Shown piece after piece: positions 1 to 37,755 of a DNA stretch of 37,755 bases (within the stretch, counting starts at the first letter, position 1; the number at the start of each line of letters is the position of its first letter). The stretch lies in assembly GCA_028285065.1 (NCBI GenBank), contig JANQQG010000145.1:1-37755 (forward strand), read 5' to 3'. Source of the DNA: Phycisphaerales bacterium. Lineage in GTDB: Bacteria > Planctomycetota > Phycisphaerae > Phycisphaerales > UBA1924. The notes beneath the pieces were generated by a model. That model did not search any database and had not been told where the DNA came from. It saw nothing but the letters and a program-made list of their open reading frames with translations. Made by a program: the position numbers and the translations under genes.

Positions 1-1088
1 CGATGTCGGCGTTCGCCCGCGCGCGAATGCGCGCGCGCCTGATCCGAGGCGCGCTGATCCGATCGGTCGCGCTCGTCGCGCTCGTGATGCTCGGCTCGAG
101 CGTTCCGCTCCATCTTGCGCAGATCGACACGATCGCCATCGATCTCTGGTCACAACTCGCGAGTTCACCCCAGCGCGGGCCGGCCTGGGCGAGCGCGTGG
201 CCGCAGGTTGTGCTCGCGATCGCAGGCGTGTGCGCATTCGTGCTGAGCGCGCCGCGCCCGACGGGGGCCGCGACCGACCCGGGCCACGGCGCCTCCGAAC
301 ACACACCCCGCAGACGCGCGACGCTGCTCGTCCTGACGTTGCTCGTCTTCGGATGCGGGGTCGTCCTCCCGCTGATCCTCTTCGGCGCGACAATACGCGA
401 CCCCAAGGCCATCCCCGCCTTCTGGCGCGACGCCTGGCCAAGCGTGACCCGATCGGCGACGGTCGCCGGCGCGGCGAGCCTGCTGACCGGGCTCGGAGCG
501 TTCACGCTCTGGCGGATTGGGGCTGGCGCCGCGTCTTTGGCGCGCGCCCGACGCCTGGCCCTGCTGGTCGCGGTGCCATTCGCGATCGCCGCCCTGCTCC
601 CCGGCGTGATGATCGGCTCGGCGATCGCGGCAGCGGACCTGCGTATCCAGGGCCTGGAAGCAGCGCCTCTCGTCGTCGCCCACGCGGCCCGCTTCGGGAT
701 CATCCCGATCCTCGTTGCCCTCTGGCTCATCCAGGACGAACCAGCGGACCGACGCCACGCCCGCCTCGAACTCGCGGGCCCCTCGTTTAGGGCGTGGATC
801 GGGTCCGATGCCGTCCACCGTGGGGGTGCGCTGATGGGCGCGATGCTCGGCGTCTTCCTGCTCTCCATCCATGAGATCGAAGCAACGGTGCTGCTCGACC
901 CGCCCGGCAGGGTCCGCCCCATCGCGCAGCAGATGCTCGAGGACCTGCACAGACTCAACGACGATCGCCTGGCCGCAGGCGTCATCACCATGCTCGGGGC
1001 CGGGGCGGTCGTGGCGCTGGTGGCGTCCCGCCTGAGCGCGCGACTGTGGTCGCGAGGAGGGGACGGTGCCGACACCCAACAGGCTTGA
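1..1088 (+). CDS. ABC transporter permease, C-terminal part (cut by window edge)
   Basis: This is the 3' part of an inner-membrane permease of the binding-protein-dependent ABC import type, probably the iron(III)/FbpB-like two-domain kind. About eight hydrophobic segments are visible. Near the C-terminus a degenerate EAA-like loop (RLELAGPSFRAW, then a G-rich helix and HEIEATVLL) marks the surface that would contact the ATPase. Family members usually exceed 500 residues and carry two permease domains, while only about 361 codons are present, so the real start most likely lies before base 1; the ATG at base 3 is probably internal. Its end overlaps the next gene by 23 nt, so it appears to head or join the following plus-strand operon. 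The substrate is inferred only from family resemblance. Confidence 0.7.
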   Translation, partial: MSAFARARMRARLIRGALIRSVALVALVMLGSSVPLHLAQIDTIAIDLWSQLASSPQRGPAWASAWPQVVLAIAGVCAFVLSAPRPTGAATDPGHGASEHTPRRRATLLVLTLLVFGCGVVLPLILFGATIRDPKAIPAFWRDAWPSVTRSATVAGAASLLTGLGAFTLWRIGAGAASLARARRLALLVAVPFAIAALLPGVMIGSAIAAADLRIQGLEAAPLVVAHAARFGIIPILVALWLIQDEPADRRHARLELAGPSFRAWIGSDAVHRGGALMGAMLGVFLLSIHEIEATVLLDPPGRVRPIAQQMLEDLHRLNDDRLAAGVITMLGAGAVVALVASRLSARLWSRGGDGADTQQA

Positions 1089-2202
1089 TACACGCCCGTG
1101 CAACGCCCCCAAGCGGGCCCGGTACCCGCTCAAGCCGATGCGCGAGCGCAGCCGTTCGACACCACCGCCGGCCAAGGTCGCGGCGACATGCCTCGCCTGC
1201 GCGGTCCTCCTCGGGACGCCGGGCTGCGACTCGGAGCCCCCCGTGGGAGGGCCGATCGAAGTCCGCAAGACAATCGGATCGCTCGGCGACACCCCGGGAC
1301 GCTTCGTCTTCCCGCGCGCCATCGACAACGACGCCGAGGCACTCTGGGTCATCGACCGCGCAGGACGCGTCCAGCGGATCGACCCAGACAGCGGGGAAGC
1401 GACCACCATCTGGCGGATGCCCGTGATCGATCGCGGCAAGCCCGTCGGCGTCACCGTCGGACCCGACCATCGCACGACCGACCCCGACGACGTCCTCCTC
1501 TATGTCCCCGACACCCATTACCATCGCGTTGTGGTGTACGCCCCACCAACCCAGGACCGCCCCGAGGCGGAGATCGTCACGCAGTTCGGGACCTACGGCA
1601 CCGAGCCCGGCCAGTTCATCTACCCCACCGACATCGCCCTGCTGACCGATCCAGACTCGGACACTCCCACGCGCATCTACGTTTCCGAGTACGGTGGGAA
1701 TGACCGCGTGTCGGTGTTCGACGGCGAATACAACTTCATGTTCGAGTTCGGGACATTCGGTTACGCCGAGGACTCCGCCGCCGCGGAGTTCAACCGGGCG
1801 CAAGCGATGGAGTTCGTCGAGATCGAGGGGCGGAGGGAACTGCTCGTGGCGGACGATCGCAACCACCGCATCGGACGGTTCACGATCGATGGCGAGTTGA
1901 TCGGCTGGATCGGCTCGCCCGAGACTTCGCCGACGGGCGACCTCGGCAGCTTCCAGTACCCGCGCGGGATCGCGGGCTTGGGTGATGGGACCGTGCTGGT
2001 GGCCGAGTTCGGCTCGTCTCGAGTCCAGCACGTGGATGTGGCGACCGGCGAGGGGCTCGGGGCGTGGGGGCTGCCCGGGCGAGGAGAGGGTGAACTGGCG
2101 ACCCCTTGGGGCGTATCCATACTCGGCGGGCGGATGTACGTGCTGGATTCGGGCAACAACCGGATCGTCGAGGCGTCCTGCCCCAGGAGGCGCAGCCGCT
2201 GA
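1066..2202 (+). CDS. NHL-repeat beta-propeller lipoprotein
   Basis: A predicted exported protein with about five to six NHL-type repeats (for example the blades beginning FGTYGTEPGQF and GSFQYPRGIAG, each ending in a VxVFD or NRI-type strand), which form a six-bladed propeller used for protein or ligand binding. A hydrophobic stretch followed by LLGTPGC looks like a lipoprotein signal, although Thr at -3 makes the lipobox weak. The GTG at 1066 has a strong AGGAGG five bases upstream and overlaps the previous gene. An in-frame ATG at 1138 would give a more ordinary signal peptide, so the start is uncertain. Its stop codon overlaps the ATG of the VWA gene (TGATG), indicating translational coupling and a likely shared role in the envelope. 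Confidence 0.8.
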   Translation: MPTPNRLDTRPCNAPKRARYPLKPMRERSRSTPPPAKVAATCLACAVLLGTPGCDSEPPVGGPIEVRKTIGSLGDTPGRFVFPRAIDNDAEALWVIDRAGRVQRIDPDSGEATTIWRMPVIDRGKPVGVTVGPDHRTTDPDDVLLYVPDTHYHRVVVYAPPTQDRPEAEIVTQFGTYGTEPGQFIYPTDIALLTDPDSDTPTRIYVSEYGGNDRVSVFDGEYNFMFEFGTFGYAEDSAAAEFNRAQAMEFVEIEGRRELLVADDRNHRIGRFTIDGELIGWIGSPETSPTGDLGSFQYPRGIAGLGDGTVLVAEFGSSRVQHVDVATGEGLGAWGLPGRGEGELATPWGVSILGGRMYVLDSGNNRIVEASCPRRRSR

Positions 2203-5200
2203 TGTTCGAGGGCTCGACCACCACGCTTGCGCTCGTACTCGGCCCATTCGACTTTGCGCGCCCGATCTGGCTGCTCGTGATCCCCATCCTCGGCGGGTTG
2301 AGTGTCTGGATCGCCAGGCAGTCCCTCTCCGGCCTGGGAACCACCAGCCGACGCCTCGCCCTCGTGGCACGGATCGTCGTGATCACGCTCCTGGCGGCAT
2401 CACTCGCGCGCCCGAACTGGCGCAACGAGGCCGATACCGTCAGCGTCATCGCTGTCATCGATGCGTCCGCATCGATGACCACGGGCGCGCGCGGGCAAAG
2501 CGGGGTGCTCGACGGGGAGCGGTTCATCGAGGAAGCTGCGCGCATCGGCAAGGGGCGCACCGACAAACTCGGTCGCGTTACCGCCGCCGCGAAGGCCTAC
2601 TTCCAGTCGCTGCCCTCGATCATGGACGACCCGTCGTCGCGCTACGTCGGATCGATCGACGGAACGAATCTGGGTGAGGCGATCGAGTTGACCATCGCCG
2701 GATTCCCGGGCGACACCGCGAACCGCATCGTCCTGATCTCCGACGGGAACCAGACGGCCGGCGACGTGATCAGCGCCGCACGATCAGCCAAGGCGCTCGG
2801 TGTTCCGATCGACGTCTACCCACAGCGCTACGACGTGACCGAGGAGGTCATCGTCGAGCGGGTCGTCGCGCCCGCGACGGCCCGGATGAACGAGACCATC
2901 AGCGTCCAGGTCCTCGTGCGCTCCCAGTCGCCCGCGTCCGGTCGCCTGACGGTCCTGCTCAACGACGACCCGATCGACCTCGATCCGGCTTCGGAGGGCG
3001 TGTCGCGCGCCGTGGATCTGGCGACGGGCCTGAACACGTTCGCGATCCCCGTGGCGGTCCCGATCGCGGGTGCCGTGAGCCTCAGCGCCGAGTTCGTGCC
3101 CGACCCCGGGTCCGCGGACGTGATCGTCGAGAACAACGTCGCGGAGACGATCACATTCATGTCCAGCGAAGGGCGTGTGCTGATCCTCGCGAACGATGAG
3201 ATCGAGGTGCGAGAGCTGACGCGTGCCCTGGCCGAGGCGCGGATCGCGTCGGAGGTGCGCCCGCCGACCGAGGCGCCCGAATCGCTCGTCTCCATGAGCC
3301 CGTACGACGCGATCGTCATGGTCAACACGCCCGTCGACCACTTCTCACTCCAGCAGCAGCGAGACCTGTACAGCTACGTGCACGACCAGGGCGGCGGGCT
3401 GGTGATGATCGGCGGGGATGAGGCGTTCGGCGCGGGCGGGTGGATCGGTTCGCCGCTGGCGGATGCGCTGCCCGTCAAGCTGGATCCCCCGCAGCGTGAG
3501 AACATGCCGCGCGGCGCGCTCGCGCTCATCATGCACTCCTGCGAGATGCCCAAGGGCAACTTCTGGGGCAAGCAGGTGGCCAAGGCGGCGACGGACCGGC
3601 TCAGCCGCCTCGACCTCGTCGGCATGCTCGAGTACGACTACCAGCGCGGGTACGTATGGACGCTCCCGTTGCAGACCGTCGGCGATCGAGCGGCCGTCAA
3701 CCGCGCGATCAACGGGCTCGCGATGGGCGACGCCCAGACGTTCCAGCAGATGATGACCATGGCCCTCAACGGGCTGCAGAACGCCAACGCGGGCCAGAAG
3801 CATGTCATCATCATCTCGGACGGCGACCCCACGCCGCCCCCGCTCTCGCTGCTCGACCAGTACGCCGCGTCGAACATCACCGTCTCGACGGTGCTCGTCT
3901 TCCCGCACTCATTCAACAACGCGGGCACCGAGGTCCGCACCATGCGCGGCATCGCGAACCGCACCGGCGGGAACTTCTACGGCCCCATCGGCGAGGCGGA
4001 CGCGCAGAACCTGCCCTCGATCTTCATCAAGGAGGCCGTCAAGGTCACACGCCCGCTGATCTGGGAGGGCGAGCCGTTCAACCCCGCGATCACGGACTCG
4101 GCCGTCGAGTCGATGCGCGGGATCCGAGCCATCCCACAGATCACGGGCTACGTCGTCACCGCCGAGCGCGACGGGCCGGTGCGCATCGTGATGCGCGGCA
4201 TGGAAGAGGACCCGATCCTGGCGCAATGGCAGTTCGGCCTCGGACGCTCGCTCTGCTTCATGTCCGACGCGTCGACGAGATGGGCACAGCAGTGGACCGG
4301 CTGGGGCCAGTACCGCGCGTTCTGGGAGCAGCAGATCCGCTGGGCGATGCGCCCGAGCGGCTCGGCCGACATGCGCGTCGTCACCGAGGACCTCGGCGAT
4401 CGCACCAAGATCGTCATCGAAGCCCTCGACCCCGGCTCCGGCGAACGACTCAACTTCCTCCGGCTCGCGGGTCGCGTCACGGGACCCGACGGGAGCGCCC
4501 AAGACCTCGCGCCCATCCAGGTCGGACCCGGTCGGTACGAGGCGATCTTCGACTCCGCCTCGCGCGGCTCGTACGTCATGAACTTCCGCTACCGCTCGCC
4601 CACTCAGGGTGAGGACGCCGGCCCGATGGAGGGAACCGTCCAGGCAGCCTTCACGCGCCCGTTCGCGGACGAGTACAGGGCCCTGACGGACAACGCGGCC
4701 CTGCTCCAGGAAGTCGCACGCATCACCGGCGGGAACGTCCTCGACGGCGACCCGCGAAACGCAAACCTGTGGCGACGCGATGGGCTGGACATGCCCGTGG
4801 CGCTCACGCCCATCTGGCTCCCGCTGACGATCATCGGCGTGGGGCTGTTCCTCACCGACGTCGCCGTTCGGCGCGTGCGGATCGACCTGCTCGCGATCCT
4901 GGGGGCGTTCAAGCTCGGCGAGGCGCGCAAGAAGGCCGGTGAGTCGATGGCGTCGCTCCGCGAGGCTCGCGAGCGGGCACGCGAGTCGATGACTGGCGAC
5001 GGCGCACAGCAGGGCGCTCAGCCCAACGCCGAGCAGAAACAAGCCGCCCCGAAGACGGCGCAGAAGACCAGCAAGGTCAAGTTCGAGGCGACCCCGCAGG
5101 AGCTGGCGCGTCAGCGCGGCAAGCCCGCGCCGCTGGTCGACCTCACCCAGGACGCACCCAAACCAGCCGATAGTAAGAGCAAGCCCGGTCCTGACGCGGG

Positions 5201-5279
5201 CGCCGATGGCGAAGGCGGGATGAGCCGCCTGCTCAAGGCCAAGAAGCGCGCGCAAGACGAGATGCAGGACGAGGACTAG
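2202..5279 (+). CDS. Membrane protein with two VWA domains and a GATase1-like domain
   Basis: A 1025-residue inner-membrane protein. Two N-terminal membrane helices (about residues 10-35 and 52-70) precede VWA domain 1 (about 80-230) with an intact metal site DASAS and a later LISDG strand. A glutamine-amidotransferase-like region follows (about 320-430, GGGLVMIGGDEAF), without an obvious catalytic Cys. VWA 2 (about 436-620) has lost the DxSxS motif (MHSCEM) but keeps IIISDGD. A C-terminal helix near 866-885 leads into a charged, Lys/Ala-rich tail of about 140 residues. I chose ATG 2202, which overlaps the previous stop and follows CAGGAGG, instead of the track start at 2106 inside the NHL gene. 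Such proteins accompany MoxR and DUF58 genes, as here. Confidence 0.88.
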   Translation: MFEGSTTTLALVLGPFDFARPIWLLVIPILGGLSVWIARQSLSGLGTTSRRLALVARIVVITLLAASLARPNWRNEADTVSVIAVIDASASMTTGARGQSGVLDGERFIEEAARIGKGRTDKLGRVTAAAKAYFQSLPSIMDDPSSRYVGSIDGTNLGEAIELTIAGFPGDTANRIVLISDGNQTAGDVISAARSAKALGVPIDVYPQRYDVTEEVIVERVVAPATARMNETISVQVLVRSQSPASGRLTVLLNDDPIDLDPASEGVSRAVDLATGLNTFAIPVAVPIAGAVSLSAEFVPDPGSADVIVENNVAETITFMSSEGRVLILANDEIEVRELTRALAEARIASEVRPPTEAPESLVSMSPYDAIVMVNTPVDHFSLQQQRDLYSYVHDQGGGLVMIGGDEAFGAGGWIGSPLADALPVKLDPPQRENMPRGALALIMHSCEMPKGNFWGKQVAKAATDRLSRLDLVGMLEYDYQRGYVWTLPLQTVGDRAAVNRAINGLAMGDAQTFQQMMTMALNGLQNANAGQKHVIIISDGDPTPPPLSLLDQYAASNITVSTVLVFPHSFNNAGTEVRTMRGIANRTGGNFYGPIGEADAQNLPSIFIKEAVKVTRPLIWEGEPFNPAITDSAVESMRGIRAIPQITGYVVTAERDGPVRIVMRGMEEDPILAQWQFGLGRSLCFMSDASTRWAQQWTGWGQYRAFWEQQIRWAMRPSGSADMRVVTEDLGDRTKIVIEALDPGSGERLNFLRLAGRVTGPDGSAQDLAPIQVGPGRYEAIFDSASRGSYVMNFRYRSPTQGEDAGPMEGTVQAAFTRPFADEYRALTDNAALLQEVARITGGNVLDGDPRNANLWRRDGLDMPVALTPIWLPLTIIGVGLFLTDVAVRRVRIDLLAILGAFKLGEARKKAGESMASLREARERARESMTGDGAQQGAQPNAEQKQAAPKTAQKTSKVKFEATPQELARQRGKPAPLVDLTQDAPKPADSKSKPGPDAGADGEGGMSRLLKAKKRAQDEMQDED

Positions 5280-5327
5280 ACAAGCACACCCGGCGTACCC
5301 GTGCGCCGCTGAACCGGAGCCCGAATC

Positions 5328-6392
5328 ATGGCGATGCCCGACAACGACCAGCCTTCCAACGAGCCCTTCGGCGAGGCACACACCGAAGCAGAGGTCAAGC
5401 GCAAGTGCGAGGAGTTCCGCGACACCTTCGCGGCCCTGCGCAGCGAGGTCGGCAAGGTGATGGTCGGACACACCGACGTCATCGATGCCGTGCTCATCAG
5501 CCTCTTCGCCGGCGGCAACGTGCTGCTCGAGGGCGTGCCGGGTCTCGGCAAGACACTCCTGGTGCGCACGCTCGCGCAGACGCTCCACCTCCCCTTCAGC
5601 CGCATCCAGTTCACGCCCGACCTGATGCCCGCGGACATCATCGGGACGAACGTGGTGATGGAGGACCCCGACTCCGGGCGCAGGTACTTCGAGTTCCAGA
5701 AGGGCCCGCTCTTCGCCCAGATCATCCTCGCGGACGAGATCAACCGCGCAACGCCCAAGACGCAATCGGCGCTGCTCGAGGCGATGCAGGAACGGAGCGT
5801 CACCGTCGGCGGCGAGACGCACGTGCTCGACAAGCCGTACTTCGTGCTCGCGACGCAGAACCCGATCGAGCAGGAGGGCACGTACCCGCTCCCCGAAGCG
5901 CAGATGGACCGGTTCATCTTCAAGATCAACGTCGGCTACTCGCAGCTCGACGACCTGATGACCATCCTCGATCGCACCACCGGCGGGCACACGCCCGAGC
6001 CGAACGCGATCCTCGACGGCCCGAAGATCCTCGCGGCCCAGCGCCTGATCCGCGATGCCGTCGTCGCCCCACACGTCAAGGAGTACGCCGCCCGGCTCGT
6101 GCTCGCGACGCACCCGGACGGTCGCTTCGCGCCGCCGATCACGAACAAGTACGTGCGTTGCGGCGCCAGCCCGCGCGGCGCACAGGCGCTGATCCTGGGC
6201 GCGAAGGTCAAGGCCGTGACCGACGGGCGGTTCCACGTCGCGAACCGGGACATCCAGGAGATCGCGACGCTCGCGCTGCGCCACCGCTTGATCCTGAACT
6301 TCGAGGCCGAGGCGGACCGCGTCAGCGCCGACGACGTCGCGCTCGACATCATCAAGAACACGGCGACCGATCCGGTCGCGGCAGGAGCGTGA
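5328..6392 (+). CDS. moxR: MoxR-family AAA+ ATPase
   Basis: A 354-residue cytoplasmic AAA+ ATPase of the MoxR family, whose members act as chaperones that remodel or activate VWA-domain proteins. Walker A is GVPGLGKT (residues 69-76), Walker B is ILADEINRA (about 133-141), and the sensor-1/arginine-finger region reads ATQNPIEQEGTYPLPEAQMDRF, all typical of MoxR. The length fits the family. The ATG at 5328 has GGAG eight bases upstream. It lies 48 nt after the double-VWA gene and just before the small lipoprotein, DUF58 and BatA-like genes, which is the classic MoxR neighbourhood. The client is presumably one of the VWA proteins, which is inference from context. Confidence 0.95.
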   Translation: MAMPDNDQPSNEPFGEAHTEAEVKRKCEEFRDTFAALRSEVGKVMVGHTDVIDAVLISLFAGGNVLLEGVPGLGKTLLVRTLAQTLHLPFSRIQFTPDLMPADIIGTNVVMEDPDSGRRYFEFQKGPLFAQIILADEINRATPKTQSALLEAMQERSVTVGGETHVLDKPYFVLATQNPIEQEGTYPLPEAQMDRFIFKINVGYSQLDDLMTILDRTTGGHTPEPNAILDGPKILAAQRLIRDAVVAPHVKEYAARLVLATHPDGRFAPPITNKYVRCGASPRGAQALILGAKVKAVTDGRFHVANRDIQEIATLALRHRLILNFEAEADRVSADDVALDIIKNTATDPVAAGA

Positions 6393-6396
6393 CACG

Positions 6397-6516
6397 ATGA
6401 GACGCGCACGACTGACCACGACACCGACACTTGCGCTCGGCGCGATCATGGTTGTCGCGTGCGCATCCGCGGAAGTGCGGCAGAACCAGCCCGAACCCTG
6501 TGCCCCGGAACCCTGA
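6397..6516 (+). CDS. Small (39 aa) putative lipoprotein between moxR and DUF58
   Basis: This ORF is below the length cutoff of the track. It encodes 39 residues starting MRRARLTTT, followed by a hydrophobic segment ALGAIMVVAC that resembles a lipoprotein signal with VVAC as the lipobox, and a short Pro/Glu-rich tail ending in CAPEP. It has a good AGGAG nine bases before its ATG, begins 4 nt after the moxR stop, and its TGA is immediately followed by the ATG of the DUF58 gene. The spacing and ribosome site argue that it is translated. If processed at the Cys it would leave only about 15 residues anchored to a lipid, so it could equally serve as a coupling ORF. No family recognised. Confidence 0.55.
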   Translation: MRRARLTTTPTLALGAIMVVACASAEVRQNQPEPCAPEP

Positions 6517-7440
6517 ATGCTCCGCACGCCCCCAGCCAAGCGTCCGAAGGACCTGACCGAGCTCATCGACTCGAAGCTCATGGCGCGCCTGAGCCAGCTC
6601 GATGTCGCCAGCCGCAAGGTCTTCACCGGCAAGCTCAAGGGTGAGCGGCGCTCCAAGAAGCGCGGCGAGAGCGTCGAGTTCGCGGATCACCGCCCGTACG
6701 TCGTCGGCGACGACATGCGCCACGTCGACTGGAACCTCTACGGGCGCCTCGACATGCTCTTCATCAAGCTCTTCATGGAAGAGGAAGACCTGTCGCTGCA
6801 CATCGTCCTCGACACCAGCGAGTCCGGCGACTGCGGACAGCCCAACAAGTTCCTGTTCATGCAGCGCCTGGCCGCCAGCCTCGGCTACATCGGACTGGTC
6901 AACCTCAACCGCGTCGCGGTCACGGCCGTCGGCCAGGGCGAAGGCGGGATCAACGGGCGCTTGCAGGACCTGCGAGGGCGTCGACGCGTGACCGACCTCG
7001 GCGCCTTCCTGTGCAGCCAAGAACCGATCGGCGTCGCGAGCTTCAACGAAGCCGCACGCCGGATCGCCCTGACCCGTCGCGGCAAGGGCGTGATGGTGCT
7101 GCTGAGCGACATGTTCCACAAGGAGGGGTACGAGGACGCGCTGCGCCTGCTCGTCGGGCACGGGTACGACCTGTTCGTCATCCAGTGCCTGAGCCCCCAG
7201 GAGGTTGATCCTCCACTCGGCGGCGACCTGCGCCTCAAGGACGTCGAGGACGCGGACACGGCCGAGGTGACCATCAGCGCGCCGCTGCTCAAGCGCTACA
7301 AGGCGAACCTCAACGCCTACATCGACCGCCTGCACGAGTTCTGCGTCCGGCGCGACATCATCCACATGACGGTCAAGACCGACACGCCGATGGATGAGCT
7401 GGTCCTCGACTACCTGCGCAGGAGGGGGCTGCTGCGATGA
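6517..7440 (+). CDS. DUF58 domain protein (MoxR-associated)
   Basis: A 307-residue DUF58 protein. The signature region VEFADHRPYVVGDDMRHVDW (about residues 50-69) followed by NLYGRLDMLFIKLFMEEEDL and a VWA-like strand IVLDTSESG is characteristic of the family, which is VWA-related and always found with MoxR. It lacks the N-terminal membrane helices of longer DUF58 proteins, so it is predicted cytoplasmic or peripheral. The start follows the small lipoprotein's stop directly. Its own stop overlaps the ATG of a 12-codon ORF (ATGA), which in turn overlaps the start of the BatA-like gene, so the three are likely translationally coupled. Confidence 0.93.
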   Translation: MLRTPPAKRPKDLTELIDSKLMARLSQLDVASRKVFTGKLKGERRSKKRGESVEFADHRPYVVGDDMRHVDWNLYGRLDMLFIKLFMEEEDLSLHIVLDTSESGDCGQPNKFLFMQRLAASLGYIGLVNLNRVAVTAVGQGEGGINGRLQDLRGRRRVTDLGAFLCSQEPIGVASFNEAARRIALTRRGKGVMVLLSDMFHKEGYEDALRLLVGHGYDLFVIQCLSPQEVDPPLGGDLRLKDVEDADTAEVTISAPLLKRYKANLNAYIDRLHEFCVRRDIIHMTVKTDTPMDELVLDYLRRRGLLR

Positions 7441-7475
7441 GCGCCGGTCTCACCAACCTGGAGCCCACACCATGA
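7437..7475 (+). other. 12-codon coupling ORF with ATGA overlaps at both ends
   Basis: The sequence reads ATG AGC GCC ... CCA TGA, encoding MSAGLTNLEPTP. Its start overlaps the DUF58 stop (ATGA) and its stop overlaps the ATG of the next VWA gene (ATGA). A strong AGGAGGGG lies about 9 bases before its ATG. It probably carries ribosomes across the 31-nt gap between the two genes; a functional peptide is unlikely. Confidence 0.45.
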
Positions 7476-9601
7476 GCTGGCTCACACCGGGGCTCGCCGG
7501 CATCGTCGCGGCCATCGCCGTGCCCTCGCTGGTCATCCTCTACTTCCTCAAGCTCCGCCGGCGCGACCTCGAGGTCTCGACGACGCTGCTGTGGAAGAAG
7601 GCCATCCAGGACCTGCAGGCCAACGCGCCCTTCCAGAAGCTCCGACGCAACATCCTGCTCCTGCTCCAACTCCTCGTCCTCGGCGCGATCATCTTCGCGC
7701 TCGCGCAGCCGGTCCTCGACAACCAGGTCGTCGACGGCGCGCGCCACGTCATCCTGATCGACCGCTCCGCATCCATGTCCGCCGACGACGGTGGGGAGGG
7801 CGATGAGATCCGGCTCGAGCGCGCCAAGCGCGTCGCCATCGAGCAGATCGTCGAGTCGCTGAAGACGCCGAACGTCTTCGGCACCGGCGGGGACGAGGCG
7901 ATGGTCATCGCCTTCGATTCGGCCGCCGAGGTCCGCGTCAACTTCACCAGCGACAAGGCCGCGCTCATCCGCGCCATCGAGTCCATCGAACCGACGGACT
8001 CGACGAGCAGCCTCAACACGGCCTTCAAGCTCGCCAAGGCCTTCACCGGCACCCGCAAGTTCGAGGACCAGGTCCAGGAGAACGTCGGCTTCGTCCCGAC
8101 GGTCACGGCCACGCTGCACGTGATCTCCGACGGGCGCATCCCGGACGCCACGCGAGTCGAGGACCAGCGCGAGGACGAGGTCCTGTACTACGCCGTCGGT
8201 GAAGAGGACACGCCGAACGTCGGGATCACGTCCGTGCGTGCCGAGCGCGACTTCGAGAACCGCTCGAAGCTGGCGATCTTCGTGGGCCTGCAGTCGACCG
8301 CCACCGAGGCGCGGGGCGTCGACGTCGTCCTGACGATCGACGGGACCAGCCGTTCCGTGCGGCGCATCGAGGTCCCGCCGGCGACGCGCGAGGAAGCCGC
8401 GACCGAGGACGGGGCCGAAGGCTCCGACACGAGCGTGAGCATCGAGCCCGGTATCAGCGGCGTGGTCTTCAACGTCGACCGCCCGCAGGCCGGCGTCGCC
8501 ACCGTCCAGCTCAACCACACCGGGAGCACCGCACGAGCCGACGCGCTCGAGGCCGACGACACGGCCTACCTCGTCGTCCCGCCCTCCAAGCGCCTCAATA
8601 TGGTCCTCGCGACCGCCGGCAACCTCTATCTCGCCGACGCGCTCCGCGCTCTGCGTCCGGCGAACCTCGACGTCGTCCGGCCGGCGGACTTCCAGTCTCT
8701 GCTCGACACCGGTCGGCTCGCGCAGTACGACGTGATCGTCCTCGACGGCTTCTTGCCATTGATCCAGCCCGGCCCGCCCGCGGAAGGCGAAGAGCCCGGC
8801 GAGCCCCTTCCGGGCCTTCCGCCCGGGCGTGTGCTCGCGCTCGGGGTCGTCCCTCAGCCGCCGATGGGCGTGATCGACAACGGCGAGGGCGGCGCGGCGT
8901 TGTTCGTCGAGTGGGAGCGTGATCACCCGGCCCTGCGCCTCGCGGGGCTGAGCAGCATCGAGATGAGCCGATCGCGCAAGATCGAGGTCGCCAAGGCAAC
9001 GCCCGTGCGTGTGATCGCGCGGACGAACAACGGGCCCGGGATCTTCGAGGCCGCCGACGCGAGAACGCGCGCGATCGTGACCACGTTCGACCCGCTCAAC
9101 TCCGACTGGCCCTTCGAGCCCGGCTTCGTCCTCTTCCTCGGCGAGGCCGCCAACACGCTCGCGTCGGAGGGTGACGCCTCGATCGCGGCCCTTGTCAAGA
9201 CCGGCGAGACGATCAACCAGCGCCTGCCCGAAGACGCCACCGACGTCACCATGACGCGCCCGGACGGATCCGAGGAGGACCTCATCGCGGCCGCCGACGG
9301 CTCGGTCGTCTACGGGCCCGTCGAGTCGACCGGCCTGTACAGCTTCTCCTGGAAGGGCTCGGCCGGGCCCAGCGACCAGGAAATCGACGGACGCATCGTC
9401 CGCAGCGTTGCGGCAAACCTTGCGAGCGCCGACGAGTCGTTGATCTCGACGGAACCAACGCTCCCCCTGGCCGGGCGCATCGTCGCGACCGAGAACGACG
9501 AGCGTGCCGGCAAGATGGAACTCTGGCCCTGGCTGCTCATCGGCGCGCTGGCGATCATCATGCTCGAGTGGTTCGTCTACAACCGCAAGGTGCACGTGTA
9601 G
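7472..9601 (+). CDS. BatA-like VWA-domain membrane protein
   Basis: A 709-residue membrane protein. The N-terminus matches the BatA/aerotolerance-regulator N-terminal domain: a first helix (about 8-26), the motif FLKLRRRDLEVSTTLLWKKA, and a second helix (about 60-80) ending in FALAQP. A VWA domain follows with intact DRSAS metal site at residues 97-101 and VISDGR later. A long beta-rich periplasmic region with a GATase-like segment precedes a C-terminal helix WLLIGALAIIMLEWFVY. I start at ATG 7472, which restores the normal N-terminus; the track start at 7394 adds residues read from the DUF58 gene. It is the last gene of the operon. MoxR probably acts on it, by family analogy. Confidence 0.9.
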   Translation: MSWLTPGLAGIVAAIAVPSLVILYFLKLRRRDLEVSTTLLWKKAIQDLQANAPFQKLRRNILLLLQLLVLGAIIFALAQPVLDNQVVDGARHVILIDRSASMSADDGGEGDEIRLERAKRVAIEQIVESLKTPNVFGTGGDEAMVIAFDSAAEVRVNFTSDKAALIRAIESIEPTDSTSSLNTAFKLAKAFTGTRKFEDQVQENVGFVPTVTATLHVISDGRIPDATRVEDQREDEVLYYAVGEEDTPNVGITSVRAERDFENRSKLAIFVGLQSTATEARGVDVVLTIDGTSRSVRRIEVPPATREEAATEDGAEGSDTSVSIEPGISGVVFNVDRPQAGVATVQLNHTGSTARADALEADDTAYLVVPPSKRLNMVLATAGNLYLADALRALRPANLDVVRPADFQSLLDTGRLAQYDVIVLDGFLPLIQPGPPAEGEEPGEPLPGLPPGRVLALGVVPQPPMGVIDNGEGGAALFVEWERDHPALRLAGLSSIEMSRSRKIEVAKATPVRVIARTNNGPGIFEAADARTRAIVTTFDPLNSDWPFEPGFVLFLGEAANTLASEGDASIAALVKTGETINQRLPEDATDVTMTRPDGSEEDLIAAADGSVVYGPVESTGLYSFSWKGSAGPSDQEIDGRIVRSVAANLASADESLISTEPTLPLAGRIVATENDERAGKMELWPWLLIGALAIIMLEWFVYNRKVHV

Positions 9602-9648
9602 GGCAGAGACTCGCGAGGCTCCGTGTCCTCCCCGCTACAGATCCGCAC

Positions 9649-10302
9649 TCACTCGACGACCATCACCTCGTCCAACCCCTTGCGCTCGAGCTGAGGGACC
9701 ACGCAGTCGTCCGCCGGGTACCCCACCGGGATCAGCAAGAACGGACGCTCGTGGTCGGGCCGACCGAGCACCTCGGTCAGGAACTTCATCGGGCTCGGCG
9801 TGTGCGTCAGCGTCGCGAGGCCAGCGTGGTGCAGGGCCGCGAGGAGCATGCCGGTCGCCAGGCCGACGGACTCGTTGAGGTAGTACACCTGCCCGCCCTC
9901 GTCGGTCTTCGCGAGCTTGAAGACGACGATCAGCCAAGGCGCGATCTCGAGGAACGGCTTGTGCTCGTCCGTCCCGAACGGGCGCAGGTCCTCGAGCCAC
10001 TCCTCGCTCGCGCGACGGGTGTAGAACTCGTGCTCCTCCTGCTCCGCGGCCTGGCGGATCTTGCTCTTCACCTCCGCGCTCTGCACGCAGACAAACCGCC
10101 AGGGCTGCTTGTGGGCGCCCGAGGGAGCCGTGCTGGCCGCCCGGACGCACCACTCGATCGTCTCGCGTGAGACCGGCCGGTCGCTGAACATGCGCACGGT
10201 CCGGCGCTTGTCCATAGTGTCGAAGAACGCCCGAGCGGCCTCTTCGGGGCCGACGCCGGGGTCGTAGCGGTCCAGGGGGATCATCGGCATCTCGGTCGAC
10301 AT
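9649..10302 (-). CDS. Iodotyrosine deiodinase-like nitroreductase-fold flavoprotein
   Basis: A 217-residue FMN protein of the nitroreductase superfamily. TVRMFSDRPV and TAPSGAHKQPWRFV (about 36-71) are FMN-binding segments, and the pattern matches iodotyrosine deiodinase (IYD) rather than generic nitroreductases. Human IYD uses Glu157, Tyr161 and Lys182 to bind the halotyrosine zwitterion; the same spacing is present here as Glu90, Tyr94 and Lys115. PVGYPADDCVVPQLERKGLDEVM also matches the IYD C-terminus. The likely reaction is reductive dehalogenation of halotyrosines. I start at ATG 10302, which has GGAAGGA upstream; the track start at 10332 does not. It is monocistronic and convergent with the VWA gene. 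The IYD residue numbers are from memory. Confidence 0.82.
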   Translation of the reverse strand: MSTEMPMIPLDRYDPGVGPEEAARAFFDTMDKRRTVRMFSDRPVSRETIEWCVRAASTAPSGAHKQPWRFVCVQSAEVKSKIRQAAEQEEHEFYTRRASEEWLEDLRPFGTDEHKPFLEIAPWLIVVFKLAKTDEGGQVYYLNESVGLATGMLLAALHHAGLATLTHTPSPMKFLTEVLGRPDHERPFLLIPVGYPADDCVVPQLERKGLDEVMVVE

Positions 10303-10422
10303 CGCTCGGCGTCCTTCCGCGTCGCCCGCCACCCCAGCCCCGACCTACCCAGGGGCCCCACCGTCCGCCGCTCCCACGCGAGCGGTTCCAGCCGACCCCA
10401 CTGTGGTGCCGATAGTCCCCCA

Positions 10423-13233
10423 ATGGCACGCGCCATGCAACGCCTGCTCTGCGCCCTGGCCGCCCTGACCGCGACCGGCGCGATCGCTGCCTGCCCCGCT
10501 CTCGCCCAGCCAACGGACCTGAACGCCCGCCCGTCCACGGCCAAGCGCGTGGTCCACGTCTTCGACTTCGAGGAAGGGGACTTCAACCCCGAGCCGGTCC
10601 CCCGCTACTGGTACCGCGCCCAGAACGACCCCGAGGTCAGCCTCCGCCCCGGCTTCCCGCTCTTCAACCGGGCCGTCATGGACGGGACCCACAGCTTCAG
10701 CGGGAAGACCAGCGTGCTGCTCCCGACGGCCGGGGGCTCGACCTCCCTGCGTCTCCAGCCGGGGATCATCCCGGTCCTCCCCGGTGCGGACTACGTGATC
10801 TCCTCGCGCGTGCGCGCGGTTGGGCTGATCCACTCACGAGCGTTCCTGCGCGCACGCTTCCTCGATGAGCGTCGGCGCGTGATCCCCGGATCCGAGCGCC
10901 ACTCCGCCCCGATCGGCGCAAGCGTCGAATGGACCGAAGCGGTCGTCCAACTCCAGGGCCTGCCGAACGCGAGCTTCCTCGAGATCGACCTCGAACTGCT
11001 CCAGCCCGAGCAGTTCCTCCCGGCCCCGCCACTGCCCGAGCGCGACGTGGTGTGGCCCCAGGACTACCGCGCACGAGCGTGGTTCGACGACGTCAGCGTG
11101 TTCCAGGCACCGCGCGTCACGGTGCGGACCGACGAGGCCACCGGCGTGGTTGTCGGCCCGACGCCACCCGAACTGCTGGTGACGGTCCGCGACATGGTCG
11201 GCGAGCGCCTCACCGCCAGGCTGCGCGTCGAAGACGTCGCCGGTCGGGTGATCTTCGAGCAGGTCTTCCCCGCTGATCCGTCGGGGCGCGAAATGGCACG
11301 CCCGATCCCCCTGACCAAGCACGGGTGGTACCGCGCCATGCTCCAGGTCGATGGACCCGGGGGGCCCGTCGGCTGGTCGGAGATGCACATGCTCTGGCTG
11401 CCCGAGCCGGATCCGACGTCGCCCCCGTTCCGCGATCCGCCGAGCCCCGACCGCCGGCGCTTCGGGTTGCTCATCGAGAACGCGCCGACCGATCGTCTCG
11501 ACACGCTCCCGGCGCTGTACGACCGCTCCGGCGTGGGCGCGCTCACGCTCGACGCCTACGGACCCGAGGTCGGCCCGGCAACGATCGACGCCGACTTCGC
11601 GCAACGCCGCCCCGTCATCGACGCGCTGCTCGCACGCAACGCCGAGCTCACACTCGCGCTGACAGGCGTGCCCGATGCGCTCGCGGCCCGCCACCACCTC
11701 GATCCCGACGACCCGCTGCAGCTCGCAGAGCTCGACCCCGCGCTCTGGACGCCCCACCTGCTCCCAACGCTCGACCTGTTCGGCCAACGCATCACGCACT
11801 GGCAGCTCGGGCCCTCGGGATCGGACGCCGCGTTCTGGAGCGATGACCTCACCGGCGCGATCGACGCACTGGCCGACCCCATCCGGCGTCTGGTACCCGG
11901 CCCGACGATCAACGTGCCCTGGCGCGCCGAGTTCCCGCCTCCCGAGCACCCGGCGCGCACGAGCGACGGCTCCACGGCGCGCACCAGCGTGCTCGCGGCT
12001 ACGCCCGTCGGCTTCGGGCCCGATGCGATGGCGACGATCGTCTCCGGCTGGGAGTCCGAGGCGCCCGACCTCGCAATCGGCATCGAGTTGCCCGACGGCG
12101 CGGAGGTTGGGCACGTCACGCGCATCATCCACCTCGCCCAGAACGCCATCAGCGCCTGGGCCGCCGGCTCCGAAGACGAGGGCACGCCCCCGTCGATGGC
12201 GATCGCGACCCCATGGGCCTGGCCCAAGCGCCCGGGCCAGTCCGCGGCCCCCGCACCGGAGCTCGGTGTGTGGCGCACGCTCGTCGAGCGCCTCGGCGGG
12301 CGTCGTGCCGTAGCAACCGTCCCCGCAAGCCCCGGCGTGCGCGCCTACGTGCTGGCGGAGCCATCGAGCGACGGGACCTACTTCCCGCGCGGCGCGCTCG
12401 TCGCGTGGAACGAGTCGGCACTCGAGGACGACGCAACGCTCACCATCCACCCGAGCCGTGACGCGCCGCTCGAACTGGTCGATCTCTTCGGCAATCGCAC
12501 ACTGCTCGCCCCCGCCGGCCAGACCGAGCCCGTCACGATCACGACCGGCCCGGAGCCCGTCTTCGTCGAGGGCGTCGACCCGTACCTGGCCGCCTTCATC
12601 GCGGCATTCCGGATCGAACCCGAGTTCGTCCCGTCGCTGATCATCGAGCACCGGCGCAGCCTGGTGATCGCCAACCCCTGGCCGGTGCGCATCACGGGCA
12701 AGCTCCAGATCGTCGAGCCCGGCCCCGAGGCCGACTGGCCCGGTTGGACGTTCTCACCCAAGGCGGTCCAGCCGTTCAGCCTCGGCCCCGGACAGAGCGC
12801 AACGCTTCCCCTGTCGTTCGCGTTCGGCCCCGGCGAGGAAGCCGGCCCGCGCGAGATCGTCAGCGTGGTCCGTCTCACCGCGGACCGCCCGTACCCACCG
12901 ATCCGGATCGCGACTCGAATCGAGATCGGCCTGCGCGACCTCGAGGTGGCGACGGACGTACGCCTCGCGCCCACGCCTTCTGGCCCGGACGTGGTCGTTG
13001 CCGTCCGTGTCACCAACGTCGGCAACACGCCGCGCACGATCGTCCTGCGAGCCGCGGCCCCCGGTCAGCCCTCCCAGCAGATCCCCATCAGCAACCTCGC
13101 CCCCCATGTGCCAACGACGCGCCAGTTCGTCTTCCCCGGCGCGGCCGCCACGCTCTCGGGGCGCAGGGTGCGGATCGGCCTCGACGACGTGGATTCGCCG
13201 GGACGCCTGAACACCTCCGTGATCGTGCCATAG
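10423..13233 (+). CDS. Large secreted protein, possible glycosidase-like fold, function unknown
   Basis: A 936-residue predicted secreted protein with a signal peptide (about 1-29, ending in PALAQ). Residues about 40-235 look like a beta-sandwich carbohydrate-binding type domain (FDFEEGDF, then DDVSVFQAPRV). The middle (about 340-640) has alternating strand/helix pattern resembling a TIM-barrel of glycoside hydrolases, but I cannot identify paired catalytic acids. The C-terminal third contains Ig-like segments (NPWPVRITGKLQIVEPG and VRVTNVGNTPRTIVLRA). There is no Shine-Dalgarno; instead GATAGT ends 6 nt before the ATG. It stands alone between divergent and convergent neighbours. A role in polysaccharide handling is only a guess. 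Confidence 0.6.
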   Translation: MARAMQRLLCALAALTATGAIAACPALAQPTDLNARPSTAKRVVHVFDFEEGDFNPEPVPRYWYRAQNDPEVSLRPGFPLFNRAVMDGTHSFSGKTSVLLPTAGGSTSLRLQPGIIPVLPGADYVISSRVRAVGLIHSRAFLRARFLDERRRVIPGSERHSAPIGASVEWTEAVVQLQGLPNASFLEIDLELLQPEQFLPAPPLPERDVVWPQDYRARAWFDDVSVFQAPRVTVRTDEATGVVVGPTPPELLVTVRDMVGERLTARLRVEDVAGRVIFEQVFPADPSGREMARPIPLTKHGWYRAMLQVDGPGGPVGWSEMHMLWLPEPDPTSPPFRDPPSPDRRRFGLLIENAPTDRLDTLPALYDRSGVGALTLDAYGPEVGPATIDADFAQRRPVIDALLARNAELTLALTGVPDALAARHHLDPDDPLQLAELDPALWTPHLLPTLDLFGQRITHWQLGPSGSDAAFWSDDLTGAIDALADPIRRLVPGPTINVPWRAEFPPPEHPARTSDGSTARTSVLAATPVGFGPDAMATIVSGWESEAPDLAIGIELPDGAEVGHVTRIIHLAQNAISAWAAGSEDEGTPPSMAIATPWAWPKRPGQSAAPAPELGVWRTLVERLGGRRAVATVPASPGVRAYVLAEPSSDGTYFPRGALVAWNESALEDDATLTIHPSRDAPLELVDLFGNRTLLAPAGQTEPVTITTGPEPVFVEGVDPYLAAFIAAFRIEPEFVPSLIIEHRRSLVIANPWPVRITGKLQIVEPGPEADWPGWTFSPKAVQPFSLGPGQSATLPLSFAFGPGEEAGPREIVSVVRLTADRPYPPIRIATRIEIGLRDLEVATDVRLAPTPSGPDVVVAVRVTNVGNTPRTIVLRAAAPGQPSQQIPISNLAPHVPTTRQFVFPGAAATLSGRRVRIGLDDVDSPGRLNTSVIVP

Positions 13234-13242
13234 CGACCGGTC

Positions 13243-14100
13243 TCAGGCGGGTCGGAGGATGTACACGCCGTAGCCACCGCGTGGGTCGACGTCCTCTCCG
13301 AACTCATCGACGACGCTGTCGAGACGCATCGCGGAGTCATCGATGAGCGCCATCCACTGCCAGACGTCGTACGTGCGCAGCACGTAGCTGCTGACCATCT
13401 CCTCGACGCCGCCGGGGCGCGTGATGGTGAAGTGGCTGATGACGCGCTCGCCTCGCTCGCGCCCAGCGATGTTCGCATCCGGCGGGAGGTACTGGACGAC
13501 CTGCTTGACGTGGAGCGATCCGCGGCGTGCCTCCCAGACGTCCTCGGACGGGAAGACGACTCCCGGATCCTCGAGGCTCACACCCAGTGCGTACACCCCG
13601 CCCTCGCGCAGCACGCTCGCCATGGACGCCAGGTGCGCCAGCATCGCTTCGTCCGTCTCGAGGTGGCGCACCGTGTTGATCAGGTTGAATGCGAACGACC
13701 AGCCCTTCCAACCCTTCCCCCCCGACGCCTTGACGTCGGCCGGCGCAAAGTCGGTCATGTCCCCCTCGACGAGCGTCGCCTCGAGCCCGAGCCGCTCCAC
13801 GCGCTCACGCGCGTACGCGACCATCGCAGGGTTCAGGTCGATACCGCCGACGCGCCGGCCGCGTGATGCCGCGACCCGCAGGTACCGACCCGAGCCGAAA
13901 CCGGGCTCGAACCACGACTCGGCCTCGCGCGTGCGCGGGCGCACGAAACGGGCGGCGATCCGCTCGAGCCCGTCCACCTCGTGCGCCGTCCGCGGCGTAT
14001 GGATGACGTCGTACACCACCGGCTCGTCGTAGAACTCGACGGGCTTCGGATGCGACGCGTCAGCGCCGGTGCTCGAGTTGGCCCTGGTACCCTTGGACAC
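13243..14100 (-). CDS. Class I SAM-dependent methyltransferase
   Basis: A 285-residue Rossmann-fold methyltransferase. Motif I is EPGFGSGRYL (about 65-74), with acidic residue Asp88 in GGIDLNP at the end of strand 2 for the ribose hydroxyls, and VEGDMTDF as motif II. The C-terminal half, with FNLINTVRHL and a long beta region, is the substrate part and is not recognisable. It starts with GTG at 14100; no Shine-Dalgarno is visible, but TAGGCT ends 6 nt before the GTG, suggesting a leaderless mRNA. It is divergent from the DinB gene and ends 9 nt from the secreted protein. The substrate is unknown. Confidence 0.8.
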   Translation of the reverse strand: MSKGTRANSSTGADASHPKPVEFYDEPVVYDVIHTPRTAHEVDGLERIAARFVRPRTREAESWFEPGFGSGRYLRVAASRGRRVGGIDLNPAMVAYARERVERLGLEATLVEGDMTDFAPADVKASGGKGWKGWSFAFNLINTVRHLETDEAMLAHLASMASVLREGGVYALGVSLEDPGVVFPSEDVWEARRGSLHVKQVVQYLPPDANIAGRERGERVISHFTITRPGGVEEMVSSYVLRTYDVWQWMALIDDSAMRLDSVVDEFGEDVDPRGGYGVYILRPA

Positions 14101-14136
14101 GCAACGAGCCTACGCCCAAGCCGGAGGACGGACCCC

Positions 14137-14661
14137 ATGACCCGCCAGGAAACCCTCGCAAACGCCGTCATGGCGACCATGCCGCTCTTTACCCGCTTCC
14201 TCGCCGGCTTCACCGACAACAACCGCACGCACCAGGAGCCAGGCATGCCCGGGCACGCGGCCTGGCAGTGCGGACACTGCGCACTGACCATGCACCACCT
14301 GGGCGCGGTGCTCGACGACGGGGCGTTCCCCCCCGAGGACGACTTCTACCCGCGCGAGGTCGACCACGGCGACATTCACAAGTTCGCCCACATGATGGTC
14401 CGCAAGGACTCCGTCCCTGTTGATGACCCGAACCTCTACCCGACGATGGACCGGGCACAGGCAATCTTCGAGCGCGCGTGCGAGCGACTCGCCGCGGCAG
14501 CACGCAACGCGAGCGATGCCCGCCTCGACGAAGAGATGGACTGGGGTGGAACGATGTTTGCGCGCCACCTGCTCGTGCACCGCGTCTGCTTCCACAACGC
14601 CTGCCACGCCGGCCAACTCACCGACCTTCGCCGGATGATGGGCATCCCCCCGATCCTCTGA
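14137..14661 (+). CDS. DinB-superfamily four-helix protein (first of three)
   Basis: A 174-residue protein of the DinB/YfiT fold, a four-helix bundle that usually carries a His-rich metal site and, in characterised relatives, acts as a thiol-dependent transferase. The segments MHHLGAVLDDG and FHNACHAGQLTDLRRMMG supply the His residues expected on helices 2 and 4. I start at ATG 14137 with GGAGG nine bases upstream; the track start lies in the divergent methyltransferase. It is more distant from the other two DinB genes in this window than they are from each other. Function beyond the fold is unknown. Confidence 0.75.
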   Translation: MTRQETLANAVMATMPLFTRFLAGFTDNNRTHQEPGMPGHAAWQCGHCALTMHHLGAVLDDGAFPPEDDFYPREVDHGDIHKFAHMMVRKDSVPVDDPNLYPTMDRAQAIFERACERLAAAARNASDARLDEEMDWGGTMFARHLLVHRVCFHNACHAGQLTDLRRMMGIPPIL

Positions 14662-14709
14662 CCCCCCGGTTCCCCACCACCCACACAACAACCGACCCTC
14701 TGTTCCGAT

Positions 14710-14846
14710 GCCCCGTTGGGCGCCCTGTACACACAGGAGGGGGGTTCGTGCGAAAACGCGGAACGGGGCGCGAACCACGCTCGTATGGAAAGAAGACCCA
14801 CCACGAGCGCCGCCTTGCCATTCTCCTCGGCGAGGCGGCGTTTTCA
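14710..14846 (+). ncRNA. Candidate structured RNA ending in an intrinsic terminator
   Basis: The gap between two DinB genes contains an 8-bp long-range stem (GCCCCGTT at 14710-14717 with AACGGGGC at 14762-14769) enclosing a CCTGT-ACAC-ACAGG hairpin and a GCG-AAAA-CGC hairpin. Another stem, CGCTCGT at 14778-14784 with ACGAGCG at 14803-14809, leads into an intrinsic terminator. No Rfam family is recognised, and no clear promoter is seen. It could be a small RNA, the structured 3' UTR of the upstream DinB gene, or chance pairing in GC-rich DNA. Confidence 0.3.
14808..14846 (+). terminator. Rho-independent terminator
   Basis: A 12-bp stem (CGCCGCCTTGCC with GGCGAGGCGGCG, one G-U pair) with a 9-nt loop is followed by TTTTCATT. 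It separates the first DinB gene from the second, whose ATG is only about 20 nt downstream. Confidence 0.75.
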
Positions 14847-14865
14847 TTCTGGGTAGGCTGGCGTC

Positions 14866-15360
14866 ATGGCACAGTCAGACCCGCTCACGATTCTGCTCAC
14901 ACACGACGCCTGGGCCACACGCAACTGCCTCGATGCGTGCGCCGCGCTCTCCGACGAGCAGTTCAACCAGCCCTTCGAGATGGGCTGCGGCTCCCTGCAC
15001 GACACGCTCACGCACATCCTCGGCGCCAAGCGCGGCTGGACCGACATGCTCGTCGGACGCGAGCCGCGCGTGCGCCTCGAGGAAGGCACGCGCACGTGCG
15101 GGGAGCTGATCGAGATGAGCGAGGGGATCGACCGCGAGTTCGATGAGGCCGTGCGCGCACACCCCGTCGATGGGGTCGCCAGCGCCGAGCGAGGCGGGCG
15201 CAGCTACTCCTTCATGCGCGGCGGCGTCGCAACGCACGTGACCACCCACGCCATGCACCACCGTGCCCAGTGCCTCAACATGCTCCGCCAGCTCGGCGTG
15301 GACCCACTCCCGCCCGTCAGCGTGCTCGAATGGATGCTGATCGTGGATCCGGTGGGTTAG
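14866..15360 (+). CDS. DinB-family protein (second of three)
   Basis: A 164-residue DinB-fold protein with a clear triad of metal-binding His regions: GSLHDTLTHILG on helix 2 and THVTTHAMHHRAQCLNMLRQLG on helix 4. It closely resembles the protein encoded at 19031-19537 along its whole length, so the two are paralogues. There is no Shine-Dalgarno; TAGGCT ends 6 nt before the ATG, directly after a terminator, which suggests its own promoter and a leaderless mRNA. The ankyrin gene follows after 31 nt and may be co-transcribed. Proteins of this type are often annotated as damage-inducible, but the cellular reaction is unknown. Confidence 0.85.
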   Translation: MAQSDPLTILLTHDAWATRNCLDACAALSDEQFNQPFEMGCGSLHDTLTHILGAKRGWTDMLVGREPRVRLEEGTRTCGELIEMSEGIDREFDEAVRAHPVDGVASAERGGRSYSFMRGGVATHVTTHAMHHRAQCLNMLRQLGVDPLPPVSVLEWMLIVDPVG

Positions 15361-15391
15361 GGCGCGAGCCACGATCCCAGACGGGCACGCA

Positions 15392-16258
15392 ATGTCAGAC
15401 GACCTCCAGATCGCAATCTGGGACAACGACGCCGAGCGGGTGCGATCACTGCTCGCGGCCGGCGCCGGTCTCGCCAGCATCGATGAAGAGGGTGCATTCG
15501 CCGAAGTCATGTCCGCCGAGATCGCCACACTGCTCATCGCGCACGGTGCCGATGTCAACACCCCCCACAGCGACGGCTGCACGCCGCTGATCTGCGCTGC
15601 GTGTAACGGCGCGCCCGATGTAGTGCGTGTCCTGCTCAAGCACGGAGCCGACCTCCACTATCAATACGACAGAGGCTTCACCGTGCTCATGGCGGCCGCG
15701 GGCGGGAATGACACGACCCCCGAGTGCATTCAACTGTTGCTCGACGCCGGTGCCGATCCCAAGGCGGTCTCGCTGCTCGGATGGAACGCACTGCATGCGA
15801 GTGTGGACGTATCGCGCGGCGGGGCATCGGACTGGGACGCCTTCCCGACCAACCGGCGGGCGGTCATGCGTCTTCTGGTCGAAGCCGGCACCGATCTCGA
15901 GCAGCGCAACCTGCGAGGGCTGACACCGCTCGCACGGGCCGTCATTGACGGCTCCCCCTTCGAGGCGCACGCCCTGCTCGAGCTCGGCGCCGACGCCACC
16001 GTCCGAGTCGAGGACTGCGGGCACGTCCTAATGCCGCCCGGCGGGACCCTGCTCATGTTCGATTACTACGACGAGGAGACACCAGGGCTCTTCCGCGCCC
16101 TCCTCGCGGCCGGGGCCGACCCGCGCGCACGATCGACACGCGGGCTCACAGCGCTCGGCCTGGCGTCCCGAGAAGAACGCGGTGACAACCCGCACGCCCG
16201 CGACTGCGCAGCGATCCTGCGAGAGGCGCTGGGGGACGCGCCCGGATCACTCGACTGA
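15392..16258 (+). CDS. Ankyrin-repeat protein
   Basis: A 288-residue protein composed almost entirely of about six to seven ankyrin repeats, for example DGCTPLICAACNGAPDVVRV LLKHGAD-type units and LRGLTPLARAVIDGS. No signal peptide or membrane helix is visible, so it is predicted cytoplasmic and to bind another protein. The ATG has no good Shine-Dalgarno, and it probably depends on the DinB transcript 31 nt upstream. Its last 12 nt overlap the 3' end of the opposing SRPBCC gene. No partner can be named from the sequence. Confidence 0.87.
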   Translation: MSDDLQIAIWDNDAERVRSLLAAGAGLASIDEEGAFAEVMSAEIATLLIAHGADVNTPHSDGCTPLICAACNGAPDVVRVLLKHGADLHYQYDRGFTVLMAAAGGNDTTPECIQLLLDAGADPKAVSLLGWNALHASVDVSRGGASDWDAFPTNRRAVMRLLVEAGTDLEQRNLRGLTPLARAVIDGSPFEAHALLELGADATVRVEDCGHVLMPPGGTLLMFDYYDEETPGLFRALLAAGADPRARSTRGLTALGLASREERGDNPHARDCAAILREALGDAPGSLD

Positions 16259-17050
16259 CGCCGCCTCCGGGAACAGCTCTCCCAGCAGCGCCTTCCAGCT
16301 CGACTCGAGCTTGGCGACCTCGGCGGCATCGATGCCGTAGGTCCCGAGCCAGAGCGTCGCCTCGCGCTTGCCGGTCCCGTCACACGCGTCATCGACGCGC
16401 ATGCGGAAGAAGGCGTTGTTCAGGTTCGTCGCGGTGCCCGCGAAGTCGCGCCCGGCGTTCGTGTACTCGACGATTCCCTCGAGCTCCTGCCCGGTCGCCA
16501 TGGTCACGCTGTACGCGTCGCCCTCCTTCAAGCCCGAGGGCATCTCGCCCTTCGAGTCCACCGCCCCCATCAGACGATCCCACGCCTCCGCGAAGGCCGC
16601 GTCGCTCCCGATCGGATGCACGGCCCACACGACCCGCCGCTCCGTCCCCTCGTGGAACTTCATGTAGTGGCGCAGCGCTCGGCACTCGGTGTTCCACCCG
16701 CGCGTGGTCGAGTCGTAGATCCCGTCCCACTCCGGCCCATCGGGGATCTCAGACTGGATGACCTTGAAGATCGTCTCGCCCTTGTCGGCGCGGAGCTCGA
16801 ACGTCATCGTGCCGTAGCCCTCGGCGTGGGCGCTGTAGCGCTCCATCGGCTTCCACTCGGTGATCGTGGACGCTCCGCCGAAGTCGCCCCACCACATGGA
16901 GACGGTCCCGCCCTTGCCCTCGGCGTCCGGCGGGACGACCTCGGCCCGCATGGGGAACCAGCGCTCGAGCCCCTCGCCGGTGGCGACTGCATCCCAGACG
17001 CGCTCGATCGGCGCCTCGATCCGGTACTCCTGTTCGATGGGCTTGCGCAT
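16247..17050 (-). CDS. SRPBCC (AHSA1-like) domain protein
   Basis: A 267-residue protein. Residues 1-145 match the SRPBCC/AHSA1 group (EQEYRIEAPIERVWDAVATGEGLERWF, then GGTVSMWWGDFGG and W-rich strands), a helix-grip fold with a hydrophobic ligand cavity. Residues about 150-267 form a second region that looks like a degenerate repeat of similar type (FAEAWDRLMG, TMATGQELEGIV). The ATG has GAAGGAG seven bases upstream, embedded in the last codons of the regulator gene 3 nt away. Pairing of an ArsR-like regulator with an SRPBCC protein is common, so the two form one operon. The ligand is unknown. Confidence 0.82.
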   Translation of the reverse strand: MRKPIEQEYRIEAPIERVWDAVATGEGLERWFPMRAEVVPPDAEGKGGTVSMWWGDFGGASTITEWKPMERYSAHAEGYGTMTFELRADKGETIFKVIQSEIPDGPEWDGIYDSTTRGWNTECRALRHYMKFHEGTERRVVWAVHPIGSDAAFAEAWDRLMGAVDSKGEMPSGLKEGDAYSVTMATGQELEGIVEYTNAGRDFAGTATNLNNAFFRMRVDDACDGTGKREATLWLGTYGIDAAEVAKLESSWKALLGELFPEAASVE

Positions 17051-17053
17051 GGT

Positions 17054-17758
17054 CTACTCCTTCTTCGGTGTGCTGGCGTTGGAATCGGACTTCGCCGCCG
17101 CATGCTCCCTCGCCTCGCGGTCGGCCTCGTCCTCGGTCTTCGTGATTGCCGGGTGCATCCCCACCACCACCTTGAACACCCGCCCCCGCTTCGCCTCGTC
17201 ATCGTGATGCTCGGCCGCAAGGCGCGCCGCCTCGCGCGCCAGGTCCTCTGCGAACTTCTTCATCGCAGCCGGCGACGCGAAGCGCACGTCCATGTCGATG
17301 CCAAAGGTCGCGAGCCGCTGGTCCACGCTGTCGGCGCGCCGGCGCAGGGTGGCGAGGTCGCTCAGCACGCGCCCGAACGTGCGCACCAGCGTGGTCCACG
17401 CGAAGCGGTCCTGCGCACGCTTCTTGTCCTCGAGCGTCGGACGTGCGCCGGGCCCCGCCGACGATGGCGGCGCAATGACGAACTCCGCGGCAACCGGGCG
17501 GACGATCCGCTCCATGCAGTTGCCCTTCTTCCGCTCCTCGACCAACTCGACCAGCCCACGTCGCTCGAGCTCGCGCAGGTGGTAGTTGACCTTCTGACGA
17601 GGAAGCCCCACCCGACGCGCCACCCCCGCGGCCGAATCCGCGCCGTCCTCACCCTCCCCGAGCGCCCCCACGATGCGGAGCCGCTCCGGGCTCAGCAAGG
17701 CCGCGGCACGCGCGGGGTCGTCCACCAACTCAACCGGCATTCGCAGGGCGGCTCCCAT
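17054..17758 (-). CDS. ArsR-like winged-helix transcriptional regulator
   Basis: A 234-residue DNA-binding protein. An N-terminal winged helix (about residues 22-78: SPERLRIVGAL, then VARRVGLPRQKVNYHLRELERRGLV) is of ArsR type. The C-terminal region (about 115-234) is helical and charged, and is probably for dimerisation or ligand sensing. I start at ATG 17758; the TTG used by the track at 17794 is actually the TTG of the promoter -35 box. No Shine-Dalgarno precedes the ATG, which lies 7 nt after the -10 box, so the mRNA is probably leaderless. A perfect dyad in the promoter spacer suggests autoregulation. It likely controls itself and the SRPBCC gene. Confidence 0.83.
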   Translation of the reverse strand: MGAALRMPVELVDDPARAAALLSPERLRIVGALGEGEDGADSAAGVARRVGLPRQKVNYHLRELERRGLVELVEERKKGNCMERIVRPVAAEFVIAPPSSAGPGARPTLEDKKRAQDRFAWTTLVRTFGRVLSDLATLRRRADSVDQRLATFGIDMDVRFASPAAMKKFAEDLAREAARLAAEHHDDEAKRGRVFKVVVGMHPAITKTEDEADREAREHAAAKSDSNASTPKKE

Positions 17759-17765
17759 GGAGCCC

Positions 17766-17794
17766 AGCGTACTACCGACAAGAACTCTTGTCAA
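17766..17794 (-). promoter_or_regulatory. Promoter of the regulator operon with overlapping operator dyad
   Basis: Reading the minus strand, TTGACA (17794-17789), a 17-nt spacer and TACGCT (17771-17766) form a sigma70-like promoter whose predicted start falls at or next to the ATG. The dyad GACAAGAACTCTTGTC (17777-17792), with 7-bp arms and a 2-nt centre, covers the -35 box and most of the spacer, as expected for a repressor site. The dyad also lies about 90 nt upstream of the divergent secreted-protein gene. Confidence 0.68.
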
Positions 17795-17880
17795 GGAGGA
17801 AAAAGAAATCGGCTGTCAGCCCCAGAACAGTGATCCAGGGCCTGCAAGGCGGGGTACAACGAGCAACCGGGAGGCTTCCC

Positions 17881-19020
17881 ATGACCCCGACACGCTGGTT
17901 CTGCCTCGCACTCGCCACCCTCGGGCTCTTCACCGCCGCCGTCGCTGAGGCCTGCCTCTGGGACCGCGACACCCTCCGCGAGGAGATCGCCGGACGACCC
18001 GCGATCCACCTCGTCCTGATCGGGTGGGTCGACCAGTACCCGCCCCGCTACTACGAGAGGCGCCTCGAGCGCGTCCGGACCGAGGTCGAGCGCGATCCCA
18101 CGGACCTGTCGCTCTTCGACGATGCCGCGGTCGCGTGCGACCGGCTCGGGCGCTGCGACGAGGCGATCGACTGGATGGCCCGCAAGCGCGGCGCGCTCGA
18201 CGCGTCCACCGAGCGCAACGAAACCCACGAGTACCGCTACCTCGCCAACCTCGGCACGTTCCACGCCCACCGCTGGCTGGGCGCCGGCGCTTCACGCGAC
18301 GACCTCACCGACCTCCGCAGGGCCCGCGACCTCATCGCCCAGGCCATCGAGCTCAACCCCGACGCGCACTTCGGGCGCGAGTGGATCCAGCTCGAACTCC
18401 TCGAGTGGCTCCTCGACGAGGATCCGAAAGCGAGCAGGCTGTTCACGGCATCCCATCCGGGTGCGCTCATGCGAGGCGACGAACGGATCGACCCCGATCG
18501 GGCCGTCGATGCGCTCAGCGGGATCATCACGCTCGGTGCGGCCTGGCGCAGCCCGGATGTTCACCTCGCCCTCGGCCAGGCGCTCGACGCCGCCGGTGAG
18601 GCACACCTCGCCTACCTCGCGAAACTGCGCGTCCAGGAGCTCCTCGACGATGGCGCCACGTGGATCAGGGAAGACGACGAGAAAGGGACCCGCGCAGACA
18701 CGCTCAAGTGGCTCGGCGGCATGGTCGAGCACCCCGAGACCTACCCCGACTATTTCGCAGATGCGCGTGCTCGAGCCGACAGGCGCAACGCCGCCCGCCA
18801 GGCGTTCCTCCTCAACCGACTCAATGAGGGGCTGCACCCCGATACACACGAGTCGTTCTGGGATGGATACGACGATCCTCATGTCATCGGGGCGCCGGAC
18901 CCCGGAGGCACCGAGCGCGGCCTCACGATGGGCGTGCTCATCGGCGCGATCGTGGCGGCATGCGTGAGCGGGTTCGTGGGCCTGATCCTGTTCCGATGGC
19001 GTCGCACCGCCGGCGCGTAG
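17881..19020 (+). CDS. Exported TPR-like protein with C-terminal membrane helix
   Basis: A 379-residue protein with an N-terminal signal (MTPTRWFCLALATLGLFTAA) followed by ACLWDRDTLREE, a motif I associate with exported TPR-like proteins of planctomycetes. The body is helical, with repeat-like stretches such as SLFDDAAVACDRLGRCDEAIDW and ARDLIAQAIELNPDAHFGRE that resemble TPR units. A membrane helix near the end (GVLIGAIVAACVSGFVGLILF) is followed by RWRR, giving a periplasmic domain anchored at its C-terminus. ATG 17881 has GGGAGG six bases upstream; the track start is 31 codons too early. It is divergent from the regulator and could share its operator. The stop codon lies inside the -10 box of the next gene. 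Confidence 0.72.
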   Translation: MTPTRWFCLALATLGLFTAAVAEACLWDRDTLREEIAGRPAIHLVLIGWVDQYPPRYYERRLERVRTEVERDPTDLSLFDDAAVACDRLGRCDEAIDWMARKRGALDASTERNETHEYRYLANLGTFHAHRWLGAGASRDDLTDLRRARDLIAQAIELNPDAHFGREWIQLELLEWLLDEDPKASRLFTASHPGALMRGDERIDPDRAVDALSGIITLGAAWRSPDVHLALGQALDAAGEAHLAYLAKLRVQELLDDGATWIREDDEKGTRADTLKWLGGMVEHPETYPDYFADARARADRRNAARQAFLLNRLNEGLHPDTHESFWDGYDDPHVIGAPDPGGTERGLTMGVLIGAIVAACVSGFVGLILFRWRRTAGA

Positions 19021-19030
19021 ACTGGCGCCC

Positions 19031-19537
19031 ATGCCCAGCACACCCAGCCAGTCCGACCCGCTGCTCATCCAGCTCTCGCACGATCGCTGGGCGACGGCCC
19101 AGACGATCGACGCCTGCCGTGCGCTGAGCGACGACCAACTCCACCAGCGCTTCGACATCGGGCTCGGCTCGCTGCACGACACGCTCCTGCACATCACCAT
19201 CGCCACACGCATCTGGACCGACCTGCTCAACGGGCAGCCGCTCGGCCCCTACCCGGAAGACGAGCAGCGCCACAGCGCCGATGGGCTCTCGTCGATGCAC
19301 GAGACGGCCAGCGACGCCCTGCGCGACGCCGTCGTGGGCCAGCCACTCGACGAGGTCTTCTCGCGTGAGGCGGGCGGCCGGACCTACGTGATGACGCGCG
19401 GCGCGATCCTGACGCACGTGACGACCCATGCCGTGCACCACCGCGCCCAATGCGTCAACATCCTGCGCCGCCTGGGCGTAGGCGAGCTGCCCAAGACCTC
19501 GGTGTCCGGATGGTCGTTCACGGATCAGCCGTCCTAG
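19031..19537 (+). CDS. DinB-family protein (third of three)
   Basis: A 168-residue DinB-fold protein paralogous to the one at 14866-15360. Both share QSDPL near the N-terminus, LSD(E/D)Q, GSLHDTL.H, and THVTTHA.HHRAQC at the His-rich helix 4. TAGACT, which overlaps the stop codon of the upstream gene, ends 7 nt before the ATG, and there is no Shine-Dalgarno, so a leaderless mRNA is likely. The thiC riboswitch follows about 50 nt after its stop. The copy may have arisen by duplication with the intervening genes inserted later. Confidence 0.85.
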   Translation: MPSTPSQSDPLLIQLSHDRWATAQTIDACRALSDDQLHQRFDIGLGSLHDTLLHITIATRIWTDLLNGQPLGPYPEDEQRHSADGLSSMHETASDALRDAVVGQPLDEVFSREAGGRTYVMTRGAILTHVTTHAVHHRAQCVNILRRLGVGELPKTSVSGWSFTDQPS

Positions 19538-19568
19538 GCCGTTCCCCCCCCGCCTCGCTTCACCCTCA

Positions 19569-19574
19569 TACACT
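19569..19574 (+). promoter_or_regulatory. Putative -10 box for thiC
   Basis: TACACT lies about 13 nt before the first stem of the riboswitch, which places transcription start near 19581 just before P1. No convincing -35 box is seen. Confidence 0.4.
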
Positions 19575-19586
19575 GACGTCTGACAT

Positions 19587-19677
19587 CGCTCGGGGCGCCC
19601 CGCGGCCGCACGTGTCGCCGCCAGGGCTGAGACGCACCCGTTGAACCTGAACCGGTTCGGACCGGCGGAGGGAAGCG
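19587..19677 (+). promoter_or_regulatory. TPP riboswitch (THI element) upstream of thiC
   Basis: The conserved thi-box core is present: CGGGGCGCC at the start, GGGCTGAGA, ACCCGTTGAACCTGA, then CCGGTTCGGACCGG and GGAGGGAA. P1 pairs CGCT (19587-19590) with AGCG (19674-19677). The ribosome site GGAGGG (19667-19672) sits within the aptamer 3' strand, 7 nt from the thiC ATG. Binding of thiamine pyrophosphate would therefore hide the Shine-Dalgarno and block translation, with no separate expression platform needed. Confidence 0.93.
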
Positions 19678-19679
19678 CA

Positions 19680-21734
19680 ATGACCACGAACAACAACACG
19701 CAGAACGCAACTCACCCGTACCCCAAGGTGCGCCCGGAGCACCTCTACGGGTCCACCAGCCCCGCCAACAAGCAGCACACGCTGACCGGTGTGCCTGCTG
19801 GCGCCACCGAACCGGCGACGCCGGCGCTCGACGAGCGCTTCGGCGCGCCGCTCCACGGCGCACACAACCCCGCCACCAGCCGCGACGGCACCACGCCCGG
19901 CTCCTTCGCGCTCGCCCCCGACATCGGCGGCCCGCGCATGTTCACCAGCCCCGACACGCCGGGCATGCCCGCGCCATCAACCAAGACCGCGTGGGACTTC
20001 CTCCCCGAGGGCTGGGCCGTCGAGGTCATGCCCGACTCCTGCTGCACCAAGGCCGCCGCCCGCGCCTGGTCGGCCGGCTCCGGCGAAGCGATCTTCACCG
20101 ACGCCCTGGGCATCACCCGGCGCGTCACCTGCCCGACGGACTTCTCACCGATCACGCAGCTCGAGTCCGCGCGCCTCGGCATCATCACGCCCGAGATGCA
20201 GCGCGTCGCCGAACGCGAGCCGCACCTGAGCGCACTCCAGATCCGTGACGAGATCGCGGCCGGTCGGTTGATCATCCCCGCCAACCGCAACCACCTGGAC
20301 AAGCAGCTCGACCCCATGGCCATCGGACGCGCGAGCCGCACCAAGGTCAACGCGAATATGGGCGCAAGCCCCGTCTCGTCATCCACAGACGAAGAAGTCG
20401 AGAAGCTCCAGTGGGCCGAACGCTGGGGCGCCGACACCGTCATGGACCTCTCCACCGGCGGCGACCTCGACGCCACGCGTGAGGCCATCCTCGGCGCATC
20501 GACCGTCCCCATCGGCACCGTCCCGATCTACTCCATGATCATCGGGCGCAAGCTCGAGGACCTCGACGAACAGACCATCCGCGACACGCTCGAGCACCAG
20601 GCACGCCAGGGCGTGGACTACTTCACGATCCACGCCGGCGTGCGCCGCGCACACCTGCCGCTCGTCAAGAAGCGCCTCATCGGGATCGTCAGCCGCGGCG
20701 GGTCGCTGCTGGCCAAGTGGATGCTCACGCACGGGCGCGAGAACATCATGTACGACATGTGGGACGAGATCTGCAAGATCATGCGCGCCCACGACGTCTC
20801 CTTCTCCATCGGTGACGGCCTCCGCCCCGGCGGGCTCGCCGATGCCACCGACAACGCACAGCTCGCAGAACTCGAGACCATCGGCGAGCTCACCGAGCGC
20901 GCCTGGCGTCACGGCGTCCAGGTCATGGTCGAAGGACCCGGCCACGTCCCGCTCGATCAGGTCGAGTTCAACATGAAGCTCCAGCGCACGCTCTGCCACG
21001 GCGCGCCGTTCTACGTCCTTGGCCCGCTCGTCACCGACGTCTTCCCCGGCTACGACCACATCACCAGCGCCATCGGCGCAACGAACGCGGCCTACCACGG
21101 TGCCGCGATGCTGTGCTACGTCACGCCGAAGGAGCACGTGGGCCTCCCGAAGAAGGGCGACGTGAAGGAAGGGTGCATCGCGTACCGGATCGCCGCGCAT
21201 GCCGCGGACGTTGCGCTGGGCATCCCGCACACGCGCAACTGGGACGACAGCCTGACCAAGGCGCGTGCCGCACTGAACTGGAAGGGCCACTTCGACCTCG
21301 CCTTCGACGAGGACACGGCCCGCGCATACCACGACGAGGACCTCGACGTGGACACCGACTTCTGCGCCATGTGCGGGCACGACTGGTGCTCCGTCCGAAT
21401 CTCCAAGGAGATCCAGGACTTCGCCAGCGGCAAGGACGACGCCTTCCAACGCGTCGGCAAAGACGGCAAGATCGGCGGCGTCGTCAAGTCCGACGCCCTC
21501 ACCCCCGAGCAGCAAGAGATCCTCGAACGCCGCGGGTACCTCAACCCGGACGAGATCCACGCGCTAGCCGCGAAGACGAAGGCAGCAGTGACCGGCGAGG
21601 CGGGCGAGAAGGCCTCATGCCACTCAGACTACGTCGAGGACGAGACGGCCGCCCGGGAGCGCCAGGAGGAGGTGCTGGTGCAGCTCAACACTGCTCCGGC
21701 GCACAACCTGGCGAGTGAGGATCGGGTGGTGTGA
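19680..21734 (+). CDS. thiC: Phosphomethylpyrimidine synthase
   Basis: ThiC is a radical-SAM enzyme that rearranges aminoimidazole ribotide into HMP-phosphate, the pyrimidine half of thiamine. The 684-residue length fits the long form with an N-terminal domain. [45 protein letters not shown] and [14 protein letters not shown] are diagnostic. The iron-sulfur cluster motif near the C-terminus is CAMCGHDWC (about residues 562-570), in the CxxCxxxxC pattern. I start at ATG 19680 with GGAGGG upstream; the earlier track start at 19641 is inside the riboswitch. No other thiamine gene is in the window, so it is a single riboswitch-controlled gene here. Confidence 0.97.
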
Positions 21735-21850
21735 GCGTTCCGCCGTCCGCACCGTCTGGAACTCGGCGAGGTCGCCGAGCCGGATGAGCATCGCACCGAG
21801 GGCACCCCAGCCCCCTGCAATCGCCACCCCAAAACCCCCAACAACCCACC

Positions 21851-22051
21851 ATGTGGACCCTGATCAAGATCCTGTTGGCGATCGTGTTTCCGCCGCTGAG
21901 TGTGCTGCTGCATCGCGGGCTGGGGCTGGACTTCCTGCTGGACCTGATCCTGACGATCCTGCTCTACCTGCCGGGGCAGGTCCACGCGATCTGGTTGCTG
22001 ATCGCGCGACCGCGCCAGCCGCAGGTCGTGCTGCACGTCGCGCCCGCCTAG
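21851..22051 (+). CDS. Pmp3/UPF0057 (YqaE-like) membrane peptide, first copy
   Basis: A 66-residue proteolipid with two membrane helices. LLAIVFPPLSVLLHRGLGLDF followed by LTILLYLPGQVHAIWLL matches the Pmp3/UPF0057 pattern (a PPL motif in helix 1 and PG-x-x-HA in helix 2). Family members occur in the plasma membrane and have been linked to salt and cold stress in yeast and plants. It has an extra tail of about 14 residues (RPRQPQVVLHVAPA) absent from the second copy. No clear ribosome site is visible. It lies 116 nt after thiC and 99 nt before its paralogue. Confidence 0.85.
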   Translation: MWTLIKILLAIVFPPLSVLLHRGLGLDFLLDLILTILLYLPGQVHAIWLLIARPRQPQVVLHVAPA

Positions 22052-22150
22052 GCACCATCGAGCACGCAGACGCCTGAACACCCGCACGCACCGCTGTTCA
22101 GCCGGGCGCGATGACGCCCTGCGCGCCGCCGATTCAGGCATACTGGCGGC

Positions 22151-22309
22151 ATGCCAAAAATCGTCCTCATCATCATCGCGATCCTGCTCCCACCCCTGGC
22201 CGTCGCCCTCGACAAGGGCATCGGCAAGGACTTCGTGATCAACATCATCCTGTGGCTGCTGTTCTACGTCCCGGGGCTGGTCCACGCGCTCTGGCTGCTG
22301 CTGAAGTAG
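22151..22309 (+). CDS. Pmp3/UPF0057 membrane peptide, second copy (below track cutoff)
   Basis: A 52-residue ORF not listed in the track: MPKIVLIIIAILLPPLAVAL, a short GIGKDF loop, and a second helix ending YVPGLVHALWLLLK. It has the standard Pmp3 length and both motifs. There is no Shine-Dalgarno; CATACT ends 6 nt before the ATG, consistent with a leaderless mRNA. With the gene 99 nt upstream it forms a tandem pair. A function in membrane-potential or stress maintenance is known only for eukaryotic relatives. Confidence 0.88.
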   Translation: MPKIVLIIIAILLPPLAVALDKGIGKDFVINIILWLLFYVPGLVHALWLLLK

Positions 22310-22443
22310 ACCCCCGCGCCCACACCCAGACCACCCACCCCAGCCCGGGTGAATCTCCGCACCTGACGCCCTCCGTGCGCGCATCGACGCACGGATCCCA
22401 GCTCCACCCTTGCATCGCGACCCTCTTCCGTTAGGGTTGTGGT

Positions 22444-22461
22444 CGTCCTGCGTGCAGGACG
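22444..22461 (+). promoter_or_regulatory. Perfect 18-nt dyad upstream of an unknown gene
   Basis: CGTCCTGC and GCAGGACG flank a GT centre, making an 8-bp perfect inverted repeat 26 nt before the next ATG. A weak promoter (TTGCAT at 22410, 16 nt, TAGGGT at 22432) would start transcription at about the first base of the dyad. It could be an operator or an RNA hairpin at the 5' end. Confidence 0.4.
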
Positions 22462-22487
22462 CGCGCAGGAGGGAACGGAGGTGGGTC

Positions 22488-23144
22488 ATGTCGCAGGTCT
22501 TCGTCAACGCGGCCGTCCGCGGGGTCATCGAGCGTGTTCGCGAGGGTGTCGATCGCGTCGCGGAGATCACGCGCCGCGTGCTGTGGCCGGTCCTGGCACG
22601 CGGGACGACCCAAGCGGAGGTGCTCCGCGTGTTGCGCCGAGCCGTGCGTCTGCAGCGAACGGTGGCAATCAAAATCTTCGGGATCGTGGTCGAGATCGAG
22701 CCGCACCGGATCTTCCAGCAACTCGACGCCAGCTACCTGATCGAGAGCTATCAGGTCGCCGGACCCGGCGGCGGCGTGTGGGGCGCGGCCGCCGCCAAAT
22801 CGCGCGCCGGCATCGTCCCGCCAGCGCCAAACGACTGCTTCCCGCTCCAGCCGAAGATCCAGGGGCGCACGCAGGGCTGGCGCCACGTTCCGATGGAACG
22901 CATCGAGGCGATCGAGCTGCTGGACCGCAAGTTCAAGGCGCGCCCCGGCTACAACCCCAACTCCACGCGACGCATGGGGCGCACAGAGGTGCAGGTCCGC
23001 GACGCGCCCGCTCCCGCCCCCTCGGGCGGCGCACAGTCGTCAGCCGCGCCCGAGTCCGCCATCGAACGACGCAGACGCCTCGTCGCTTCGCTGCACTTCG
23101 ACGTCGCTCAGGAGCGAGCGGCACGCCGCCAGCAAGCGGGCTGA
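22488..23144 (+). CDS. Hypothetical protein
   Basis: A 218-residue protein with no family that I recognise. The N-terminus is helical and basic (AAVRGVIERVREGVDRVAEITRR), a short hydrophobic patch VAIKIFGIVVEIEP follows at about 62-75, and the middle is Gly/Ala-rich (GPGGGVWGAAAA). The C-terminal third is a Pro/Ser/Ala linker and an Arg-rich helix (IERRRRLVASLHFDVAQERAARRQQ). No signal peptide is visible. ATG 22488 is preceded by GGAGGTGG; the track start 22410 is the TTG of a possible -35 box. An 18-nt perfect dyad lies between promoter and start. Function unknown. Confidence 0.6.
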   Translation: MSQVFVNAAVRGVIERVREGVDRVAEITRRVLWPVLARGTTQAEVLRVLRRAVRLQRTVAIKIFGIVVEIEPHRIFQQLDASYLIESYQVAGPGGGVWGAAAAKSRAGIVPPAPNDCFPLQPKIQGRTQGWRHVPMERIEAIELLDRKFKARPGYNPNSTRRMGRTEVQVRDAPAPAPSGGAQSSAAPESAIERRRRLVASLHFDVAQERAARRQQAG

Positions 23145-23199
23145 CGGCGCACCGGCGCCCTCATGTGCGTTCATACCGGGTCAGGTCTCGGTTGTCTGG

Positions 23200-23415
23200 T
23201 TACAGCGGGAGCACCCCGAGGCGATCGAGGAACCGTGCGGCCTCCTCGATCTCCTTCCGCGTGAAATGCACGAACACCTCGGGCTGGCCCTCGTGGCCCA
23301 TCAGCTGCGCAGGATGCACCTTGAACGACGCTTCGCCGAGCTCGGTCAGAGCCTCGAAGATGGCGTCGACTGCGTCCATCAGGCGGTCAGGCGGGATCGT
23401 TTCGTAGGCGCTCAT
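23200..23415 (-). CDS. Small hypothetical protein (71 aa)
   Basis: The 71 residues start MSAYETIPPDRLMDAVDAIFE and continue as a mixed alpha/beta protein ending in FTRKEIEEAARFLDRLGVLPL. No family is recognised. I start at ATG 23415, where AGGGA lies about 10 bases upstream, because the extra 75 residues in the track ORF have the Arg/Trp/Cys-rich look of untranslated GC-rich sequence. A short hairpin (CGGGGC/GCCCCG) lies in the 5' leader at about 23431-23448. It is convergent with the gene ending at 23144. The acidic composition suggests a soluble protein. Confidence 0.6.
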   Translation of the reverse strand: MSAYETIPPDRLMDAVDAIFEALTELGEASFKVHPAQLMGHEGQPEVFVHFTRKEIEEAARFLDRLGVLPL

Positions 23416-23839
23416 GGCATCCGTCCCTTCGCCCCGCTTTCTCGGGGCATCGGCGTGCGCGGTCCATCCCCATCCGTCGTTCGGCATCAGGGGCCTCGCG
23501 ACTGCAACTCTGCGTTCTTTGCCATTGAGGCTGAACAGCACGCTCGCACAAGCTGAACAAATCCGCCCCCGGTTCCATTCCCATCTGTCCCTTCGACACC
23601 CCCACCCCGGTGGATGCCCGACACGACCCTCCCGGCGCACATCGTTGCGCGTACCCCCCCAATATCCCCTCTAGCGCTCTGCAAACGCGATGGGCATTCC
23701 CGGACCCGACCCTCGACCACGCCCCTGCCCGAATCGGTGTGCATCTGCACGCCGCCTGGCCCGATACCCGTAATGGGGAGCCGTCGGTGCGGGCGCATGG
23801 CGCGCGCGCAACGGACGCTCCAGCCGATCGGAGGGCGTC
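23416..23839. other. 424-nt divergent intergenic region
   Basis: This gap between divergent genes holds a small GCCCCG/CGGGGC hairpin near 23431 and two copies of GCTGAACA about 20 nt apart near 23530. ORFs crossing it on both strands look like shadows. I see no known RNA, clear promoter or mobile element. Confidence 0.5.
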
Positions 23840-24619
23840 ATGCCCCACGCACCGGAGCCGTGGCCATCCAATGAGCTCGAGAGCCTCCTGCAGGCCGCCG
23901 CGCGCAACCCCGACATGCAAGCGGGCTTCGCGCGCGCACTGCTGACCTCCAAGCTCTACGTCATCCCCTCGGGTGACACCGACCTCCCAGAGGGCGAGTC
24001 GCTGACCACCGAGGAGACGGCCGTCGCGCTCAGACAGATCGAGATGGACGGGCGGCGCGGGATCGCGGCGTTCACATCCGAGGTCGCCGCCTCGGCCGCA
24101 CTCGACGACGAGGGCCAGTGGCTGGCGCTCGAGGCAACAGACCTCTTCGACGCCGTCCGCCCGGAATCGGTCTTCCTCAACCCGTTCGGCCCCGCCGGCT
24201 GCCTGCTCAGCCCCGAGATCGTGGACCGTCTGATGAAGGTCGTCGGCATCGCCGACGCCGAGCCGCGCGCCGTCGCCAAGAGCGTCCAGCTCGATCCCGG
24301 CACGGAAGTAGAACTCGCCCAGCTCGAGCCGCGCCCCGAGGACCTGATGCAGGCGCTCGTCGAGGCGATCTCGCCTGACGAGCGTGCAACGGCCGCCTAC
24401 ATGGCGCAGATCGCCATCGCCGAGACCCAGAGCGGCCCGCACCCGCTGATCGGGATCGTCTTCGACGGACCGATCAAGGAGCTGCAAGGCCTGGTCACGC
24501 CCGCGATGAGCGCCTGGTCGGAGCGCCACAACACGCCGGTTGATCTCGTGGACCTCAGCCACGACTCCGAGCCGGCGCTGTTCCTCAAGCGCAAGACGAT
24601 GCCGTTCTACGAGCGGTAA
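23840..24619 (+). CDS. SseB-like protein
   Basis: A 259-residue soluble protein with the SseB N-terminal domain (LYVIPSG, then GIAAFTSEVAASAAL and LFDAVRPESVFLNPFGPAGCLL) and an SseB C-terminal domain (about 140-259, with QIAIAETQSGPHPLIGIVFDG). SseB was named for enhanced serine sensitivity in E. coli; its molecular role is not established. ATG 23840 has GGAGGG four bases upstream. It appears monocistronic. Its last 13 nt overlap the 3' end of the opposing CPBP protease gene, and no terminator is seen between them. Confidence 0.8.
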   Translation: MPHAPEPWPSNELESLLQAAARNPDMQAGFARALLTSKLYVIPSGDTDLPEGESLTTEETAVALRQIEMDGRRGIAAFTSEVAASAALDDEGQWLALEATDLFDAVRPESVFLNPFGPAGCLLSPEIVDRLMKVVGIADAEPRAVAKSVQLDPGTEVELAQLEPRPEDLMQALVEAISPDERATAAYMAQIAIAETQSGPHPLIGIVFDGPIKELQGLVTPAMSAWSERHNTPVDLVDLSHDSEPALFLKRKTMPFYER

Positions 24620-25491
24620 GTCTCTTCGTTCAGCGGCTTCTCGTCGCGCGCCAGCACCCACGACTTTGGCAGCTTGAACCACTCGGGGTGCAGGGTCAGC
24701 AGCACAGCGAGCGTCACGCTCAGTCCGCGCAGCAGGTTCGCAACGCCCCCGCCCACGGCCCCGTCAGCCAGGTCCCACACACCCCACGCACCGTTCATGA
24801 AGATGTGCAGGAAGATCGGGACCCAGAGGTTGTGACGCCAACGGACCGCGGTCCACGCGAACCAGAAGCCGCCAACGCCGGTGACAAGAACCGTCGGGAT
24901 CCCCCCGGGGAAGCCGTCAGCGTTCCACGGCACATGCGCGAGCCCGAAGATCAGCGCCGACGGAAGCGCGACGGACCACAAGCCCGTCCGGCCGACCCAG
25001 ATGCACACCAGGCAGAGCAGCCCGCGGAAGAAGAACTCCTCGTTGATGCCTGGCACGACGGCTCCGGAGATGACCGGACTGAGCGCATCCGACGCGTCCA
25101 TGCTGAAGTCCGCCTGCCCCTTGGCCGCGATCGCGCCCCCGATGAGCATCGGGAGCACGCTGACGAACGCGATAAACAGGCCCTTCGCGAAGGGGGCCAC
25201 GCCCCCACCGAGCCCGAGCGCTCGGAGCGCACGCCCGGGTCGCCCGTGCGTCACGACGAGCGCGCCAACGAGGCTCACGATGACGAGGATCAGCGGCGCA
25301 TCGAGGTTCCGCACGTCGGACGCAACGCCCTGACGCGCCATCCACTCGTGGAAGTCCACATACCAGCCGACCTCACGGCGCAAGCGCACGCCGAAGAACG
25401 CGACCAGCCCGATCCCCCATGCCCAGGCGACCACGCTCGCACGCACTCGCGTTGCTCCATGATCCGAACCGACCGCCGATGAACTCCCCAC
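24607..25491 (-). CDS. CPBP-family intramembrane glutamic protease
   Basis: A 294-residue membrane protein of the CPBP (CAAX protease/bacteriocin-processing) family. The three signature motifs are intact: NEEFFFRG with Glu151-Glu152 and Arg156, FGLAHVPW with His186, and HIFMNG with His229 and Asn233. About seven hydrophobic segments are present. It starts with GTG at 25491, preceded by GGAAGGAG six bases away, and lies 15 nt after the AI-2E-family gene, so the two form an operon. In other bacteria such proteins process prenylated proteins or act in bacteriocin immunity; no substrate is visible here. Confidence 0.9.
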   Translation of the reverse strand: MGSSSAVGSDHGATRVRASVVAWAWGIGLVAFFGVRLRREVGWYVDFHEWMARQGVASDVRNLDAPLILVIVSLVGALVVTHGRPGRALRALGLGGGVAPFAKGLFIAFVSVLPMLIGGAIAAKGQADFSMDASDALSPVISGAVVPGINEEFFFRGLLCLVCIWVGRTGLWSVALPSALIFGLAHVPWNADGFPGGIPTVLVTGVGGFWFAWTAVRWRHNLWVPIFLHIFMNGAWGVWDLADGAVGGGVANLLRGLSVTLAVLLTLHPEWFKLPKSWVLARDEKPLNEETYRS

Positions 25492-25506
25492 GCGCCACTC
25501 CTTCCG

Positions 25507-26766
25507 CTACGCGCCCGCCGCCGGCTTTGCCTTCGTCCGTGCGTCCCCGCCGACCGTCCCATCGCGCGACAGCAGCACGGCCACCCAGCGCGTCGACTCG
25601 AAGTTCGACAGCACGATCAGCAGCACCACCGTCATCGGCACGCACAAGAACGCCCCTGCAACGCCCCAGAGCAGACTCCACGCAACCAGCGCGACGATCA
25701 CGACCAACGGGCTCATGTTCAGCGACCGGCTCATCAGGTGCGGCTCGACGACGTTGGCCACGAACAACTGGATGGCTGTCACGCCGATCCCGACGATCCA
25801 GAACTCGCGCAGGCCATCGAACTGCAACAGCGCAAGCAGCGTCGGAAGCGCGGTCGCGACGAGTGAGCCGATGTTCGGGATGAAGTTGAGGATGAAGATG
25901 AGCAGCGCCCAGAACTCGGCGAAGTCCAGCCCGATCACGCGCATGATGATGTACGCGGGCACCGCCGTCAGCGCACTGACCAGCGTCTTCATCCCCAGGT
26001 ACACGCCCACGTCATGGCTGATCTGCTCGAGCACGCGCGAGACGTCGGCGCGACGGCGCCCATCACCGAAGATCGCGCGCAGCTTCGCCGGGAAGACCTT
26101 CCGCTCGAGCAGCAGGAAGAACACGTAGATCACGACGAGGGCGCCGTTGCCGAGCGTCTCGGCCATCCCGCCGGCCACGCTCCTGACCAGTCTGGCGAAG
26201 TCGATACGCTCGATCAGACCCAGCTCCGGCGCAGGCTCCTCCCGATCGCCCTCCCCCGTGGGCAAAGCCGCCGGGTCGGTGACATCGGGATCGGGCGCCT
26301 CATCCTGCGGAGTCGTGTCACCGATTGGAATCCCCCGCTCGCCCAACCACGACTTGGCCGCGTCGTACCTGGCAAGAAGCCGGTCGTTGTACTCGGGCGC
26401 CTTCTCCGCGACCTGAGCCGCGTTGTCGGCGACGACGAACGAGACCAACGCGACGATCGCCGCGATCAGCAACGTGGAGAGCCCCAGCGACAGCGTCCCG
26501 CGGAGCCACTCCGGCATCGCCCGCGCGAACAGCCGCTGACGACGCCAGAACCGATCCAGCGCATTGAGCACGGCAAATGCGAAGATCGCAAGCACCGCCG
26601 GCACCAGGAACGCCTCGCCAACTCGCAGCGACCAGATCGCGGCAATCGAGATGACGATCCACGCCGCCCCCTCGACGACCTGACGCGTCCCCTCCCAGTG
26701 CAGCGGACCCGGTCCCGCACTGCCCGACCCGGGCTCCGCGTCGCGTTGGCTCGCGTCCTTCCCCAT
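25507..26766 (-). CDS. AI-2E family transporter-like membrane protein
   Basis: A 419-residue protein of the AI-2E/PerM family with about eight membrane helices: two near the N-terminus, one at about 85-105, a soluble insert (about 115-195) rich in Asp/Glu/Pro, and a C-terminal block including FILNFIPNIGSLVATALPTLLALL and NVVEPHLMSRSLNMSPLVVI, which are the family hallmarks. Members export small molecules or ions; autoinducer-2 is only one proposed substrate. The start at ATG 26766 (MGKDASQRD) lies 7 nt after TAGCAT, so the mRNA may be leaderless; ATGs at 26775 and 26790 are alternatives. It is followed after 15 nt by the CPBP gene. Confidence 0.88.
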   Translation of the reverse strand: MGKDASQRDAEPGSGSAGPGPLHWEGTRQVVEGAAWIVISIAAIWSLRVGEAFLVPAVLAIFAFAVLNALDRFWRRQRLFARAMPEWLRGTLSLGLSTLLIAAIVALVSFVVADNAAQVAEKAPEYNDRLLARYDAAKSWLGERGIPIGDTTPQDEAPDPDVTDPAALPTGEGDREEPAPELGLIERIDFARLVRSVAGGMAETLGNGALVVIYVFFLLLERKVFPAKLRAIFGDGRRRADVSRVLEQISHDVGVYLGMKTLVSALTAVPAYIIMRVIGLDFAEFWALLIFILNFIPNIGSLVATALPTLLALLQFDGLREFWIVGIGVTAIQLFVANVVEPHLMSRSLNMSPLVVIVALVAWSLLWGVAGAFLCVPMTVVLLIVLSNFESTRWVAVLLSRDGTVGGDARTKAKPAAGA

Positions 26767-26842
26767 CAGGGCCATGCTACCGACGCGCAAAGTGTCGCGC
26801 CGTCCCTTCCATCGACGCCCAGAGGTGGGAGAATCCCGCCCG

Positions 26843-27205
26843 ATGGACGACGCCTGCCCAACCTGCGGACGCTGGCCCCCGCGCGCCCGCCTCCAGTCGC
26901 CAGCCGACTACCTCGCCCTGTGCGCACACCTTGGCGCGCTCGCGGAGCAGGACCTGCTCGACATTGTCGATGGGACGTGCCCCCTCGTCGAGTTGCCGGC
27001 GATCGCCCGCACCGGGAGCTGGCCGGCCGACACGATCACCCACCGCATGCGCTGCACGCGGTGCCAGCGCGAGCTGCTGCTCGTCGCCGACACACTCCAC
27101 GGCAGCGCCAGCTGGACCACCGCGCACGCAACACCCCCCGCCGATGCAGACCCTGCACCGGCGGAGGGTGGCAGTCCAGCCAACGCTCAGCGTCGGACGA
27201 CGTAG
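26843..27205 (+). CDS. Small zinc-ribbon-like protein
   Basis: A 120-residue protein with two CxxC pairs, CPTC near the N-terminus (Cys5, Cys8) and CTRC near residue 74, which could bind one zinc ion. Between them is a helical region (SPADYLALCAHLGALAEQDLLD) and a hydrophobic strand. The C-terminus is a Pro/Ala-rich tail. I start at ATG 26843, after GGGAG; the track start is upstream in the intergenic region. Its last 19 nt overlap the opposing methyltransferase gene. No family is recognised and no role is assigned. Confidence 0.6.
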   Translation: MDDACPTCGRWPPRARLQSPADYLALCAHLGALAEQDLLDIVDGTCPLVELPAIARTGSWPADTITHRMRCTRCQRELLLVADTLHGSASWTTAHATPPADADPAPAEGGSPANAQRRTT

Positions 27206-28260
27206 TAGTGGTTCATCGCGTCGTGAGGCAGGTCGTGGATCTCGACCTCACCGAAGCCCGCCTCGCCGAGCATGCGCTGGGCGAGCTCACGACCCCAGGC
27301 CGCACCGAGCCCCGCGCCGCCGCCCGCGAGCGAGACGCTCATGCAGTGCATGCAAGAGATCGTGTACGTGAACGGGCCCATCGGCGCGTCGATGTTGCAG
27401 TGCACGCAGCTCGAGCCCGCGATCTCCTGCATCAGATAGACGCCGTCGGGCCGGAGCGCACGCCGGATGTTGGCAAGCACCCTGTCCGGCACGACCTGAT
27501 CGTGGATCGCGTCGAACGTCGTGATCAGGTCGTAGGACGCTTCGTCATCGACCGCCGCGGCATCGACGACGTCGAACGTCACGTTGCGTAGCCCGCGCTC
27601 GCGCACAACGTCCCGCGCCATCCCGACCGCCTCCTCCGAGAAGTCCACGCCCCGGAAGCGGCTCTTGGGGTACAACTCCGCGAGATGGATCATCGCGCGC
27701 CCCGCGCCGCAGCCGACGTCCATCACGTCGATGCCCGACTCGAGCCGCTCGATCAGCCCCGGCACGACCGGCAAGATGTGCTCCTCGAGCGCGGCGACCA
27801 CGGTCTGCCCGCTCTCCTCGGCCATGACCTCGTGGAATCTGTCGTAGGCGCTGTACGGCACACCCTGCCCGTGCCCGAACGCCGCGACCACCTCCGACTC
27901 GACCGACGCCAGCACGGGGATGAACTGTGCAACGACACTGAGGTTCGTCGGAGCAGCGCTGCGAGTCAGCATCGCGGCATGCTCCTCGGGCAGCCAATAC
28001 GCGCCCGTGGTGTGGTCGTGCTCGACGATCCGGCCCGTCGTCATCGCGCCGAGCCACTCGCGCACGTACCGCTCGTTCAGGCCCGACTCCTCGGCGATCT
28101 GCTGGCTCGTCCCGCCCGCAGGCATCCGGTGCATCGAGTCGAACAGGCCCGTTCGGTGTCCGATCGAGATCATCAGGGTCAGGGCGGCGTCGTTGTAAAT
28201 GCCGGCCAGTCGCTCACCAAACTGCTCGATCCTGCTCGGCTCGGTCGTCAAAGCGCTCAT
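27187..28260 (-). CDS. Class I SAM methyltransferase with winged-helix N-terminus (Rv2258c-like)
   Basis: A 357-residue protein. The N-terminal about 95 residues form a winged-helix dimerisation domain (TGLFDSM, then GTSQQIAEESGLNERYVREWLGAM), as in Rv2258c-like and small-molecule O-methyltransferases. The catalytic Rossmann domain starts with motif I VMDVGCGAGRA (179-189) and continues with FRGVDFSEEAV and DLITTFDAIHDQ. A run of Cys (SSCVHCN, SCMHCMS) near residues 275-300 is typical of this subgroup. ATG 28260 has GAGG nine bases upstream. It is monocistronic, and its substrate is unknown. Confidence 0.87.
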   Translation of the reverse strand: MSALTTEPSRIEQFGERLAGIYNDAALTLMISIGHRTGLFDSMHRMPAGGTSQQIAEESGLNERYVREWLGAMTTGRIVEHDHTTGAYWLPEEHAAMLTRSAAPTNLSVVAQFIPVLASVESEVVAAFGHGQGVPYSAYDRFHEVMAEESGQTVVAALEEHILPVVPGLIERLESGIDVMDVGCGAGRAMIHLAELYPKSRFRGVDFSEEAVGMARDVVRERGLRNVTFDVVDAAAVDDEASYDLITTFDAIHDQVVPDRVLANIRRALRPDGVYLMQEIAGSSCVHCNIDAPMGPFTYTISCMHCMSVSLAGGGAGLGAAWGRELAQRMLGEAGFGEVEIHDLPHDAMNHYYVVRR

Positions 28261-28479
28261 CTGGGCGTCCTCACTTGGGTGGGTGGGGTTGAGGGGGTTG
28301 TCAGGGCGGCGGCCGGACCCTCGCCGGGCCGCACGCCCTCACGGACCAAGGCGAGGGACGCCGGGAGACCATGACACCGGTGCGGGACTTTTTCTGCGAC
28401 GATGTGCGTTGAATCCCCCGGAGGGTGGGACCGAAGCACAGGATCCACCGGTTTCCGAGCCGGAGAGAAGGAGCCAGCC

Positions 28480-28764
28480 ATGGCACGAGCCATCTTCAAC
28501 GGGGCCGTGATCGCCGAGTCGGACGACACGGTCGTGGTCGAGAACAACCACTACTTCCCCGCCGAGTCGCTCAACCGCGACTACTTCCAGGACTCGGAGG
28601 TCACCTCGAACTGCCCCTGGAAGGGGATGGCCAGCTACTACGACGTCGTCGTGGACGGGCAGACAGCGGACTACGCCGCCTGGTACTACCCCGACCCCAA
28701 AGAGGCCGCGATGGAGATCAAGGACCGCGTCGCCTTCTGGCGAGGCGTCACCGTCGAAGCCTGA
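28480..28764 (+). CDS. DUF427 family protein
   Basis: A 94-residue protein of the DUF427 family. ARAIFNGAVIAESDDTVVVENNHYFP leads into the diagnostic CPWKG motif (Cys45-Gly49), SYYDVVVDG and AAWYYPDP. The fold is a small beta barrel; no activity is established. ATG 28480 is preceded by GAAGGAG; the 26 extra residues in the track ORF come from the leader. It lies in a 219-nt divergent gap from the methyltransferase gene, with no clear promoter boxes apart from an A/T-rich patch near 28387. Confidence 0.92.
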   Translation: MARAIFNGAVIAESDDTVVVENNHYFPAESLNRDYFQDSEVTSNCPWKGMASYYDVVVDGQTADYAAWYYPDPKEAAMEIKDRVAFWRGVTVEA

Positions 28765-28864
28765 CCCCCCGACCCCCGCCACACCCCGCGTTCTCATCGA
28801 GCACGCCCTCGCCGCGCCCCTGGTACCCTGCGTCTTGTCACAACGCTCACACGGAGGTGAAGCG

Positions 28865-29716
28865 ATGAAGACGAGCCTGGCGCTGTGGTGTCTCGGTGTC
28901 CTGGGGTTTGGCGCCCTCGTGGCGGCCTCGGGGGGCGTGGGCGACCGCGCGACCGGTGAGGCGTCCAGCGACCCGAGCGGTGTGCAGACCCGTGAGGTCG
29001 CCTACGAGCACGACGGTGTTGCGCTCCGTGGCTTCCTCGCCACCCCGAAGAGTACCATCGGCAAACGCAACAGCGACGCCAGGCTCCCCGGCGTCGTCAT
29101 CGTCCACGCATGGCGCGGGCACTCCGACTACGCCAGACGACGCGCCGAGATGCTCGCCGAGCTCGGCTATGCAGCCTTCGCCCTCGACATGTACGGCGAC
29201 GGCGTCTACGCCGAGACCACCGACGAAGCTCGCCGGCGCGCCATGACCTTCTACAACGACCGCGACCTCATGCGCACGCGCTTCAATGCGGGCCTCGACG
29301 CCATGCTCGCGCAGGACGAGATCGACCCCGCCCGCACCGGCGCCATCGGCTACTGCTTCGGCGGCACCGTCGTTCTCGAAGCGGCACGCACCGGTTCCGC
29401 GATCGGCGTCGACCTGGACTGCGTCGTCGGCTTCCACGCCGGGCTCGCCTTCGATGACGCGCCGGATGACGTTGGCGCGAGCGTGTTGGTATGCAACGGG
29501 TACGCCGACCGGGTGGTGCCGCCGGAGCAGCGCCAGGCCTTCATGGACGAGATGCAGGGCTCGGGCGTGGACTTCGTCTTCATCGAGTACGCCGACGCCG
29601 TGCACGCCTTCACGGATCCGGGCAACGCCGACCGGTACGACGAACGCGCCGACCGGCGCTCATGGGTACACATGCAACAGTTCCTGCTCGAGCACCTGGA
29701 CGTCCGATCCGAGTAG
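28865..29716 (+). CDS. Exported dienelactone hydrolase family protein
   Basis: A 283-residue alpha/beta hydrolase of the dienelactone hydrolase type. The nucleophile is Cys164 in GAIGYCFGG, with Asp215 in CNGYADRVV and His247 in DAVHAFTDPGN completing the triad. Unlike classical cytoplasmic enzymes it has an N-terminal signal-like hydrophobic segment (SLALWCLGVLGFGALVAASGG), suggesting export. ATG 28865 is preceded by GGAGGTGAA. A TACCCT box about 30 nt upstream may be its -10. Family enzymes open lactone or ester rings, but the natural substrate here cannot be told. The OsmC gene follows after 26 nt. Confidence 0.9.
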   Translation: MKTSLALWCLGVLGFGALVAASGGVGDRATGEASSDPSGVQTREVAYEHDGVALRGFLATPKSTIGKRNSDARLPGVVIVHAWRGHSDYARRRAEMLAELGYAAFALDMYGDGVYAETTDEARRRAMTFYNDRDLMRTRFNAGLDAMLAQDEIDPARTGAIGYCFGGTVVLEAARTGSAIGVDLDCVVGFHAGLAFDDAPDDVGASVLVCNGYADRVVPPEQRQAFMDEMQGSGVDFVFIEYADAVHAFTDPGNADRYDERADRRSWVHMQQFLLEHLDVRSE

Positions 29717-29742
29717 AACGGCGCATCGACTATCCTGAAGCC

Positions 29743-30186
29743 ATGACCACACCCACCCGCGACGGCGTCGTCGTCTCCATCGGACGCACCAAGTACCGAA
29801 CCGAGATCCGCACCGGTGTCCACCTCGTCGTCGCCGACGAGCCCGCCTCCTACGGCGGCGCCGACGACGGACCAAGCCCCTACGAACTCCTGCTCGCCAG
29901 CATCGGCTCATGCAAGGCGATGACGCTGCGCATGTACGCCGATCGCAAGGGCTGGCCACTCGAAGAGGTCCACTGCGTGCTCCGCCACGACCACCGCCAC
30001 GCAGAAGACTGCGAGGACTGCGAGTCCCCGAACGCCAAGCTCCCGCACATCGACGTCGAACTCCAACTGGTCGGCGACCTCGATGATGCACAACGCGCCC
30101 GCCTGGCCGAGATCGCGGACCGCTGCCCCGTGCACCGCACGATCACCAGCGACGTGCGGTTCACGACGCAAGTCGTCACCGAGTAG
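29743..30186 (+). CDS. OsmC/Ohr-family peroxiredoxin-like protein
   Basis: A 147-residue OsmC-family protein, a dimeric thiol peroxidase fold that reduces organic hydroperoxides. The two redox Cys positions are present: Cys57 in LASIGSCKAMTLRMYADRKGW and Cys128 in EIADRCPVHRTI. The HAEDCEDCES stretch in the middle is common in the YhfA-like OsmC subgroup. I start at ATG 29743, whose upstream TATCCT ends 6 nt away with no Shine-Dalgarno; the track start lies in the hydrolase gene. The last 11 nt overlap the opposing CHAD gene. Confidence 0.9.
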   Translation: MTTPTRDGVVVSIGRTKYRTEIRTGVHLVVADEPASYGGADDGPSPYELLLASIGSCKAMTLRMYADRKGWPLEEVHCVLRHDHRHAEDCEDCESPNAKLPHIDVELQLVGDLDDAQRARLAEIADRCPVHRTITSDVRFTTQVVTE

Positions 30187-31072
30187 CGCGTCGCCACGAG
30201 CGCCGAAATCGCTTGGCGAGCACCCGGGGTCGATCCGCCAACAGACGCTCGCCGATCGGCCACGCCTCGCCGATCGCCGCCGCCGCCTTGGACGCGCAAG
30301 CCTCCGCGAGGTGATCGCGCGCCTCCGAGGGACCGACACTGCACTCGCCAACAACGGTGCGCGCGATCGCGCTCAGATCACGCGCAAGGCCCAAGAGGTC
30401 GCTGCACCGCTTGGCGTCGCGGCATCGCCTCTTGATCGAACACCCGCGCAGCCCCTCGAGCGCCTCGAGCTGACCGCGATGGTCCTTGACGCGCTTGCGC
30501 CACTCGTGCAGGTTCTCCGGACTCGGGTCGGCCTTGGCGGCGCGCATCGCACGACGGGCTCGACGATACGTCCGCACAAGGCCGGGCCCGATCAGCCCGA
30601 ACCCGGGTTTGCGGAACGGCATCGACTTGAACAGCCCCCGCCCCGCCTCGAGCATCTCGATCACACGCGCGTCAGCCCTCGGATCGCTCGCGTGCTCGAC
30701 CTCCTCATCGCACTGCCGACTGAACCACTGGCGAACCGGTGTCAACGCGGCACGGTCCGGCTCCTCCATTCCCGCGAGCACGGAATCGAGGACTTCCAGA
30801 CGCGCCTCCGCGTCGCGCGCAGGCGAGAGGATCCGTGCGGCATCGCGCAGCGTCGTGTTGACCTGCACGTACCACTCCCGCCCCGCGGCCGGCCGGACCA
30901 GCCGCGCGATCGCTCGCGCCTTGCGCGCACCCTTTCGTGCGTCGTGGATGATCTCGTGGTCGGCGTGCGCATCGCCCTCACGCAGGCGCTCGATCGAGCG
31001 CCCGACCTGCTCACGCCCGAGCCCGCGGACGAGCGAGCGGGCACTGGCGCCTTGCTTGAGCGTGAAAGACAT
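30176..31072 (-). CDS. CHAD domain protein
   Basis: A 298-residue CHAD-domain protein, an all-helical, basic fold that binds inorganic polyphosphate and is often found with polyphosphate granules or CYTH triphosphatases. Conserved His and basic residues are seen in IIHDARKGARKARAIARLVR (first helix pair) and NLHEWRKRVKDHRGQLEAL (second). The whole protein is Arg/Lys rich. ATG 31072 is preceded by GAGGAA. No CYTH domain is fused or adjacent. It is divergent from apaG, with 40 nt between the starts, so promoters must overlap. Confidence 0.87.
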   Translation of the reverse strand: MSFTLKQGASARSLVRGLGREQVGRSIERLREGDAHADHEIIHDARKGARKARAIARLVRPAAGREWYVQVNTTLRDAARILSPARDAEARLEVLDSVLAGMEEPDRAALTPVRQWFSRQCDEEVEHASDPRADARVIEMLEAGRGLFKSMPFRKPGFGLIGPGLVRTYRRARRAMRAAKADPSPENLHEWRKRVKDHRGQLEALEGLRGCSIKRRCRDAKRCSDLLGLARDLSAIARTVVGECSVGPSEARDHLAEACASKAAAAIGEAWPIGERLLADRPRVLAKRFRRSWRRATR

Positions 31073-31112
31073 GACGCGCTTCCTCGTTCAACGATACGGA
31101 GGCTGCCGCCCA

Positions 31113-31595
31113 ATGCACGACGCCCACGACCCCCGCCGCCGCCATGCGACAGCCGACCCGGTCCCGGGCCTCGTCGCCCATGGAGGTGTCCACCCGCTTC
31201 CCGCGACCACCCCCCCAGCCAAGCGATCCGAAAGCCGGTATCGGTTCGGATACCGAATCCGCCTCGACGTCCCTGCGAGCCTGGGTTGCGACGTGCGGAT
31301 CACCGGACGCTCGTGGACGATCATCGACGCCGAAGCCAACCGGCGGGACGTCACCGGACGCGGCGTGGTCGGTCGTGAGCCCGACATCGGACCCGGCGAT
31401 CACTTCACGTACGAAAGCTCCGTCGAGCTTCCAACGCCCTGGGGGACCATGGAGGGATGGCTCGAATGTGAGGTTGCCGGTCGGGTGATCCGTGTCCCTG
31501 TGGCCCGCTTCGTGCTCGGCTCCGACCCCCGATCCGAGGTGTGTCCGAGGGACGGTGAATCGACTGCGGCCCGCGGCACGACTACATTCGGATGA
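31113..31595 (+). CDS. apaG: ApaG-domain protein with N- and C-terminal extensions
   Basis: A 160-residue protein whose core (about 41-135) is a clear ApaG/DUF525 domain: YRFGYRIRLDVP, VRITGRSWTIIDA, GRGVVGREPDIGPGDHFTYES and LPTPWGTMEGWLECE. ApaG is an Ig-like beta sandwich; in E. coli it was linked to cobalt and magnesium tolerance, but its reaction is unknown. There are about 40 extra N-terminal residues and 25 after the domain. ATG 31113 has GGAGG ten bases upstream. The long track ORF from 30486 is antisense to CHAD. The stop overlaps the start of the cobalamin gene, and the -10 of that gene lies inside apaG. Confidence 0.85.
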   Translation: MHDAHDPRRRHATADPVPGLVAHGGVHPLPATTPPAKRSESRYRFGYRIRLDVPASLGCDVRITGRSWTIIDAEANRRDVTGRGVVGREPDIGPGDHFTYESSVELPTPWGTMEGWLECEVAGRVIRVPVARFVLGSDPRSEVCPRDGESTAARGTTTFG

Positions 31596-32662
31596 TGCCC
31601 GCGACGCAGCAGATGACCTCCCAACTCCTCGACGCCAGCCGAGCGGGGTATGCGGCCCTGGCCGCCGAGCGACTGCTGGAGGAGCATCCGGACCTCGGCA
31701 CACGCTTCGGCCCACGCTCGTTCAACGCCTGGCGCGAGAACTTCGCGGGACGGCTCAGCGAGCTGAGCACGAGCGTGCTGACCAACGACCCCGAGTTGTT
31801 CGCGGATCAGGTCGCGTGGGCGAAGGTCGCATTCGTTGCCCGCCGCGCCCCTGTCGGTGATCTCGAGATCAGCCTCCGCTGCCTCGGCTCCGTGCTCGAG
31901 CGTGAACTCCCGCCCGACGCGTGGCGCGACGTCGCGGCCTGCATCGAGCGTGCGCTCGAGCGCCTCGCGAATGCACCCGAGGAAGTCCCCTCCTCGCTGA
32001 GCGCAAGCACGCCGCACGGCAAGCTCGCCGCCCGGTACGTGCACGCCCTGCTCGAAGGCGACCGTCGGCGCGCAACCCAGATCGTGGTCGAGGCGGTGGA
32101 TCGCAACGAAGTCGACGCCCGCTCGGCATACCTCGACGTCCTCGTGCCCGCCCAGCACGAACTCGGACGCATGTGGCACATGAACGAGATCAGCATCGCC
32201 GAAGAGCACTTCGTGACCTCGACGACGCTCCGCGTCATGGCCCTGCTGGCTCAACGCATGCCAGTCGGCGAGCCGAACACCAAGACGCTCGTCGTCTGCT
32301 CCGTCGCGGGTGACACGCACGCGATCGGTGTCAGGCTCGTCGCCGACTTCTTCGAGGCCGACGGCTGGCGCGTCATCGACCTCGGCGCGGACGTGCCCCG
32401 CGAAGACGTCGTCGCGGCCGCGCTCGCGTTCAGCGCCGATCTCGTTGCGCTCGCAGCCACCCTCGGCTCACACCGACGCACCGCGAGCGAGACCATCGCG
32501 CTCGTCCGCAAGGACTCCCCCTCGACGAAGGTCCTCGTGGGAGGCCAGGCCTTCGCGGGCGAGAACGACGTGTGGAAGCAGGTCGGCGCCGATGCCTGCG
32601 CAGGATCACCGGACGACGCAATCCGCATCGGACGCGAGCTCGTCGGGCTGACGAGCGCCTGA
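31592..32662 (+). CDS. Cobalamin-binding protein with CarH-type photosensor residues
   Basis: A 356-residue cytoplasmic protein. Residues about 1-130 are an unrecognised helical domain. Residues about 140-220 form the helical cap of a B12-binding module and 230-350 the Rossmann B12 domain, with DTHAIG (241-246) giving His243 as lower cobalt ligand, and LAATLGS and VGGQAF completing the site. The cap carries Trp195-His196 and Glu205-His206, the W-x9-EH signature of CarH/LitR light sensors, including the His that replaces adenosyl after light. No MerR DNA-binding domain is present. TACATT ends 3 nt before the first ATG and 6 nt before the next (31595), so 31595 may be the true, leaderless start. 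Confidence 0.85.
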   Translation: MMPATQQMTSQLLDASRAGYAALAAERLLEEHPDLGTRFGPRSFNAWRENFAGRLSELSTSVLTNDPELFADQVAWAKVAFVARRAPVGDLEISLRCLGSVLERELPPDAWRDVAACIERALERLANAPEEVPSSLSASTPHGKLAARYVHALLEGDRRRATQIVVEAVDRNEVDARSAYLDVLVPAQHELGRMWHMNEISIAEEHFVTSTTLRVMALLAQRMPVGEPNTKTLVVCSVAGDTHAIGVRLVADFFEADGWRVIDLGADVPREDVVAAALAFSADLVALAATLGSHRRTASETIALVRKDSPSTKVLVGGQAFAGENDVWKQVGADACAGSPDDAIRIGRELVGLTSA

Positions 32663-32682
32663 CCGACCAAGCTGCAATCAAG

Positions 32683-32967
32683 TCAGTTGATGCGGTTCTC
32701 GACCACCAGCAGGTGGTACCCGAACTGCGTCTTGACCGGGTCGGAGACCTCGCCGACCGGCAGATCACCGAAGACCACGGCGTCGAACTCGGGCACCATC
32801 CGGCCCTGATCGAACTCGCCCAGCGAGCCGCCGTCCTGGCCCGACGGGCAAGACGAGTGCTCCTTGGCGAGCTCGGCGAAGCTGCTCCCGTTCTCGATCT
32901 GCTGCTTGAGCTCCATGGCCTTGGCTTCGGAGTCGACAAGGATGTGGCTGGCGGTGGCGCGGGGCAT
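32683..32967 (-). CDS. ppiC: Parvulin-type peptidyl-prolyl isomerase
   Basis: A 94-residue single-domain parvulin that matches E. coli PpiC in length and motifs: ASHILVDSEAKAMELKQQI, FAELAKEHSSCPSGQDGGSLGEF, MVPEFDAVVF and TQFGYHLLVVENR. It catalyses cis-trans isomerisation before proline. There is no signal peptide, so it should be cytoplasmic. I start at ATG 32967 with GGAGG seven bases upstream; the track adds 50 residues from the gap. It is convergent with the cobalamin gene. Confidence 0.95.
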   Translation of the reverse strand: MPRATASHILVDSEAKAMELKQQIENGSSFAELAKEHSSCPSGQDGGSLGEFDQGRMVPEFDAVVFGDLPVGEVSDPVKTQFGYHLLVVENRIN

Positions 32968-33019
32968 TGGGGCCTCCTTCGGCGCGGGTGAGTCGGACCG
33001 GTGTCTTGGACCGGCGACT

Positions 33020-33883
33020 CTAGCTCCCACCGCCCTCGCGGAACAGCCGACGGACCAGCCGGTCACGCAGACGTCGTGGCAGACGCCCGAAGACCCACGC
33101 CAACGCCCGCGCGTCACGACCGACGAGCGTCCGGGTGCGAGCCCGGCGAGCCGTCAGCAGGCGGGCGATCACCCGCCCAACATGATCGGGATCGACCCCC
33201 GCAGCCCCGCTTCTGGCCGCCTGTCGCCCGAGTTCCTCGAGTGCCGCCCGGTACCTGTCGGCTCGATCCGCCGGCGCGCCCGCCAGGCGTTCCTCGCCCG
33301 CCCCGATCGACTTGTCCCAGATCGGTGTCCGCACAGCCCCGGGCTCGACGATCACCGCATCGAGCCCGAACGGGCTCACCTCCGCCCGCAGCGCATCGGT
33401 GATCGCTCCCAACGCGAACTTGCTCGCGGAGTACGGCCCCATGAACGGGAGCGTCACGCGCCCCGACACCGATCCGACGTTCACCACGCGCACCGGCGCA
33501 CCACCAACGCGCAGCCCCTCATGCAACAAGGGCAAGCACGCGTACGTCACACGCACGGCGCCAAGCACGTTGACGTCGAACTGCGCCTCCCAGCCATCCG
33601 CCTCGAGCGCCTCGACCGGCCCGGCGACGACGATCCCCGCGTTGTTGACCAGCCCACCAAGCGCCTCGCGACCGCTCAGCGCCGCCTCGATCGACTCTTG
33701 CTTGGTCACGTCGAGCGTTACGGGCTCGAGGTTGCCCGTCGCGCTTGCGCGCAGGGACTCGGCATCTTCCTCGCGCCGCACGCCCGCGAGAACCGCGAGC
33801 CCACGCCGATCGAGCTCGAGCGCGGTGCTCCGCCCGATGCCCGTCGAGGCGCCGGTGACGAGGATGGGAGCGCGTCGCTGCAT
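33020..33883 (-). CDS. Short-chain dehydrogenase/reductase
   Basis: A 287-residue classical SDR. The NAD(P) motif TGASTGIG is at 10-17, NNAG at 80-83, and the catalytic Ser140 (SVS) and Tyr151-x3-Lys155 (YSASK) are intact. An Arg pair in GVRREED after strand 2 suggests NADP(H). The C-terminal about 80 residues are Arg-rich and extended (RRARTRTLVGRDARALAWVFGRLPRRLRDRLVRRLF), possibly membrane-attached. I start at ATG 33883, 6 nt after TACCGT with no Shine-Dalgarno. The substrate is unknown. Confidence 0.9.
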   Translation of the reverse strand: MQRRAPILVTGASTGIGRSTALELDRRGLAVLAGVRREEDAESLRASATGNLEPVTLDVTKQESIEAALSGREALGGLVNNAGIVVAGPVEALEADGWEAQFDVNVLGAVRVTYACLPLLHEGLRVGGAPVRVVNVGSVSGRVTLPFMGPYSASKFALGAITDALRAEVSPFGLDAVIVEPGAVRTPIWDKSIGAGEERLAGAPADRADRYRAALEELGRQAARSGAAGVDPDHVGRVIARLLTARRARTRTLVGRDARALAWVFGRLPRRLRDRLVRRLFREGGGS

Positions 33884-33940
33884 CGGGGCACGGTACACCC
33901 GGCTCCGACATGCCGCGAATCGCCGTGGTCGGACCGACCC

Positions 33941-34495
33941 CTAAGGCTTGAGCAGCTTGCCGTCCGCGTCGGTCCCGCCAACGAGCTTCCCATCCTCGAC
34001 GAACGCGCCCTCGATCCGTCCGACGCGGATGAGCGCGGTCGCGGGCGAGTCGTCCGCGAGGAACTCCCATGTCGTCGTGTCGAAGCGCCACCCGTGCGTC
34101 CCCGCGCCGGCCGCCGGACCATCGATCCTCACCGTCGCGAGGTCGTTGAAGGGGTTGGTCGGGATCGACGCCAGGTACGGGCCGAAGATCGCGCCCGCGC
34201 CCGAATCACCGAACTCGGTCGTGTTCTGTGTCAGACGCCGCGAGAAGTCGGTCCCGCTCGTGTCGATCAAGCCATTCTTGTCGTGCGCCGGGGACCTCCC
34301 CGGATGCTCGGCGCTGTACCGGAAGATCGCCTCAGTCACCGTCCGCAGGTCCGCCTTCACCGACGCGACACGCGACCTCGCCGCGGCCCGCGTCACGCGC
34401 GGCACCGCGATCGCGCTGATCACGCCGATGATCGCGACCACGATGATCAACTCGACCATGCTGAAGGCGCGGAGATGGCGTCGGCCGATCGACAC
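33941..34495 (-). CDS. Type II secretion/type IV pilus-like pseudopilin
   Basis: A 184-residue pseudopilin. Starting at GTG 34495 (GGGAG ten bases upstream) the leader is MSIGRRHLRA followed by FSMVELIIVVAIIGVISAIAVPRV, the class III prepilin signal and membrane helix with Glu at +5. Residue -1 of the cleavage site is Ala instead of the usual Gly. The body contains a pilin-like region (SVKADLRTVTEAIFRYSAEHPGR, GPYLASIPTNPFN) as in GspG-like proteins of planctomycetes. It would assemble in a periplasmic pseudopilus. No secretion ATPase or secretin is nearby. The long 594-residue track ORF merges this gene with non-coding sequence. Confidence 0.82.
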   Translation of the reverse strand: MSIGRRHLRAFSMVELIIVVAIIGVISAIAVPRVTRAAARSRVASVKADLRTVTEAIFRYSAEHPGRSPAHDKNGLIDTSGTDFSRRLTQNTTEFGDSGAGAIFGPYLASIPTNPFNDLATVRIDGPAAGAGTHGWRFDTTTWEFLADDSPATALIRVGRIEGAFVEDGKLVGGTDADGKLLKP

Positions 34496-34566
34496 GTCGG
34501 GCTGCTCCCTTGCGGCGCGGGTATCTCCTCGCCGAACCCACAGATCGGTGCCCCCGCCACGACTTC

Positions 34567-34866
34567 TTATTCGATCGGAAGAGAACCCCTCATCCAGGGC
34601 ACACCCGCCGTCACGGACAGCACACGCGCGGGGTTCTCGGACGCCGCTCGTGGACTGGCAGGCGAACGCCGCCCAGCGCCGCGGACCCCGGCGAGCCGTC
34701 GGGCCGGAACAGCGCACGCTCGGAATCGAACCACCCCCCGTCGTGCCCGCGCCGGCAGATGCCCGTCGATCCGGATCCCGGCCAGCCGAGGCGCCGCGAT
34801 CGCAAGGACCACACCCATGATGGTCAGGACGACCACGACTTCGATCGAGCCGAAGCCGCGACCGTG
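34567..34866 (-). pseudogene. Broken GspH-like pseudopilin
   Basis: The minus strand encodes GRGFGSIEVVVVLTIMGVVLAIAAPRLAG, a clear prepilin-type N-terminus with Gly-Phe and Glu at +5, but no ATG, GTG or TTG lies between the preceding in-frame stop and this motif. After about 35 residues the frame becomes Arg/Ala-rich, while the neighbouring frame gives a GspH-like GGWFDSERALFRPDGSPGS (about 34735-34670), and the first frame resumes with SENPARVLSVTAGVPW before the stop. This points to two frameshifts plus a lost start, and the product would be much shorter than a GspH. Sequencing error is an alternative explanation. Confidence 0.5.
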
Positions 34867-34939
34867 GCGGCAAGGGGCTCTCGCTGAACCGCGTTCTTCC
34901 CCGACCCGGAAGTAGACTCAGAGGGGAAGGGAGTCCCCC

Positions 34940-36454
34940 ATGAATGCGCCCGGGTTCGACATGAGTTTCTCGTTTGGCGGTCCGGGTCGCTCTCCTGTCC
35001 GGCGCGATCCGACCTCTCCCATGGTGATCGCACTGGTCGCCGACTTCTCCGGGCGCGCCTCGCGCAGCCAGGTGGGATCGCCCGACGAGATCGCCGCGAG
35101 ACGCCCGCTCCGCTGCGATGTCGACAACCTCGATGCGCACATGGAGCGCCTCAGCGTGCACATCACCCTCGGCCAGGGCGCCGGCGCCGACGAGATCCGC
35201 CCGACCGAACTCGACGCCCTCCACCCCGACGAACTCTGGCGCACCCTCTCTGTCTTCGACGCGATGCGCACCCTCCGCAAGCGCCTGACAGATCCGGCGA
35301 CCTCCCACGAGGCCTGCCAGGAGGTCCGAGCCTGGGCCGGCGAGGCCGCGCCCGACACCGACGGAGCACCCAAACCGGAGCCCGCTTCGCCCGCGGACGA
35401 CTTCGAACGCCTCCTCGGCGCCGAGGCGCCCGGGCCGAGCGCTGGCGCGATGCGTCCGGACGTCGACGCGTTCGTCCGAGCGCTGGTCGGCCCTCACGTC
35501 GTGGAGAGTGCCGATCCCGATGCCGCACGCCTGACGCAGGTCGTCGATCAATCGATCACGGAGGCGATGCGCCGGGTCCTGCGCGATCCCGGTTTCCGCG
35601 CCACCGAACGCGCCTGGCGCAGCGCACAACACCTGATCACGACGCTCGAGACAGACGAGACGTCGCTGCGCGTCCTGCTCGTCGACATCAGCGCACACGA
35701 GCTCGAGGCCGACCTGCGCGCGCACGCCGACGACCCGGCGCGCTCCGGCATCGCGCGCCTGCTCCGTTCGATCGCGCAGCAGGGTGACCCCGTCTCGATG
35801 CTCGCCCTTGACCGTGTGTTCGGCGCATCAGCCGGCGATGCCGCAATGTGCGCACGACTTGGCGCGATCGCGGCGGAAGCCGGAGCCGCGCTGCTGGCGG
35901 GCGCGAGCTTGGCGCTCGCGGGTTGCCCGTCGCTCCGCGATGCGCCCGACCCGATCGACTGGCAACCCGGTGTCGCGGGTACGGACGAGGACCAGGCCGC
36001 CTGGGGCGAGCTGCGCTCGATGGCGTGCGCCACCTCGATCTGCCTCGCCTGCCCGAGGTTCATGCTCCGCGCGCCCTACGGCCCCTCGGACCCGATCGAT
36101 GCCTTCGACTTCGACGAGGTCCCGAGCCTCGACGACCATACGGGGTACCTCTGGGCGCCCGGCTCGCTGCTGTGCGCGCAACTGCTCGGCGAGGCGTACT
36201 CGAGCAGCGAAGGGCGGGGATTCGCACCGGGCGCCGGCGAGGTCGGCTCGCTCCCGATGCACAGCGTGCGCGAGATGGGCGAGTCCGCAATGAAGCCGTG
36301 CGCCGAGGCGTGGCTGACCGACCGAGCCGCCGATCGCATGGCCGACGCCGGCCTCTGCCCGTGTCTCTCGATCAAGGGGCGCACCGGCGTCCGCGTCGCG
36401 TCGATGCGATCGATGGCCGTGGCAGACGGGCGATTGCTCGGACCGTGGGGCTAA
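34940..36454 (+). CDS. TssB-TssC-like single-chain contractile-sheath protein
   Basis: A 504-residue protein that joins two sheath subunits. Residues about 27-131 resemble TssB/VipA (MVIALVADFSGRASR, RRPLRCDVDNLDAHMERL, LHPDELWRTL). A Pro/Asp linker (about 135-155) leads to a TssC/VipB-like part: AWRSAQHLITTLETDETSLRVLLVDISAHEL (225-254), CPRFMLRAPYG (371-381) and ADAGLCPCLSIKG (468-480). It stops where TssC normally continues into its C-terminal sheath domain, so roughly 100 residues are missing. ATG 34940 has GGGAAGGGAG upstream, and TAGACT at 34913 may be its -10. There is no other type VI gene in the window. Function as a sheath is inferred. Confidence 0.78.
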   Translation: MNAPGFDMSFSFGGPGRSPVRRDPTSPMVIALVADFSGRASRSQVGSPDEIAARRPLRCDVDNLDAHMERLSVHITLGQGAGADEIRPTELDALHPDELWRTLSVFDAMRTLRKRLTDPATSHEACQEVRAWAGEAAPDTDGAPKPEPASPADDFERLLGAEAPGPSAGAMRPDVDAFVRALVGPHVVESADPDAARLTQVVDQSITEAMRRVLRDPGFRATERAWRSAQHLITTLETDETSLRVLLVDISAHELEADLRAHADDPARSGIARLLRSIAQQGDPVSMLALDRVFGASAGDAAMCARLGAIAAEAGAALLAGASLALAGCPSLRDAPDPIDWQPGVAGTDEDQAAWGELRSMACATSICLACPRFMLRAPYGPSDPIDAFDFDEVPSLDDHTGYLWAPGSLLCAQLLGEAYSSSEGRGFAPGAGEVGSLPMHSVREMGESAMKPCAEAWLTDRAADRMADAGLCPCLSIKGRTGVRVASMRSMAVADGRLLGPWG

Positions 36455-36464
36455 GTCAGATGGA

Positions 36465-37694
36465 CTACGGCTTGGAGGCGTCGCTGGTGGACTTGTCCGA
36501 CTCGGGCGCGTCCCACGTCGCCGGCTTGTCGAGGTTCGGCATCATGAGCGACATGGTCGCCATCGCAGTCCCGTAGTTCGCCGATCGCTCGAACACACGA
36601 TCGTTCCAGGTCCCGTTGTCCTCACGGATCTTCTCGAGCGTCTCGCGCATCATCTTCCGGTACACGTTCCGCTCGGGGTTCGGGAGCTGCTCGATCGCCT
36701 GGGCGGCGTAGTAGTGGGCCCAGAAGAAGTAGTACGGCGCAACCCCGTACGGCGCGACGTGCGTCCCGTGCTGACGACGACGCTTCTCGAGCTCGTCCCA
36801 GTGCAGGAAGAAGGCATCCACGGCGCCGCGGATCCGCGACTCGTCGGCGCGACCGGCGAGGTGCAGCGTCGTCTCACAGACCAACATCCGGCCCATCGCG
36901 CCGGGCACGCCGCCGCCACGACCGCCGGCCGAACCCGAGTACACAAACTCGCCGGCGTTGTCGCGTCGCGCCGACTCGATGAAATCCAGCGCTCGCGTCA
37001 CGACGTCGTCGTCGACGGTGTAGCCCGCGGCCTTGGCCTCGAACAGCGCCTGCAGCGCCGAGCCGGTCATGAAGCTCGAAGGCGAGCCAACCTTGTCGCG
37101 CCCGGCCGGGCGGGCGTAGTTCCAGCCGCCCACACGCGGGATCTCGACCTTCTGAAGCGCATCGACGTACCACTCGGCCGCCTTCTGAACCTCGTCCTTC
37201 ATCCCCGCAGGCACGACGTCGCTGTTCTGGAGCTTGATCAGGAACGTCGCGGCGTAGATGTACCCCCACGCGCGCACGTCGTACGTCCCGTCGTAATCCT
37301 CTTCGGACATCAGCGGGTGCTCGATCGATTTGGTCACGAACCCGACCGCGCGCTTGACGGCCTCACGCCGGTCCGTGTCCTGGTCGTACCCCGGAGCCTG
37401 GATCATCGCCAGCGCACAGATCGACGTCCCGCCAACGCGATAGCCGATCGGGATCTCGGGCCGCCCGGAATCACCCCGGACCCGGTAGACGCCCTCGTAG
37501 GGCCACTCGCCCCGGTCGGGCCCCTCCTCCATCTTCACCAGGGCCTCGATCCCAGTGCTGACCCACTCCTCGAAGTCCGGCTGGATCGCCGCCGTCCCGG
37601 CGTCGGCCACGCAGGCCGCCGAGCAAGGGAGGGCAAGGCCCATCAGGCCCGCCAGGCCCAGGCAACGGATCGTGGTCTTGGTCGTTCGGCTCAT
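36465..37694 (-). CDS. Exported squalene-cyclase/prenyltransferase-fold repeat protein
   Basis: A 409-residue protein with a signal peptide (TIRCLGLAGLMGLALPCSAAC; the Cys could also be lipidated). The mature part has repeated helical pairs with G-x-x-G/S and W/Y motifs (GGTSICALAMIQ, YDVRAWGYIYAATFLI, MTGSALQALFEAKAAGY, GAMGRMLVCETTLHLAG, YGTAMATMSLMMP) of the alpha/alpha-barrel type found in terpene cyclases, prenyltransferases and related secreted planctomycete proteins. The DxDD acid of squalene-hopene cyclases is not visible, so an enzymatic role is doubtful. ATG 37694 is preceded by GGAG. It is convergent with the sheath-protein gene, 10 nt apart. Confidence 0.75.
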   Translation of the reverse strand: MSRTTKTTIRCLGLAGLMGLALPCSAACVADAGTAAIQPDFEEWVSTGIEALVKMEEGPDRGEWPYEGVYRVRGDSGRPEIPIGYRVGGTSICALAMIQAPGYDQDTDRREAVKRAVGFVTKSIEHPLMSEEDYDGTYDVRAWGYIYAATFLIKLQNSDVVPAGMKDEVQKAAEWYVDALQKVEIPRVGGWNYARPAGRDKVGSPSSFMTGSALQALFEAKAAGYTVDDDVVTRALDFIESARRDNAGEFVYSGSAGGRGGGVPGAMGRMLVCETTLHLAGRADESRIRGAVDAFFLHWDELEKRRRQHGTHVAPYGVAPYYFFWAHYYAAQAIEQLPNPERNVYRKMMRETLEKIREDNGTWNDRVFERSANYGTAMATMSLMMPNLDKPATWDAPESDKSTSDASKP

Positions 37695-37755
37695 GGATGG
37701 TGGCTCCTGATTGGTCGATGGATGCAGCGGCCCCGGGTGCTCGACCGTACCGTTG

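What the first reader, a model, noticed from the sequence alone, without database searches (positions are those of the whole stretch)
31592..32662. Stand-alone CarH-type cobalamin photosensor without a MerR domain
The protein keeps W-x9-EH and the His directly after that Trp (W195-H196, E205-H206), plus DxHxxG with His243. In Thermus CarH the same positions (W131-H132, E141-H142, H177) form the adenosylcobalamin light switch, but CarH is fused to a MerR DNA-binding domain. Here the N-terminus is an unrecognised helical domain, so light or cobalamin state must be passed on through a partner or through that domain. CarH numbering is from memory.
Basis: partly seen in the sequence, partly recalled or inferred. 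Interest (0 to 1): 0.8.

Follow-up and report, generated by a model that had tools for sequence, protein, structure and literature searches.

The report
B12 light sensor with phycobiliprotein-like domain
The gene encodes a probable light sensor that uses vitamin B12 as its pigment and carries, in front, a relative of the pigment-holding domain of cyanobacterial light antennae; this makes it an uncharacterised branch of the known 'photocobilin' family rather than a lone CarH with an unknown domain.

Summary
ORF 31592-32662 (356 aa, Phycisphaerales, Planctomycetota) has W195-H196, E205-H206 and DxHxxG with H243, and the full published light-responsive signature GxxW/EH/GxxH/GxxxP. A family profile of residues 9-128 matches the biliverdin-binding globin domain of the photocobilin SasPcob (8J2W, E=1.9e-9), and a model of it (pLDDT 97.5) matches phycobiliproteins, smURFP and SasPcob. 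The protein is a stand-alone photocobilin in the globin-first order, an arrangement already noted in the literature (PMC10979010, PMC11796333). Two features differ from characterised members: it keeps the CarH-type distal His (H196; SasPcob Gln, AbDPcob Tyr), and its bilin site is altered (Asp270 to Asn50; Trp47 at the phycobiliprotein Cys position). Among 91 globin-containing relatives the distal His occurs in 58 of 70 with Trp47 and 0 of 21 without; this marks one clade, not repeated coevolution. Predicted mechanism: dark AdoCbl-bound oligomer; light cleaves Co-C; bis-His cobalamin forms; the oligomer loosens and signals to a protein partner. Biliverdin binding is uncertain, and no partner is identifiable here.

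The parts
31592..32662 (+). globin-first photocobilin, 356 aa (alternative start ATG 31595)
   Evidence: ORF; Pfam; AlphaFold model pLDDT 95.5, pTM 0.90
31601..31972 (+). photoglobin / biliverdin-binding-type globin domain (residues 4-127)
   Evidence: profile A1 vs 8J2W E=1.9e-9, 8J2Y E=1.1e-3, then allophycocyanins; domain model pLDDT 97.5, best matches phycobiliproteins, SasPcob and smURFP at about 2.2-2.4 A over about 120 columns
31730..31732 (+). Trp47, at the Cys position of the bilin-attachment motif (CxRD/CxQD); 25/25 in close relatives, 70/86 in globin-first relatives
31739..31741 (+). Asn50, at the position of SasPcob Asp270, the key biliverdin ligand
31817..31819 (+). Trp76, equivalent of SasPcob Trp296 (biliverdin D ring); 85/86 globin-first and 6/6 globin-last
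31841..31843 (+). Arg84, equivalent of AbPcob Arg297 in the bilin pocket; 78/86 and 6/6
32027..32248 (+). four-helix cap of the cobalamin-binding domain (B12-binding_2)
32174..32179 (+). Trp195-His196 (TtCarH W131-H132): adenosyl stacking and predicted distal light-state ligand
32204..32209 (+). Glu205-His206 (TtCarH E141-H142)
32288..32623 (+). Rossmann cobalamin-binding domain (B12-binding)
32318..32320 (+). His243 (TtCarH H177), lower axial cobalt ligand, in DxHxxG
31113..31595 (+). ApaG-domain gene overlapping the photocobilin start by 4 bases (ATGA); possibly co-transcribed, partnership not shown
   Evidence: Pfam ApaG E=5.8e-20; overlap read

Best explanation
The gene encodes a stand-alone photocobilin in the globin-first order: an N-terminal phycobiliprotein-like photoglobin domain followed by a CarH-type adenosylcobalamin domain. 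In the dark, AdoCbl binds base-off with His243 below the cobalt; its adenosyl group stacks on Trp195 and is held by Glu205-His206, and this keeps the protein in an oligomer. Green light breaks the Co-C bond, the adenosyl group leaves, and His196 moves in to give a bis-His cobalamin, as His132 does in CarH. The helical cap shifts and the oligomer loosens. The photoglobin domain lies next to the cobalamin domain, may or may not hold biliverdin, and with the altered surface passes the state on to a protein partner. Shown here: domain identities, motifs, predicted fold and conservation. Inferred from solved relatives: AdoCbl binding, photolysis, bis-His state, oligomer change, domain packing. Unknown: the partner, the output, and whether bilin is bound.
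For: Complete light-responsive signature, absent from 20,000 shuffles and from the other five cobalamin domains of the genome. N-terminal profile hits the SasPcob globin domain (E=1.9e-9), then AbPcob, then allophycocyanins; fold search agrees. The cobalamin domain of the model lies on SasPcob at 1.9 A over 207 columns. 98 of 138 retrieved loci share the globin-first order, and the same profile finds the globin domain C-terminal in all six actinobacterial relatives. The genome encodes a heme oxygenase and a cobalamin adenosyltransferase, so both chromophores are plausible. In the same phylum the module is fused to HisKA-HATPase-receiver domains, as a sensor would be. His132 of CarH is required for light-state disassembly (PMC10442372).
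Against: No light response, cofactor binding or oligomer was measured. Asp270 of SasPcob is Asn50 here, and Trp47 sits at the bilin Cys position, so biliverdin may not bind. Heme oxygenase does not track the gene across relatives: 15 of 25 carriers and 39 of 76 non-carriers have it (my count). The neighbourhood offers no conserved partner. Five of 25 close relatives lack H196, so the bis-His step is not universal.
Confidence: 0.8

Rival explanations
1. Green-light-only sensor: the photoglobin domain has lost bilin binding (Trp47 fills the pocket, Asp270 lost) and serves as a structural or output domain, so light is sensed by AdoCbl alone with a CarH-like bis-His switch. This is a sub-case of the best explanation that differs only in the bilin.
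For: Asp270 position is Asn50 and variable across relatives; Trp47 invariant in close relatives; heme oxygenase does not track the gene and is found in only 1 of 8 carriers outside the window's own family; AbDPcob, with His at this position, binds biliverdin only weakly.
Against: Trp76 and Arg84, which line the SasPcob/AbPcob bilin pocket, are nearly invariant; the genome has heme oxygenase; the fold keeps the phycobiliprotein shape.
Confidence: 0.45
2. A corrinoid carrier protein for a methyltransferase (MtaC/MttC/MtgC type) rather than a photoreceptor.
For: Same two Pfam domains; sub-threshold NCBIfam matches to MtgC and pyl_corrinoid.
Against: Those matches fall far below their curated cut-offs (63 versus 310-370 bits); the W-x9-EH light signature is present and invariant; no methyltransferase of that kind was found beside it; an N-terminal phycobiliprotein-like domain is unexpected there.
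Confidence: 0.04
3. A cobalamin-state or oxygen/redox sensor that responds to AdoCbl level rather than to light in vivo.
For: Photolysis is intrinsic to AdoCbl, and in CarH the final light state needs oxygen; the organism's light exposure is unknown.
Against: The Trp/Glu-His adenosyl pocket and the photoglobin domain are those of proven photoreceptors.
Confidence: 0.15

Closest known systems
Photocobilins SasPcob (8J2W/8J2X) and AbDPcob (8J2Y), PMC10979010
   Same: CarH-type AdoCbl domain plus a phycobiliprotein-like globin domain; conserved Trp296 and pocket Arg equivalents; stand-alone like SasPcob
   Different: Globin domain is N-terminal here, C-terminal there; distal residue His196 here, Gln or Tyr there; Asp270 is Asn50 here; Trp47 at the Cys position
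CarH (Thermus thermophilus)
   Same: W131-H132, E141-H142 and H177 all present with identical spacing; predicted bis-His light state
   Different: No MerR DNA-binding domain; photoglobin instead
Photoglobins and BBAG globins (Schneider et al. 2022, not held; PMC10151467)
   Same: Bilin-type globin fused or linked to a B12 domain; globin-first members with a Cys motif (CVED) found here in Azospirillum and Skermanella (L169, L168)
   Different: Cys replaced by Trp and Asp by Asn in the window protein
AerR (SAerR/LAerR, Rhodobacter capsulatus, PMC9144470)
   Same: B12-binding co-regulator without its own DNA-binding domain that acts through a partner (CrtJ); light-state upper His ligand in LAerR
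   Different: LAerR has a 40-residue N-terminal extension with a flexible tail whose His10 is the ligand; here a folded globin domain and a candidate ligand inside the four-helix cap

Membership tests
Photocobilin | Light-responsive CBD signature GxxW, EH, GxxH, GxxxP | tested here: met
   Residues 192-195, 205-206, 240-243, 265-269
Photocobilin | Photoglobin (phycobiliprotein-like) domain fused to the CBD | tested here: met
   Profile E=1.9e-9 to the 8J2W globin domain; fold search
Photocobilin | Biliverdin ligand Asp (SasPcob Asp270); not strictly defining, since AbDPcob has His | tested here: not met
   Asn50 at that position
Photocobilin | Binds AdoCbl and biliverdin together, responds to green and red light | not testable with these tools
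   Needs purified protein
CarH (MerR-CBD repressor) | N-terminal MerR DNA-binding domain | tested here: not met
   No MerR match in Pfam; CarH equivalog score 66.8 versus cut-off 400; N-terminus is a globin
CarH (MerR-CBD repressor) | Distal His (H132) for the bis-His light state | tested here: met
   His196, ungapped alignment
Corrinoid methyltransferase carrier | Score above curated family cut-off | tested here: not met
   MtgC 63 versus 310-370 bits, pyl_corrinoid 57.6 versus 215
AerR | Co-transcribed CrtJ/PpsR partner and short flexible N-terminal extension | tested here: not met
   No such neighbour among the ORFs scanned; N-terminus is a folded globin domain

The most novel reading that the evidence does not exclude
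A clade of globin-first photocobilins in Planctomycetota and Pseudomonadota combines a CarH-type bis-His light switch with a photoglobin domain whose bilin-anchoring site has been rebuilt around Trp47. The photoglobin would then act as the transmitter of the cobalt-ligand change, or hold bilin in a new way, rather than as a SasPcob-like biliverdin antenna.
Probability: 0.4. Interest if true: 0.6.

Novelty: new variant of a known kind. Interest (0 to 1): 0.42.

Why it matters
The solved photocobilin light state (SasPcob) has a water/hydroxide-ligated cobalt and only modest changes, and both characterised photocobilins lack the distal His. This clade would show whether the large CarH-type rearrangement can be coupled to a phycobiliprotein-like domain, which bears on how B12 light signals reach partners other than DNA and on the design of red/green optogenetic switches.

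Tried and rejected
(1) Conserved genetic partner: all-against-all comparison of neighbouring ORFs in about 70 loci found no partner shared across the family; lineage-specific linkages only. (2) Heme oxygenase as a proxy for bilin use: no association with the gene. (3) Trp47-His196 coevolution: strong raw association (Fisher p=1.6e-12; 2.2e-5 in the subset not picked by a sequence pattern), but the tree needs only two changes of Trp47 and independent pairs are too few to test, so it is reported as a clade marker only. Part of the wider set was retrieved with a pattern containing WH, which favours His. (4) Large ORFs around L151 and L156 looked like fusions, but their extra length appears to be open high-GC frame over neighbouring sequence; only L152 and L157 are supported by Pfam as histidine-kinase fusions. 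(5) The genome-contig scan with 23 diverse sequences failed for lack of a conserved stretch; five closer ones were used. (6) Docking of cobalamin or biliverdin was not done: no model coordinates are available to scripts.

Full report
Observation. The ORF at 31592-32662 (+) gives 356 residues. Pfam finds B12-binding_2 at 146-219 and B12-binding at 233-344 and no MerR domain. The alignment with T. thermophilus CarH runs without a gap through the motif, and the CarH numbering given from memory agrees with the papers. The complete published light-responsive signature (GxxW, EH, GxxH, GxxxP; PMC11796333) is met and occurs in none of 20,000 shuffles and in none of the other five cobalamin domains of the assembly. 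In 25 full-length proteins (the window and 24 from the same family and order) W195, E205, H206 and H243 are invariant and H196 is kept in 20.

The N-terminal domain. A single-sequence Pfam search says nothing useful about residues 1-130, which is why the domain seemed unrecognised. A single-sequence search of the PDB already hinted at the answer: residues 25-103 match the C-terminal domain of the photocobilin SasPcob (8J2W, stretch E=0.004). A profile of residues 9-128 from 25 sequences makes it firm: SasPcob 1.9e-9, AbPcob 1.1e-3, then allophycocyanin subunits. AlphaFold on the same alignment gives a seven-helix domain at pLDDT 97.5, and the 50 listed PDB matches are phycobiliproteins, smURFP and SasPcob. 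The full-length model has pLDDT 95.5, and its cobalamin domain lies on SasPcob at 1.9 A over 207 columns.

What it is. [quoted passage not shown] PMC11796333 reports further biliverdin-domain/CBD fusions. The window protein is therefore a stand-alone, globin-first photocobilin. In my sample 98 of 138 loci have the globin-first order, 34 have no recognised globin domain, and six, all actinobacterial plasmid loci, have the SasPcob order; the same profile recognises the globin domain in both orders. The foundational photoglobin paper (Schneider et al. 2022) is not in the library, so I cannot say what it already reports about these residues.

What differs from the characterised photocobilins. First, the residue after the Trp is His here, as in CarH, but Gln in SasPcob, Tyr in AbDPcob and Arg in CtMerR, and Ala in the six actinobacterial relatives. 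In CarH this His forms the bis-His light state and is needed for disassembly; SasPcob reaches a water/hydroxide-ligated state with modest changes. Second, the bilin site is altered. SasPcob Asp270, the main biliverdin contact, aligns with Asn50, and the position of the phycobiliprotein Cys (CxRD; photoglobins CxQD) aligns with Trp47. Relatives in Azospirillum and Skermanella keep a Cys there (CVED). Other pocket residues, Trp76 (SasPcob Trp296) and Arg84 (AbPcob Arg297), are nearly invariant; I mapped these author numbers onto the chain sequences by counting offsets from the named residues. Third, the two features go together: His196 occurs in 58 of 70 proteins with Trp47 and in 0 of 21 without; in the subset not chosen by a sequence pattern, 24 of 33 and 0 of 11. 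On a tree built without those two columns Trp47 changes only twice and His196 ten times. This is a clade with a signature, and not independent evidence of coupling.

Mechanism. By analogy with CarH and SasPcob: dark AdoCbl-bound oligomer, green-light Co-C cleavage, loss of the adenosyl group, His196 ligation, cap movement, oligomer change. Because there is no DNA-binding or enzyme domain, the output must pass through a partner. SasPcob can act on another protein in trans. Relatives suggest a general sensor module with lineage-specific outputs: direct fusion to HisKA-HATPase-receiver domains in two planctomycetes; PP2C-photocobilin-STAS gene order in Streptomyces plasmids; an RND efflux operon running into the photocobilin in Rhodospirillaceae and some Gammaproteobacteria, and an ECF sigma factor gene 9-19 bases downstream in other Gammaproteobacteria. 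In the window the only close neighbour on the same strand is an ApaG-domain gene overlapping by four bases; ApaG lies within about 1.6 kb in a few other members, but no function is implied.

Chromophores. The assembly encodes heme oxygenase and cobalamin adenosyltransferase. Across 101 genomes, heme oxygenase is found in 15 of 25 carriers and 39 of 76 non-carriers (counted), so it does not track the gene. I rate biliverdin binding at about even odds.

Verdict. Observation confirmed; interpretation partly supported. It is a member of a known family, with a combination of residues not seen in the two characterised members, which makes a specific and testable prediction: a bis-His light state in a photocobilin.

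Noticed in passing
L078, L079, L080, L083, L085, L089, L100, L105: HlyD-type gene, AcrB-type RND pump gene and globin-first photocobilin in one apparent operon, with the pump stop at or overlapping the photocobilin start, in Rhodospirillaceae and Gammaproteobacteria: a possible light-regulated efflux system.
   Followed up: partly
L081:6408-6977, L082:4861-5406, L084:7065-7610: ECF sigma factor gene 9-19 bases downstream of the photocobilin in Gammaproteobacteria.
   Followed up: partly
L152:1336-3747, L157:151-2547: Photoglobin-CBD fused to HisKA, HATPase_c and receiver domains: hybrid histidine kinases with a photocobilin input.
   Followed up: partly
L167, L172, L173: PP2C phosphatase - photocobilin - STAS gene order on Streptomyces plasmids, consistent with partner-switching control.
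   Followed up: no
window 34940-36454: 504-aa protein with a strong VipB sheath match (E=3.4e-34) and a weak VipA-like match in its N-terminal part; no PHROG match, and no other secretion genes recognised beside it.
   Followed up: partly
window 31113-31595: ApaG-domain gene overlaps the photocobilin by four bases; ApaG is also near the photocobilin in L036, L039/L068 and L076.
   Followed up: partly
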